DNA of 53,528 bases from Actinomycetes bacterium (GTDB lineage: Bacteria > Actinomycetota > Acidimicrobiia > Acidimicrobiales > GCA-2861595), in NCBI GenBank assembly GCA_023264975.1, contig JAHFUS010000022.1, positions 1-53,528 of the forward strand. Direction: 5' to 3'. The notes under the pieces were generated by a model, which saw nothing but the letters and a program-made list of their open reading frames with translations, was not told where the DNA came from and did no database searches. The position numbers and the translations under genes are program-made. Below are positions 1 through 53,528 of this stretch, piece by piece; the stretch's first letter is position 1, and the number at the start of each line of letters is the position of its first letter.

Positions 1-49
1 CCTCCCGGGTCGGGGCATCCAACACGATCGGCTCAGCCTTGAACGCCAA
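1..49 (-). CDS. 5' end of a gene cut by the left edge
   Basis: Only about 16 codons are visible, read leftward from a TTG at 47-49 (LAFKAEPIVLDAPTRE). A good Shine-Dalgarno stretch, GGAGGG on the minus strand (58-63), lies 8 nt upstream of that TTG, which is the main reason for calling a gene here. The short stretch vaguely recalls the start of IS630-type transposases, but it is too short to assign. The 66 bp up to the dxs stop are AT-richer than the surroundings and may hold its promoter. Confidence 0.25.
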   Translation of the reverse strand, partial: MAFKAEPIVLDAPTRE

Positions 50-116
50 CGCGCTCTCCCTCCGTCACCATGTCCATAGGGATAAACTACACGCGTGTGA
101 TTTGTAAGACGGTGCA

Positions 117-1997
117 CTAGGGGATGGCGGGCGCGTCGACGGCGGCGCGTGCGGAGCGGGCGATACCTGCCCCGTCGAGGCCCAGCTCGGCGTGGATGTA
201 CGACGCCCGTGACTGGGGGATGTAGGCGACGGGCGTGCCCAGCACCACCATGGTCGGGGCGGGGATACCGGCCTCGGCGCAGTGGGTGGCGATGGCGTCG
301 GCCATGAAGGTGCCGGCTCCGCCGACGCGGGTGCCGTCCTCCACGGTGACGACCACCCGGTGGGTGGCGGCGTCGGCGACCAGTTCGGGGTCGAGCGGGC
401 GCACGACCCGCACGTCCCACACCGTGGCCTCGGTGCCGCCGGTGGCCAGCTCGCCCGCCGCCGCGAGCGCCGGCTGAAGCATTGCGCCCACGGCCAGTAC
501 ACAGAGGTCCCCGCCGCCCTGGCGGGCGCGGCGGCCGCGCAGACCTACCTCGACGTGTGAGGGACTGGCCGGGGAGGCGGGGCCCTTCGGATAGCGGAGC
601 ATGGCGGGGCCGTCCGACTCGAGGGCGAGGCGCAGCATCACGCCCACATCCTGGGCCGACGAGGGGGCGAACACCGCCATGCCCGGGATCTGCAGGCACA
701 GGGCCAGGTCGAGCAGCCCGTGGTGCGAGGGCCCGTCGTCGCCCGTGATGCCGGCCCGGTCCAGGGCGAACACGACCGGCAGCTGGTGCAGGCCCACGTC
801 GAGGTTGGCCTGGTCGAAGGCTCGGGTGAAGAACGTGGAGTAGACGGCCACGACCGGCCGCAGGCCTCCCATGGCCATGCCGGCGGCGGACGTGACGGCA
901 TGCTGCTCGGCGATGCCCACGTCGTGGAAGCGGTCGGGGAAGCGCTCCTGGAAGGGTATGAGCCCGGTGGGCCCGGGCATGGCGGCGGTGATGGCGTGCA
1001 CCTGCGGGTGGCGCTCGCCGATCTCCACCATGGCCTGGGCGAAGGCCTCGGTGTAGCCGGCCGGCGCCCACTTGGGCGGGCCGGTGGCGGTGTCGAACAC
1101 CGGGGTGTCGTGCAGGCACTTCTCGGCGTCGTCCTCGGCCGGCGGGTAGCCGCGGCCCTTCTGGGTGAGCACGTGCACCACGATGGGGCCGTCGTAGGCG
1201 GCCGCCTTGCGCAGCGCGTCCTCCACCCCGGCGATGTCGTGGCCGTCGATGGGGCCCGTGTAGCGCACGCCCAGGTCCTCGAAGAACACCGACGGCTCGA
1301 GCATCTCGCGCACGGCCGCTCGGGCGCCGTTGAGGCTGGTCCACGCCAGGCCACCGACGGCCGGCATCTCCAGCACCAGTTGCTCGAGGCGCTCGCGCAG
1401 GTGGACCCAGCCAGGGCGCAACCGGAGCCGGGTGAGGCTCTCACCCAGCCGGGACGCCGTGGGGGCGTAGCTGCGGCCGTTGTCGTTGAGGAGGATGACC
1501 ACCTTGCTGGCGCTGTGGCCCAGGTTGTTCAGGCCCTCGAACGCCATGCCGCCCGTCATCGACCCGTCGCCGATCACGGCGACGACCCGGCGGCCGGACC
1601 TGGCATCGTCGATGGCGGTGGCCATGCCGTGGGCGTAGCTCAAGATGGTGGACGCGTGGCTGTTTTCCACCCAGTCGTGCTCGGACTCGGCCCGCGACGG
1701 GTAGCCGGACAGGCCGCCGGGCTGGCGCAGTGTTCCGAAGGCGTCGCGGCGGCCGGTGACGATCTTGTGGACGTAGGCCTGGTGGCCGGTGTCCCAGAGG
1801 ATCACGTCACGGGGCGACTCGAAGACGCGGTGCAGCGCCAGGGTGAGCTCGACGGCGCCGAGGTTCGACCCGAGGTGGCCGCCGGTGCCGGCCACCGCCT
1901 GCACGATGAACTCCCGGATCTCGCCGGCCAGGACCGTGAGCTCGCCGGGATTCAGCGACCGCAGGTCGGCCGGACTGTTCACTCGCTCGAGCACCAT
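117..1997 (-). CDS. dxs: 1-deoxy-D-xylulose-5-phosphate synthase
   Basis: This thiamine-diphosphate enzyme condenses pyruvate with glyceraldehyde 3-phosphate, the first step of the MEP route to isoprenoids, in the cytoplasm. The protein is about 626 residues, normal for the family. The N-terminal part has GHQAYVHKI and the actinobacterial variant ENSHAST, then the TPP/Mg signature GDGSMTGGMAFEGLNN. A transketolase-type central domain (HDVGIAEQHAV, then GDDGPSHHG) and a C-terminal domain follow. I start at the ATG (MVLERVNSPADL) that matches the usual Dxs N terminus. The frame stays open for 28 codons upstream, but that stretch looks unlike a Dxs start. It lies downstream of the yjbQ-like gene on the same strand, and the nearby crt genes would use its product. 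Confidence 0.95.
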   Translation of the reverse strand: MVLERVNSPADLRSLNPGELTVLAGEIREFIVQAVAGTGGHLGSNLGAVELTLALHRVFESPRDVILWDTGHQAYVHKIVTGRRDAFGTLRQPGGLSGYPSRAESEHDWVENSHASTILSYAHGMATAIDDARSGRRVVAVIGDGSMTGGMAFEGLNNLGHSASKVVILLNDNGRSYAPTASRLGESLTRLRLRPGWVHLRERLEQLVLEMPAVGGLAWTSLNGARAAVREMLEPSVFFEDLGVRYTGPIDGHDIAGVEDALRKAAAYDGPIVVHVLTQKGRGYPPAEDDAEKCLHDTPVFDTATGPPKWAPAGYTEAFAQAMVEIGERHPQVHAITAAMPGPTGLIPFQERFPDRFHDVGIAEQHAVTSAAGMAMGGLRPVVAVYSTFFTRAFDQANLDVGLHQLPVVFALDRAGITGDDGPSHHGLLDLALCLQIPGMAVFAPSSAQDVGVMLRLALESDGPAMLRYPKGPASPASPSHVEVGLRGRRARQGGGDLCVLAVGAMLQPALAAAGELATGGTEATVWDVRVVRPLDPELVADAATHRVVVTVEDGTRVGGAGTFMADAIATHCAEAGIPAPTMVVLGTPVAYIPQSRASYIHAELGLDGAGIARSARAAVDAPAIP

Positions 1998-2103
1998 GCG
2001 AAATCCAACGTACTGCCGGCGCAGCGGGTACATGCACTCGGTGCAGACGGCGTGGGGGGTGTGTCCGGGGACTGTGCACACCGGCAGCCGAGATGTCGTC
2101 AGA

Positions 2104-2607
2104 TCAGCTCGCCGGTCGCCCCCAGGCCTGGACGACCACCGTGCGCTCGGGGCGGGGCCCGTCGAGCTCCACCAGGAACAGCGCCTGCCACCGGCCGAGG
2201 GCCAGGGCCCCGTCGAGCACGGGGAGGACGAGCGACGGCGACGTGGCCAGCAGGTGGCGGATGTGGCTCCACCCGTTGCGGCGCTCGTCGGGCTCGAGGT
2301 TCTGCCAGCGGGTCGTGAGGTCGTCGTGGTCCCACGCCCGGCCCTCCGGTGCCAGTTCCTCCAGCACGGCGGCCAGGTCGCGGTGGTGGCCGTCCTCCGC
2401 CTCGGTGATGGCCAGCCCGCACGACGTGTGCGGGCAGAAGACGCTCACCAGGCCCTCTTCCAGGTCGGCCTTGCGGACCGCGGCGGCGACCCGCTCGGTG
2501 ATGTCGACCATCTGGAGAGCGGAGTCGGTACGTAGCATGAGGCGTTCGGCCGCGCCAAGCACCACCGGGGTCGCCATCCCTGTCGTCACTACCGGATCGA
2601 TTGCCAT
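2104..2607 (-). CDS. YjbQ / UPF0047 family protein
   Basis: This is a 167-residue protein of the YjbQ (UPF0047) family, small beta-rich trimeric proteins annotated as secondary thiamine-phosphate synthases. The real cellular role is unsettled. Visible family signatures are FCPHTSCGLAI, the acidic EAEDGHHRDL stretch, NGWSHIRHLL and the C-terminal LVELDGPRPERTVVVQAWG. The conserved His and Asp residues are the likely metal or phosphate ligands. Its start codon overlaps the divergent start of crtYc: a CCATGG palindrome supplies both ATGs, so the two promoters must lie inside each other's genes. It is followed by dxs after about 106 bp on the same strand, and the two may be co-transcribed. Confidence 0.9.
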   Translation of the reverse strand: MAIDPVVTTGMATPVVLGAAERLMLRTDSALQMVDITERVAAAVRKADLEEGLVSVFCPHTSCGLAITEAEDGHHRDLAAVLEELAPEGRAWDHDDLTTRWQNLEPDERRNGWSHIRHLLATSPSLVLPVLDGALALGRWQALFLVELDGPRPERTVVVQAWGRPAS

Positions 2608-2935
2608 GGACCGCTATCAGTACCTCATCCTCATGGGTCTCTGCCTACTCCTGACCCTGCCGCTTGAGTTCGTCCTCGGCGCGCGGGTGTGGCGGCGACC
2701 CCGCCGCCTGCTGACTGCGCTGCTGCCCGTGGCCGCGCTGCTGCTGGTGTGGGACGTCATCGCCGTGGCCCGCGACCACTGGGGCTTCAACCCGAAGTAC
2801 ACGACGGGCTGGAACGTGCTGCCCGGAATCCCGGTGGACGAAGTCGTGTTCTTCGTGGCCGTGCCGATCTGCGGCCTGCTCACCCTGGAGGCCGTGCGCA
2901 ACGTGCTGGCCCGCTTCGCGAAGGCGGACCAGTGA
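2606..2935 (+). CDS. crtYc: Lycopene cyclase domain subunit (CrtYc-like)
   Basis: A 109-residue membrane protein with three hydrophobic helices (roughly residues 4-22, 32-50 and 78-96), matching the lycopene cyclase domain family. In actinobacteria two such small subunits, CrtYc and CrtYd, form a heterodimer that cyclises the ends of lycopene. The stretch PGIPVDEVVFF carries the Pro-Asp-Glu signature of the family. The ATG at 2606 shares a CCATGG palindrome with the divergent yjbQ-like start. The partner subunit begins 64 nt downstream, after a duplicated junction. Whether the product is a beta ring or another ring type cannot be told from sequence alone, but crtZ beside it favours beta rings. 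Confidence 0.87.
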   Translation: MDRYQYLILMGLCLLLTLPLEFVLGARVWRRPRRLLTALLPVAALLLVWDVIAVARDHWGFNPKYTTGWNVLPGIPVDEVVFFVAVPICGLLTLEAVRNVLARFAKADQ

Positions 2936-3003
2936 CCGGCCAGGGAGGACGGTCCATGGACAACTCGCCGGCTCGACGTCACGAAGGGGCGGCGGACCAG
3001 TGA
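2923..3003 (+). repeat. 13-bp direct repeat at the crtYc/crtYd junction
   Basis: GGCGGACCAGTGA occurs at 2923-2935, where it is the end and stop of crtYc, and again at 2991-3003, where GTG inside it starts crtYd. The 68-bp offset also creates a small 15-codon reading frame from ATG 2956, whose stop overlaps the crtYd start. The layout suggests that the stop-start overlap was once a single GTGA and was later split by a short duplication. Confidence 0.6.
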
Positions 3004-3359
3004 TCCCGGCCTACCCGGGCTTCTCGGTACTGGCGGCGATCGTCGTGGTCGCCCTCGAGCTGAAGGTGTTCCGGACGAGCCTGTTCCGCCAGAAGGCGTA
3101 CTGGATCGCCATGGTCGTCATCGTGGCCTTCCAGATCCCCGTGGACGGGTGGATGACGAAGCTCTCGGCGCCAATCATCCGGTACAACGATTCGGTGTTG
3201 AGCGGCTGGCGGTGGCCCCTGGACATCCCCACCGAGGAGTTCATCTACGCCTGGGCCATGCTCACCCTGGTGATGCTGCTGTGGGAGCGGGCCGGGCGCT
3301 GTGAGGCGCCGTCCACGACCGAGGAGCGGGCCAAGGCCGGTATCCTGGGACGGCAATGA
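3000..3359 (+). CDS. crtYd: Lycopene cyclase domain subunit (CrtYd-like)
   Basis: A 119-residue membrane protein and the second lycopene cyclase subunit. It has hydrophobic helices near residues 5-20, 32-46 and 79-95. The key stretch is PLDIPTEEFIYAW, equivalent to the P-E-E signature of CrtYd, and it follows a conserved ILRYND-like segment (IIRYNDSVLSG). The GTG at 3000 is the start that gives the expected length. The gene ends in an overlap with crtZ (ATGA at 3356-3359), so the two are translationally coupled. It should work with CrtYc in the membrane to close the ends of lycopene. Confidence 0.86.
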   Translation: MIPAYPGFSVLAAIVVVALELKVFRTSLFRQKAYWIAMVVIVAFQIPVDGWMTKLSAPIIRYNDSVLSGWRWPLDIPTEEFIYAWAMLTLVMLLWERAGRCEAPSTTEERAKAGILGRQ

Positions 3360-3871
3360 GCGACGCCGCCATCGTCCTCGGTGCCCTGTGCGCCATGGAG
3401 GGCGTGAGCTACCTCACCCATCGCTTCGTCATGCACGGGTTCGGCATCGGCCTGCACCAGAGCCACCACGACACGGGCGAGGGCGGCTTCGAGCTGAACG
3501 ACCTGTACCCCCTCATGTTCTCGACGGTGGCCATCGCTGCCTTCTCGATTGGCACGTTCGGATCCGTGCGCTCGCTCGTGCCGGTGGGCATCGGCATAAC
3601 CCTGTACGGCGTGTCGTACCTGTTCGTGCACGAGATCTACATCCATCGCCGGCTCAAGCTGGTGCGGGGCAGGTACCGCCTGCTGGAGTGGATGAAGGCC
3701 TCCCATCGCATCCACCACCTCTACGGCGGGGAGCCCTTCGGCATGCTCGTGCCGCTCGTCCCCAAGACGCTGCGGGCCAGGGCCGCCACCGCCACCTGGG
3801 ACCCCTTCGTCGAGCGCCCCGGCCGGCGGGCCGACGAGGTCGCCTCCAGCCAGGCAGTCGCCGCCCCGTGA
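3356..3871 (+). CDS. crtZ: Beta-carotene hydroxylase
   Basis: A 171-residue membrane di-iron enzyme of the fatty acid hydroxylase/CrtZ family, expected to add 3-hydroxyl groups to beta rings (beta-carotene to zeaxanthin). All four histidine clusters are visible: HRFVMH (residues 22-27), HQSHH (34-38), HEIYIHRR (84-91) and HRIHH (111-115). The spacing is that of bacterial CrtZ and the length is normal. The start overlaps the crtYd stop. The gene is convergent with the crtO-like gene, and a 10-bp inverted repeat sits between them. Confidence 0.88.
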   Translation: MSDAAIVLGALCAMEGVSYLTHRFVMHGFGIGLHQSHHDTGEGGFELNDLYPLMFSTVAIAAFSIGTFGSVRSLVPVGIGITLYGVSYLFVHEIYIHRRLKLVRGRYRLLEWMKASHRIHHLYGGEPFGMLVPLVPKTLRARAATATWDPFVERPGRRADEVASSQAVAAP

Positions 3872-3893
3872 CGGCGGCGCCCGCCACCGTGCT

Positions 3894-3934
3894 GGTCAGC
3901 CGACCGCTACCGCGTCGGCCCTGATCGGCTGACC
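3894..3934. terminator. Inverted repeat between convergent crtZ and crtO-like genes
   Basis: Perfect 10-bp arms, GGTCAGCCGA (3894-3903) and TCGGCTGACC (3925-3934), flank a 21-nt loop in the gap between two convergent genes. There is no T-tract, so it would be a stem-only terminator or transcript end. Confidence 0.5.
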
Positions 3935-3974
3935 GGTTGCGGGGCCTGGGCGCCTGGCGACGCCTGATCGGGCG

Positions 3975-4451
3975 CTACGCGGCGCGGGCGGCGGCACGGC
4001 GGAGGCGGATGCGGTTGTAGCGCTGGGCGGCGATGCAGGGGACGTTCACGGCGAGGGCGTAGACGGGCATGAACGGCGCCAGCAGCGGGCGGTTGCAGGC
4101 CACGAACACCGGCGTGGGCAGCATCATCAGCCAGTGGGCGAGCTCGGCTCGGCGGGTCTCGCGCGCCAGGGCGTCGAGGTGGGCGGCGGTACGGCCGGGG
4201 AGGGTGCGCTTGCTCACGCCGCCGGCGAAGAAGGCGCCGGCCTCGGGCAGGAGGCCCTTCCAGCGGCGGATGCGGGCCGTCTCGACGTAGAAGCGGCCGC
4301 GCCGCTCCCACGCCCGTTCCCGCAGCAGCCACGTGTCGGCACCGAGCAGGCGGTCCGGCAGGCGGTGGGCCAGGTACCCGGTGCCGACCTGCACGCACGC
4401 CCAGGCGGCGGCATCGGCCGCGATGGCGAACCACAGCGGCCGCGGGCTCAT
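3975..4451 (-). CDS. CrtO-like carotenoid glycoside acyltransferase
   Basis: A 158-residue membrane protein resembling the glycosyl-4,4'-diaponeurosporenoate acyltransferase family (staphylococcal CrtO). Those enzymes put a fatty acyl chain on the sugar of a carotenoid glycoside. Recognisable stretches are RGRFYVETARIRRWKGLLPE and FFAGGVSKRTL, which are the conserved core of the family, between N- and C-terminal hydrophobic helices. The start ATG overlaps the end of the glycosyltransferase gene by 4 nt (ATGA), so the two are coupled and likely act on the same pigment. It should not be confused with the unrelated carotenoid ketolase that is also named CrtO. Confidence 0.65.
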   Translation of the reverse strand: MSPRPLWFAIAADAAAWACVQVGTGYLAHRLPDRLLGADTWLLRERAWERRGRFYVETARIRRWKGLLPEAGAFFAGGVSKRTLPGRTAAHLDALARETRRAELAHWLMMLPTPVFVACNRPLLAPFMPVYALAVNVPCIAAQRYNRIRLRRAAARAA

Positions 4452-5611
4452 GGGGCGCCCCGGGGATCGGCGCCGGTGTCGGCCGCCTTGGGGCCGGACG
4501 GCGACCTGGTGGCGATCGACCGACCCCGCCACGTGACCTCGCCCCGCACGTGGGTGAGCACGATCGACCGGGCGAAGACGACCAGGAAGAACGCAAGGAC
4601 CACGGGGTAGAGCGGGGCGGTGATGCGGCCGAAGCGGCCGATGCGGCCCAGCATCCAGGACACCTGCACGACGTACGCCACGTAGAGGCCGCCGGCGGCG
4701 GCGGGGGACAGGGCGCCCCGGTCGAAGCCGGCTGTGCCCAGGTACCAGGGCGCCGAGATGCACCCCGAGAGCCACACCGAGATGAGGAGGAACGTGACGG
4801 GCCTTGCCGCGCGGGCCCCCCCGGCGAAGTTCTTGGTCCACCCCTCCACCAGCTGTGCGGGCCCGGCCGGGTACATGCGGAACCGGATCGTCCCCCGCCC
4901 GCCCAGGCACGTCACCGGTCGGCCGGAGGCGGTGTAGCGGCGGGCCAGGGCGACGTCCTCCACCACCTCGGCCCGCACCGCCTCGTGGCCGCCCGAGGCC
5001 AGGTAGTCGGCACGGGTCGTCACCAGGCAGGGCCCGAACGCGCCACGGGGCGCCCGCCGCCGGCGGAGCGGGTCGAAGGCGTCGATGCCCATCATGGCGA
5101 CCACGTTGAAGAAGGCCGACAGCCGCTCGTAGGGCCGCACGGTCACGTGGTCGGGCGCCACCGACACCAGCCCGCCCCGCCGGTCGTGCTCATCGAGGAT
5201 CCTGGCCAGTCCGCCTGGCTCGAGCTCCGTGTCGGCGTCGAGGAAGGCCAGCACCGGCTCGGCGGCGGCGCCCGCACCGGTCCAGCATGCCCACGTCTTC
5301 CCGGTCCACCCGGGCGGTAGCGAGCCTGTGGCCACGACGGTGGCGCCGCCCCGGCGGGCCACCTCGGCGGTGGCGTCGACCGACGCGTCGTCGACCACGA
5401 CCACCTGGGCCGGCGGCGGTTCCTGCGCCGCCAGTGAGGCGAGCAGTCCGGGCAGCATCGCCTCCTCGTCCCGGGCGGGGATGATCACCGACGTGGCGGC
5501 CGCCAGTGGGACAGGGTCCAGCAGCGCCGGCCGGCAGCGGGCGACGCGCCACACGAGCCACACCCCGGTCAGCCAGCGGAGCGACTCCAGCACGAGCCGG
5601 GTGGTGGTCAT
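4448..5611 (-). CDS. CrtQ-like glycosyltransferase, family 2
   Basis: A 387-residue membrane-anchored GT2 enzyme that probably transfers a sugar from a nucleotide sugar to a carotenoid end group. After an N-terminal helix it has the GT-A fold markers: SVIIPARDEE (nucleotide binding), VVVVDDASVDAT, the DXD-type FLDADTE, and a later VEDVALARR. Three or four hydrophobic helices follow in the C-terminal third, as in CrtQ and related carotenoid glycosyltransferases. I chose the ATG giving MTTTRLVLE; a longer frame to 5692 exists but is Arg-rich and overlaps the broken gene upstream. Coupling to the acyltransferase supports a pigment-decorating role. Confidence 0.75.
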   Translation of the reverse strand: MTTTRLVLESLRWLTGVWLVWRVARCRPALLDPVPLAAATSVIIPARDEEAMLPGLLASLAAQEPPPAQVVVVDDASVDATAEVARRGGATVVATGSLPPGWTGKTWACWTGAGAAAEPVLAFLDADTELEPGGLARILDEHDRRGGLVSVAPDHVTVRPYERLSAFFNVVAMMGIDAFDPLRRRRAPRGAFGPCLVTTRADYLASGGHEAVRAEVVEDVALARRYTASGRPVTCLGGRGTIRFRMYPAGPAQLVEGWTKNFAGGARAARPVTFLLISVWLSGCISAPWYLGTAGFDRGALSPAAAGGLYVAYVVQVSWMLGRIGRFGRITAPLYPVVLAFFLVVFARSIVLTHVRGEVTWRGRSIATRSPSGPKAADTGADPRGAP

Positions 5612-6475
5612 CCGGCGTCTGCGGAGCCGGGCCGTCGCACGGCCGACAGCGTGCCACGGCATCGAAACGGACGGCGTCGTGTTCGGGCCCATCCGGAACG
5701 GGCTCGTCCCAGCCGAGGGCGCCCTCCCGGAAGGGGAGGTCGTTGACGGGGTCGAAGAACCCCACCGAGCCCTCTGGGTGCACCGTGTAGACGGTCCCGA
5801 AGAACTCCGAGCTGAACCGGGTCACCAACGTCGTCCGATGCCTGTCGCGCACGAAGTCGAGGTTCACCGTGCGCACGTGGCACAGCTCGCCGGCGTCGTT
5901 GACGACGTCGACGTCGGAGGCCACGCCAGCTCGGTGGCCCGCCGGCCGGCCAGGTCAGGGGTCCGGGCACGGACGGCGAGCACGACCTCCTCGAAGAACC
6001 GGTCCTCGTCGCCCACTGTCCAGGTACGCCAGAGCCGGATCCCGAAGAACCTCTCGACGTAGCCATCCAGATATGGACCAGCCGGTAGCTGCATGTCGGG
6101 CACCCACTCGCCTCGCACCGGCTCCGGGCGCTCCAACCGAGTCGGCGAGAAGTAGTCGATCCACCGGTCCTCGACCGGGAACAGGTCGGTGAACACCAGA
6201 GGGTCGGCGTCGAAGTCGGCCAGCGAGTCTCGTCCGGTGTCGAAGACATGGTCGGTCCCGAGGGCATCGACCGTCACCGGGTGGTCCCGGTAGAAGGTCC
6301 CGAAACCGTCGTTGCCAAGTTGCTCCGTCCATGCGACCCGTCTCGCCTCGTCCGGCCCCGTGGCCTGCACGAGGAGCAAACAAAGCTCGACATGGCGCTG
6401 CTCATCGATCAGGGGAAGCCACTCCCGCCACACCTTGACGGCGAAAAAGCGCGGGCCGCTCGTCGTACGAGCCAT
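5612..6475 (-). pseudogene. Frameshifted gene of unknown function
   Basis: Reading starts at ATG 6473-6475 (MARTTSGPRFFAVKVWREW) and looks coding for about 180 residues, ending near RRATELA. At about 5924 the coding sense moves to another frame, which continues SDVDVVNDAGELCHVRTVNLDF and FGTVYTVHPEGSVGFFDPVN. Adding one base in GCGTGG near 5922-5927 would join them (ELA-VASDVD), so a single-base deletion is the simplest explanation. The second part runs past the crtQ start without a stop where expected, so its true end is unclear. I do not recognise the family. The alternative is two overlapping genes, the second starting at GTG 5924. Confidence 0.5.
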
Positions 6476-6681
6476 GGCGCTACAGCACTACTGCGCACAC
6501 GAGCGCAGCGGGCCCGCACGCCGGGGAGAGAAGCTTCCCCGCCCACCACACTCCGGCGCCCACGGCACCGACGGCCGCAGCGGCCGCAGCGGCCGCGCCA
6601 CCGACGCCATGAGGCAGGGCGCTTGCATCCCCTCAATGCATCCCCTCAATGTATTCCATACAGAAGCGGCGCCGCAACAAC
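6476..6681. other. Non-coding stretch with short tandem repeats
   Basis: No convincing gene is visible. It holds a GCAGCGGCC-type tandem run near 6575-6600 and two head-to-tail copies of GCATCCCCTCAAT (6625-6637 and 6638-6650). It separates the frameshifted gene from an insertion-sequence remnant and looks like decayed DNA. Confidence 0.5.
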
Positions 6682-6808
6682 AGGCGTGCGTGGGGGGCTT
6701 CGCCTGCTGCGGGCGCTCCTTGGCCGACTTGACGATGAAGTCCTCGTCGTCCGTCGTGATCCGGCGGGGACGGTCACCCGCCCAGCGAGGGGCGCCTCGA
6801 CGCAGCAC
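6682..6808 (-). mobile_element. Remnant of an IS630-family transposase
   Basis: Read on the minus strand, a short piece gives RPRRITTDDEDFIVKSAKER followed by PQ and KPPTHA. This resembles the middle of IS630-family transposases, where a GRPRRITPED-like stretch precedes AK.RP and a PFTHWS-like motif. Both sides lack the rest of the protein, and no terminal inverted repeats or TA duplication could be made out. It is therefore a fragment, not an intact element. The match is from memory of the family. Confidence 0.45.
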
Positions 6809-6843
6809 GGCTGGATGCTCGATCGGAGTTCGGTCGGATCTCT

Positions 6844-6868
6844 AAAACCCTTGCCCTACAAGGGTTTT
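6844..6868. terminator. Bidirectional intrinsic terminator-like hairpin
   Basis: Perfect 10-bp arms AAAACCCTTG (6844-6853) and CAAGGGTTTT (6859-6868) surround a 5-nt loop. A-rich and T-rich ends on both sides, with further T-rich sequence after it (ATCTTGATT), fit a terminator that works in both directions. It lies just upstream of the LexA box and would insulate the HNH gene. Confidence 0.5.
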
Positions 6869-6884
6869 ATCTTGATTCGTTGCA

Positions 6885-6900
6885 TCGAACAGGTGTACGA
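6885..6900. promoter_or_regulatory. LexA (SOS) box upstream of the 13E12 HNH gene
   Basis: TCGAACAGGTGTACGA differs by one base from the fully palindromic actinobacterial SOS form TCGAAC-N4-GTTCGA. It ends 8 bp before the ATG at 6909, so LexA bound there would block transcription. LexA control of 13E12-type genes is known from mycobacteria; here it is inferred from the motif. Confidence 0.72.
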
Positions 6901-6908
6901 TCAGAGCC

Positions 6909-7998
6909 ATGCTCGATGAGCTGGACGGCGTGCTCGACAAGGTGTGTGGGGATGCCGCCACCTACTCCGACGGCGACAGCATCGAGCGCCTGCACACCGC
7001 CCTGGCCCGCCTGGAGGCGGCCGCCACGGTGGCCTCCGCCGCCTTCGACGCCTCCGGCGGGTGGCAGGCGGGCCGGGCGCGCTCTGCGGCCGGGTGGATC
7101 GCCCACCGCTGCAACCTCCCGAAGTCGGCCGCCTCCCGGCGGGTGGCGCTCGGGCGCGACCCACGCCGCGGTGCTGGCCCGGGCCCGCACCGAGGCCACC
7201 GCCGCCGCCATGGGGCGCGACGAGGAGCTGCTCGTGTCCAAGGCGGCCGGCCTGGGATTCCCGGGCTTCGTGCGGGCGGTGGCCTACTGGTCGCAGCTGG
7301 CCGACCCCGACGGTGGCGAGGACAAGGCGGCCAAGCAGGCCGATGCCCGTCGGTTCCACCTGTCGCAGGGCTTCGAGGGCACGTGGCTCGGCGACCTGGT
7401 GCTCGACCCGGTCAGCGGCGCCATCGTCGACACGGCCCTTCGGCGCATCACCGACGAGTTGTTCGACGCCGACTGGTCCGAGGCCAAGGCCCGGGTGGGC
7501 GAGCACGTCGGTGCCGGCGACCTGCGCCGCACGCCCGCCCAGCGCCGGGCCGATGCCCTGGTCGAGATGGCGGTGCGCTCGGGCATGGCCCCGGCCGGGG
7601 GCCGGCGGCCCGAGCCCCTGTTCACCGTGTTGGTCGGCTGGGAGAGCTTCGCCGGGCCAATGTGCGAACTGGCCAACGGCTCGGTAGTCACGCCCGGGAC
7701 GGTGGCGGGGTGGCTCGACCGGGCGTGGGCCGAGCGGGTGGTGTTCGACACCCCGTCTCGGGTCATCGACGTGGGCGAGACACGGCGCCTGTTCACCGGG
7801 GCGCTGCGCCGGGCCATCGAGGTGCGCGACCGGGAGTGCTTCGAGGACAGCTGCGACGTGCCCGCCGAGTGGTGTGAGGTCGACCACATCGAGCCGTGGG
7901 CGGCCGGCGGGCGAACCACCGAGGCCAACGGCCGGCTGGCCTGCGGGTTCCACAACCGGGCGCGGCACCGGCGGCCGGAGCGACCGCCGAGGCGTTGA
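6909..7998 (+). pseudogene. 13E12-type HNH endonuclease gene, internally deleted and frameshifted
   Basis: The N-terminal part (MLDELDGVLDKVCGDAATYS to KSAASRRVALGR, about 80 codons) is in one frame. From about 7155 the coding sense shifts to another frame (ATHAAVLARARTEATAAAMG) and stays there to the stop at 7998. Family members normally have some 20-30 residues between these points (roughly LGRAL..LP....AL..G.I...HA), so a deletion of that segment broke the frame. The C terminus is complete, with the HNH core CEVDHIEPWAAGG, the NGRLACGFHN stretch and a basic tail. A LexA box and a terminator lie directly upstream. These repeat-family genes are often multicopy and mobile-associated; this copy is very probably inactive. 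Confidence 0.8.
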
Positions 7999-8234
7999 GC
8001 CGGAGGCCGATCGGGAACGATGAGATGAGGAACGTCACGCCGGCTGTGCCGACTCCGCAAGGCGGTCGTCAGGATTGAGCTCGCCCGGCGGGCTCGGAGG
8101 GCTCGACGATGCGCCGGCGGGCAGTGGTTCGGCTGGCTGGCTGCCGAATCCAACCGAGGAGCAACGAAGCCAGCGGCGGCGACAGCCGGCGGGACATGTG
8201 CGGGACTTACGAAACGGAGCACTAGCTGGGCTAC

Positions 8235-8792
8235 CTAGGCCGTCCAGGTCACCCGGAGCGGCACCTGGGCCGGGTGGTGGCCGTCCGCCCCGATGAACAC
8301 GTGGTCGGCGGGGATCCGCCGTCCGTTCACGGAGACGTCGACGCCGAAGCCGGCGCCGCACCCCATCCGGAAGTCCAGCCCGTCGATGCGCCCGTAGTTG
8401 GTGAACCTGAAGCCCACCCGGTGGGGGCCGGGGGCGATCACCGCGTCGCGGCTCTCGGTGCGCCGCTCCACGCCATGGATGCGAGCGGTCGAGGTGATGG
8501 TGCCGCGGAAGACCACCTTGTCGGTGCCGGGGTGGGTCACCCGGAGGCGCCACCCGCCATCGGTGTGCCAGAGGTAGACGCCGGCTGCCGCCCCGGCCTG
8601 GAAGCCGGCGGGCTGGCCCTCGGCGTCGGCGGGCCACGTCCCGAAGCTGCAGCCGGCCGTCTCGGCCACCGGCTCGGGCCCGGTCCCCGTCGGTGCTGCG
8701 CCGGCGGGTGCCGTGCCTATGGCGGCTGCCATGACGGCCGCGACCGCTGCGCCTGCGACGGCTGCCCTGGCCCTGTTCGAGAACTTTGTCAT
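8235..8792 (-). CDS. Small secreted protein of unknown function
   Basis: A 185-residue protein with a clear Sec signal peptide: MTKFSNRARAAVAG, then an Ala-rich hydrophobic core, then cleavage near APAGAA-PTG (about residue 33). The mature part is beta-rich with two cysteines (ETAGCSFGTW and RMGCGAG) that could form a disulfide. No enzyme motif is visible. The start is chosen because AGGAG lies about 8 nt upstream and the signal peptide begins there; the frame stays open further upstream without support. I do not recognise the family. The 236 bp after its stop (7999-8234) show no gene. Confidence 0.7.
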   Translation of the reverse strand: MTKFSNRARAAVAGAAVAAVMAAAIGTAPAGAAPTGTGPEPVAETAGCSFGTWPADAEGQPAGFQAGAAAGVYLWHTDGGWRLRVTHPGTDKVVFRGTITSTARIHGVERRTESRDAVIAPGPHRVGFRFTNYGRIDGLDFRMGCGAGFGVDVSVNGRRIPADHVFIGADGHHPAQVPLRVTWTA

Positions 8793-8919
8793 CGTCGGTC
8801 TCCTGTCGTCGGGTGCTTCTGACAAGAACATCCTCGGAGGCGGCCGTGAGCCTGCTGTGAGCGCCATGTTCGGGAAGTGTGAGCACCTCCGCCGCCGAAA
8901 GGGTGAGGAGGCCGCCCTG

Positions 8920-9810
8920 TCAGGTGCGAGCGACGCCGGGGCGGGCCAGCCTGGCAGCCACCGCCAGCTTCTGCCACGTCGGGACGCGGACACGTGCCGA
9001 GAACACGTCGTACTCCGCGGCCTCGATGCGTTCGAGGATGCCCGAGTAGAGGTGGCGGGCGCCGGCGATGCAGCGGGCGCCTACCGGCGGCAGCATCGGG
9101 ATCCCGAGGTCGGCGGACGCGTAATAGGCGCGGGTGCGCTCGATCTCGAACTTCATGAGTTCCACCCACTCGGGCGTCACCCGGCGCTGGGCCAGGGCCG
9201 ACTCGGCGCCGAACTTCCGGATGTCTTCCTGGGGCACGTAGACCCGCCGACGGTCGAGGTCCTCGCCCACATCCCGCCAGAAGTTGCTGAGTTGGAAGGC
9301 AATGCCGAGGTCCCGGGCGTGGCCGAAGGCCGCGTCCTCCAGCGGCTCGAGGATCGGCACCATCATCTCCCCGATCACCGCCGCCGACCCGTCCATGTAG
9401 TCGAGGAGATGGTCGAACGTCTCGTAGGTCTCGACCGAGAGGTCCATGGTCATCGACCGCAGGAACCGGCGCACGCAGTCCGGGTCGATGTCGAACGCCC
9501 GGATGGTGTGCACCACCGCCTTGAGGACCGGATGGTCCGAGCGGCCGGCGGCCATGCCGGCGAAGAAGGCCTCGCCGAATTCGGCCAGCGCCCGCTCCCG
9601 CACGGCGAGGGGCACCGGGCCAAGGTCGTCAACGATGTCGTCGGCGTAGCGGCACAGGCCGTACAGGGCGTGGACGTGATGACGCTTGACCCGCGGCAGC
9701 AGCGACGTCGACCAGTAGTACGTGGTGCCGTAACGCTTGTTGAGCTTGCGGCAGTTCTCGTACGACGCCTCCAGCGACACCGGCAGTGCGGCGTCGCGCC
9801 GGGACTTCAC
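8920..9810 (-). CDS. crtB: Phytoene synthase
   Basis: A 296-residue enzyme that joins two geranylgeranyl diphosphates head to head to give phytoene, the first committed carotenoid step. It is a squalene/phytoene synthase-type all-alpha protein. Visible family motifs are YYWSTSLLP, the first Asp-rich site RYADDIVDD, YMDGSAAVIGEMM, and the second site FWRDVGEDLDRRRVYVPQED. It starts at GTG 9808-9810, overlapping the crtI stop (GTGA), so translation is coupled to the desaturase, the usual crtI-crtB pairing in actinobacteria. The cyclase and hydroxylase genes lie 5-7 kb away on the other strand. Confidence 0.94.
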   Translation of the reverse strand: MKSRRDAALPVSLEASYENCRKLNKRYGTTYYWSTSLLPRVKRHHVHALYGLCRYADDIVDDLGPVPLAVRERALAEFGEAFFAGMAAGRSDHPVLKAVVHTIRAFDIDPDCVRRFLRSMTMDLSVETYETFDHLLDYMDGSAAVIGEMMVPILEPLEDAAFGHARDLGIAFQLSNFWRDVGEDLDRRRVYVPQEDIRKFGAESALAQRRVTPEWVELMKFEIERTRAYYASADLGIPMLPPVGARCIAGARHLYSGILERIEAAEYDVFSARVRVPTWQKLAVAARLARPGVART

Positions 9811-11279
9811 CGCCCGGCTTCCTCCACCCGGTCGGCGGCCAGGCGCCCCGACAGCAGCACCATGGGAACGCCGACTCCCGGCACCGTGCCGGATCCCACG
9901 AACACCAGGCCCGGAACCTTGCGGCTCACGTTGTTGGGACGGAACGGGCCGCTTTGGAAGAACTTGTGGCTGAGGGCGAAGGGCGTGCCCCGCTCCATGC
10001 CCTGTCGCTCCCAGTCGGTCGGGTCGAAGAAGTACTCGACCTCGACGTCCGAGGGGTAGCCGAGGGCGGCCACCCGGGCGGTGAGGGACTCCTTCAGGCG
10101 CTCCCGCTCGTAGACCCAGTCGACCTTGCCGTCGAGGTTGGGAACCGGCTCCAGGACGTACATCGACGACGAGCCCTCGGGGGCGAGCGACGGGTCGGAT
10201 GACGAGGGGCCGCTCACGAGGATCGACGGGTCGGGCATCAGCGTGCCGTCCTTCAGCAGGGCCTGGAAGGCGCCCTTCCACGCCGCGCCGAAGTGGATGT
10301 TGTGATGGGCTGCATCCTCGGGCCACGGCCCCTTCACCCCGGCCAGCCACACGGCGGCGGACGGCGAGTAGTGGCCCTTCCGGGCGGTGCGGGGCATGTC
10401 GACCTCGGGCACCATGCCGCGGTAGGCCACCGGCAGGTCGGGATTGAGCACCACCGCGTCGGCCTTGATCACCTCGCCGTTCTCCAGGCGCACACCGGTG
10501 ACCGGACCGCTCGTACCCGCCCGGCGCACGACCCGCTCCACCGCCTGCCCGTACCGGAATGTGGCGCCGGCCTTTTCGGCGGCAGCGGCCAGGGCCCTGG
10601 GGATGGCGTGCATGCCCCCGGCCGGGAAGTACACGCCCTCGACGGTGTCCATGTAGGTGATGACGCAGTAGACGGCCAGTGCCTCGAAGGGCGACAGGCC
10701 GGCGTACATGGCCTGGAACGAGAACAGCTTCACCAGTCGCTGGTCGGAGAAGTAGTCCTCCACGACCGGGTTGAGCTTGCGGAAGCCACCCATGCGCACC
10801 AGCTGGATGATCGGGCCGAGCGGCCACGCCAGGTCGAGCGGCGAGTTGAAGCTGCGGTTGATGAAGTTGGGCAGCTCCAGCTTGTAGAGGTCGGTGAGGT
10901 AGTCGCAGAAGCGGCCGAACGCCTCCGCCTCCCGGCCCCCGCACTCCCGGCGGATCTCCTCGGTCATCGGCTCGCGCCCGTGGCGCACCCGGATGGCGGA
11001 GCCGTCGGCGAAGCAGGCCCGGTACATCGGGTCCACCGGCGACAGCGTGAGGTGGTCGGTCATATCGGCGCCCGCTGCCGCGAACACGTCGCTCAACAGG
11101 CCTGTCATGGTCATCACCGACGGGCCCGTGTCGAAGCGGTAGCCGTGCGACTCGAGCAGCCCGGCCCGTCCACCCGGCACCTCGGCCCGCTCGACCACGA
11201 CGACCTCGTGGCCCCGGCCCGCCAGGTGGCACGCAGCCGACAGTCCACCCAGGCCAGCTCCCACAACGACGACGCGCAT
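9807..11279 (-). CDS. crtI: Phytoene desaturase (CrtI type)
   Basis: A 490-residue FAD-dependent desaturase converting phytoene to lycopene at the membrane. The N-terminal dinucleotide-binding motif VVVGAGLGGLSAACHLAGRG with the following VVVERAEVPGGRAG is intact. The C-terminal CrtI signature is GLVFVGSGTVPGVGVPMVLLSG. The length matches bacterial CrtI. The ATG giving MRVVVVGAG is preferred because the FAD motif must lie at the very N terminus; another ATG nine nucleotides upstream (11288) is equally possible. It precedes and overlaps crtB by 4 nt. The 247 bp upstream (11280-11526) hold no recognisable gene and probably contain the promoter. Confidence 0.94.
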   Translation of the reverse strand: MRVVVVGAGLGGLSAACHLAGRGHEVVVVERAEVPGGRAGLLESHGYRFDTGPSVMTMTGLLSDVFAAAGADMTDHLTLSPVDPMYRACFADGSAIRVRHGREPMTEEIRRECGGREAEAFGRFCDYLTDLYKLELPNFINRSFNSPLDLAWPLGPIIQLVRMGGFRKLNPVVEDYFSDQRLVKLFSFQAMYAGLSPFEALAVYCVITYMDTVEGVYFPAGGMHAIPRALAAAAEKAGATFRYGQAVERVVRRAGTSGPVTGVRLENGEVIKADAVVLNPDLPVAYRGMVPEVDMPRTARKGHYSPSAAVWLAGVKGPWPEDAAHHNIHFGAAWKGAFQALLKDGTLMPDPSILVSGPSSSDPSLAPEGSSSMYVLEPVPNLDGKVDWVYERERLKESLTARVAALGYPSDVEVEYFFDPTDWERQGMERGTPFALSHKFFQSGPFRPNNVSRKVPGLVFVGSGTVPGVGVPMVLLSGRLAADRVEEAGR

Positions 11280-11526
11280 GGTCCCCATGCAAGCCGCGCC
11301 GGGGCCGTGTCGCAAGGCAGGTCCCGAACGGCGAAGGTGACGCTGCTCGACGACGAGAATCGACGAGCGCGTGGTGGAGACGAACGCCGAGGATCAGAAG
11401 GACACGGGTGGCGGCCGGTCGGGGAGGGCTTCACGCCCTCGACCTGCCGCACCACGTCGTGGTGCCGGACCTGTGAGCGGAGGAGATCCGTCTCCGCGGC
11501 CAGGAGGTCTCCGGTCGAGCGCCGCC

Positions 11527-12147
11527 TTACCGCGGCGCCGCTGACGCCGCCGCAGCGGCTGTCAGCTCGGCGGCAGCCCTGGCCGCCGCTTTGCGCTCCT
11601 GCTTGAAGCGGCGTACACGCGCCAGGCTCTCCGGGCCGTCGATGTCGGCCACCGACACGAACGAGCCGGGCTCCCCGAACGAGCCGGCCGCCAGTTCCCA
11701 ACCGGACGGCTGGACGCCGAGCTGCTTGCCGAGAAGGGCGACGAAGATGCGCGCCTTCTGCTCGCCGAAGCCGGGCAGGGCCTTCACCCGCCGCAGCAGC
11801 TCGGTGCCCTCGCCCGCCGTGGACCACACCCGGGCCGCCTTGCCCTTGTACTCCTCCACCACGATGCGGCACAGCTCCTGCACTCGCTTGGCGTTGGCTC
11901 GGGGGAACCTGTGCAGCGCCGGGGGCGTGGCGAAGATGTCCCCCAACTCGTCGGGGTCCATACCGGCGATCTCGGCCGCGTCGAGCCGCCCGCCCAGCCG
12001 TTCCCTCAGGTCGAGCGGGCTCTTGAACGCCTTCTCCAGGGGGATCTGCTGGTCGAGCACCATGCCGATGAGGAGGGCCAGCGGATCGGTCGAGAGCAGC
12101 TTGTCGGCGGCGTCGTTCTGAGCGAGATGCAGCTTCACCTTCGGCAT
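11527..12147 (-). CDS. HhH-GPD base-excision DNA repair protein
   Basis: A 206-residue protein of the helix-hairpin-helix DNA glycosylase superfamily. The actinobacterial subfamily starts with a MPKVKLHLAQND-like segment and is usually described as an HhH-GPD-type base excision repair protein. It has LLIGMVLDQQIPLEKAF near residues 25-41 and the DNA-binding hairpin LPGFGEQKARIFVALLG around residues 124-140. It lacks the four-cysteine iron-sulfur loop of endonuclease III. The C terminus is Ala- and Lys-rich. The damaged base it removes cannot be inferred. It lies 77 bp downstream of aceE on the same strand. Confidence 0.85.
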   Translation of the reverse strand: MPKVKLHLAQNDAADKLLSTDPLALLIGMVLDQQIPLEKAFKSPLDLRERLGGRLDAAEIAGMDPDELGDIFATPPALHRFPRANAKRVQELCRIVVEEYKGKAARVWSTAGEGTELLRRVKALPGFGEQKARIFVALLGKQLGVQPSGWELAAGSFGEPGSFVSVADIDGPESLARVRRFKQERKAAARAAAELTAAAAASAAPR

Positions 12148-12224
12148 GCAGCCGAGCCTAGGAGAGCGGGCAAACGGGCAGCGGTCGGGCCCGCCGGCTC
12201 ATCTGCGCCGTCGGCGCCGGGCCG

Positions 12225-14927
<2,703 letters not shown>

Positions 14928-14944
14928 GCCACCATGCTCGCGCA

Positions 14945-15080
14945 GAGCGCGTTTCGCGCTCGCAACCGGAGGTTGCTCGGCGAGCTGTCGGGGGCTGCGG
15001 TGGCCGGCCGCCCTGGCGGTCCTCGACGCCCCTCTCGCCGGGCCGTGCCCTGGCGGTCGCCACATTCGGCGCTTCGCGCC
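14945..15080. repeat. Cluster of hairpins and a direct repeat in the aceE leader
   Basis: Three perfect hairpins lie between the divergent aceE and rnhA starts. They are GAGCGCG-TTT-CGCGCTC (14945-14961), GCAACC-GGA-GGTTGC (14962-14976, immediately adjacent) and GGCGC-TTC-GCGCC (15068-15080). The 12-mer GCCCTGGCGGTC also occurs twice (15010-15021 and 15047-15058). On the aceE transcript the first pair would fold about 20-50 nt before the start codon. It may be a dispersed palindromic repeat or a regulatory leader; I cannot tell which. Confidence 0.45.
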
Positions 15081-15148
15081 TCCTCCCGAACCTCACCTCC
15101 TGGCCATGATGTGAGAAGTGTCGCTCGGCAGGGCAGGATGGCTGGATC

Positions 15149-16183
15149 GTGACTCGGGTGTACACGGACGGGGCCTGCATCGGGAATCCTGGGCCCGGTG
15201 GGTGGGCGTGGGCAGTTCCGGATGGGGCGTATGCGAGCGGGCCTGATCCGCAGACCACGAACCAGCGAATGGAGATCAAGGCCGCCCTCGAGGCGGTGCT
15301 GGCCAACGACGGCCCGCTCGAAGTGGTGAGCGACTCGACCTACGTGGTCAAGTGCTTCAACGACCGCTGGTGGGAGGGGTGGGTCGCCCGGGGGTGGACC
15401 AACAAGGCCCGCCGGCCGGTGGCCAACCGTGACCTGTGGGAGCGGCTGATCAACGCCGTCCTGGCCGAGCCGGGGCGGGTGCGGTTCACGTGGGTGAAGG
15501 GCCACTCGAACGATGTCATGAACGACCTGGTCGACCGCCTGGCGGTGGAGGCGGCCCGCACCCGGAAGGGTCGTCGGGGCGATGGCACCCCCGACCTGCT
15601 CGGCCCCGCCGACCTGCGGGCCGCCGCTGCGCCGGCCGTTGCAGCGTCGGCGGCCGGCGACGCCGTGGCCGGCGTGCCCGAAGGTCACCGGGTCCTGGCC
15701 GCCGGGCTGCGCCCGCCCGATCTCGGCGGCTACGGCCCGAACGAGGTGGCCGACGGTGTGCGGCGCAGGCTGGGCGAGGTCCTGGCGGCCAAGAAGGAGA
15801 TGCATCCCGAGCTTGTCCTGCTGAGCGGCATGGGGCTCGGGGCCGAGCAACTGGCCGTGGAGGCGGCCCAGGAGGCCGGGGTTCCCTACGTCGCCGTCCT
15901 TGCATTCCCCGGTCAGGACTCGCCGTGGCCGTCGGAGGTGCGCGAGCGGTTCCGGAGCATGCTCGACAAGGCGCACGCCCAGGTGCTGCTCCAGGCCACC
16001 ACGCCCGGCAACCGCCAGGGTGTGGCGGGCGCCATGAGCCGGCGCGACACGTGGCTGGCCCGCAACGCCGACGAGGCGATCGTGGTGTGGGACGGGACAG
16101 ACCCGGCTGTGGGGCGCACCGTCCGCACGCTCAAGGAGCACCTGGGCGAGGAAGAGGTCTGGGTAATCGAACCCATCGTCTGA
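15149..16183 (+). CDS. Ribonuclease HI fused to a YpsA-like SLOG domain
   Basis: A 344-residue two-domain protein. Residues 1-135 form an RNase HI that cuts the RNA strand of RNA-DNA hybrids: YTDGACIGNPGPGG with Asp7, MEIKAALEAV with Glu42, SDSTYVV with Asp62, KGHS with His119 and NDLVDRLA with Asp129. The catalytic set is complete. After a Gly/Ala-rich linker, residues 165-344 look like a Rossmann-type SLOG domain close to YpsA/DUF1273: LAAGLRPPDLGGYG, LLSGMGLGAEQLAVEAAQEA, VAVLAFPGQDSPWP and RNADEAIVVWDGTDPAVGRT. Such domains bind nucleotides or nucleotide-derived ligands. The start is GTG. It is divergent from aceE and followed 26 bp later by hyuA. Confidence 0.87.
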   Translation: MTRVYTDGACIGNPGPGGWAWAVPDGAYASGPDPQTTNQRMEIKAALEAVLANDGPLEVVSDSTYVVKCFNDRWWEGWVARGWTNKARRPVANRDLWERLINAVLAEPGRVRFTWVKGHSNDVMNDLVDRLAVEAARTRKGRRGDGTPDLLGPADLRAAAAPAVAASAAGDAVAGVPEGHRVLAAGLRPPDLGGYGPNEVADGVRRRLGEVLAAKKEMHPELVLLSGMGLGAEQLAVEAAQEAGVPYVAVLAFPGQDSPWPSEVRERFRSMLDKAHAQVLLQATTPGNRQGVAGAMSRRDTWLARNADEAIVVWDGTDPAVGRTVRTLKEHLGEEEVWVIEPIV

Positions 16184-16209
16184 TCCCGCGGTTGAAAGGG
16201 CCGGGCGCC

Positions 16210-18105
16210 ATGCCGGCGGCGGCGTCGGTAGGGTCGACCCTCGTGGAGGTCGGCGTCGACACCGGTGGGACGTTCACCGACGTGGTGGCCGGTGACGGCC
16301 GCATCGTCAAGGTCCTGTCCACGCCCGACGACCCGTCCGCAGGCGTCGCCGCCGGGCTGGCCGTTCTCGGCGGTGATCGGCCTGCGCTGCTGGCCCACGG
16401 GACGACGGTCGCCACCAACGCCCTGCTCGAGGGCGGGGGGGCCACGGTCGCACTGGTGACCACCGCCGGCCTCGCCGACGTCATCGAGATCGCCCGTCAG
16501 GACAGACCTTCGCTGTACGACCCGTGGGCCGACCGACCGGAGCCGTTGGTGCCCCGGGAGCTGCGTTTCGAGGTCGGCGGGCGCCTGGCCTCCGACGGCC
16601 GGGAGGTGGAGGCGGTCGACGTCGCTGCGGTGCCGGAGGTGCCGGCCGGGACAGGCGTGGTGGCCGTCTGCCTGCTGCACGCCGACCTCGACGCCGGTCA
16701 CGAGCAGGCGGTGGCGGCCGTGCTGCGCGACCGCGGCCACGAGGTCGTGTGCTCGCACGAGGTGTCGCCGGAGTTCCGGGAGTACGAGCGCACGGTCACC
16801 ACCGTCGTCGACGCCGGCCTGCGCCTGGCGTGCCGGTCGTACCTCGGCCGTCTGGCCGGCTCGGCCGGCGAGGTGCTGGTGATGACGTCCGCCGGCGGCC
16901 TCGTCGGCCTCGACGAGGCGATGGCCCGCCCCGCCGCCCTGCTGCTGTCCGGCCCGGCCGGCGGTGTCGGGGCAGCAGCGGCGGCCGCCGTCGCAGCCGG
17001 GTTCCCGGATGCGGTGAGCTTCGACATGGGCGGCACCAGCACCGACGTCTGTCTCGTCCTCGATGGCGCGCCTGCGCCTGCAGCGGAACGCACGGTGGCC
17101 GGCTACCCGGTGCGCCTGCCGTCGCTCGACATCCACACCATCGGCGCCGGCGGTGGCTCCATCGCCCGTGTCGACGCGGGCGGAGCACTCACCGTGGGGC
17201 CTCGCAGCGCCGGCGCCGTCCCCGGGCCCGCCTGCTACGGCCGGGGCGGCACCGCGGCCACCGTCACCGACGCCGACCTGATCGCCGGGCGGGTCCCCCA
17301 CGACGCCGTGCTGCCGGGCATCGGCACCCTCGACGTCGACGCCGCCCTCAAGGCGCTCGACGACGCGAACGTGACGGCCGAGGGTGTGCTGGCGGTGGTG
17401 GACGCGGCGATGGTGCAGGCCGTCCGCAAAGTGAGCCTGGAGCGGGGGGTGGACCCGCGCTCGCTCGCCCTGGTGGCCTTCGGCGGCGCCGGCCCCCTGC
17501 ACGCCTGCGCGCTGGCCGAGGCGCTGGGGATGGCGGTGGTTATCGTGCCGCCCCGGGCCGGTGTGCTGTCGGCCGCCGGCCTGCTCGGGTCGCCTCGCCA
17601 GTCCGTGCTCGTGCGCTCGTGGCCTACGCCCGGCGACCACGACGGTCTGAGCGACGCCCGCTTCAAGCTGGCCCGGGCCGCCGCCCGCCACCTCCTCGGC
17701 GTCGCCCCCGACGCCCCGGCCCGGGTCATGCTCGACCACCGCACCGCCCATGGCACGGTGACCGTGGACGGCCGTGCGCCGGTGGACGTGGAACTCGGCC
17801 TCGACTGCCGCTACGCGGGCCAGAGCCATGAACTCACGGTGGCGTCGGTGGCCGCCTTCGGGCGCGAGCACCGTCGGCGCAACGGCTACGCCAGGCCGGG
17901 CGCCCCCGTCGAGGTCACCGCTCTTCGGGCGACAGCCCGCCTGCCACCGCCCGTGCCGCTCGACCGCCTCCCCGATCCTCCGGGCGCCGCCCGCCGCCCC
18001 GCCCGCGGCCCGGCCGTCGTGGCCGAGGAGGACTGCACCGTGTGGGTGGCGCCGGGATGGTCGGCCGAGGTGGGCCAGGGCGGGTCGTGGGTGATGACCC
18101 GATGA
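16210..18105 (+). CDS. hyuA: Hydantoinase/oxoprolinase A subunit
   Basis: A 631-residue protein of the ATP-dependent hydantoinase/5-oxoprolinase A family, which works with HyuB to open cyclic amides or carboxylate related substrates. ASKHA-type nucleotide sites are visible: VGVDTGGTFTDVV near residue 14, LAHGTTVATNALLEG, GPAGGVGAAAAAAVA, and FDMGGTSTDVCLV with SLDIHTIGAGGGSIARVD. A later stretch, LVAFGGAGPLHACALAEALG, is also typical. It is somewhat shorter than common HyuA proteins (about 680). The start is ATG 16210, with GTG 16243 as an alternative nearer the first motif. The stop overlaps the hyuB start (ATGA). The actual substrate is unknown. Confidence 0.87.
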   Translation: MPAAASVGSTLVEVGVDTGGTFTDVVAGDGRIVKVLSTPDDPSAGVAAGLAVLGGDRPALLAHGTTVATNALLEGGGATVALVTTAGLADVIEIARQDRPSLYDPWADRPEPLVPRELRFEVGGRLASDGREVEAVDVAAVPEVPAGTGVVAVCLLHADLDAGHEQAVAAVLRDRGHEVVCSHEVSPEFREYERTVTTVVDAGLRLACRSYLGRLAGSAGEVLVMTSAGGLVGLDEAMARPAALLLSGPAGGVGAAAAAAVAAGFPDAVSFDMGGTSTDVCLVLDGAPAPAAERTVAGYPVRLPSLDIHTIGAGGGSIARVDAGGALTVGPRSAGAVPGPACYGRGGTAATVTDADLIAGRVPHDAVLPGIGTLDVDAALKALDDANVTAEGVLAVVDAAMVQAVRKVSLERGVDPRSLALVAFGGAGPLHACALAEALGMAVVIVPPRAGVLSAAGLLGSPRQSVLVRSWPTPGDHDGLSDARFKLARAAARHLLGVAPDAPARVMLDHRTAHGTVTVDGRAPVDVELGLDCRYAGQSHELTVASVAAFGREHRRRNGYARPGAPVEVTALRATARLPPPVPLDRLPDPPGAARRPARGPAVVAEEDCTVWVAPGWSAEVGQGGSWVMTR

Positions 18106-19775
18106 CGGAACCGGTGCTGGACCCGGCGTCGCTCCAGGTATTGGTGTCGCGCCTCGTTGGGGTGGCCGAGGAGATGGGCGCCGTGCTGCGCCGGGCCGCC
18201 TTCAGCCCCAACATCAAGGAGCGGGCGGACTGCTCGGCAGCGCTGTTCACGCCCGACGGCGAGCTGCTGGTGCAGGCCGAGCACATCCCCGTACACCTGG
18301 GCTCGATGCCGGCATCGGTGCGGGCGGCGCTGGCGCTCGATGTCCGCGCCGGCGAGCAGGTGATCCTCAACGACCCCTTCGCCGGCGGCACCCACCTGAA
18401 CGACATCACCCTGGTGGCCCCCTGCCACGTGGACGGTGTGCTGGTGGGCTGGGCGGCCAACCGGGCGCACCACGCCGACGTCGGCGGCATGGCCCCCGGG
18501 TCGATGCCCCCCGAGGCGGAGGAGGTCGTGCAGGAGGGCCTGCGCATCCCGCCCGTGGTGTTCGCCGACCAGGTGGCGGCGCTGTTGCTGGCCAACTCCC
18601 GCACGCCTGAGGAACGACGGGGTGACCTCGACGCCCAGCTCGGCGCCAACCGGGTGGGTGTCGAGCGCCTGGCTGAGATGGCCGGCGAACCGTTGGCGGA
18701 GGTGGTGGCCTACGGGGAGCGGCGCATGCGGGCCGCCCTCGCCGAGCTGCCCGACGGGGTTTGGCACTTCGAGGATGTGCTCGACTCGATCGGTCCGGGG
18801 GACGACCAGCGCTCGCCGTCGCGCATCGCCGTCACCCTCACCATCGCAGGCGACGAGGTCATCTTCGACTTCACCGGCACCGACCCCCAGCGGCCGGGCA
18901 ACGTGAACGCCGTCGAGGCGGTGACGGTGAGCGCGGTGGCCTTCGCCATCCGGAGCGTGACGGACCCGACCATCCCGGCCAACGGCGGGGCGCTGCGCCC
19001 GGTGAAGGTGATCGCCACGCCCGGATCGGTCGTGGCCGCTGTCCCGCCGGTGGCCGTCGGCGCCGGCAATGTGGAGGTCAGCCAGCGGGTCGCCGACGTG
19101 TGCCTCGGAGCGCTGGCCCAGGTCGTCCCGGACCGGGTGGGCGCCGCCGGCCAGGGGACCATGAACAACGTGCTGCTCGGTGGCGACGGGTGGGTCTATT
19201 ACGAGACGGTGGCCGGCGGGCAGGGCGGCCGGCCGGGCCGGACCGGCATGAGCGGTGCGAACACGGCGATGACCAACATCGTCAACGAACGACGCCGGTC
19301 TCGACCGCCCATGCCCGGCCAGTCGGGCATTCAGACGGGCATGACCAACATCGTCAACGAAGGACACCAGTCACGACCGCCCATGCCCGGCCAGTCGGGC
19401 ATTCAGACGGGCATGACAAATACCAAAAATACGCCCATCGAGGCGCTGGAGCGGGCCTATCCGCTCCGCGTCCTGCGGTACCGGCTGAGGCGGGGCTCGG
19501 GTGGCGCCGGACAGGCGCCCGGTGGCGAAGGGATCGAGCGCGACCTCCAGGTGCTGGAGGACGTCACGGTCTCGCTCATCACCGAGCGCCGGGTCTCGCG
19601 GCCTTGGGGGCTCGCCGGCGGCGAGCCTGGAGCGGCGGGAGAGAACTGGCTCCTACGGGCCGGCGACGAGGCGCACGCGGAGCGACTGCTGGACAAGTGC
19701 ACCGTGCATCTCCGGGCAGGCGACGTCCTGCGGATGCTGACACCGGGCGGCGGCGGCTGGGGCCTCATTCCCTGA
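18102..19775 (+). CDS. hyuB: Hydantoinase/oxoprolinase B subunit with an internal repeat insertion
   Basis: A 557-residue HyuB-type subunit, partner of HyuA and coupled to it by ATGA. Family markers are FSPNIKERADCSAALF, AEHIPVHLGSMP, ILNDPFAGGTHLNDITLV, the DFTGTDPQ turn, YYETVAGGQGGR and NTKNTPIEALERAYPLRVLR. Between the YYETVAGG segment and NTPIEALE the protein carries about 48 extra residues made of two 24-residue repeats (MTNIVNE...RPPMPGQSGIQTG), encoded by 72-bp DNA repeats, in frame. Directly after that, a 3' segment of about 360 bp is duplicated 1.6 kb downstream behind an ATPase gene. The subunit could still fold if the repeats form a surface loop. Confidence 0.85.
   Translation: MTEPVLDPASLQVLVSRLVGVAEEMGAVLRRAAFSPNIKERADCSAALFTPDGELLVQAEHIPVHLGSMPASVRAALALDVRAGEQVILNDPFAGGTHLNDITLVAPCHVDGVLVGWAANRAHHADVGGMAPGSMPPEAEEVVQEGLRIPPVVFADQVAALLLANSRTPEERRGDLDAQLGANRVGVERLAEMAGEPLAEVVAYGERRMRAALAELPDGVWHFEDVLDSIGPGDDQRSPSRIAVTLTIAGDEVIFDFTGTDPQRPGNVNAVEAVTVSAVAFAIRSVTDPTIPANGGALRPVKVIATPGSVVAAVPPVAVGAGNVEVSQRVADVCLGALAQVVPDRVGAAGQGTMNNVLLGGDGWVYYETVAGGQGGRPGRTGMSGANTAMTNIVNERRRSRPPMPGQSGIQTGMTNIVNEGHQSRPPMPGQSGIQTGMTNTKNTPIEALERAYPLRVLRYRLRRGSGGAGQAPGGEGIERDLQVLEDVTVSLITERRVSRPWGLAGGEPGAAGENWLLRAGDEAHAERLLDKCTVHLRAGDVLRMLTPGGGGWGLIP
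19269..19412 (+). repeat. Two tandem 72-bp repeats with internal palindromes, inside hyuB
   Basis: Units run 19269-19340 and 19341-19412, and the next 12 bases (from 19413) begin a third, diverged copy that is also the edge of the hyuB 3' duplication. Each unit contains ATGCCCG-GCCAGT-CGGGCAT, a perfect 7-bp-arm hairpin (19311-19330 and 19383-19402). About 54 bp of each unit are identical, while a segment of about 18 bp (around CGACGCCGGTCTCGAC versus GGACACCAGTCACGAC) differs at several positions. The segment before the first unit (GMSGANTAMTN in protein) looks like a degenerate earlier copy. Confidence 0.8.
19414..19775 (+). repeat. Upstream copy of the duplicated hyuB 3' end
   Basis: This segment, which encodes the C terminus of HyuB from TNTKNTPIEALE to the stop, recurs at 21026-21393. 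Both copies begin at TGACAAATACCAAAAA and stay alignable without gaps until the last few codons. I count about 30 differences over 350 bp, roughly 90% identity. The two copies bracket the ATPase gene as 1612-bp-spaced direct repeats. Confidence 0.85.
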
Positions 19776-19811
19776 CTTACCTTATGGCTCCGATGCATAA
19801 GGCTTGGTAAG
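19776..19811. promoter_or_regulatory. Palindrome between hyuB and the ATPase gene
   Basis: Nested inverted repeats sit directly after the hyuB stop: CCTTATG (19780-19786) with CATAAGG (19796-19802), and outside them CTTACC (19776-19781) with GGTAAG (19806-19811). It is AT-richer than the surroundings and ends 10 bp before the ATPase ATG. It could be an operator or promoter, or a hairpin ending the hyu transcript. No copy of it follows the second hyuB 3' end. Confidence 0.4.
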
Positions 19812-19821
19812 GTCCGTTGGC

Positions 19822-21009
19822 ATGGACCCACTGGACAACCCCTACCGCCCCGGGGCCGGCACCCCGCCGCCTGCGCTTCTCGGCCGGGATCAGTTGATCG
19901 ACGCATTCGGCATCACGGTGCGTCGGGCTGTCTCTGGCCGGCCAGGCAAAAGCCTCATGCCGATCGGCCTCCGAGGTGTGGGAAAGACGGTGCTTCTGAA
20001 CAGGTTCGGCGACATCGGCCGTGAGGCCGGGATGAAGGCAGCGTTCATCGAGGCGCCGGAAACGGGGGACTTCCGGACCTTGCTGGCGGTCCGCATCCGG
20101 AAGATCCTCCTCGAGCTCGAGCGCAGTGGCACGACACGAGCGGCTCTCAGGGCGCTGCGCGTCTTGAAGACCTTCACTCTCCAACTTCCGGACGGGTCAC
20201 GTCTCGCCATCGATGTCGACGCGCTGGCCGGCGAGGCGGACTCGGGCGACCTGGCGAGCGATTTCACCGACCTCCTCGTGGCCACAGGAGAGGCAGCGAA
20301 GGACAGGAGTGCAGGACTCCTTCTCTCGATCGACGAGGTGCAGTACCTGCGATCCGAGGAGTTGGGGGCGCTCATCAGCGCTGTTCACCGGACGACCCAG
20401 CTCTCGCTCCCCGTGGTTCTCGTTGGCGCAGGGCTTCCTCAGCTACCTGGCTTGGCCGGCGAGGCGAAGTCCTACGCCGAAAGGCTCTTCGACTTTCCGA
20501 TGATCGGCTCGCTCACCAAGGACGATGCGAGTGCCGCGCTTGCCATCCCAGCGCAGGAGCGAAACGTTGACTTCACCGATGAAGCACTGGCGCTTCTAGT
20601 CGCTGAGTCCCAGGGGTACCCGTACTTCCTTCAGGAGTGGGGGTATCACGTCTGGAACGACGCCGGCGAAACGCCGATCTCGGAGGACGATGTGACGTCG
20701 GTACGGCCGGTCGTCCTCGACCAGCTGGACCGCAACTTCTTCCTCGTGCGAGCCGACCGCCTCACCCCGCGGGAGCGGGACTACCTCCGGGCGATGGCAG
20801 AGCTCGGTCCTGGTCCTCACCGATCCGGCGACATCGCGTCGATGCTGGGTGTCAAGGTCGAGTCGGTTGCTCCCCGTAGGTCGCAGCTGATCGCCAAGGG
20901 CATGATCTTCAGCCCGGCGCATGGCGACACCGCTTTCACCGTGCCGCTCTTCGACGACTATCTACGGCGGACGATGTCCCGGTGGCAAAGACCAAAAGGC
21001 GGTCGCTGA
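19822..21009 (+). CDS. AAA (ORC/archaeal-type) ATPase with C-terminal winged helix
   Basis: A 395-residue stand-alone P-loop ATPase. It begins MDPLDNPYRPGAGTPPPALL, then GRDQLIDAF, the sensor-like start of AAA_16/ORC-type ATPases. Walker A is GLRGVGKT (residues 49-56) and Walker B is LLLSIDEVQYL (about 165-175). A region containing VGAGLPQLPGLAGEAKSYAE follows. The C-terminal 80 residues look like a winged helix (RSGDIASMLGVKVESVAPRR). The role of these actinobacterial ATPases is not established. The ATG at 19822 is preferred; TTG 19804 would add six codons. The gene has a less extreme codon bias than hyuA/B and lies between two copies of the hyuB 3' end, so it was probably acquired. Confidence 0.8.
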   Translation: MDPLDNPYRPGAGTPPPALLGRDQLIDAFGITVRRAVSGRPGKSLMPIGLRGVGKTVLLNRFGDIGREAGMKAAFIEAPETGDFRTLLAVRIRKILLELERSGTTRAALRALRVLKTFTLQLPDGSRLAIDVDALAGEADSGDLASDFTDLLVATGEAAKDRSAGLLLSIDEVQYLRSEELGALISAVHRTTQLSLPVVLVGAGLPQLPGLAGEAKSYAERLFDFPMIGSLTKDDASAALAIPAQERNVDFTDEALALLVAESQGYPYFLQEWGYHVWNDAGETPISEDDVTSVRPVVLDQLDRNFFLVRADRLTPRERDYLRAMAELGPGPHRSGDIASMLGVKVESVAPRRSQLIAKGMIFSPAHGDTAFTVPLFDDYLRRTMSRWQRPKGGR

Positions 21010-21025
21010 GCGGTGTCCATACCGT

Positions 21026-21393
21026 TGACAAATACCAAAAACACTCCCATCGAGGCACTGGAGCGGGCCTATCCGCTCCGGGTCCTGCGGTACCGGCTGA
21101 GGCGGGGGAGCGGTGGCGCGGGACTGGCGCCGGGTGGCGACGGGATCGAGCGCGACCTCCAGGTGCTGGAGGACGTCACGGTCTCGCTCATCACCGAGCG
21201 CCGGGCCTCGCGGCCATGGGGGCTCGCCGGCGGCGAGCCTGGAGCGCCGGGAGAGAACTGGCTGTTGCCCGGCGGCGACGAGGCGCATGCGGAGCGTCTG
21301 CTGGACAAGTGCACCGTACGTCTGCGGGCCGGCGACGTCCTGCGGATGCTGACGCCAGGCGGCGGTGGCTGGGGGCCACCGCAGCCCTCGTGA
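21026..21393 (+). pseudogene. Second, orphan copy of the hyuB 3' end
   Basis: It encodes NTKNTPIEALERAYPLRVLR and on to a stop, the last 120 or so residues of a HyuB, about 90% identical in DNA to 19414-19775. Its end differs (GGWGPPQPS against GGWGLIP). An in-frame GTG at 21013 could start a 126-residue protein, but a lone HyuB C terminus is unlikely to work. It may be the original end of hyuB, displaced by insertion of the segment 19414-21025. Recombination between the two copies would delete the ATPase and leave a complete hyuB. Confidence 0.75.
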
Positions 21394-21492
21394 CGCCGGA
21401 CACCGGCTCGATCCAGTGACGCCCTCCGTACCCTGGTGCCAGGCGGCGGTAGGACCGTTGCAGCGGTGGTGCCAGTGTGGTTCCGAACACTA

Positions 21493-21515
21493 TACCATTG
21501 TGGTACCATAGGAGG
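21493..21515 (+). promoter_or_regulatory. Operator-like repeats and Shine-Dalgarno of the antitoxin gene
   Basis: TACCAT occurs twice 11 bp apart (21493-21498 and 21504-21509), and TACCA-TTG-TGGTA (21493-21505) forms a palindrome. One helical turn between sites fits a ribbon-helix-helix antitoxin operator. AGGAGG at 21510-21515 is only 1 nt from ATG 21517 but 7 nt from GTG 21523, which favours the GTG start. Alternatively TACCAT is a -10 box and the ATG is read leaderless. Confidence 0.45.
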
Positions 21516-21522
21516 CATGGAC

Positions 21523-21780
21523 GTGAACGTGAAGAACCTCGACGCCGGGGTTGTCGCCCGGCTTGCCGAGCAGGCTGAGGCCGAGGGGATGAGTCAGCAG
21601 GAATGGATCCGCCAGACGCTACGACGGAGCACCGCTCGCCTCTCGCCCGCCGAACTGCTGCGCAGCCGTGCCGAGACGAATCCGATGGGCGACGAAGAGT
21701 TCGCGATGATCCGCCAGCGCGCAGCGAAGCGCCGCGAGGCGGCAATCGAGGGACTCGGTGCACGACAGCGTCGTCGCTGA
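21523..21780 (+). CDS. Ribbon-helix-helix antitoxin (VapB/FitA-like)
   Basis: An 85-residue protein whose first 40 residues have the pattern of a FitA-type ribbon-helix-helix: a short strand VNVKNLD, helix VVARLAEQAEAEG, turn MSQQEWIRQTLRR. The C-terminal half, with ARLSPAELL and an Arg-rich end, would wrap the toxin. It should bind its own promoter as a dimer and neutralise the PIN toxin that follows. I choose GTG 21523 from the ribosome-binding-site spacing; ATG 21517 adds two residues. It overlaps the toxin gene by 23 nt, a typical toxin-antitoxin arrangement. Confidence 0.75.
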   Translation: MNVKNLDAGVVARLAEQAEAEGMSQQEWIRQTLRRSTARLSPAELLRSRAETNPMGDEEFAMIRQRAAKRREAAIEGLGARQRRR

Positions 21781-22123
21781 CGCCGGCGGGCTGCTCGTTC
21801 TGGCCGGGCTACTGGAGGGCATCGCCCACGAAGCGGACGAGATCCTTGCCCTCGACGCGACCTCGCTCCTGGTCGCCGAGTACCTTGCGCTCCGACACGA
21901 GGCGTCCCCCCATCGGACACACGTGGACTTCGCGGCCGTCGGCCATGTTGTTCGGGAGTGGTTCCCCGTCCGAGGCCTTGCTGTCGAGGCGGCGCTGTCG
22001 GCGGCCTCGTTGGAGGACGTCGATGGTCACGCTGCCCTTGCACTCGCTGAGTCACTCCACACGCCGCTGGTGACAAAGAACGCCGAGCTTCGAAGCAGGT
22101 CGATCCCCGTCCTGCACTGCTGA
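21758..22123 (+). CDS. PIN-domain toxin (VapC-like ribonuclease)
   Basis: A 121-residue PIN-domain protein. Acidic residues expected at the Mg-binding site are present: VVADAGGLL (first Asp), LLVAEYLAL (Glu), and VDGHAALALAESLHTPLVTK (third Asp, with the LVTKNAEL end typical of the fold). VapC toxins cut specific tRNAs or rRNA when freed from their antitoxin; the target here is unknown. GTG 21758 overlaps the antitoxin gene, and GTG 21770 is an alternative start. The first Asp sits in DAGG rather than the common DASA/DTSV. The 220 bp after the gene (22124-22343) hold nothing recognisable. Confidence 0.72.
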   Translation: MHDSVVADAGGLLVLAGLLEGIAHEADEILALDATSLLVAEYLALRHEASPHRTHVDFAAVGHVVREWFPVRGLAVEAALSAASLEDVDGHAALALAESLHTPLVTKNAELRSRSIPVLHC

Positions 22124-22343
22124 CCACACCGCCACGCGGCCGCCCTCGTTTCGTGCGCCTGGTCCTCGACACCGAGGTCGTCGAAGTCGTTCGCCTCGAG
22201 ACCGACGACCCCGCCCTGCGGGGCGACAAGTCGGCTGCAGGTGTAGTCGAGCCGGTGGGCACGGTTGTCGTCGCCGCCCCGTCTGGACATACTGGCTGTG
22301 GTCCGCAGCCGCTTCTTTTCGGCGAGGGACCAGGAAGCAGCGG

Positions 22344-22772
22344 ATGTCCGACGCCGACAAGCTCATCGATGCGGCCGACGAGGAGTACCGCCGGGGCGCG
22401 TTCAAGGACGCGCACATCCACTACGGCCGGGCGCTCGCCCGGGGCTCGACGCGCGAGGGCTACTGCCGGCGCATGCGTGGCATGTGCTCGCGCCGGGTGG
22501 CCGCGGAGCGCCTGCAGCTTGCTCGCGACAACCCGGACCAGCTCGATGAGTACCTCATCCAGTCGGCCCGCTGGCTGGCCAAGGCGGAGGCCAACCTGGA
22601 GTCGGCCTGCGAGGATGCGGAACCCGACCAGCGGCGCGTCCTCCTTGAGGAGCAGGCGGCCACCGAGGACCTGATGGCCGAGTTCATGCGGCTCAGCGGT
22701 GGCGACCCGACCCGCCGGCAGTCGGAAGCGGCCAGGTACCGCCGGCAGGCGAACGAGCTCCTCGGCGCCTGA
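22344..22772 (+). CDS. Helical protein of unknown function
   Basis: A 142-residue protein that is almost entirely predicted helix, with many Arg, Glu and Ala residues. The first part (DKLIDAADEEYRRGAFKDAH followed by IHYGRAL) resembles a single TPR-like helical pair. The rest could form a helical bundle. There is no signal peptide, membrane helix or catalytic motif. AGGA lies about 9 nt before the ATG. It is a single gene, closed by a strong palindrome that includes its stop codon. I do not recognise a family. Confidence 0.7.
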   Translation: MSDADKLIDAADEEYRRGAFKDAHIHYGRALARGSTREGYCRRMRGMCSRRVAAERLQLARDNPDQLDEYLIQSARWLAKAEANLESACEDAEPDQRRVLLEEQAATEDLMAEFMRLSGGDPTRRQSEAARYRRQANELLGA

Positions 22773-22803
22773 TCAGGCGCCGAGCTGGTCGAGCCAGCTT
22801 TCT
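22761..22803. terminator. Perfect palindrome over the stop codon plus a second hairpin
   Basis: Arms CTCGGCGCCT (22761-22770) and AGGCGCCGAG (22775-22784) flank the loop GATC, a 24-bp perfect palindrome that contains the TGA of the helical-protein gene. Immediately after it comes AGCTGG-TCGAG-CCAGCT (22783-22799) followed by TTCT. Either stem could end transcription; the next gene is convergent. Confidence 0.6.
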
Positions 22804-22858
22804 GGCGTCGGGAACCGGGCGCCGGCGGTCATCTGGCGGCGCCCATGCCTGGCTGGCG

Positions 22859-23584
22859 TCAGCGGCCGCCGAGCAGGCCGCCCAGCACGCCGCCGCCGGC
22901 GCCACCGGTCTCGCCGGGCATGATCCCCTTGATCCACGCTTCGAGGGCGCCCGGATTACGGGTCTGCGTCATGACCCACCCCGGGCCGGTGAAGTCGAAG
23001 ACCAGGCCCTCGCCCGACTTCAGGGTCTGGACCACGCCTCCCGCGACCTTGCGGATGGCGCTCGTCATGTCCGCCTGGAAGGCGACGACGTGGCCGGTGT
23101 CGATGGTGACCATCTCGCCTGCCGCCAGGTCGACCCTGTCGATGGCGCCGTAGCAGGCGAGGAGGACGGTGCCGCTGCCGGACGCCCGCACGAGGAACCC
23201 GCCCTCGCCGCCGAACAGGTTCTTGAAGCCGCCCCACTTGGTGTCGAGCTCGACGCCGTCGGACGAAGCCAGCCAGCACCCCTTGGTGATCGACAGGGGC
23301 TGCGAGGCGCGCAGCTCCGACACGATCACGTCGCCGGCCAGGTGGTGGGCCACGTCGACCCAGCCGCCGGCCGGGGGTGCGGTGAAGGTGGAGATGAACA
23401 GGCTCTCGCCGCCGAGGAACGAGCGCTTCAGGCCCTTCATCAGGCCGCCCTGGGTGCTCGACTGGAGCGACATGGCCTGCGACATGGCCATCATCGCCCC
23501 CGACTCGGCCCGCAGCTGTTCGCCGGGCGCCAGGGTGACCCGGGCGGCGGCGAAGGACGGGCTGTGCCTCACATCGACGTTCAT
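22859..23584 (-). CDS. AIM24 / TIGR00266 family protein
   Basis: A 241-residue beta-rich protein of the AIM24 family, whose bacterial members have no firmly known function. Visible features are MNVDVRHSPSFAAARVTLAP, the conserved ESGAMMAMS, a GLMKGLKRSFLGGESLF segment, and repeated hydrophobic strands up to KSGEGLVFDFTGPGWVMTQT. The end is a Gly-rich tail (GGVLGGLLGGR). The ATG is chosen because the family begins with such a short strand. It is convergent with the helical-protein gene and divergent from the lipoprotein gene, with about 218 bp between the divergent starts. Confidence 0.85.
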   Translation of the reverse strand: MNVDVRHSPSFAAARVTLAPGEQLRAESGAMMAMSQAMSLQSSTQGGLMKGLKRSFLGGESLFISTFTAPPAGGWVDVAHHLAGDVIVSELRASQPLSITKGCWLASSDGVELDTKWGGFKNLFGGEGGFLVRASGSGTVLLACYGAIDRVDLAAGEMVTIDTGHVVAFQADMTSAIRKVAGGVVQTLKSGEGLVFDFTGPGWVMTQTRNPGALEAWIKGIMPGETGGAGGGVLGGLLGGR

Positions 23585-23802
23585 GGCGCGGACGCTACCC
23601 GCTCGCGCCGGCGCCATCTCGTCCAGGGCGGCCACAGTTACGGCCACGGCCAGCACGGCCCCACCCAGGCCGAAGAGCTCGAGCGGTCGGGCGTGCCGGA
23701 GCAGTTCGAGCAGGCGTGTCGACTCCGGGCCGGCGACCCCCCGGCTGCGGCGGGAACACCTGAGTGGTGGCCCGCGGGCGGTGGTGGTGGCAGGCTCGGG
23801 CC

Positions 23803-24840
23803 GTGCGACGGGGGAGGAGGACGGCAGCCGTGGCCGTCCTGGTGCTGGTGCTGGCGACGGCCTGCAGCGACTCCGGCTCGTCGCCGCCTCCCCGCACCAC
23901 CCTGGCGCCCCATGCTGGCACGCCGGGCAGCATCCGCTTCGGCATCTGGGGCGACACGCCCTACAGCGACGACGAGGTCGGCGAGATCCCCCGGCTGGTG
24001 ACCGAGATCAACGACGCCCAGGTCGACTTCTCCATCATGCTGGGCGACCTCGGCGGCGGGGCGGCATGCGAAGACGTCGCCTACGACAACGCCCTCGCCA
24101 CCTTCAACGCCTTCGATGCGCCTCTGGTGTATGTGCCGGGCGACAACGAGTGGACCGACTGCCATGAGCTGGGCCATGACCCGATCGAGCGCCTGGCCCG
24201 ACTCCGCCAGGTCATGTACCCCACTGCCGAGACCCTCGGAGCCACCAGGTTCCCCGTGGAGCGGCAGGCGGCCGAGCGCCCCGAGCACGTCCGATGGTTC
24301 GACGGCGAGGTGCTGTTCGTAGCCCTCAACGTGGCCGGAAGCAACAACAACCACACCCAGGACGTGGACAGCAGCGACATCCAGGACCAGCGCGGCCCGG
24401 CCGAGCGGGCCGCCGCAGAAGCCGAGTACCAGGCCCGGGATGCCGCCGTACTTGAGTGGCTGCACTCGTCGTTCGAGGCGGCGGCGGCGGCCGGAGCGGC
24501 TGGAGTGGTGATTGCCATGCAGGCCGACCCCGGCTTCGAGGTGGTGGCCGACCAGCGGGCGGCAAGCGGGGTGGACGGCTTCGACCGCCTTCTCGATGCG
24601 TTCCGCGACGAGGCGGAGCGTTTCGTCAAGCCCGTGGTGATCCTCCACGGCGACAGCCACCGGTTCCGCTTCGATTCGCCACTTCTCGACAAGGACACCG
24701 GCCGGCCGCTGCCCAACGTAACGCGGGTGGAGTCGTTCGGGAGCCCCGACGTGGGCTGGGTCGAGGTCACCGTCAACCCGGGCAGCCCCCATTTCGTGAC
24801 CGCTGCTTCCCACCTCATCGCCGCCGGGGCCCGAAACTGA
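23803..24840 (+). CDS. Calcineurin-like phosphoesterase lipoprotein
   Basis: A roughly 345-residue exported lipoprotein. A basic N terminus and hydrophobic core end in the lipobox LVLATAC, whose Cys would carry the lipid. The mature part has metallophosphoesterase metal-site motifs: GIWGDTPYSDDE, IMLGDLGG, YVPGDNEWTDC and ILHGDSHRF. The pattern GD-GD-GDNE-GDSH is that of the calcineurin fold, although the first Asp site is not the usual D-x-H. The substrate is unknown. The start is uncertain: GTG 23803 gives a compact signal peptide, and GTG 23764 would add a Trp-rich stretch. Confidence 0.75.
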   Translation: MRRGRRTAAVAVLVLVLATACSDSGSSPPPRTTLAPHAGTPGSIRFGIWGDTPYSDDEVGEIPRLVTEINDAQVDFSIMLGDLGGGAACEDVAYDNALATFNAFDAPLVYVPGDNEWTDCHELGHDPIERLARLRQVMYPTAETLGATRFPVERQAAERPEHVRWFDGEVLFVALNVAGSNNNHTQDVDSSDIQDQRGPAERAAAEAEYQARDAAVLEWLHSSFEAAAAAGAAGVVIAMQADPGFEVVADQRAASGVDGFDRLLDAFRDEAERFVKPVVILHGDSHRFRFDSPLLDKDTGRPLPNVTRVESFGSPDVGWVEVTVNPGSPHFVTAASHLIAAGARN

Positions 24841-24869
24841 GCGCGTCCGGACAGGCCTAGCCTGCGGCG

Positions 24870-25352
24870 ATGGCGCTGGTCCTCCTCTTGCCGGCGGTGC
24901 TGGTCGCGGCCGGCGTCGCACGTCTGGTCCTCCGCGACGCCCGCTGCGTGAAGGAGGCCCACGCGCTGGCCGGCCTGTTCGGCGAGCCGGCTCGCAACGA
25001 GGTCGTCGACGGCCGCGCTCCCACGGTGCTGCGGTCGGCCGAACGGAGCCTGCGCCTCGCCTCGTTCCGGGAGCGGCTGTCGGTCCACGCCTGGAAGGGC
25101 ACCGTGCTGCGCTTGGACCCTGCGTCCGATGGGCGCACTGCCTGGACGTTCGGGGACGGGCGTGTCTGGCACGTCCGGCAGCGGACCAAGGTCCCGGCCA
25201 GCCTGCGCCGGTGCATCGTGTTCCGGGCGACAGAGATTCCCGATGGCATGGGCGTAGCCGTCTACACGCCGCGGTCGTGCAGCGAGGTCATGTTGGACCT
25301 CTGGGACGCCGAGGAGCTCACGCCCGACCTGCGTACAGAGCGGGTCGGCTGA
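24870..25352 (+). CDS. Conserved-looking protein with an N-terminal membrane helix
   Basis: A 160-residue protein of unknown function. Residues 1-20 are hydrophobic (MALVLLLPAVLVAAGVARLV) and probably form one membrane anchor. The remainder is mixed alpha/beta with several basic stretches, for example VRQRTKVPASLRRC, and no motif I can name. It begins 29 bp after the phosphoesterase gene, and its final TGA overlaps a CTG in the frame of the next gene, so the two may be co-transcribed. Confidence 0.55.
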   Translation: MALVLLLPAVLVAAGVARLVLRDARCVKEAHALAGLFGEPARNEVVDGRAPTVLRSAERSLRLASFRERLSVHAWKGTVLRLDPASDGRTAWTFGDGRVWHVRQRTKVPASLRRCIVFRATEIPDGMGVAVYTPRSCSEVMLDLWDAEELTPDLRTERVG

Positions 25353-26761
25353 CAACCGCCGGCGGGTCTCCGGCGGTCGATCCCACCGAGGGCGGCGGTC
25401 GCGCCGCGCCCACCGGGCCGCGCCGGCTGATCGGCATCGGGGCGTCGCCGGGCGCCGCCGCCGGCCCGGTGGCCCGACCCTCCGACCTGGCCGGGCGGAC
25501 GGCGCCGTGTGTGCTGCTGGCCGGCGACATCGGTCCCGCCGGTGTCGACGCTCTCGACACCGGCATCGTGCTGGCGGTGGCGACGGCGGCCGGTGCCCCC
25601 CTGTCGCACGCCGCCATCCTGGCCCGGTCCATCGGGCTGCCTCTCGTCACCGGCCTGGGGGCCGCCCTGCTCGACGTTCCCCCGGGTGCGCTGGTGCTGG
25701 TGGACGGCGACGCCGGCACCGTCGAGGTGGAGCCGGCCGCCGCCGCAGTGAACGTCGCTGCCGCCCGCCAGGAAACGTCCCGCCGGCGACTTGAGCAGGC
25801 CCGCGGCGCGGCGATGTCACCGGCGGTGACGCTCGATGGCCACACCGTGACCGTACTGGTGAACACCGCCAGCCCGGAGGAGGCGGCCGCCGCTGTTGCC
25901 CAGGGGGCTGACGGGGTGGGCATGCTGCGCACCGAGTTCGCCTTCCTCGGTCGCAGCGAGGCGCCGGGCGAGGCCGAGCAGTACGAGGCCTACCGAGGCG
26001 TGGCCGACGCCATCGGAGACCGGCCCCTGGTGATTCGCACGCTCGACCTCGGCGCCGACATCCCGGCGTGGGGCGGCGGGTGGGAGCCGAACCCGGCGCT
26101 GGGCAACCGGGGCATCCGCTTCACCTTGGCCAACCGCCCGCTGCTGGAGGTCCAGCTGCGGGCCATCGCCCGGTTGGCCGGCGAGCGTCCCCTCCAGGTG
26201 ATGTTCCCGATGGTGACCACGGTCGACGAGGTGCGGGATGCCCGCGCCTGCCTCGACGCGATCGACCCCGCCGGCCGCCTGGAGGTCGGTATCACCGTCG
26301 AGGTTCCCGCCGCCGCCGTCTGTGCCGATGCCCTGGCACCGCTGGTGGACTTCTTCGCCATCGGCACCAACGACCTCACGCAGTACACCCTGGCCGCAGA
26401 CCGGGCCAATTCCGCCGTCGCTGCGCTGGCAGACGGCATGCACCCGGCCGTCCTGCGCCTCATCCGGCAGGTGACCGCCGCCGGTGAGCGCCACGGCCGC
26501 CCGGTCGAGGTAGTCGGCGAACTGGGCTGTGACCCGCTCGCCCTCCCCCTGCTGTTGGGTTTGGGCGTGTCCACCCTGTCGGTGCGGCCCAACGCGGTCG
26601 CCGCCGTGAAGCAGGCGGTCCGCCTCGTGCGGCTCGGCGATGCCCGGCTGCTGGCCGACGCGGCGCTGGACGCCGAATCGGCCGCCGCCGTGCGCCGGCT
26701 GTGCGTGGCAGCCGCAGCCGCTGGTCCCGGCGCACGAGAAGCGGCCAGAGGGGTCCTATGA
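25277..26761 (+). CDS. PTS enzyme I-like PEP-utilising protein, lacking the HPr-binding domain
   Basis: The protein resembles enzyme I (PtsI), which moves phosphate from PEP to HPr. It has the start motif IGIGASPG and then goes almost directly to the swivelling phosphohistidine domain (APLSHAAILARSIGLPLVTG, active His present). The helical HPr-binding domain normally lying between them is missing. The C-terminal PEP-binding barrel is complete: GADGVGMLRTEFAFLG, LVIRTLDLGAD, FAIGTNDLTQYTLAADR. At the catalytic site EI has MCGELAGD; here it is VVGELGCD, so the usual Cys is Val and a Cys appears four residues later. The start is unclear: GTG 25277 overlaps the previous gene, and a CTG at 25349 is possible. 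Confidence 0.75.
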   Translation: MQRGHVGPLGRRGAHARPAYRAGRLTTAGGSPAVDPTEGGGRAAPTGPRRLIGIGASPGAAAGPVARPSDLAGRTAPCVLLAGDIGPAGVDALDTGIVLAVATAAGAPLSHAAILARSIGLPLVTGLGAALLDVPPGALVLVDGDAGTVEVEPAAAAVNVAAARQETSRRRLEQARGAAMSPAVTLDGHTVTVLVNTASPEEAAAAVAQGADGVGMLRTEFAFLGRSEAPGEAEQYEAYRGVADAIGDRPLVIRTLDLGADIPAWGGGWEPNPALGNRGIRFTLANRPLLEVQLRAIARLAGERPLQVMFPMVTTVDEVRDARACLDAIDPAGRLEVGITVEVPAAAVCADALAPLVDFFAIGTNDLTQYTLAADRANSAVAALADGMHPAVLRLIRQVTAAGERHGRPVEVVGELGCDPLALPLLLGLGVSTLSVRPNAVAAVKQAVRLVRLGDARLLADAALDAESAAAVRRLCVAAAAAGPGAREAARGVL

Positions 26762-29029
26762 GATGTTGATGACGACGTCGAACGAGCCGGCGTTGTCTTC
26801 GTAGAAGCCGTCGTTGATCCCGAGGAACAGGCGCCCCTCCTCGTCGGCCGTCACCTCGGTCTCGGACCCGATCACGAACGGCTCGCCATCCTCGCCGATC
26901 CGGCCCATCAGGACGGCGTGGTTGAACTTGGGAAAGGGGTCGCCGGTGTGCTCCTGGTTGACGTCCTCCTGGCCGTCCGGGCCGAACGTGCGGTCCGGGT
27001 TGCCGGGCACGTCGTCGTAGACCTTGCCTTCGGCGGTGATGAGGATGTTGTACCCCGGGTAGATGTCGGCGCCCGCGTCGGTCCACGCCACGGTGGCGGG
27101 GACCGATGTGGTCAGCACCAGCGGGTCACCGTCCGTCGCCCCTTCGTCCACGTCGCCGGCGGGCACGGCGACGGAGCCCCAGTCGTCGAGGTCGGAGCGG
27201 GCCTGCTCACTCAGGAAGCGACGGACCTGGGTGTTGTCGAGGAGGTCGTCGATGTACACCGAGCCGTCGCGGTCGGCGTGGAAGTCGACCGCCGTGACCC
27301 CGAGGTCGAAGCCGCCCTGCGTCCCCGCCGCGCCGCCTACGACGATGTCGAACCTCCCGCCCTTGGGGGCCATGACGAGCAGGCGCTCGCGATCGCCGGG
27401 CCCTCCCTCGTCGACCCGGGCGACCAGCACTGAGCCCGGCGGGCCGTAGCCGTAGTTGTCGAACAGGCCCCGGAAGCGGGAGCGGTCGAAGCCGGCGCCC
27501 TTCAGGTACACGGCCAGGGCCCGGGCGCGCGCGGCGTCGGTGCTGGCCGCCACGTCGGGATCGAACTCCTCCGAGGGGTCGACCTCGACGAGGAGGATGG
27601 AGTTCTTCGGCACTTCGACGGTGTGCGTGACGTACCCACCCTCGTCGTCCAGGGCGAGGTTGAAGGTGCCGGTGCCGGTGGCTTTGCCGTCCCGGGTGAG
27701 CACGACGGCCAGCACGACGATGGCGAGCACCGCTGCAAGGCAGGCGCCGGCCAGGATGAGCGGCCGCCGGCGCTTCGTCCCCGTGTCGTCGGCCGCCCCG
27801 GGCGCGCTGGGGGCCGGTGCGGTCGGCGTGGCGACGACAGGAGCGTTCGGTTCGAGCGCGGCCTCGGGCTGCGGCGTGGGAGCCGGCGGCGCCGGCGGCA
27901 GCGGGGGAGGTGGCGAGGCGGCGTGGCTGTCGATATCGAAGATCCGGCCGTCGGGCGCCCGCAGGTAGAGCACCGGCGTGCCCCACTCCAAGGTGCCGGG
28001 CACGGCCAGGGCCACCGACTTGCGGGCCTCGCCCAGCGCCTCGTCGACGGGCAGGCCCGAGGCGAGCGCCCCGTAGAAGGCGCGGGAAAGCTCGACGGCG
28101 GCCGTGTCGGTGATCTCGTACTGCATGGCGACCACGGCCGGCGTCCCCCGGCGGACCAGCACCGAGGCGGTGCTCGAGAACACGTCCATGCGGTCGGCGC
28201 GGGCGCCGTCGCACGCGTTGAGGACGGCCAGGCGAAGCGGGTGGTGATCGCCCAGCAGGCGACCGAGGTCGGTGGCGCACAACCGGTGGGTGCCACCGCC
28301 GTCGGCCGTGAGGGCGATGACGCCCTCCCCCAGGTTGGTGTCGAAGCCGCCGTGGCCGACGAAGTGGAAGATGTGCCAAGGCCCCTGGCGCAAGGCCGAG
28401 TGGAGATCGCGCCAGGTCTGGCCCTCGACCCAGTGGAGCTCGAAGCGGTCGTCCAGCTGGCCGAGCGCGGCTTCCATGCGGGCCCGCTCCTGGGCGACGT
28501 CGAGGGCGGGGAGGTCCGACGGGCTGGCGGCCATGGCCAGCAGCCGTAGCGGCGGCGCCACCGTGAGCGGCTCCTGCGGGTCGGCCAGCTCCACGTAGCG
28601 GACGATCGGCGTGCTCGTGGAGAGGCACAGGTACTCGGCCCGGCGACTGTCGTAGAGGAACTCCCACGGCAGCGACGCCATGTCGGCCGAATCGAACCGC
28701 AGCTGGATGCGCAGGTCTGCGCCCTGGCGAATGGCCTCCTGGCGGCTGCGGTCGAACAGGGAGCGGACGTCGCCGGCGAACAGTGCCTCGAACATCTCCG
28801 AGCCGAAGCGCTGTACCGCCTGCTCGTGCTCGGGGATGAGCCGTCGCCGGGTGGGCCCACCGGCCAGCAGGGCGAGTTGGAGGGACTGCAACCGGTTCTC
28901 GAGGGCCAGGCTGTCGTACGGGAACGTCATGGCGACGGCGCCCTCGCCGGCCGGTGAGCCGAGCACGGACACCGGCACGTTGCGGCCGTCGGGAGTCCCG
29001 ATCTTGATCTCGAAGTCAAGGCACTTCAT
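26756..29029 (-). CDS. CHAT-domain protease with membrane helix and PA-IL-like C-terminal domain
   Basis: A 757-residue protein in three parts. Residues 1-370 contain a caspase-like CHAT peptidase domain: LPWEFLYDSRR, FHFVGHGGFD with catalytic His near 226, and LNACDGAR with catalytic Cys near 270, ending WGTPVLYLR. A Pro-rich stretch leads to one membrane helix (about 425-447). The outer part ends in a domain like the PA-IL/LecA galactose-binding lectin (DAGADIYPGYNILITAEGKV, MGRIG, FVIGSETEV, LFLGINDGFYEDNAGSFDV). CHAT proteases cleave partner proteins in stress or conflict pathways. It is divergent from a truncated caspase gene 125 bp away, and its stop overlaps the end of the EI-like gene. 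Confidence 0.82.
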   Translation of the reverse strand: MKCLDFEIKIGTPDGRNVPVSVLGSPAGEGAVAMTFPYDSLALENRLQSLQLALLAGGPTRRRLIPEHEQAVQRFGSEMFEALFAGDVRSLFDRSRQEAIRQGADLRIQLRFDSADMASLPWEFLYDSRRAEYLCLSTSTPIVRYVELADPQEPLTVAPPLRLLAMAASPSDLPALDVAQERARMEAALGQLDDRFELHWVEGQTWRDLHSALRQGPWHIFHFVGHGGFDTNLGEGVIALTADGGGTHRLCATDLGRLLGDHHPLRLAVLNACDGARADRMDVFSSTASVLVRRGTPAVVAMQYEITDTAAVELSRAFYGALASGLPVDEALGEARKSVALAVPGTLEWGTPVLYLRAPDGRIFDIDSHAASPPPPLPPAPPAPTPQPEAALEPNAPVVATPTAPAPSAPGAADDTGTKRRRPLILAGACLAAVLAIVVLAVVLTRDGKATGTGTFNLALDDEGGYVTHTVEVPKNSILLVEVDPSEEFDPDVAASTDAARARALAVYLKGAGFDRSRFRGLFDNYGYGPPGSVLVARVDEGGPGDRERLLVMAPKGGRFDIVVGGAAGTQGGFDLGVTAVDFHADRDGSVYIDDLLDNTQVRRFLSEQARSDLDDWGSVAVPAGDVDEGATDGDPLVLTTSVPATVAWTDAGADIYPGYNILITAEGKVYDDVPGNPDRTFGPDGQEDVNQEHTGDPFPKFNHAVLMGRIGEDGEPFVIGSETEVTADEEGRLFLGINDGFYEDNAGSFDVVINIS

Positions 29030-29153
29030 GCGTCCCCCGTCCGGCTTCCGGCCCGCGCCGTGAACTCGTCCACCGCTGCCCCTTTGTCAGGCTTATTGTG
29101 CCTTGTAGGAGTGCGGGATGCGTGGTCGAGATACGTCGACCTGACAGGGGATC

Positions 29154-29336
29154 GTGGTGAAACGGGCGTTGTGCGTCGGCATCAACAAGTACCCCCAGCC
29201 GGGGATGGACCTCCAGGGTTGCGTCAACGACGCGGGGAACTGGGCCTCGTTGCTCACCGACCACTACGACTTCGCAAAAGGCGGCGCCACCGTGATCCTC
29301 GACGAGCAGGCCACCCACGCCAGGATCGTCGCCTGA
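29154..29336 (+). pseudogene. N-terminal remnant of a caspase (peptidase C14) gene
   Basis: The 60 codons match the start of prokaryotic caspase-like proteases (metacaspases): KRALCVGINKYPQPGMDLQG, then CVNDAGNWASLLTDHYDF and ATVILDEQATHARIVA. A TGA then ends the frame, and a DUF3052 gene starts 3 bp later. The catalytic His (usually in a SGHG motif) and Cys (DSCHSG) regions are absent, so the fragment cannot be a protease. Start GTG 29154 is preceded by AGGGGAT. It faces the CHAT gene, so the pair may be what is left of a two-protease locus. Confidence 0.7.
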
Positions 29337-29339
29337 GCA

Positions 29340-29783
29340 GTGGCCGCTACGCCCGCTCCGGCCGGCTATTCGGGGACACCGCTGGCCAAGAAGCTGGGCG
29401 TGAAGGGCGGGCACACCCTCGTGCTGCTCGGGGCGCCGGCTGGCTGGTCGATCCCCGACCTCGGGGCGGACGTGGAGATCCGCACCGATCTCCGCAAGGC
29501 GCCTGACGTGGTGCTCGCCTTCGTGCGCTCACGGCGCGAGCTGGCGCGGTCGAGCCCCCGGCTCGTGCAGGCAATGGACGCGCATGCCTCGCTGTGGGTC
29601 GTGTGGCCCCGCAGGGCGGGCGGCCACGTGAGCGACGTCACGGAGCAGTCGCTGCGAGACGAGTTGCTGCCGACGGGCCTGGTCGACACCAAGGTGGCCG
29701 CACTCGACGACGACTGGTCCGGCCTGCGGTTCGTATGGCGCCGGGAGCGCCGGCCCGACGTGGGACGCCGGCCGCCCTGGTAA
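29340..29783 (+). CDS. DUF3052 family protein
   Basis: A 147-residue protein of the actinobacterial DUF3052 family, function unknown. The N-terminal AGYSGTPLAKKLGVKGGHTL is the usual opening of the family. FVRSRRELARS, SLWVVWPRRAGG and VTEQSLRDELLPTGLVDTKV followed by DDDWSGLRFVWRR are also typical. It starts with GTG only 3 bp after the stop of the caspase remnant, so it now sits on what may have been the caspase transcript. The 150 bp after it show no gene. Confidence 0.85.
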   Translation: MAATPAPAGYSGTPLAKKLGVKGGHTLVLLGAPAGWSIPDLGADVEIRTDLRKAPDVVLAFVRSRRELARSSPRLVQAMDAHASLWVVWPRRAGGHVSDVTEQSLRDELLPTGLVDTKVAALDDDWSGLRFVWRRERRPDVGRRPPW

Positions 29784-29934
29784 CACCCGCCTCCCTTCCT
29801 GCCGGCGCGGGGCGTCGCAGCTGTCAACTGCGCCTTGGTGGGCACCTCGGACCACGTCGCCGCCCACGGTGGCAAGCCCCGTGCCCGGCACGAGCAGCGA
29901 TGGCACTGCTTCACGGCAACGGTAGCTTCGGCGG

Positions 29935-30618
29935 ATGCTGGTGGAAGGGCTTCCGCTGTGGGTGGCGCAGACGAACGCGTGGATTGTGGCGCCTGCGGGA
30001 CCGGGTGGTGAATGCGTGCTGATCGACGCACCGCCGGAGCCGGCCGCCATCCTCGAACGGCTGGCCGCGTCCGGCCTTCGGCTGGTCGCCCTGCTCGCCA
30101 CCCACGGCCACGTCGACCACGTGGGCGGCATCTCGACGGTCGTGGCGGGCACCGACGGCGACGTGGCGGTGCACCTCCACGACGCCGACCTCCACATGCT
30201 CCTCGACCCGGTGGGCACCAGCGCCACCCTGGGCCAGATGCTCGAACGCCAGGGCCTCGACCTGACCCCGCCCGAGGTCGTCCACCATCTCGACGACGGC
30301 CAGCAGGTGCGGGGTGCGGGCATGACGTTCACCGCCCTCCACACCCCCGGCCACACCCAGGGGTCGGTGTGCTTCCTGCTCGAGGTCGACGGCGAGGCGC
30401 CGATCCTGTTCAGCGGGGACCACCTCTTCCGCGGCTCGGTGGGCCGCACCGACCTGGCCGGCGGCTCGCACGAGATGCTCCTGGCATCCATGGCGGACAA
30501 GATCCTGCCGCTGGCCGACGAGGTGCGGGTGCTTCCCGGGCACGGCGGCACCACCACCGTCGGCGCCGAGCGCCGCACCAACCCATTCCTCGCCGGCCTG
30601 CCGGGCGCCGACGGCTGA
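29935..30618 (+). CDS. MBL-fold metallohydrolase (glyoxalase II-like)
   Basis: A 227-residue metallo-beta-lactamase-fold enzyme close to the hydroxyacylglutathione hydrolase/YcbL group. The zinc ligands are all present: THGHVDHVGG (HxHxDH), HTPGHTQGSVCF, FSGDHLF, and LPGHGGTTTVGAER near the C terminus. The two-metal site is therefore complete. Such proteins hydrolyse thioesters or related esters in the cytoplasm, but the thiol cofactor and substrate are not readable from sequence. Its ATG follows a 151-bp gap. Confidence 0.88.
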   Translation: MLVEGLPLWVAQTNAWIVAPAGPGGECVLIDAPPEPAAILERLAASGLRLVALLATHGHVDHVGGISTVVAGTDGDVAVHLHDADLHMLLDPVGTSATLGQMLERQGLDLTPPEVVHHLDDGQQVRGAGMTFTALHTPGHTQGSVCFLLEVDGEAPILFSGDHLFRGSVGRTDLAGGSHEMLLASMADKILPLADEVRVLPGHGGTTTVGAERRTNPFLAGLPGADG

Positions 30619-30681
30619 CGCCGGTTGGAAGCTCGGTCGCCGCGGCGCCTCGGGCGCCGGCCGAACCTACGCTCGGCCCCG

Positions 30682-31101
30682 ATGCGTATCCCGTCCCGCC
30701 TGCCGCTCGTGGCCCTGATGGCCGGGTCGGGGATCTACCATCTGGCCGCGCCCGAGTTCTACGAGCGGATCGTGCCCCGGCCACTCGGCCACGCCAGGTT
30801 CTACGTCTACGCCAGCGGTGTGGTGGAAGTGCTCGGCGCCGCCCTGCTCGCGGCGCCCCGTACCCGCCGAGCCGGCGGCTGGGTGTGCGCCGCCATCCTG
30901 GTGGCCGTGTTCCCGGCCAATGTGCAGATGGCCCTCGACGGCGGGGCCAGTGGCGCCACCGGGATCGTGGGGTCGCCGGTAGCGGCCTGGTCCCGCTTGC
31001 CGCTCCAGGTCCCGCTGGTGTGGTGGGCAGCAGCGGAGGGACGGCGCCCGGACCGTGGCCGGCCCAGGCAGGCCCGGCCGGCGGACGCCCCGCTCTCGTA
31101 G
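30682..31101 (+). CDS. Small DoxX-like membrane protein
   Basis: A 139-residue membrane protein with about four hydrophobic segments: near residues 7-20, 42-60, 68-85 and 105-120. The stretch GIYHLAAPEFYERIVPRPLG followed by SGVVEVLGAALL is typical of the DoxX/MauE-like superfamily. Function is unknown. The ATG at 30682 is preferred over an upstream frame because the first helix then begins at residue 7. The tail is basic. It lies 12 bp before the lipoprotein gene and may be co-transcribed with it. Confidence 0.72.
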   Translation: MRIPSRLPLVALMAGSGIYHLAAPEFYERIVPRPLGHARFYVYASGVVEVLGAALLAAPRTRRAGGWVCAAILVAVFPANVQMALDGGASGATGIVGSPVAAWSRLPLQVPLVWWAAAEGRRPDRGRPRQARPADAPLS

Positions 31102-31113
31102 TCTTCACGGCCC

Positions 31114-33483
31114 ATGGTGCGTCCGCCCGCCCGCAGTCTTGCCGTCGTCGCCGTGGCCGTCGCGCTGCTGGCCGCCTGCACCGGCTCGACGCCCGAGGAC
31201 AGCGAGACGAGTCTCCTGTCGTCCACCACCGGCGTGGCCGCCGGGCCGGCGGAACGGAGTCTGGAGGGCTGGGCCCGGTCGACCAGCGAGGCGCTGAACG
31301 AGGGGGGCACGACGGCCACCCTGGCCGCGCTGCTGGCGCCTGCCGGCGACCGGGGGTGGGCTGTCGCCGGCACCTCCTTCGACGCAGCCGGCGTGCCCCG
31401 GGCCACGGTGTGGCGCTCCGACGACGCCCTCCGGTGGACGGGCGAGATGGTGGGTGGTCGCCGCACCGAGGCCCACGGCGCCACCCGCCGGGCCGACGGC
31501 AGCCTGGTCGTGGTGGGCCGCGAGCTGGTGGGATCCGCCGGCCGTGGCGCGGTATGGGTGGAGGGCGAGGACGGCTTCTCCCGGGCCGGAGGCGGGGATG
31601 CCTTCGCCGGCGGGAACCAGGTGTCGGTGCAGCGCGTAGCGGCCCGGCCCGAAGTCGTGGTCGCGGTGGGCGGGCGCAGCGAGGAGGGAAAGGACGACGC
31701 GGTGGCCGTGTGGCGGTCGGCCTCAGGGCGGTCGTGGGAGCGGCTCCCCGATGCCGAGGCGGTGTTCGCCGCCTCGGGCCAGCCCTTCGTCAACGAGGTG
31801 GTCGGCGTGCCCGCCGGGTTCGTGGCCGTGGGAGGCGTCCGTCGGGGCGACGACGTCGACGCCGCCGTGTGGTTCTCGGCCGACGGCACCACATGGGAGG
31901 CGGCCGCGGGTGCGCCCGACTTCGTCGGCGCGGGCGGGCAGTCCGTGGACGACGTGGTGCTCGTCGACGACGGGGGCCTGCTGGCGGTGGGGGCGGGCAG
32001 CGACGGGCGCCGCAGCATCCCCGTGGCGTGGCGGTCGCCCGACGGCAGGGCGTGGGCGGGAGGCGGCGCCACGTTCGAACAGCTGGGCCAGTCGAGCGAC
32101 GCCGTCGGCACCGAGGTCACCACTGTGGCCCGCCTGGGTCCTGGCCTGATCGCGACGGGCGGTGGGAGCGCGGCCAACCGCCTGTGGGGGTCCGACGACG
32201 GGATCGCCTGGCAGGAGATCCAGCTTCCTTCCGAGGCGGCGGGCGCCGACGACTTCGACCTCGACCTGCTGGCGGCGAGCGGGACGGACGTGGTGATGGC
32301 GTCGTCCGTGTCCGGCGCTCCCCACCTGGCGCTTCTCCGCGACGCCCGGTACACGGAGGTGACGGCCACCGCCCGAGGGTTCCCCTTTCCCCGGCCCAGC
32401 CCGTCGTTCGTCGACGTAGGCGTCGCCGACGACGAGGCGATCGCCTCGGTGAACGTGACCCGGTCGGGGCGCGCCCTCGGGACAGAGCGCGACGACGTGC
32501 GGATGCTGACGGCTCCCGACGGGTTGGCGTGGACCGAGGGCGAGCGGTCGATCGACCGGGCCTCGGTGTTCGACTTCGGGCTCGACCCGTCGGGGCGGCC
32601 CGTCGCCGTCGGCGGCCTCTCGCCGCCCCGCGCGACGGGCGGCCGGCACGCCTTCGCCACCTACGTGTACGAGCGGGGGGTCTGGCGCCAAGACGAGGTC
32701 GTACCGCTCCCGGGCGACCTGCCCGACGAGGCCGGTACCCGCTACCTCGACGGAGTCGCCACCCGGGGCGACCGCATGGTGGTGGCGGGCAACGCCTTCG
32801 TCGGCACCGGCGGCGCCGGCAACGTCGACGGCGCCGTGTTCACCAAGGTGGGCGCCGGCCGCCTGGCTCCTGTCGACGGCATCCCAGGGCTTTCGGGGCC
32901 CGACGACGAGGTGGTCACCGCCGCCTGCGCCGGTCCCGCCGGCTTCCTGGTCGCCGGGTCGGTCCGCCGGGGCGTCGACGGCGACGCAGCCGCATGGTTC
33001 TCCCCTGACGGGGTCGACTGGCGCCAGGTGGCGGCTCCCTCGTTCGGCGGGCCGGGGGACCAGACCATCGACGACTGCGTCGCCACCGGCACCGGGTTCG
33101 TGGCTGCCGGTGGGGCCTCGGTGGGCGATGTGGCCGACGCCGCCGTGTGGACGTCGCCCGACGGCACCACATGGGGCCGGGTCGGGTCGCCTGTCCTGGG
33201 CGGCGTCGACGCCCAGTTCATCAGCGGACTGACCGTCGCCGGGGCCGAGGTGGTGGCCGTCGGGACCGATTCCCGGGCCGGCAGGTACTCAGCCGCCCTG
33301 TGGCACTCCCTCGACGCCGGCGCCACCTGGGACAGCGTCGAGCTGGGCAGGCCGTTCGCCGCCGACCGCTACGCCGTTGCCACCTCGGTCGTGATCGCCG
33401 GCGACCGGATCGTGGTGGGCGGCCTGGTCGACGACCGCGCCGCGGTGTGGGCCGGGCCCTGGCCGTTGCGCCGCGGTGCCTGA
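31114..33483 (+). CDS. Large lipoprotein with sialidase/BNR-like propeller repeats
   Basis: A 789-residue exported protein. The signal peptide ends with lipobox LLAAC at about residue 22. The rest consists of about nine repeats around a core like VWRS-DG--W: VWRSDDALRWTG, VWRSASGRSWERLP, VWFSADGTTWEAA, AWRSPDGRAWAG, LWGSDDGIAWQEI, MLTAPDGLAWTEG, AWFSPDGVDWRQV, VWTSPDGTTWGRV and LWHSLDAGATWDSV. Asp-box-like repeats of this kind build beta-propellers. No catalytic residues of sialidases are recognisable, so a binding or scaffolding role at the cell surface is more likely. It is convergent with the SDR gene, 14 bp apart. Confidence 0.75.
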   Translation: MVRPPARSLAVVAVAVALLAACTGSTPEDSETSLLSSTTGVAAGPAERSLEGWARSTSEALNEGGTTATLAALLAPAGDRGWAVAGTSFDAAGVPRATVWRSDDALRWTGEMVGGRRTEAHGATRRADGSLVVVGRELVGSAGRGAVWVEGEDGFSRAGGGDAFAGGNQVSVQRVAARPEVVVAVGGRSEEGKDDAVAVWRSASGRSWERLPDAEAVFAASGQPFVNEVVGVPAGFVAVGGVRRGDDVDAAVWFSADGTTWEAAAGAPDFVGAGGQSVDDVVLVDDGGLLAVGAGSDGRRSIPVAWRSPDGRAWAGGGATFEQLGQSSDAVGTEVTTVARLGPGLIATGGGSAANRLWGSDDGIAWQEIQLPSEAAGADDFDLDLLAASGTDVVMASSVSGAPHLALLRDARYTEVTATARGFPFPRPSPSFVDVGVADDEAIASVNVTRSGRALGTERDDVRMLTAPDGLAWTEGERSIDRASVFDFGLDPSGRPVAVGGLSPPRATGGRHAFATYVYERGVWRQDEVVPLPGDLPDEAGTRYLDGVATRGDRMVVAGNAFVGTGGAGNVDGAVFTKVGAGRLAPVDGIPGLSGPDDEVVTAACAGPAGFLVAGSVRRGVDGDAAAWFSPDGVDWRQVAAPSFGGPGDQTIDDCVATGTGFVAAGGASVGDVADAAVWTSPDGTTWGRVGSPVLGGVDAQFISGLTVAGAEVVAVGTDSRAGRYSAALWHSLDAGATWDSVELGRPFAADRYAVATSVVIAGDRIVVGGLVDDRAAVWAGPWPLRRGA

Positions 33484-33497
33484 GCGGGGCGCCCCGG

Positions 33498-34391
33498 CTA
33501 GGTGAAGCGGGTGAAGAGCTCGGCCAGCTCCTCGGCCAGGCTGGCCGGCGTCGTGTAGCCCTCCTCCGCCCGCACCGTGTCGAAATTGTCACGCACCTTC
33601 TCGATGGTGAGGTCGGGGTCGAAGTAGCCGGGGGTGAGGCCGGTGAAGAACCGGGAAACCCGACCGCCGCCGACGGCGAACACCTCGCCCGAGACGGGGC
33701 AGTCCTCGTGGCACAGCCACGCCACCACGGGCGAGACCACCCGGGGGTGGAGGCGGTCGGCGAAGCCGCCGAGCACCTCCTCGGTCATGCGGGTGCGGGC
33801 CAGCGGGGCGACGGCGTTCACCCGGATGTTGTGGCGGGCCCCTTCGATGGCCAGGACGCGGGTGAAGCCGACCAGCCCCGTCTTGGCCGCCCCGTAGTTC
33901 GACTGGCCGAAGTTGCCGACGATGCCGGAGCTCGACGTGGTGCACACCACCCGGCCGTAGCCCTGCTCGCGCATGTGGGCCCACGCCGGCCGGGTGACCC
34001 AGAAGGCGCCTTCGAGGTGGACGGCGAGGACGGGATCGAGCAGGTCGGGGGTCATGTTGTGGAACGCTTTGTCCCGGAGGATGCCGGCGTTGTTGACGAC
34101 GATGTCTACGCGCCCGAATGCCTCGAGGGCGGTGGCCACGATGGCTTCACCGCCCTCGGGTGTGGCCACGCTCGACGTGTCCGCCACGGCGACCCCGCCC
34201 AGGTCCTCGATGTCCCTGGCCGTGCGGGCGGCCGGGCCGTCGTCGGCCCCCTCGCCCCGCACCGAGCCCCCCAGGTCGTTGACCACGACCCGTGCGCCCC
34301 GCGACGCAAGCAGCAGGGCGTGCTCGCGACCGAGGCCGCCACCTGCGCCTGTGATCACCGCCACCTTGCCGTCGAACCCGAGGTCGCCCAC
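33498..34391 (-). CDS. Short-chain dehydrogenase, MFE-2/3-hydroxyacyl-CoA dehydrogenase-like
   Basis: A 297-residue SDR with an NAD(P)-binding TGAGGGLGREHALLLASRG motif and NDLGGSVRGEG just after it, the pattern of the hydroxyacyl-CoA dehydrogenase part of multifunctional enzyme 2. The catalytic set is there: NNAGILRD, SSSGIVGNFGQSNYGAAK with Ser, Tyr and Lys. Substrates are probably acyl-CoA or steroid-like ketones or alcohols, which cannot be narrowed down. The last 50 residues (from RFFTGLTPGYF) extend beyond the normal SDR core. It starts at GTG 34391. It is divergent from the M23 gene across 133 bp. Confidence 0.85.
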   Translation of the reverse strand: MGDLGFDGKVAVITGAGGGLGREHALLLASRGARVVVNDLGGSVRGEGADDGPAARTARDIEDLGGVAVADTSSVATPEGGEAIVATALEAFGRVDIVVNNAGILRDKAFHNMTPDLLDPVLAVHLEGAFWVTRPAWAHMREQGYGRVVCTTSSSGIVGNFGQSNYGAAKTGLVGFTRVLAIEGARHNIRVNAVAPLARTRMTEEVLGGFADRLHPRVVSPVVAWLCHEDCPVSGEVFAVGGGRVSRFFTGLTPGYFDPDLTIEKVRDNFDTVRAEEGYTTPASLAEELAELFTRFT

Positions 34392-34524
34392 GGCGGGATC
34401 GTAGGGCGCGGGCCCCGGACGGCCGGCCGGGAATCCTGGACGTCGTGGGGAGCTAGCGTGGAAGGTTCTGGGCGAGAGCCTGGGTGGGCCGCCCGATGGG
34501 CCGGCTCGGCGGAACCGGCAGACC

Positions 34525-37500
34525 ATGGAGGGCCGACCAGATGATGACAATTGCCGGCGGCGCGCCCACTGGTCCGGTCCTCCGTCTGACTTCCGGTCGG
34601 TGCGCGTGCGGTTGAGCCCCTGTGTCCGGGCGATGGCGGCGACCTTGGTGGCCGCGAGCATGGCGGTGTCGCACACCGGGGACGCGCGCGCCCAGGAGGA
34701 CCCGGCGACCACGACGACGATCCCGTCGACCACGACCACGACGGATCCGCTCACCTCGACGTCGACATCAACGTCGTCGACCACGACGACCACCACCCAG
34801 CCCGAGACGCCCACCACCTCACCGTCGACCTCGACCACAGCTCCAGGCCAGGACGAGGGACCGACGACGCCCAGCACGGCGGGTGCCACGTCGACGACCG
34901 CCCGCCCCGGAACCGGCCCGACAGCGCCGGTGGGCAACCCTCCCGCCGTAGGTGGCGACGCCGCTCCGCCGCCGGGCACCGTGCCCGAGATCCCGGCCGC
35001 CCTCCAGGCCAAGATCGACTCGGTGCGCCGTTCGGGGCCGAACAGCACGGCCACCCTGATCGAGGCGTTGTCGCCCCTTGTAGCCATGGGTATGACCGAG
35101 CAGGAGTCGGTCCAGGCCGGTTTCGGGCGGTTCCCGGTGGGTGGGCGGGCCACATTCACCGACGACTGGTGGTTCCCTCGCTTCGTGCCCGTGCTCCACC
35201 TGCATGAGGGCACCGACATCTTCGCCGCCTACGGCACGCCCGCCCGCGCCCCGGCGACCGGAACCCTCAACCAGAGGTTCAACCCGGTGGGCGGCCTGAC
35301 CGCGTACGTCACCGAGGCGGACGGCACCTACTACTACCTGGCCCACCTGAGCCGCTACGAGCCCGGCCAGGTGTCGGGGCAGGCGGTACGGGCAGGCGAC
35401 GTGATCGGCTACGTGGGCGACTCGGGTAACGCCCGGGGCACTTCCCCCCATGTGCACTTCGAGGTCCACCCCGGTGGCGGCGGGCCCACCGACCCCAAGC
35501 CATTCCTCGATGCATGGATCGACGAGGCCCTAGCCGCCGTTCCGTCCGTGGTCGCCGCCGCCGTCCCCACGCCGGCCGGCGCCGGGCGGACGCCCACCGA
35601 GGAGCAGGACCTCACCGTGGTCGGCCACACCGACCTCGGAGGCCGGGGCGGCTACGGCGATGTAGTCGTGGTGGGCGACACGGCGTTGGTGGCGGCAGGC
35701 GACGGGGCGCCGCGCCCGGTGGCGGCGATCGACCCCCTCGCCGCCGGAACGGCGGCCACGCCGTCCTGCTCGGCGTCGGTGGCCGTGGTCGATCTCCGCG
35801 ACCCTGCCTCGCCCATCGTGGCCGGCACCATCGCGTTGGCGCCGGGGGAGCGCGTGGAGGACGTGGACGCCCTCGCCGTGCGCACGCCCGGCTTCACGGG
35901 TGACCTGGCGGCGGTGGCCGTAGGGCCGTGCACCCCTGGTGACGGCGGCACGGGCCTGGTGTTCTACGACGTCAGCGACCCCTCCGACCCGCAGTTGCTG
36001 GGCCGGGTTCCCCACCCCCGCCGGCTGGCCGACAGTGGCGGCACCGGCTGCGGAGCCGTCCTGCGGGGCACGTGCGCCCGCACCGACCGCACCGTCGACC
36101 TCCAGCAGCGCCCCGACGGCCGGGTCGTGTCGCTGTCGAGGGCCACGGCGGTAGCCGACGAGCCGGGCCCGGAGGCGTTCGTGGTCGACCTGACCGCGCC
36201 TGCCAGGCCCAGGGCGCTCGGCTTCGTGCCCCTCGGGCGGGGGGACCGGCCGCTCGCCGTCGACGACGGGTGCTCGCCCGTCCACCTCCCCCGATCGCGG
36301 CAGACGCCGGCCGACCGGCTCGGGCCCCTGGTCGACATCACCGGCTTCGCCTTGGCTCCCGAGGGGACCCGGGCGCCGGATGAGATCGTCCTCGACGCCG
36401 GCGACGGCTATCCAACCGTGGCCGAAGGCGGCGGCCGCCGGCTGGCGCTGGCGACCGAGGGCGCCTGGTGGTCGTCGACGTGGGCGCTGCGGGTGGACGC
36501 GCCGGCCGACGCCGGCGGCGAGAAGCCCGGCTGCGCCCGGGCGCTGTCGAGTTCGTCGGACGGGGCCGGTCCCACCGCAGGCGAGCTCGTGTACGTCGGG
36601 CGGGGCTGCCCCGGTCGCCACGAGGTCGATGGCACCACGATCCCGCCGGACCCCTACCTGGGTGACCCCGCCGGGCGCATCGCCGTCACGGACGCCGCCC
36701 TTACCCCGTCCCAGCCGACCCTGTCCGGGCACGGGTGCACGCCGGCCAGCCGCCTGTCCCGGGCCCGGCAGGCGGGCGCCCTCGGTCTGGTGGTGGCGGG
36801 CAGCTTCCAGGCCGACGTGGCCGACGTGGCCGACTTGGCCGACGTGGCCGACGTGGCGACGGCCCCGGCCGCACCCGCCGGCGTCGCGGCCGGGGACGGG
36901 GCGGCGGCACGGGCATCAGGCGCCATCCCCGCCCTCCTCCTGCGCAAGCCCGACGGCGACGCCCTGCGCACCGCACTGTGCCCGCCCGCCCTCGACCCCG
37001 GCGCCGCCTGCGGCGTCGCCGCCGACGTCTCCGCCGAGGTGGTGGAGCTGCCCGCCCGGTGGTCGGGCCTGCGTGTCCTCGACGTCACCGACCCCGACGC
37101 ACCCCGCCAGATCGCCTTGTACCGCACTGCGGCGACGGCGACCCCCTCCGACCCGGGCGCATCGTTCGCCGTCGAAGAGGCGGTCGCCGATGGAAGCCGC
37201 GTGTACGCGGCATGGGGCGCCGAAGGCCTGCGGGTGCTGGACCTGGCCTCGGGCAGCCCGTCCGAGGTGGGGTCGTTCGTGCCGCCGGTTGCGCCGGGAG
37301 CGACCCCGGCGGTGCCCCACGTGACCGGCGTCGACCACACGGCCGACCACGTCGTGGTGGCCGACCGGGACAGCGGCCTGTGGGTGCTCGACAAGCGCCC
37401 CCCCGCCGACACCCGCGGTTACTGGCTGGCCGACGCCGAGGGCGGCGTGCACGCCTTCGGTGACGCCGCCCTGCACGGCGCAGCCGACGGCCTGGCGCTC

Positions 37501-38235
37501 ACCAGCCCTGTTGTCGGCATGGCGCCCAGCCCCACCGCAGGCGGCTACTGGCTGGCCACCGCCGACGGCGGTGTGTACGCCTTCGGTGACGCCGCCTTCG
37601 CCGGCTCGCTCGCAGGAGCGGGCACGGCGCCGATCGTCGGCATCGCCGCCACGCCCTCCGGCCGGGGCTATTGGCTGGTGGCGGCCGACGGGGGTGTGTT
37701 CGCCTTCGGCGACGCCACCTTCCTCGGCTCGCTCGGCGCCAGTGCCCTGGTGCGGCCCATCGTGGCCCTCGTGCCGACGCCGACAGGGCGCGGTTACCGC
37801 CTCGTGGGCGCCGACGGTGGCGTGTTCGCGTTCGGCGACGCCGACTTCCTCGGGTCCACCGCCGCCACGCCGCCGGTCGCCCCGGTCGTGGGCGTCGCCG
37901 GCACCTCTTCAGGCCGGGGCTACTGGCTGGTCGCGGCCGACGGCGGGGTGTTCGCCTTCGGCGACGCCCGCTTCAAGGGCGCAGCGGCGGGTCGCCCGGC
38001 CACCTCCCCGGTGGTCGGCGTGGCCGCCATGACCGGCGTGCGCGGCTACTGGCTGGCCGGCGCAGACGGCCGGGTCGACGCCCTTGGTACTCCCAACCTC
38101 GGCGGGAGCGACACGGCCGGCGCCTCCGCCCCCGCCGTCGTCGCCGTGGCTGCCGTCCCCCGCCCGCCCGCCCCGCGCCCCACGTCTGCCGCGCCGGTGC
38201 GTGAAACCGCCGCCGGCCTCCGCCCCGCCCGCTGA
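34525..38235 (+). CDS. Giant secreted protein: M23 peptidase, beta-propeller-like middle, six C-terminal GYWL repeats
   Basis: A protein of up to 1236 residues. A signal peptide (MAATLVAASMAVSHTGDARA, near residue 37) is followed by a long Thr/Ser/Pro linker. An M23 LytM-type domain (about 200-330) comes next: HLHEGTDIFAAYG and GNARGTSPHVHFEVHPGG carry the HxxxD and HxH zinc ligands. The middle has LVIVD-like repeats (VAVVDLRDPASPIVAG, FYDVSDPSDPQLLG, VLDVTDPDAPRQIA) and a segment like a protease-associated domain, with an ADVADVADLADVADVA run. The C terminus carries six repeats around GYWLVAADGGVFAFGDA. It probably binds and cuts peptidoglycan. The true start may be ATG 34633 or GTG 34600 rather than 34525. 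Confidence 0.8.
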   Translation: MEGRPDDDNCRRRAHWSGPPSDFRSVRVRLSPCVRAMAATLVAASMAVSHTGDARAQEDPATTTTIPSTTTTTDPLTSTSTSTSSTTTTTTQPETPTTSPSTSTTAPGQDEGPTTPSTAGATSTTARPGTGPTAPVGNPPAVGGDAAPPPGTVPEIPAALQAKIDSVRRSGPNSTATLIEALSPLVAMGMTEQESVQAGFGRFPVGGRATFTDDWWFPRFVPVLHLHEGTDIFAAYGTPARAPATGTLNQRFNPVGGLTAYVTEADGTYYYLAHLSRYEPGQVSGQAVRAGDVIGYVGDSGNARGTSPHVHFEVHPGGGGPTDPKPFLDAWIDEALAAVPSVVAAAVPTPAGAGRTPTEEQDLTVVGHTDLGGRGGYGDVVVVGDTALVAAGDGAPRPVAAIDPLAAGTAATPSCSASVAVVDLRDPASPIVAGTIALAPGERVEDVDALAVRTPGFTGDLAAVAVGPCTPGDGGTGLVFYDVSDPSDPQLLGRVPHPRRLADSGGTGCGAVLRGTCARTDRTVDLQQRPDGRVVSLSRATAVADEPGPEAFVVDLTAPARPRALGFVPLGRGDRPLAVDDGCSPVHLPRSRQTPADRLGPLVDITGFALAPEGTRAPDEIVLDAGDGYPTVAEGGGRRLALATEGAWWSSTWALRVDAPADAGGEKPGCARALSSSSDGAGPTAGELVYVGRGCPGRHEVDGTTIPPDPYLGDPAGRIAVTDAALTPSQPTLSGHGCTPASRLSRARQAGALGLVVAGSFQADVADVADLADVADVATAPAAPAGVAAGDGAAARASGAIPALLLRKPDGDALRTALCPPALDPGAACGVAADVSAEVVELPARWSGLRVLDVTDPDAPRQIALYRTAATATPSDPGASFAVEEAVADGSRVYAAWGAEGLRVLDLASGSPSEVGSFVPPVAPGATPAVPHVTGVDHTADHVVVADRDSGLWVLDKRPPADTRGYWLADAEGGVHAFGDAALHGAADGLALTSPVVGMAPSPTAGGYWLATADGGVYAFGDAAFAGSLAGAGTAPIVGIAATPSGRGYWLVAADGGVFAFGDATFLGSLGASALVRPIVALVPTPTGRGYRLVGADGGVFAFGDADFLGSTAATPPVAPVVGVAGTSSGRGYWLVAADGGVFAFGDARFKGAAAGRPATSPVVGVAAMTGVRGYWLAGADGRVDALGTPNLGGSDTAGASAPAVVAVAAVPRPPAPRPTSAAPVRETAAGLRPAR
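37414..38106 (+). repeat. Six-fold protein repeat array in the M23 protein
   Basis: About 46-residue units repeat: GYWLADAEGGVHAFGDA, GYWLATADGGVYAFGDA, GYWLVAADGGVFAFGDA, GYRLVGADGGVFAFGDA, GYWLVAADGGVFAFGDA and GYWLAGADGRVDALGTP. The linkers are like PVVGMAPSPTAG. The DNA copies have diverged, so it is an old array. Such repeats occur in secreted proteins of high-GC actinobacteria, and a propeller or ligand-binding function is likely but unproven. Confidence 0.8.
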
Positions 38236-38287
38236 GGCACGGGAAGCAACCACCGGAGCGCAGGACTTCGGAATCGGGCGCACGTCG

Positions 38288-39559
38288 TCAAAGGCGACCG
38301 GCGGAGTTCTGGCGGGCGTGAAGAGGCGACGCCGGGGCGTAGGCGCCGGCGCCGGTGAACGTGCCGGGGCGCCAGCGTCGGGGGGTGGCGACGACCGCCC
38401 TCGGGTAGTCCTCGAAGAGCCAGCGGGCAAAGTTGCGGCGGGTCCAGTCGTTGGCGCCGGCGACCTGGAGGGTGAGGCGGAGGCCCTTGCGGTGGGCGAT
38501 GCCGACCTTGGACAGGAAGCCGGCCATGCGGTTGTCGACGGCCAGGCCGCGGGTCACGGCAGCGTCGTAGGAGGCCGCCGCCTGGGCCGGACGGGTGGCG
38601 CCGGCGCCGAGCACGGCCTCGGCTGCCAGCACGCCCGTCTCCAGGGCCTGGCCGATGCCCTCGCCCGTCATCGGGTCGGTGGCGCGGGCTGCGTCGCCGA
38701 CGAACAGGGCCCGGCCGCCGGCCGCCCACAGCGTGGTGTGCTCGACGGCGGCGGGGATGGGCCAGGCCTTGTGGGGCGCCTCCGCCACGGAGCCGGGGCC
38801 GAGAGCGCGGCGGACGTGGTCGCGGCGCAGCAGGTCCGACCACTGCTGCTTCATGCCCTGGGTGGTGACGCCCGGCCGGCGCAGGACGCCGAAGCCCACG
38901 TTGGCCCGACCTCCACCGAGGGGGAACGACCAGGCGTAGCCTGGCAGCAGGTCGGGCTCGAACCACACCCACAGCTGGCTGGCCGCCTCGTCGCTCACGC
39001 CGGTGAAGTACTGGCGGAAGGCGTGCCACTCGCCCAGGTAGCCGGGCTCGTGGGGGGCGCCGAGCGCCTTGCGCAGGGGCGACCACACACCGTCGGCGCC
39101 TACTGCGTACCGGGCCGAGATCGGTCCCACCCCGTCGACCTCCAGCACCACCGATTCCCCGTCCGGCGCCGCCGCCGCCCCCCGAAGCCGGCAGCCGTCG
39201 TGCACCGCGACACCGGCCCGGCGGGCAACGTCGAGCAGGGCGCCGTCGAGGTCGGCTCGCCGCGCCACCGCCGCGTACATGCCCTGGTCGCGTGGGAGGG
39301 GGAAGGTCACCGACCGGCCGGCCGGGCCGCGCACGTGCACGTCGTCCACCTCGTACCAGGAGGGCACGTCCTCGGGACGGAGGCCGAGCCGCTCCAGCCG
39401 GCGGAGGGCGCCGGTGGTGAGGCCGTCGCCGCAGCACTTGTCGCGCGGGAAGGTGGCCTTGTCGACCAGGAGCACCGACCGGCCGGCCCGGGCCAGGGTG
39501 ATGGCGGCGGCCGCGCCGGCGGGACCGCCGCCCACCACCGCCACGTCGGCCGTCCTCAT
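38288..39559 (-). CDS. Geranylgeranyl reductase-family FAD-dependent oxidoreductase
   Basis: A 423-residue flavoprotein of the geranylgeranyl reductase family, in which members hydrogenate isoprenoid chains (for example on menaquinone or lipids) or related double bonds. The N terminus has AVVGGGPAGAAAAITLARAG, then FPRDKCCGDGLTTGAL with the conserved Cys-Gly-Asp-Gly signature. VGADGVWSPLRKALG and the second FAD motif ALFVGDAARATDPMTGEGIG follow. The motif order is standard. The exact isoprenoid substrate is not readable, and menaquinone or carotenoid side chains are both possible. It is convergent with the M23 gene, and the next minus-strand gene ends 46 bp upstream of its start. Confidence 0.87.
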   Translation of the reverse strand: MRTADVAVVGGGPAGAAAAITLARAGRSVLLVDKATFPRDKCCGDGLTTGALRRLERLGLRPEDVPSWYEVDDVHVRGPAGRSVTFPLPRDQGMYAAVARRADLDGALLDVARRAGVAVHDGCRLRGAAAAPDGESVVLEVDGVGPISARYAVGADGVWSPLRKALGAPHEPGYLGEWHAFRQYFTGVSDEAASQLWVWFEPDLLPGYAWSFPLGGGRANVGFGVLRRPGVTTQGMKQQWSDLLRRDHVRRALGPGSVAEAPHKAWPIPAAVEHTTLWAAGGRALFVGDAARATDPMTGEGIGQALETGVLAAEAVLGAGATRPAQAAASYDAAVTRGLAVDNRMAGFLSKVGIAHRKGLRLTLQVAGANDWTRRNFARWLFEDYPRAVVATPRRWRPGTFTGAGAYAPASPLHARQNSAGRL

Positions 39560-39605
39560 TCCTGCATTCTCGTCCCCGCCCGCCCCCGCCCGCGGGCGCC
39601 TGGTT

Positions 39606-40502
39606 TCACCGTTGCAGCAGAGCGGCCATGGCCGCCTCGACCTCCGGGTGGCGGAAGGTGAAACCGGCTTCCAGCAGCTTGGCGGGTATCACCCGCTGAC
39701 TCGCCGTCACCATCTCGTACGCCATCTGGCGACCCACCACCAGACCGAGGGCCGCCTTCGGCACGGGCAGGAATGAGGGCCGGTGCACGGCCTTGCCCAG
39801 GGCGCGGGCCAGGACGGCGCTCGTGACGGGCTCGGGCGAGGTGGCGTTCACCGGGCCTGAGAGCGAGTCGTCGCCGAGGACATGGAGGATGGCGCTGATC
39901 TCGTCCTCGAGGGTGATCCAGCTCACCCACTGCCTACCGGTGCCCAGCGGCCCGCCCACGCCCAGCTTGAACAGGGGGAGTTGCTTCTTCAGAGCGCCGC
40001 CGGCGGGGGACTGCACGACACCGGCGCGCAGCTTCACCACCCGGATGCCGGCGTCGGCTGCTGTCCCGGTGGCGTCCTCCCACGCCCGCACCACGTCGGC
40101 CAGGAACCCGTCGCCGGCCGAGCTCGCCTCGGTGAGGACCTCGTCTCCGCGGTCGCCGTAGTACCCGACGGCAGACCCGCTCACCAGCACCCTCGGCCTG
40201 GTGGAAAGGCCGGCCAGTGCTGTGGCCAGCACGGTGGTGCCCTTCACCCGGCTCTGGCGGATGCGCTCCTTCTGCTCGGGTGTCCACCGCTTGTCGCCGA
40301 TGCCCACCCCGCCCAGGTGCACGACGCCGTCGGTGCCCTCGAGAGCGGCGGTGTCGATGGTGCCGGCGTCGGGGTCCCACGCCACCTCACCCTGGCCGGC
40401 CGTGCCCCGCACGAGCCTGCGGGCCCGATGACCGGCTGCCTCCAGGGCCGGGACCAGGGCCGAGCCGATGAACCCGTGCGAACCGCTGACGATTACGTCC
40501 AT
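39606..40502 (-). CDS. TIGR01777-family NAD(P)-dependent epimerase-like protein
   Basis: A 298-residue extended-SDR protein of the TIGR01777/YfcH family, function not firmly known. It has the Rossmann start VIVSGSHGFIGSALVPALEA, LGGVGIGDKRWTPEQKERIR, RPRVLVSGSAVGYYGDRGDE (family-typical SA..YG), LRAGVVQSPAGGALKKQLPL and a C-terminal ending in AGFTFRHPEVEAAMAALLQ. I start at MDVIVSG because the nucleotide motif then begins at residue 3. The 136 bp between it and the next minus-strand gene hold no clear gene. Confidence 0.87.
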   Translation of the reverse strand: MDVIVSGSHGFIGSALVPALEAAGHRARRLVRGTAGQGEVAWDPDAGTIDTAALEGTDGVVHLGGVGIGDKRWTPEQKERIRQSRVKGTTVLATALAGLSTRPRVLVSGSAVGYYGDRGDEVLTEASSAGDGFLADVVRAWEDATGTAADAGIRVVKLRAGVVQSPAGGALKKQLPLFKLGVGGPLGTGRQWVSWITLEDEISAILHVLGDDSLSGPVNATSPEPVTSAVLARALGKAVHRPSFLPVPKAALGLVVGRQMAYEMVTASQRVIPAKLLEAGFTFRHPEVEAAMAALLQR

Positions 40503-40638
40503 GGGCCACTCTGGCACCACCCCCGAACCAGGGGGAACCGCCGCCTTCCAGTGCTCTATCGAACAGAGCTTGATGCAGTGGGAGCGTTCGCCCGCCGAGG
40601 CGCTGGCGATGCAGTCGCAGATGGCACGAAAAGAACTG

Positions 40639-41130
40639 CTAACCGCTGTGTCGGAGAGGCGCCAGCGGGCCGTCGGCGGTGAGGTTGAGCCGCTTTAGGA
40701 AGCACACCGTTGTTCCAACGCCGGGTCGGGCCGAGAACTCGACGCTGTCGGTGAGTGCGGTCATCAACGCGATGCCTCGCCCTCGTGGAGACTCGGGGTC
40801 GGGCATTGCGCTCGACAGCCCGCTCACATCGACCCCCCGCCCGCCGTCGATCACGCTGATCGCGCAGCGCTCGCTGTCGAGATCGAGCCTCACCTCGTAG
40901 TCCTCGGTCGCCCCCGCGTGCTCGATGACATTTGTGCACGCCTCGCTCAGGGCCAGTCTGATGTCGTCGATGCACTCGGGTGCGACCCCCATCTGCACCA
41001 GTGCGGCCAGAGCCACCGAGCGCACGACGGCAACGGTCTCGGCGTCTTGGGGAAGGCACAACGCGATCTGGATGTTCACCGGCCGTGCCCCACTGCAGAC
41101 ATCCAGGTCGACGTCCGCCGGGACGGGCAC
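40639..41130 (-). CDS. RsbW-like ATP-binding regulatory protein
   Basis: A 163-residue GHKL ATPase of the anti-sigma-factor/RsbW type. Box N is LALSEACTNVIEHA, box G1 is ISVIDGGRGVD and box G2 is SPRGRGIALMTALTD. Such proteins bind a sigma factor or phosphorylate an anti-sigma antagonist, and control stress or developmental transcription. No sigma factor gene is adjacent, so the target is unknown. It follows the HTH gene after 8 bp on the same strand, and the two are almost certainly one operon. Confidence 0.82.
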   Translation of the reverse strand: MPVPADVDLDVCSGARPVNIQIALCLPQDAETVAVVRSVALAALVQMGVAPECIDDIRLALSEACTNVIEHAGATEDYEVRLDLDSERCAISVIDGGRGVDVSGLSSAMPDPESPRGRGIALMTALTDSVEFSARPGVGTTVCFLKRLNLTADGPLAPLRHSG

Positions 41131-41138
41131 GGCAAGGG

Positions 41139-41459
41139 TCAGCCTCCGCGGTTTCGCAGCGCCGAGATGCGCTGGTGGGAGACTCCCAACAGCCTGGCGA
41201 TCTGGCGGATGGACAAGCCCTCGTCGCTCAGCGAGCCCACGATGACCCGGCGCAGCTTGGCCGTTGCGTCGAGAATCCGAGCGACGCTGGCGGCCAGGAG
41301 GTCGAGCAGCCCCGAGAGCGACCCTCGCTCAAGCAGCTGTGACCAGGACACGCCGCGCCCACGTTCTCGGTCGAGGGCCCGGGCCCGACGGGCGACCTTC
41401 TGTTGATCTCGGGCTGTCTCCTCAGCTGCCTCGGCCAGTTCCAACAGCGCGGTGGCCAC
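41139..41459 (-). CDS. Small protein with C-terminal helix-turn-helix
   Basis: A 106-residue protein. The N-terminal half is a charged helix (LLELAEAAEETARDQQKVAR), possibly a coiled coil. The C terminus is a helix-turn-helix, SIRQIARLLGVSHQRISALR, similar to sigma region 4 or MerR-free response elements. It has no sensor domain. Its gene is directly upstream of the RsbW-like ATPase, so it may be the DNA-binding part of that regulatory pair. I do not recognise a named family. The 259 bp upstream (41460-41718) show a 16-bp palindrome but no gene. Confidence 0.68.
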   Translation of the reverse strand: MATALLELAEAAEETARDQQKVARRARALDRERGRGVSWSQLLERGSLSGLLDLLAASVARILDATAKLRRVIVGSLSDEGLSIRQIARLLGVSHQRISALRNRGG

Positions 41460-41523
41460 TCCTACCCTCCTGGCTCGGCTCGGTCGTCGTTCCGTCCGTC
41501 TTTACCTCACGCTCTCACTACCC

Positions 41524-41539
41524 GGCAACCGGGGTTGCC
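41524..41539. repeat. 16-bp palindrome in an intergenic gap
   Basis: GGCAACC-GG-GGTTGCC is perfectly symmetric with 7-bp arms and lies between the VanW gene and the HTH gene, both on the minus strand. Its core nearly equals the hairpin GCAACC-GGA-GGTTGC in the aceE leader at 14962-14976, which suggests a dispersed repeat or a shared binding site. Confidence 0.5.
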
Positions 41540-41718
41540 ACACCTGGACGGCGCATACCGCCCACCACCCGGCTCGCCCCGTCAGCGCCGTGGCGCATCA
41601 CGACGGAGGTACCTCGCCGGTCGTCCCGCCCGCGAGCTCGTCCAGATCGGCGGCAAGGGTGGCATCGGCCTGGTGGGCCAGCACGGTCGTGGCGAACTCG
41701 CTTCTCGACGCCCACCTG

Positions 41719-43371
41719 CTACGTGCAGTCGACGCCTTCGGCCGGGCGGTAGAGGGCCTGCACGGAGTCGACCTTGGTGGTGCCGTCGGCCAGGTAGAGC
41801 CGGGTCCGCTCGGTGCGAACGCGGGTGCACGGCCCACGTGGTTCCTTGGTCTGATTGGTCTGGGTGGCCTCCACCCACTTGGTGGAGAACAGGGTGACGG
41901 TGAGCGACCTGCCCGTGTAGGTGGGCCAGATCAGCACGCCGTAGGGGCTGGGGTTGCGGATCTTCAGGTCGGGATGGGGGAACGACAGCGTCGCCTCCCG
42001 ACCGAATGGATATCGGGAGATGTAGAGGCTGTGGGACTGGTACTCGGGGAACTCGAGGCCGGCGAAGAAGGCGGCGTTGAACGTGGTGGTGGCGAACTGC
42101 GAGATGCCGCCGCCGACGGACTCCGTGAACTTCCCGTCCTCGATCACGTGGTCGACCACGAACCCCTTCTCCTCCGTGCGCTTGCCCACGAAGTCGTTCA
42201 CCGAGAACGTCGTGCCTGGCTGGATCAGCTGCCCCCGCACCATGTCGGCGATGAGGTGGATGTTGGCGACGCGGGGCTGGTTGGGGGCGTGGTTGGTGGT
42301 GAACGTGCCCACGACCTCCTTCACCCCGAGGGCAGTGGCCTCTTCGACGGTGAGGTTCGGCTCGCGCGGCTTGTCCGGGAGCGCAACCGGTCCGCCGGCC
42401 GCCCTGCCGGCCAGGCGGGCCTTGAGGGCGGCGTCGATCTGGGCGCCGGCGTCGGGCGCGCAGCACGCCTTGCCCGGCGTGCCGGGGACGATATGGGGGG
42501 CGTTGTCCACGACGGTGAAGCTGGTCTCGACCGCCGGCGTGCCGAGGTCCGGGAGCAGCCTGGCCAGCTCGTCGGTGGCCTTCACGGTGTCGACCGCCAG
42601 CCGTATGCCGGTGTCGTCGCTCACCGACCGCAGCCACGATCGCAGCTTGGCCCCGGGGACCTCGCCGGCCTGGCCGTCGACGGTCACGGCCAAGGGCGCC
42701 TCGGTGGCCGCCTCGCCGGCCGACACCAACCGGGCCGCGTCCACCACGTCGAAGCGGGGCGGCACCGGGCCCCGCTCCACCGCAACCTCGACCGGCGCGC
42801 CGTTCGCACCGGAGCGGGAGAGGGCGTCGAGCACAGACGCCGGGTCGATACCCAGGCCGGGCACGCCGTCCACCGTCACCAGCCGGCCCTTTTCGGATCT
42901 CACCTTGGGCTCGGTGGGCGGCTTGCGGTCCTTGTCCCGCTCGGCCACCACCCGGTAGACAGCGGCCCGGTCCACCGCCAGCACGACCGCCGGCTCCCGG
43001 TCGTGGAGGAACGATGTGACCCACCCGCTGATGCGGCCCACCGGGTCGCCGGACCGGCCGACATCGAGAACGGCGTCGATGGTGGCGCGCTCGTTCACGG
43101 CGAGGCCGATCTCGGCCGGGTCGATGGTGAAGCCGCCGCCGGGTGCATCCACCCGGAGGGGCTGGCCCCGGTAGCTGCCGGCCAGGTCGGTGATCACGCT
43201 GGCCAGCTCGGCCCGGTCGAGCCCGCTCACGTCCTTGCCGGCGACCGTGACGCTGCGGGCTACCTTGCCGTCCGACCGGCTGGTGTCGAGCGCCCAGGCG
43301 GCCACCACCAGGGTCGTGACGCCCACCACCAGGGCGAGGGCGATGAGGAAGAAGCGGCGGGCCCTGCGCAT
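41719..43371 (-). CDS. VanW family protein with YoaR-type domains
   Basis: A 550-residue membrane-anchored cell-envelope protein. One helix lies at residues 3-25 (RARRFFLIALALVVGVTTLV). Two peptidoglycan-binding-4/YoaR-like domains follow, with the short strand motif VTVAGKDVSGLDRAELASVI. The VanW domain (about 370-520) has NQPRVANIHLIADMVRGQLI, PGTTFSVNDFVGKRTEEKGF, GGGISQFATTTFNAAFFAG and PEYQSHSLYISRYPFGREAT. VanW was first seen in vancomycin-resistance clusters; its activity is unknown. I start at MRRARRFFL because a membrane anchor follows immediately. The end has two Cys. Confidence 0.85.
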   Translation of the reverse strand: MRRARRFFLIALALVVGVTTLVVAAWALDTSRSDGKVARSVTVAGKDVSGLDRAELASVITDLAGSYRGQPLRVDAPGGGFTIDPAEIGLAVNERATIDAVLDVGRSGDPVGRISGWVTSFLHDREPAVVLAVDRAAVYRVVAERDKDRKPPTEPKVRSEKGRLVTVDGVPGLGIDPASVLDALSRSGANGAPVEVAVERGPVPPRFDVVDAARLVSAGEAATEAPLAVTVDGQAGEVPGAKLRSWLRSVSDDTGIRLAVDTVKATDELARLLPDLGTPAVETSFTVVDNAPHIVPGTPGKACCAPDAGAQIDAALKARLAGRAAGGPVALPDKPREPNLTVEEATALGVKEVVGTFTTNHAPNQPRVANIHLIADMVRGQLIQPGTTFSVNDFVGKRTEEKGFVVDHVIEDGKFTESVGGGISQFATTTFNAAFFAGLEFPEYQSHSLYISRYPFGREATLSFPHPDLKIRNPSPYGVLIWPTYTGRSLTVTLFSTKWVEATQTNQTKEPRGPCTRVRTERTRLYLADGTTKVDSVQALYRPAEGVDCT

Positions 43372-43423
43372 GCACCACGATTGCACGCCACGAGGGAGTT
43401 GCACGCGCACCCGACTCGACGGA

Positions 43424-44125
43424 TCAGATTCCCCGCTGGTCCCCCCACAGCAGCACATGCAGGCGAGGGGTGAGGTTCCAGCGCCGGGCCACCACGTGGG
43501 GGGCTAACGCCTGCATGCGCTCCAGCAGGGTCGGCCCGTCCACGCCCTCGGGCATCACCCACACATGCTCCAGGCCGCACTCGGCCACCATGGCGTCGAC
43601 CTCGTCGAGGTCCGACGGGCCGGCGGCCACGAACTTGAACACGGCCCGGCCCGTGGCCTGGAAGGCCCGCAGGACGTCCGGCTTGTAGCGGCGCTCGAAC
43701 GCCATCCCGGACCCGGCCAGCTTGGGCGACACGTTGAACCGGTCGACGAGGTCGACAGCTGCGGTGGGCGGCACCGTGCCCGCCGTCTCCAGCTCCACCG
43801 TCCACCCGCGGGCCTTGGCCCCCTCGAGCAGCGGTGGCAGGTGGCGCTGCTGGAGCAGGGGCTCCCCGCCGGTGACGACGAGCAGGTCCACGCCCATGGC
43901 GTCGAGCCTGGCCAGTACCCCGGTCACCGCCATCGTCGTTAGCTCGTCGGCCGGATCGTGGCGCTCCCAGTCCCACGTGTACGGCGTGTCGCACCACGTG
44001 CAGGCCAGGTTGCACCGGCCCAGTCGCACGAAGGCGGCGGCCTGACCGGCCGACGGCCCCTCGCCCTGGAGGGTGGGCCCGAACACCTCCGACACCACCA
44101 GCGCGGCGACCGTGCCATCCGCCAC
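43424..44125 (-). CDS. queE: 7-carboxy-7-deazaguanine synthase
   Basis: A 233-residue radical SAM enzyme that turns 6-carboxy-tetrahydropterin into 7-carboxy-7-deazaguanine, the ring-forming step of preQ0 synthesis. The [4Fe-4S] cluster motif is GRCNLACTWCDTPYTWD, and the SAM-binding VVTGGEPLLQQ follows. GPTLQGEGPSAGQAAAFVRL before it is typical of QueE, as are VELETAGTVPP and FNVSPKLAGSG. It is the last gene of the minus-strand queD-queC-queE operon and starts 6 bp after the queC stop. Confidence 0.93.
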   Translation of the reverse strand: MADGTVAALVVSEVFGPTLQGEGPSAGQAAAFVRLGRCNLACTWCDTPYTWDWERHDPADELTTMAVTGVLARLDAMGVDLLVVTGGEPLLQQRHLPPLLEGAKARGWTVELETAGTVPPTAAVDLVDRFNVSPKLAGSGMAFERRYKPDVLRAFQATGRAVFKFVAAGPSDLDEVDAMVAECGLEHVWVMPEGVDGPTLLERMQALAPHVVARRWNLTPRLHVLLWGDQRGI

Positions 44126-44131
44126 GGCGGC

Positions 44132-44836
44132 CTACAGCGCCGCCGGGTCGGCCACGCCCGCCTCGGCGAAGCCCTTGGCCCGTAGGGCGCAGCTGTCGCA
44201 GTCGCCGCACGGCGCCGGCCCGCCCCGGTAGCAGGACCAGGTCAGGTGGAGGGGGGCGGCGAGCTCGACACCGAGGCGCACGATCTCGGCCTTGGTGGCG
44301 TCGATCAGCGGGGTGCGGACCTGGAGCGGATCGCCCTCCACGCCCCGCTTGAGCGCGAGGGCGGCGGTGGCGCGAAAGGAGGCGATGAACTCGGGCCGGC
44401 AGTCGGGGTAGCCGCTGTAGTCGAGGGCGTTGACCCCGAGGTAGATCGAGCCGGCGCCCCTGGCCTCGGCGATGCCGGCGGCCACGGACAGGAAAATCAG
44501 GTTGCGGGCGGGCACGTAGGTGACCGGTATCCCGCCGGAGTCGGGAGCGGCGGCGGGCACGTCGATGGTGTCGTCGGTGAGCGCGGATGCGCCCCAGCCC
44601 CGCATGTCGATCGGCGTCACGAGGTGATCGGCGTCGAACACGGCGGCCACGGCGGCGGCCCGTTCAAGCTCGATGCGGTGGCGCTGGCCGTAGTCGAAGG
44701 TGACCGCCAGCAGCCGCTCGGCGCCGTCCCGCCGGGCCACCGCCATGCACACCGTGGAGTCGAGCCCCCCGGACAGCACGACCAGGGCGGGCGTCGTCAG
44801 GGGAGGATCTCGACCGACGAGGTGGGCGTCTCCCAC
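44132..44836 (-). CDS. queC: 7-cyano-7-deazaguanine synthase
   Basis: An approximately 222-234-residue PP-loop enzyme that makes preQ0 from 7-carboxy-7-deazaguanine, ATP and ammonia. The PP-loop is LVVLSGGLDST. Further QueC markers are FDYGQRHRIELERA, VPARNLIFLSVAAGIAEARG, and the C-terminal zinc site with SCYRGG and CGDCDSCALRAKGF. The start is uncertain. GTG 44834-44836 adds 12 residues before the family start. A CTG at 44798-44800 overlaps the queD stop (CTGA) and gives the normal distance to the PP-loop, but CTG starts are rare. Confidence 0.92.
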   Translation of the reverse strand: MGDAHLVGRDPPLTTPALVVLSGGLDSTVCMAVARRDGAERLLAVTFDYGQRHRIELERAAAVAAVFDADHLVTPIDMRGWGASALTDDTIDVPAAAPDSGGIPVTYVPARNLIFLSVAAGIAEARGAGSIYLGVNALDYSGYPDCRPEFIASFRATAALALKRGVEGDPLQVRTPLIDATKAEIVRLGVELAAPLHLTWSCYRGGPAPCGDCDSCALRAKGFAEAGVADPAAL

Positions 44837-45144
44837 AGCCGTACCCAGGCGAGGGTCATGCCGGCTGCCTCCAGACGTTTCCAGGCATCGGCGGCGACGA
44901 CCTCGGCCGTAGGGTTGTCCAGCACGTCGTTCAGCAGGGTGTGGTCGTACCGCGAGACGACCTCGCGGCGGACGACATCGTTCAGGTCGGCGAAATCGAG
45001 CACGATGCCGTTCTCGTCGACGGGCCCCTCGACGGCCACCTCCAGCCGGTAGCTGTGACCGTGGAGGTTCCGGCACTGCCCCGGGTGCCAGGGCAGGAAG
45101 TGGGCTGCCTCGAAGGTGAAGGAACGGGTGACGCGGGTGCGCAC
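44797..45144 (-). CDS. queD: 6-carboxy-tetrahydropterin synthase
   Basis: A 115-residue tunnel-fold enzyme of the preQ0 pathway, converting dihydroneopterin triphosphate to 6-carboxy-tetrahydropterin. The zinc ligands are FEAAHFL (first His) and the HGH of CRNLHGHSYRLEV, whose Cys is the catalytic one. DFADLNDVVRREVVSRYDHTLLND and a Glu near the end (RLWETPTSSVE) complete the active site. It is the first gene of the queDCE operon and overlaps queC. GTP cyclohydrolase and queF are not in the window. Confidence 0.93.
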   Translation of the reverse strand: MRTRVTRSFTFEAAHFLPWHPGQCRNLHGHSYRLEVAVEGPVDENGIVLDFADLNDVVRREVVSRYDHTLLNDVLDNPTAEVVAADAWKRLEAAGMTLAWVRLWETPTSSVEILP

Positions 45145-45187
45145 GGCGTCACCACGCTACCGCCGCCCGCCCGGGGGAGGAAGGGCG

Positions 45188-45412
45188 TTAGCTGGCTGGG
45201 CCGTACGGCGCGCCGGCCTCGGCGTAGCAGTCAGCGTGGAAGTGCTCCACCCTGACCCAGACGCCGCCCTCGTACACGTTCGCGATCACCTGGCGGAGCT
45301 GCGCCCGGGCCACGAACTTCACGGGCGCGCCGCAGTGGGTGCACATGGCCGAGTTCCCGGGCTCGACAGGGCGGTCGACGGCCCGGCTCTTCATCACAGT
45401 TGCGTTCGCCAT
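45188..45412 (-). CDS. Small zinc-finger-like protein
   Basis: A 74-residue protein with two pairs of possible metal ligands: MCTHCGAPV, a CxxC knuckle, and HFHADCYAE. The middle stretch is AQLRQVIANVYEGGVWVRVE. It could be a zinc ribbon that binds nucleic acid or protein, but I do not recognise it. The ATG at 45412 is chosen because the sequence upstream is not coding-like. The 192 bp between it and the next minus-strand gene hold no gene. Confidence 0.6.
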   Translation of the reverse strand: MANATVMKSRAVDRPVEPGNSAMCTHCGAPVKFVARAQLRQVIANVYEGGVWVRVEHFHADCYAEAGAPYGPAS

Positions 45413-45604
45413 GCGTTCATATCGGCACACCTCATGGTCGCTTTGAGCGTTTTCCCTGCCCGCACCCCGGAGAGCGTAGGGGAAGCGGTCGACGATCCTG
45501 ACGACTTTGCCCACCTCGTGGGATTGACGCCGGGCCGAGAAGGTGTGAAGGTTTGTCCGGCGTCGGGGTGTGGGTGCGTCCGCCGTGCACCTGCCCCCGG
45601 CGCT

Positions 45605-45937
45605 CTACGTCGTCCGGCCGAGGCGGACCGCTTCCCGGACGAGCGAGCGCACCGCCTGCTCGTCTGCGCCGGCAGCCACCAGCCCGCCCACCAGGTCCTC
45701 CACGCGGGCGGCCTGGGCCTCGTCCACCGGCGCCGTCCTGTCGACGGCGCCCACGGGGCGGGTCACGGCGGTGGCGACCACCAGGCACACCACGGCCACG
45801 GTGGTCATGAGGCCGAAGGTGAGGGCGGCGCCGTCGTTGTCGTTGACCGACGCCACGATCATCCCGACGATGCCGCCGACGCACACGGCGAGCACCACCC
45901 GCCGCACCGCCCTGGTCGACACGGCCGTCGTCGCCAT
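45605..45937 (-). CDS. Small membrane protein
   Basis: A 110-residue protein with two hydrophobic helices, near residues 13-30 and 38-59, and a C-terminal acidic and Ala-rich helix (DEAQAARVEDLVGGLVAAGA). There are no motifs and the function is unknown. The first residues are basic (STRAVRR), which fits an inside N terminus. It follows ettA after 14 bp on the same strand and is probably transcribed with it. Confidence 0.6.
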   Translation of the reverse strand: MATTAVSTRAVRRVVLAVCVGGIVGMIVASVNDNDGAALTFGLMTTVAVVCLVVATAVTRPVGAVDRTAPVDEAQAARVEDLVGGLVAAGADEQAVRSLVREAVRLGRTT

Positions 45938-45951
45938 CGCCGGGCGCCCGG

Positions 45952-47631
<1,680 letters not shown>

Positions 47632-47878
47632 GGTTGCGACGGTAGCGGAGGCTGGGCTGTGCTCCGGGCGGGAGCGCGTGTGATCGTCTTCCCGACTACC
47701 GCCCCCTTCGCCGGCGGCTGGCAGGCTGCGAGGGAGAGTGAGAAGCTTTTCCCTGGTCGGGCTATGACCGCTACCGAGCCTGCGGTCGTGGTCGATACAA
47801 GGTTGGAAGCGCCGTTCGCACACGCCAGCGTCGACCTCCGCGAGGATCCGAGACAACGGCAGGTTTGGGAACGGCCGG

Positions 47879-47884
47879 TAGGAT
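47879..47884 (+). promoter_or_regulatory. Possible -10 box of the kgd gene
   Basis: TAGGAT fits the actinobacterial TAnnnT -10 pattern. With start of transcription about 7 nt on, the message would begin only a few bases before ATG 47895, so it would be nearly leaderless, a common state in actinobacteria. There is no clear -35 and no Shine-Dalgarno, which fits a leaderless message but does not prove it. Confidence 0.3.
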
Positions 47885-47894
47885 TGGCGGACTG

Positions 47895-50800
47895 ATGCCT
47901 GAGGACCGCCGCCCCACGGCTTCGTTCGGGGCCAATGACTGGCTCGTCGACGAGATGTACGAGCAGTACCGGGAGAACCCGGAGTCGGTCAGCGAGAGTT
48001 GGCGTGAGTTTTTCGCCGACTACCGCTCGGACCATCGCGGCAACGGCTCGGCGACGGCGACGACGGCACCCACCACTGCGGGCCCCGCCCCTGTCGGCAC
48101 ACCAGCCCCGTCCGCCCCCGCGCTGGCGCCACCGGTGCCGACCGCCACCCCGACTCCAGGCGGGCCTCCCATCACGCCCCTACGGGGTGCGGCGGCCAGG
48201 GTGGCCACCAACATGGAGGCGAGCCTCGGCGTCCCCACCGCAACCAGCGCCCGCACCATTCCGGCCCGCCTGCTCGAGGTGAACCGCACCATCTTGAACA
48301 ACCACCTGGTGCGGGCCGGCGCCGCCAAGGTGTCGTTCACCCACCTCATCGGGTGGGCCATCGTGCGGGCCCTCGCTGATGTTCCGGTGATGAACTCGTC
48401 GTTCACCCACACGCCCGACGCCAAGCCGGCCGTCGCCCGTCCCGAGCACCTGGGCCTGGGCCTGGCCGTCGACGTGGAGAAGAGCGACGGCAGCCGCATC
48501 CTGCTCGTCCCCTGCATCCGCCGGGCCGACACCTTCGACTTCCGCGCCTTCTGGCTCGCCTACGAGGACCTCATCCGCAAGGTCCGCACCAACAAGCTCA
48601 CCCCGGACGACTTCGCCGGCGTCACCGTCACCCTCACCAACCCGGGCACCATCGGCACGGTCCATTCGGTGCCCCGGCTCATGCCCGGCCAGGGGGCGAT
48701 CATCGGCGTGGGCGCCATCGACTACCCGGCCGAGTACCAGGCGGCCGACCTGCGGGCGCTGGCCCAGATGGGCGTGAGCAAGGTGGTCACGCTCACCTCC
48801 ACCTACGACCACCGCATCATCCAGGGCGCCGAGTCCGGCATGTTCCTGAAGCGGGTGCACGGCCTTCTGCTGGGCGACGACGGCTTCTACGACGACGTGT
48901 TCCGGGCCATGCACGTGCCCTACGAGCCGGTCCGTTGGCGGCGCGACGTGAACCCGGTCGACCAGGAGCGGTCGCACCTCACCAAGCAGCTCCACGTGCA
49001 GACCGTGATCAACATGTACCGGGTGCGTGGCCACCTCATCGCCGACCTCGACCCGCTGGCTTCCAAAGAGCCGCGCATGCACCCCGAGCTCGACCCCGCC
49101 ACCTACGGGCTCACCATCTGGGACCTCGACCGTGAGTTCCTCACCGAGGGCCTGGCCGGCAAGGACGAGCTGCGGCTGTCGGAGATCCTCGGGATCCTGC
49201 GCGACGCCTACTGCCGCACGGTCGGCGTCGAGTACATGCACATCCAAGAGCCCGACCAGAAGCGCTGGATCCAGGAGCACACCGAGGGCGTCGACCACAC
49301 CCTCACCGTCGACGAGATGCGCCACATACTGTTCCGCCTCAACGCGGCGGAGGCGTTCGAGCGATTCCTGCACACGCGCTACGTGGGCCAGAAGCGCTTC
49401 GGCCTGGAGGGCGGCGAGTCGGCCATCCCACTACTCGACAGCATCATCGACGAGGCGGCGCGTGCCGGGCTGGTGGAGGTCGTGCTCGGCATGGCGCACA
49501 GGGGCCGGCTCAACGTGCTGGCCAACATCGTGGGCAAGTCGTACCGAGAGCTGTTCCGGGAGTTCGAGGGCGACATCGACCCCGACACCGTCCAGGGTTC
49601 GGGCGACGTGAAGTACCACAAGGGCGCGTCGGGCAAGTTCGTCGGGATGTCGGGACGGGAGATCCCGATCTCGATGGCGTCGAACCCGTCCCACCTGGAG
49701 GCGGTCGACCCGGTGGTGGAGGGCATGGCCCGGGCCAGGCAGGACCTGCTCGACCGGGGCGTCGAGTACCCCGTGCTGCCGCTGCTCATCCACGGCGACG
49801 CCGCTTTCGCCGGCCAGGGCGTGGTTGCGGAGACGCTGAACCTGTCGGCCCTGCGGGGCTACCGCACCGGCGGCACCGTCCACCTGGTGATCAACAACCA
49901 GTTGGGCTTCACCACCAGCCCGGAGTCGGCCCGTTCGTCGGTGTACGCCACCGACGTGGCCAAGATGGTGCAGGCCCCGATCTTCCACGTGAACGGCGAC
50001 GACCCGGAGGCATGCGTGCGGGTGGCGCGCATGGCCTTCGCCTTCCGGCAGACGTTCAACAAGGACGTCGTGATCGACATGGTCTGCTATCGCCGCTTCG
50101 GTCACAACGAGGGCGACGAGCCGAGCTACACCCAACCCCAGATGTACGAGCGCATCCAGAACCGTCGGTCGGTGCGCAAGCTCTACACCGAGACACTGGT
50201 GAAGCGGGGGGACATCACCCTCGAGGAGGCGGAGCGGGCCCTCGAGGACTTCTCGGCCCGCCTCCAGGTGGCGCTCGACGAGACCCGGCAGTCGGCGCCG
50301 CCCAAGCCGACCCACCTGGTGGGCGCTCCTCCCACCGAGGTGCTGGCGTCGCCGGAGACGGGCGTCGACCGCACCGCCCTCGACCGCATCGCCGCCGCCC
50401 TCCACACGGCGCCCGACGGGTTCACCGTCCACCCGAAGCTGGCCAAGCAGCTGGAGGCCCGGGCCGCGCTGTACGCCGGGGGCCAGGTCGACTGGGCGCT
50501 CGGTGAGGCCCTGGCCTTCGGGTCGCTCCTGCTCGAGGGTGGCGATGTGCGCCTGGCCGGCCAGGACACCCGGCGGGGCACGTTCAGCCACCGCCACGCC
50601 GTGCTGGTCGACTACGAGACGGGGGCCGAGCACGTGCCCCTCGCCGCCGTGGCGCCGCCCGGTCAGCAGGGCCGGTTCTTCGTCTACGACTCGCTGCTGT
50701 CGGAGTACGCGGCGATGGGTTTCGAGTACGGCTACTCCGTGGTGCACAAGGACGCCCTGGTCGCGTGGGAGGCCCAGTTCGGCGACTTCGTCAACGGCGC

Positions 50801-51521
50801 CCAGATCATCATCGACCAGTTCATGGTTGCGGCCGAGGACAAGTGGGGGCAGACGTCCGGAGTCACCCTCCTGCTGCCTCACGGCTACGAGGGCCAGGGC
50901 CCGGAGCACTCGTCCGGCCGCCTCGAGCGCTTCCTCACGTTGGCGGCCGAGGACAACATCCAGGTGGCCAACGTCACCTGCGCGGCCCAGTACTTTCACC
51001 TCCTGCGCCGCCAGGTCCGCCACCCGCGCCGCAAGCCGCTGGTGGTGTTCACGCCCAAGTCCCTGCTGCGGGCCCGTCAGGCGCGGTCCCCGGTGGACGA
51101 CCTTGTCTCGGGTCGCTTCCACGAGGTGCTCCCCGACGCCACGGTCGACCGTCCTGCGTCGGTGGAGCGGGTCGTGCTGTGCAGCGGCAAGGTCGCCTAC
51201 GACGCGGTGGCGGCGCGCGACGGGCGGAAGCTGCCGGTGGCGGTCGTGCGGATCGAGCAGCTGTACCCATGGCCGGCGGCACAGGTGGTGGATGCCCTGT
51301 CCCGCTACCCCAACGCCACCGAGGTGGTGTGGCTCCAGGAGGAGCCCGAGAACATGGGTGCGTGGACCTTCGTGCGGGCCCGAATCCTGGCTTTGCTCCG
51401 GGCCGACGACGAACTGCGTTCGGTGTCGCGGATCGAGTCGGGCAGCCCGGCGTCGGGGAGCATCGCCATGCACCACTTGGAGCAGGCCGACCTCCTGGAA
51501 CGCGCCTACCAGGGGCTTTGA
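47895..51521 (+). CDS. kgd: Multifunctional 2-oxoglutarate dehydrogenase E1 / E2-type protein (KGD)
   Basis: A 1208-residue fused enzyme of the TCA cycle, as in Mycobacterium KGD/SucA. The N-terminal NDWLVDEMYEQYRENPESVS resembles the start of E1o. After a Pro/Ala linker, residues 100-340 form a catalytic domain of the succinyltransferase (E2o) type with SFTHLIGWAIVRAL and TYDHRIIQGAESG (active His). From about residue 350 the thiamine-diphosphate E1 begins: GMAHRGRLNVLANIVGK, IHGDAAFAGQGVVAETLNLS, VINNQLGFTTSP and RRFGHNEGDEP. The end is SIAMHHLEQADLLERAYQG. No lipoyl domain is present, as usual. The start ATG is the one just before PEDRRPTASF. Confidence 0.96.
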   Translation: MPEDRRPTASFGANDWLVDEMYEQYRENPESVSESWREFFADYRSDHRGNGSATATTAPTTAGPAPVGTPAPSAPALAPPVPTATPTPGGPPITPLRGAAARVATNMEASLGVPTATSARTIPARLLEVNRTILNNHLVRAGAAKVSFTHLIGWAIVRALADVPVMNSSFTHTPDAKPAVARPEHLGLGLAVDVEKSDGSRILLVPCIRRADTFDFRAFWLAYEDLIRKVRTNKLTPDDFAGVTVTLTNPGTIGTVHSVPRLMPGQGAIIGVGAIDYPAEYQAADLRALAQMGVSKVVTLTSTYDHRIIQGAESGMFLKRVHGLLLGDDGFYDDVFRAMHVPYEPVRWRRDVNPVDQERSHLTKQLHVQTVINMYRVRGHLIADLDPLASKEPRMHPELDPATYGLTIWDLDREFLTEGLAGKDELRLSEILGILRDAYCRTVGVEYMHIQEPDQKRWIQEHTEGVDHTLTVDEMRHILFRLNAAEAFERFLHTRYVGQKRFGLEGGESAIPLLDSIIDEAARAGLVEVVLGMAHRGRLNVLANIVGKSYRELFREFEGDIDPDTVQGSGDVKYHKGASGKFVGMSGREIPISMASNPSHLEAVDPVVEGMARARQDLLDRGVEYPVLPLLIHGDAAFAGQGVVAETLNLSALRGYRTGGTVHLVINNQLGFTTSPESARSSVYATDVAKMVQAPIFHVNGDDPEACVRVARMAFAFRQTFNKDVVIDMVCYRRFGHNEGDEPSYTQPQMYERIQNRRSVRKLYTETLVKRGDITLEEAERALEDFSARLQVALDETRQSAPPKPTHLVGAPPTEVLASPETGVDRTALDRIAAALHTAPDGFTVHPKLAKQLEARAALYAGGQVDWALGEALAFGSLLLEGGDVRLAGQDTRRGTFSHRHAVLVDYETGAEHVPLAAVAPPGQQGRFFVYDSLLSEYAAMGFEYGYSVVHKDALVAWEAQFGDFVNGAQIIIDQFMVAAEDKWGQTSGVTLLLPHGYEGQGPEHSSGRLERFLTLAAEDNIQVANVTCAAQYFHLLRRQVRHPRRKPLVVFTPKSLLRARQARSPVDDLVSGRFHEVLPDATVDRPASVERVVLCSGKVAYDAVAARDGRKLPVAVVRIEQLYPWPAAQVVDALSRYPNATEVVWLQEEPENMGAWTFVRARILALLRADDELRSVSRIESGSPASGSIAMHHLEQADLLERAYQGL

Positions 51522-51534
51522 CCGACACCGGCGC

Positions 51535-51559
51535 CCAGGGCCCGGAATCCGGGTCCTGG
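51535..51559. terminator. Hairpin after kgd
   Basis: Arms CCAGGGCCCGGA (51535-51546) and TCCGGGTCCTGG (51548-51559) pair fully, with one G-U in the RNA, around a single base, so the effective loop is 3-5 nt. It lies 13 nt after the kgd stop. No T-tract follows, so it is a stem-only candidate. Confidence 0.45.
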
Positions 51560-51563
51560 TGCC

Positions 51564-51616
51564 GGCGCAAATGCCCGCCGGCGCTGACCCGGCGCAAATG
51601 CCCGCCGGCGCTGACC
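51564..51616 (+). repeat. 27-bp tandem repeat, two copies
   Basis: GGCGCAAATG, CCCGCCGGCG and CTGACC form a 27-bp unit at 51564-51590 that is repeated at 51591-51616 with the last base changed. It lies in the 493-bp non-coding gap between kgd and the ribonuclease gene (51522-52014). Its role is unknown. Confidence 0.7.
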
Positions 51617-51711
51617 GGGCCCCGGTGGCAGGCGTAGCCTCGACACCGTCCCCCGCCCGCCCGGTCGCCGACGACGTCGCCCGTGTTCCTCGGTGACGTG
51701 ACGCCGGCCGC

Positions 51712-51997
51712 TCAGCTGGGCCGCTCGTTGCCCAGTCGGTAGTTGCCGGTTGCCCGGGCCTCACCACCTGCTGGGGATCACCTGCGCGATGGCGTCGAGG
51801 AAGCGTTACGCAGCACGGCCTCGGAGCGTGGTGACCGCCTCGGCGTGGCGACGGATGACGACCTCACCGGACTTGCGCACGTGGTGGTCGAAACCGGGAT
51901 CCCCCCGTCGACGGTCCGACGCCGGAGCGGGTCGGGCCGCCTTGACCGCCGGCCCGACGTCCGGAGCCGGCATCCGCTGCGTCCGGCGCGGTGTCAC
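51712..51997 (-). pseudogene. Decayed small actinobacterial gene
   Basis: On the minus strand the pieces of one small protein can be read. DPGFDHHVRKSGEVVIRRHA and TTLRGRAA are followed by an in-frame TAA, then RFLDAIAQ, then after frame changes DPQQVV and ARATGNYRLGNERPS ending in TGA at 51712-51714. I know this order of motifs (HHVR.SGEVVI, TTLRG, TGNYKRGNER) from short actinobacterial proteins of unknown function. A stop and at least two frame changes make it a pseudogene. The upstream limit of the coding part is uncertain (about 51904-51997). Confidence 0.55.
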
Positions 51998-52014
51998 CTA
52001 GCATCAAGACGCAG

Positions 52015-53528
52015 ATGCCCACCCGCCATGTCGTCGTCGACGGCTCCAACATCGCCACCGAAGGTCGCTCGCTCCCCAGCCTGGCCCAACTCGACGTGGC
52101 CGTGCGGGAGTACCGGCGCGAGTTTCCCGAGGACGTGATCACCGTCGTGGTCGACGCCACCTTCGGGCATCGCATCGATCCCTCCGAGCGGACCGACTTC
52201 GACGAGGCGGTCGCCCACAACGAGATCGTGTCGCCGCCGGCCGGCGCCATCGGGCGGGGCGACGCCTTTCTGCTGCGGGTGGCCGAGAAGGTGGGCGCCA
52301 CGGTCCTGTCCAACGACTCGTTCCAGGAGTTCCACGGCGAGCACGAGTGGCTGTTCAACAACGACCGGCTCATCGGCGGTAAGCCTGTGCCCGGCGTCGG
52401 CTGGATCTTCACGCCCCGGACGCCCGTGCGGGGCCCCAAGAGCCGCGACTCCATGCGGGAGGCCCGCCGGGCCAAAACCGGCCCGAAGGACGAGATCAAG
52501 AAGGTCCAGAAGGCCATCGCCGTGGCCACCGAGGAGGCGGTCGAGCCCGACTCTCCCAAGGTGAAACGGCGAAGGCGAAGCCGGGGCGGGGCGCCGCCGG
52601 CCGAGCCCGTCAACGACCCGCTGCCGTTCATCGAGTTCGTGGCCACCCACCCTCTGGGCTCGCCTGTGGACGCCGAGGTCGAGTCGTTCTCGTCGCACGG
52701 CGCCTTTGTGACGGCCGACGGCCTGCGGTGCTACATCCCGCTCACCGGGCTCGGCGACCCCGCGCCGCGGGCGGCCAAGGAGGTCCTGAAGCGGGGCGAG
52801 ACCCGCCAGTTCGTCCTGCAGGCACTCGACCCCCCGCGGCGGGGCATCGAGCTGGCCCTGCCCGAGTTCGCCCACGTCTCGGGTGCACCCACCGCCGAGA
52901 CGGTGGAGGAGGAGATCAAGGAGTCGGCCCGCCGGCCCAGCAAGCGCAGGCGGGGCCGGGGTCGCTCGGATGACGAGGCGGCGGTGGCGTCTGCCGCTGC
53001 GCTCGGCGAGGCTGTGGTGCCGACCGACGTCGTCGTGGCGGTGCGTGAGGCGGCGGCCGAGGTCGGGGATGCGGCGCTGCCACCGAAGGCGAAGAAGACC
53101 GGGCGGGGCCGCAGGGCTTCGCCCGATGCCGCCGCTGGCGCGCCCGATGCCGGGCCGGCCGTGAAGCTGGCCGCCGCATCGCCGGCCGGCGGGCGCCGGT
53201 CACGTTCGGCATCCGGGTCCACGTCGGCCGGCGAGGGGCCCGCTCCCGCGGTACCGACCACGGACGTGCCCTCGACCGCCATCGGGCCGAGGAAGCGTCC
53301 GGCTCGGCCCCGCGCCGGCGCCCCCCGCGCCGAGCCCGCTGCTGCGCCGACACCTCTGTCACCGGTGGAGGCTGCCGGCCAGTCCGGGCCCGCCGCTCCC
53401 GCGCCGTCTGCCGTGCCGTCGACCCGGAAGCGGTCGCCCCGCAGGGCCGCCGCCACGTCGCCGGCTGAGGCCGTCCCGGCAGAGGCGATCGACGCCGCTC
53501 CCACCGCCGCCCGCCAGGCGCGTCGCCG
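52015..53528 (+). CDS. NYN-domain (Zc3h12a-like) ribonuclease, cut by the right edge
   Basis: Reading is open from ATG 52015 to the end of the window (at least 504 residues); the stop is outside. Residues 1-145 form an NYN/PIN-like nuclease: RHVVVDGSNIATEGR, VVVDATFGHRI, GRGDAFLLRVAEK and LSNDSFQEFHG carry the expected acidic residues. Next comes a short basic linker and a segment (about 200-285) with repeated strands such as PLGSPVDAEVESFSSHGAFV that could be an S1-like RNA-binding fold. From about 300 onward it is Ala/Pro/Arg-rich, low complexity with basic patches (KRRRGRGR). It probably degrades RNA. A cytosolic location is likely as no signal peptide is seen. Confidence 0.85.
   Translation, partial: MPTRHVVVDGSNIATEGRSLPSLAQLDVAVREYRREFPEDVITVVVDATFGHRIDPSERTDFDEAVAHNEIVSPPAGAIGRGDAFLLRVAEKVGATVLSNDSFQEFHGEHEWLFNNDRLIGGKPVPGVGWIFTPRTPVRGPKSRDSMREARRAKTGPKDEIKKVQKAIAVATEEAVEPDSPKVKRRRRSRGGAPPAEPVNDPLPFIEFVATHPLGSPVDAEVESFSSHGAFVTADGLRCYIPLTGLGDPAPRAAKEVLKRGETRQFVLQALDPPRRGIELALPEFAHVSGAPTAETVEEEIKESARRPSKRRRGRGRSDDEAAVASAAALGEAVVPTDVVVAVREAAAEVGDAALPPKAKKTGRGRRASPDAAAGAPDAGPAVKLAAASPAGGRRSRSASGSTSAGEGPAPAVPTTDVPSTAIGPRKRPARPRAGAPRAEPAAAPTPLSPVEAAGQSGPAAPAPSAVPSTRKRSPRRAAATSPAEAVPAEAIDAAPTAARQARR

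Follow-up and report, generated by a model that had tools for sequence, protein, structure and literature searches.

The hyuB locus

The window, a 53,528-nucleotide stretch of an Actinomycetes genome, carries a hyuB gene (hydantoinase/oxoprolinase B; 557 aa, positions 18102–19775) on its forward strand, as are all features described here. It was assigned by Pfam (PF02538, E 8e-180) and by synteny with two relatives (G001, G003). The 3′ part of this gene is present twice, as a direct repeat of 349 nt (19414–19762 and 21026–21374) that is 91.4% identical and gap-free. Both copies start at the same edge, TGACAAATACC, and a preliminary description of the sequence, which had put the identity at about 90% by eye and noted the common edge, was accurate on both points. 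In the whole 3.78-Mb assembly, these two copies are the only matching places (E ~1e-140), which excludes a chance repeat.

Both copies match Pfam Hydantoinase_B, with the second spanning model positions 399–519. Their 30 differences are mostly synonymous, falling 3, 6 and 21 times on codon positions 1, 2 and 3, with no stop and no indel, indicating that both have evolved mostly as coding sequence. We read copy 1 as element-borne. It restores HyuB, which is complete with this end and contains two insert units of 24 aa. Copy 2 is displaced, and its reading frame is open to 21393, encoding only a C-terminal HyuB fragment; it could be the native end or one left by an earlier element. The 3′ end in the window is 91% identical to that of G003, versus 81% for the 5′ part (Fisher p 5e-6).

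Between the copies lies a single gene, the sole cargo, encoding a 395-aa ATPase (19822–21009). As had been proposed, it is AAA/ORC-like: it belongs to AAA_16 (PF13191), and its predicted fold (AlphaFold pLDDT 89; Foldseek) matches RuvB, Orc1/Cdc6 and the archaeal MNS-type/ORC-like proteins SSO1545 and Pab2304 (TM-score ~0.55–0.64 to 2fna and 2qen). Sequence comparison with PDB chains gave no significant match, and PADLOC matched the ATPase to no defence system. The 46 nucleotides before it (19776–19821) form a putative promoter/operator region with half-sites TTAT...ATAAGG...GGTAAGRTC, conserved 5′ of ATPase homologues in several phyla. Neither a relaxase nor an integrase gene is present in the inserted segment.

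Downstream of copy 2 is a VapBC-like toxin-antitoxin pair (21517–22123), comprising an RHH antitoxin (21517–21780) with weak matches to PF22513 and VapB_Myco, and a putative PIN toxin (21758–22123) for which a family search gave no match. This region does not align to G001, and the pair is possibly cargo of an earlier element.

Scar units and inverted arms at the junctions

The key to the mechanism is an in-frame tandem repeat directly 5′ of copy 1 (19269–19412; period 72 bp, 94%), a feature absent from the preliminary description. Its first unit (19269–19340; MTNIVNERRRSRPPMPGQSGIQTG) resembles an older attL scar, the P′ arm of which (19281–19296) is degenerate, and has homologues in G012, G017, G062, G123, G336, G340 and G300. 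The second unit (19341–19412; MTNIVNEGHQSRPPMPGQSGIQTG) is also attL-like. It contains the P′ arm GTCAACGAAGGACACC (19353–19368), which is identical in G017 and near-identical in G012, followed by a linker and a recoded attB-like sequence. The inserted segment had been delimited as 19414–21025, a left edge that must be moved out to 19269 to include these attL-like units.

On the opposite side, just past the ATPase stop codon, lies an attR-like P arm, GGTGTCCATACCGTTGAC (21012–21029), in inverse orientation to the P′ arm of the second unit (19353–19368). From the sequence, we propose AC at 21028–21029 as the crossover dinucleotide. The motif GGTGT[CG]-N5..16-TTGACNAAYAC occurred, in 1.8 Mb searched, solely at the hyuB junctions of G003, G017, G305 and the window. 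In five elements, P arms and reverse-complemented P′ arms match at 13–16 of 27 positions, compared with ~6.5 in shuffles (p <= 0.003). The window likewise has inverted attP arms around a short core, split between its two ends, with a symmetry weaker than that of these five relatives (11/27, p 0.04) and a P arm that falls 7 nt short of the canonical length.

Serine recombinase elements at hyuB in relatives

Most hyuB genes of the order occur as a single copy in which the MTNT.NTP stretch is uninterrupted, representing an empty attB. Related hyuB loci without the ATPase, which the preliminary description had proposed to look for, do exist. Across 397 genomes of the order, 13 homologues of a large serine recombinase (LSR) gene were found, 8 of which lie head-on to hyuB at the codons MTN-T.NTP. 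In G012 and G017, this gene (PF00239+PF07508+PF13408) starts ~24 bp from a hyuB 3′ end whose first residue is 390, and points away from that end. G254 has a 25-codon remnant. The LSRs form a distinct clade, at most ~31% identical to the phage integrases compared.

G340 (10 kb), G062 (~38 kb), G336 (~6 kb) and G123 (~7.5 kb) have complete elements, bordered by hyuB on their left side and followed, past the LSR, by a second 3′ end. These 6–38 kb elements carry the LSR, defence genes and, in some, a MobF relaxase. A TrwC relaxase accompanies the LSR in G340 and G017, and the relaxase together with the defence genes marks the complete elements as mobilizable islands. Defence genes observed at this hyuB hot spot include CBASS, Shedu, a Thoeris-like TIR and toxin-antitoxin genes.

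Every complete or left-end example has one or more 24-codon units in hyuB, of the form MTNT-[P′ arm]-linker-PGQSGIHTG. In each complete element, a 3′ end borne by the element comes after these in-frame 72-bp units and restores hyuB. The unit pattern matches 4 of 218 genomes (G012, G017, G062 and the window's own, G000), always at hyuB, and a reversed control matched none. The borne and native hyuB ends of G012 are only 75% identical, indicating that the borne end came from elsewhere. A complete upstream hyuB with a displaced end beyond the element is common to the window, G340, G062 and G336.

The Resolvase, Recombinase and zinc-ribbon domains that define membership are present in the relatives' elements and absent from that of the window, and no LSR of this clade was found in the window or its genome at a cut-off of E <= 1e-60. 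The window is consequently a derivative of the LSR elements and not an autonomous member. The earlier verdict of an unknown mechanism is superseded, although the genome has no recombinase of this clade. Of the two possibilities first raised, a cassette that replaces the 3′ end of its target is best supported, by the attL- and attR-like junctions and by the complete LSR elements at these codons; a duplication that captured a gene is the weaker reading.

A model for insertion into hyuB

The two units at 19269–19412 and the shortened opposite arm after the ATPase gene point to what remains of an integrative element from this LSR family, or to a miniature form lacking the recombinase. We consider it probable, on comparative sequence grounds, that such an element targeted the hyuB codons MTN-T.NTP with the ATPase as its sole cargo. 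It might be either a natural mini-element or a deletion product.

Under this model, the LSR would recombine attP with attB inside hyuB around the AC dinucleotide. The element's P′ arm would be followed immediately by a linker in frame, a copy of attB recoded synonymously (PGQSGIHTGMTNT) and the whole 3′ end of hyuB, so that the reading frame would run through attL and HyuB would stay complete, each event adding 24 residues to it. Beyond the cargo, the P arm (attR) would precede the displaced native 3′ end. The two units in the window may record two insertions in a row, or a single one after which the unit was duplicated. Of the most recent element, there would remain attL, the hyuB end that it brought, a lone ATPase gene preceded by its own operator, and an attR arm that has been shortened. 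As the LSR gene is absent, any movement would need an LSR supplied in trans.

The serine-recombinase family probably makes such hyuB insertions repeatedly, leaving a 24-codon scar each time. By placing a recoded target and a gene end behind its own attP arm, the family would avoid disrupting its target and convert insertion into an in-frame scar. Past integrations could then be counted from the scars in hyuB, which would record how islands were acquired at a hot spot for defence genes. Further, a distinct LSR clade with predictable attB and attP sites represents a candidate integration tool.

Several observations weigh against a role for an LSR in the window: the short P arm with its weak symmetry, the lack of a clade LSR in the genome, the L007 and G048 loci, and the occurrence of the ATPase at other genes.

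The ATPase as cargo at other loci

The ATPase is a promiscuous single-gene cargo elsewhere. At the DNA level, tight direct repeats flank 10 of 97 ATPase loci, compared with 2 of 265 similarly sized control ORFs in those loci (Fisher p 5e-5). Read from translations, the repeats are 3′ ends of guaA, fabH and hsdS, the 5′ end of ribD and a tRNA-like sequence, and most begin <= ~25 bp from the ATPase stop codon. In other phyla, this ATPase flanked by duplicated ends of different genes, the third situation that had been suggested for checking, does occur, and no LSR junction could be identified beside these ends. Repeats at the amino-acid level (17/97 versus 18/265) included many weak low-complexity matches and did not separate the groups cleanly, so the DNA-level result alone was used. 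A second set of 22 phylum loci gave no tight repeats, making the repeat association a minority trait.

These loci raise the alternative that the ATPase and its operator are a mobile unit of their own, inserting at gene ends with long target duplication, and that the LSR scars in hyuB are older and unrelated. The flanking repeats are consistent with this, being ends of different genes that mostly lie near the ATPase stop, as is an ATPase-only insert in G048 at a gene end with a 23-bp perfect repeat. No orthologous empty site for the G048 insert was found in its family. The hyuB of G048 has its scar in the distal copy and not in the proximal one. The closest relative of the ATPase (L007, 86% identical over the protein), which shares the conserved operator, also lies between copies of a hyuB end, with no P arm, P′ arm or scar; the ATPase can therefore reach hyuB without a visible LSR junction. 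More fragments of neighbouring sequence lie downstream in L007.

Against independent movement, the start of the right copy in the window coincides exactly with the LSR core and is preceded by a P arm motif exclusive to hyuB LSR junctions, and the left copy carries attL-like units. The 22 further loci lacked tight repeats, and other vehicles fit a passive cargo, such as the Vibrio homologue, an integron cassette with attC repeats on both sides. In the window region, no attC-like palindrome was prominent among the longest inverted repeats, which alone were inspected. We judge independent movement unlikely here. A broader proposal is likewise doubtful: the ATPase and its conserved operator could be a mobile unit of one gene with no recombinase, inserting at conserved gene ends across phyla with long target duplications, via whatever recombination is at hand (an LSR in trans at hyuB, the integron integrase in Vibrio, another process at guaA, fabH and ribD).

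Plain segmental duplication, by unequal or single-crossover homologous recombination of DNA spanning the hyuB 3′ end and the ATPase and with no site-specific step, is very improbable. Long homologous repeats would permit it, and the 97% identity of the G048 copies and the downstream fragments in L007 are compatible with it. Nevertheless, the junction falls at one codon in many genera, with inverted arms and adjoining LSR genes, and random recombination would not pick one codon. An assembly artefact joining two hyuB alleles can be dismissed almost entirely: the assembly is fragmented (139 contigs) and repeats are error-prone, but the two copies show 9% divergence (30 differing nucleotides), which rules out a collapsed exact repeat, and other assemblies, G340, G062, G336 and L007 among them, have the same architecture. 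A homing endonuclease of the fungal-mitochondrial style was rejected, as no endonuclease gene lies between the copies.

Comparison with known systems

Both e14 and phage 21 integrate into icd of E. coli, and icd elements use a tyrosine integrase. In e14, the element supplies its own 3′ end, and the displaced native end of 163 bp (pseudo icd′) lies on the far side (PMC6379469). The window shares with these elements a conserved metabolic gene as target, an insertion point within its 3′ part, an element-supplied end and a displaced end on the far side. It differs in its association with a large serine recombinase, in a borne end of ~360 bp and in a 72-bp in-frame scar per event that includes half an attP arm and a recoded attB.

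Integrative and mobilizable elements (IMEs) with site-specific serine recombinases are described in a review as disrupting genes that are dispensable to the host (PMC5704250). The hyuB elements resemble them in combining an LSR with a MobF relaxase (G340, G017), in inserting within a gene and in carrying defence cargo, whereas the hyuB family keeps its target gene open by bringing its end. In SGI1-like islands at dusA and SXT in prfC, the island's own sequence restores the target reading frame; according to the excerpted account, the 5′ end and promoter are replaced there, in contrast to the 3′ end at hyuB, and that excerpt describes no in-frame scar array (PMC8409611). Our literature search returned no paper combining serine recombinase, hydantoinase and genomic island.

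Restriction-modification genes reportedly insert with long target duplication, as described by the Kobayashi group, leaving a single gene or operon between host direct repeats with no recombinase of its own. This pattern fits the ATPase in other phyla, whereas the junctions in the window carry LSR arm sequences. The window has a direct repeat of the host target at both ends and its junction at an LSR-type site, while four ATPase loci (L027, L034, L035, L088) fit long target duplication better.

A duplicated hyuB end and its in-frame units

The 3′ end of hyuB is present twice in the window, at 19414-19762 (copy 1) and 21026-21374 (copy 2), as 349 gap-free nucleotides of 91.4% identity, and this pair gave the sole matches to the hyuB 3′ end in a whole-assembly search. 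Copy 2 alone covers the last 121 positions of the Pfam Hydantoinase_B domain. A single gene lies between the copies, encoding an AAA_16 ATPase (19822-21009). The preliminary description had recognised these two hyuB ends enclosing an ATPase gene, but overlooked a 72-bp in-frame tandem repeat within hyuB, immediately 5′ of copy 1 (19269-19340 and 19341-19412; MTNIVNERRRSRPPMPGQSGIQTG MTNIVNEGHQSRPPMPGQSGIQTG MTNTKNTPIEALE). Its term 'ORC-like' for the ATPase is fair, since the AlphaFold model (pLDDT 89) comes close to RuvB and Orc1/Cdc6 as well as to the archaeal ATPases SSO1545 and Pab2304; a sequence search of PDB chains with the ATPase matched none.

The two copies differ at 30 sites, distributed 3/6/21 over codon positions 1/2/3 (third-position excess, p 4e-5), and stop codons are absent, so both evolved for the most part as coding sequence. 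Such divergence speaks against a recent exact duplication with subsequent decay. Further, the 3′ part of the window hyuB is 91% identical to that of the related genome G003 and 79-80% identical to that of the same-genus genome G001, while its 5′ part is about 81-82% identical to both. This contrast between 3′ and 5′ identity to G003 (p 5e-6) is a sign that the gene end was exchanged.

Complete elements in related genomes

Among 59 related genomes searched with the 126-aa HyuB C-terminus, extra hyuB ends also occur in G003, G012, G017, G034, G048 and G050, with the breakpoint at HyuB residue 390, in the stretch MTN-T.NTP. A large serine recombinase (LSR) gene begins ~24 bp from the extra hyuB 3′ end in G012 and G017, and is transcribed away from that end. 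Across 397 genomes of the order, the LSR clade gave 13 matches in 11 genomes, eight of them head-on to a hyuB 3′ end; an LSR remnant of 25 codons is found in G254 and a degenerate trace in G300. The nearest serine integrases in the phage collection searched are about 25-31% identical to the clade.

Complete elements comprise, in order, a unit-bearing hyuB, cargo, an LSR on the opposite strand and a second hyuB 3′ end. They span 10 kb in G340 (L187 406-10650), about 38 kb in G062 (G062:C22 156000-195600), about 6 kb in G336 and about 7.5 kb in G123. The G340 cargo includes a pPIWI-associated nuclease, a ThsB-type TIR protein, an 8xMP protein, an Eco57I-type methylase and a TrwC relaxase beside the LSR. 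Elsewhere, the LSR adjoins TrwC (G017) or a Shedu SduA gene (G012), and the hyuB copies of G048 (L147 5700-10700) enclose a CBASS-type cyclase. The hyuB-LSR elements of these relatives are mobilizable, defence-carrying islands. A 1284-aa open frame directly 3′ of the borne hyuB end in G012 (L153 5660-9514), matched by neither Pfam nor PADLOC, is a candidate new defence gene. The G062 element encloses several additional serine recombinase genes, perhaps nested elements.

Proposed integration at hyuB

Units of 24 codons, in frame, are present at every left junction: one in the hyuB genes of G012, G017, G336 and G300, two in those of the window, G340 and G123, and at least two in that of G062. 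Each of the two window units opens with the target codons and closes on a version of what is usually found just 5′ of them. Behind its opening part, a unit consists of a linker followed by a recoded target, typically GGCATGACAAATACC in place of GGCATGACCAACACC, and the element-borne hyuB end starts right after this recoded target. A pattern search for the unit was positive in 4 of 218 genomes, with every match at hyuB, and its reversed control gave zero matches.

The opening part of the unit is one of two inverted arms of a single site; the other adjoins the displaced 3′ end on its left. In five elements, 13-16 of 27 positions agree between P and the reverse complement of P′ (shuffles ~6.5, p <= 0.003). 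The window has 11 of 27 (p 0.04); its P arm, GGTGTC-N7-TTGAC, occupies 21012-21029 and pairs in inverted orientation with P′, GTCAACGAAGGACACC, at 19353-19368. The P-arm motif followed by NAAYAC was found exclusively at hyuB junctions in 1.8 Mb of sequence. The arms are symmetric about the AC of ATG-AC(C/A)AA, which we propose as the crossover site.

The simplest account of these junctions is LSR integration with a borne gene end. The LSR would recombine the native hyuB target with an attP that the borne gene end follows; translation would then read through attL into that end, leaving HyuB whole with 24 additional residues. Were the recoded target used in turn, a further integration would generate a second unit. 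The borne and native ends of G012 are just 75% identical, so the borne end had a source other than this host. In G048, it is the distal hyuB copy that bears the scar, an arrangement that does not follow directly from the integration model.

A genome search found no LSR of the hyuB-targeting clade in the window's own genome. The window insert therefore derives from such an element: it may be a natural mini-element that can be moved in trans, or it may be what a deletion left behind. The window is not alone in having a short one-gene cassette at the hyuB site, as a VapC-like gene in G003 ends 3 bp before the P arm, like the window ATPase. Copy 2 bears the recoded target spelling, and so may be the end of an earlier element instead of the native hyuB end. 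Directly 3′ of it, in a stretch unaligned with G001, lies a VapBC-like pair (21517-22123), which would be cargo of that earlier element if copy 2 is its end.

Integrating elements that replace the 3′ end of a gene are known from e14 in icd (PMC6379469), a trait shared with the hyuB elements, as is the restoration of the target reading frame described for dusA islands and SXT (PMC8409611). Serine-recombinase IMEs are reviewed as disrupting dispensable genes (PMC5704250), whereas the elements described here leave hyuB open. A search of a literature library did not find an LSR, borne 3′ end, recoded target and stacked in-frame scars combined.

The ATPase as probable cargo

The ATPase family spans phyla, and its set of upstream half-sites is strongly conserved. 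Tight direct repeats surround the gene at 10 of 97 loci, whereas 2 of 265 control ORFs are enclosed in this way (p 5e-5); a second set of 22 ATPase loci had no tight repeats. Named by translation rather than annotation, the repeats correspond to the ends of various genes (guaA, fabH, hsdS), to the beginning of ribD and to a tRNA-like sequence; G048 also holds an ATPase-only insert within a 23-bp perfect repeat. On a plasmid of Vibrio sp. HDW18 (L242), an ATPase homologue takes the form of an integron cassette with a 127-bp attC repeat on each side. At another locus (L007), an ATPase 86% identical over the protein to that of the window likewise lies between hyuB copies, with the LSR arms absent. 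Because repeat-enclosed, integron-cassette and arm-free hyuB loci all occur, the ATPase is best seen as single-gene cargo picked up by several vehicles. Restriction-modification genes have reportedly been proposed to move with long target duplication; that the ATPase likewise moves by itself is a stronger claim, which we consider less likely.

Diverged copies of a gene for a small coiled-coil protein lie on either side of the hyuB-ATPase unit of L007 (1791-2373 and 5656-6182), which also points to repeated insertion near hyu genes. The window's genome carries a second ATPase of the family, 43% identical and free of flanking repeats (G000:C51:2372-3553, L006). Elsewhere in the window, at 37404-38088, is an array of 126-bp coding repeats of about 70% identity (GYWLVAADGGVFAFGDA type), which G003 has too.
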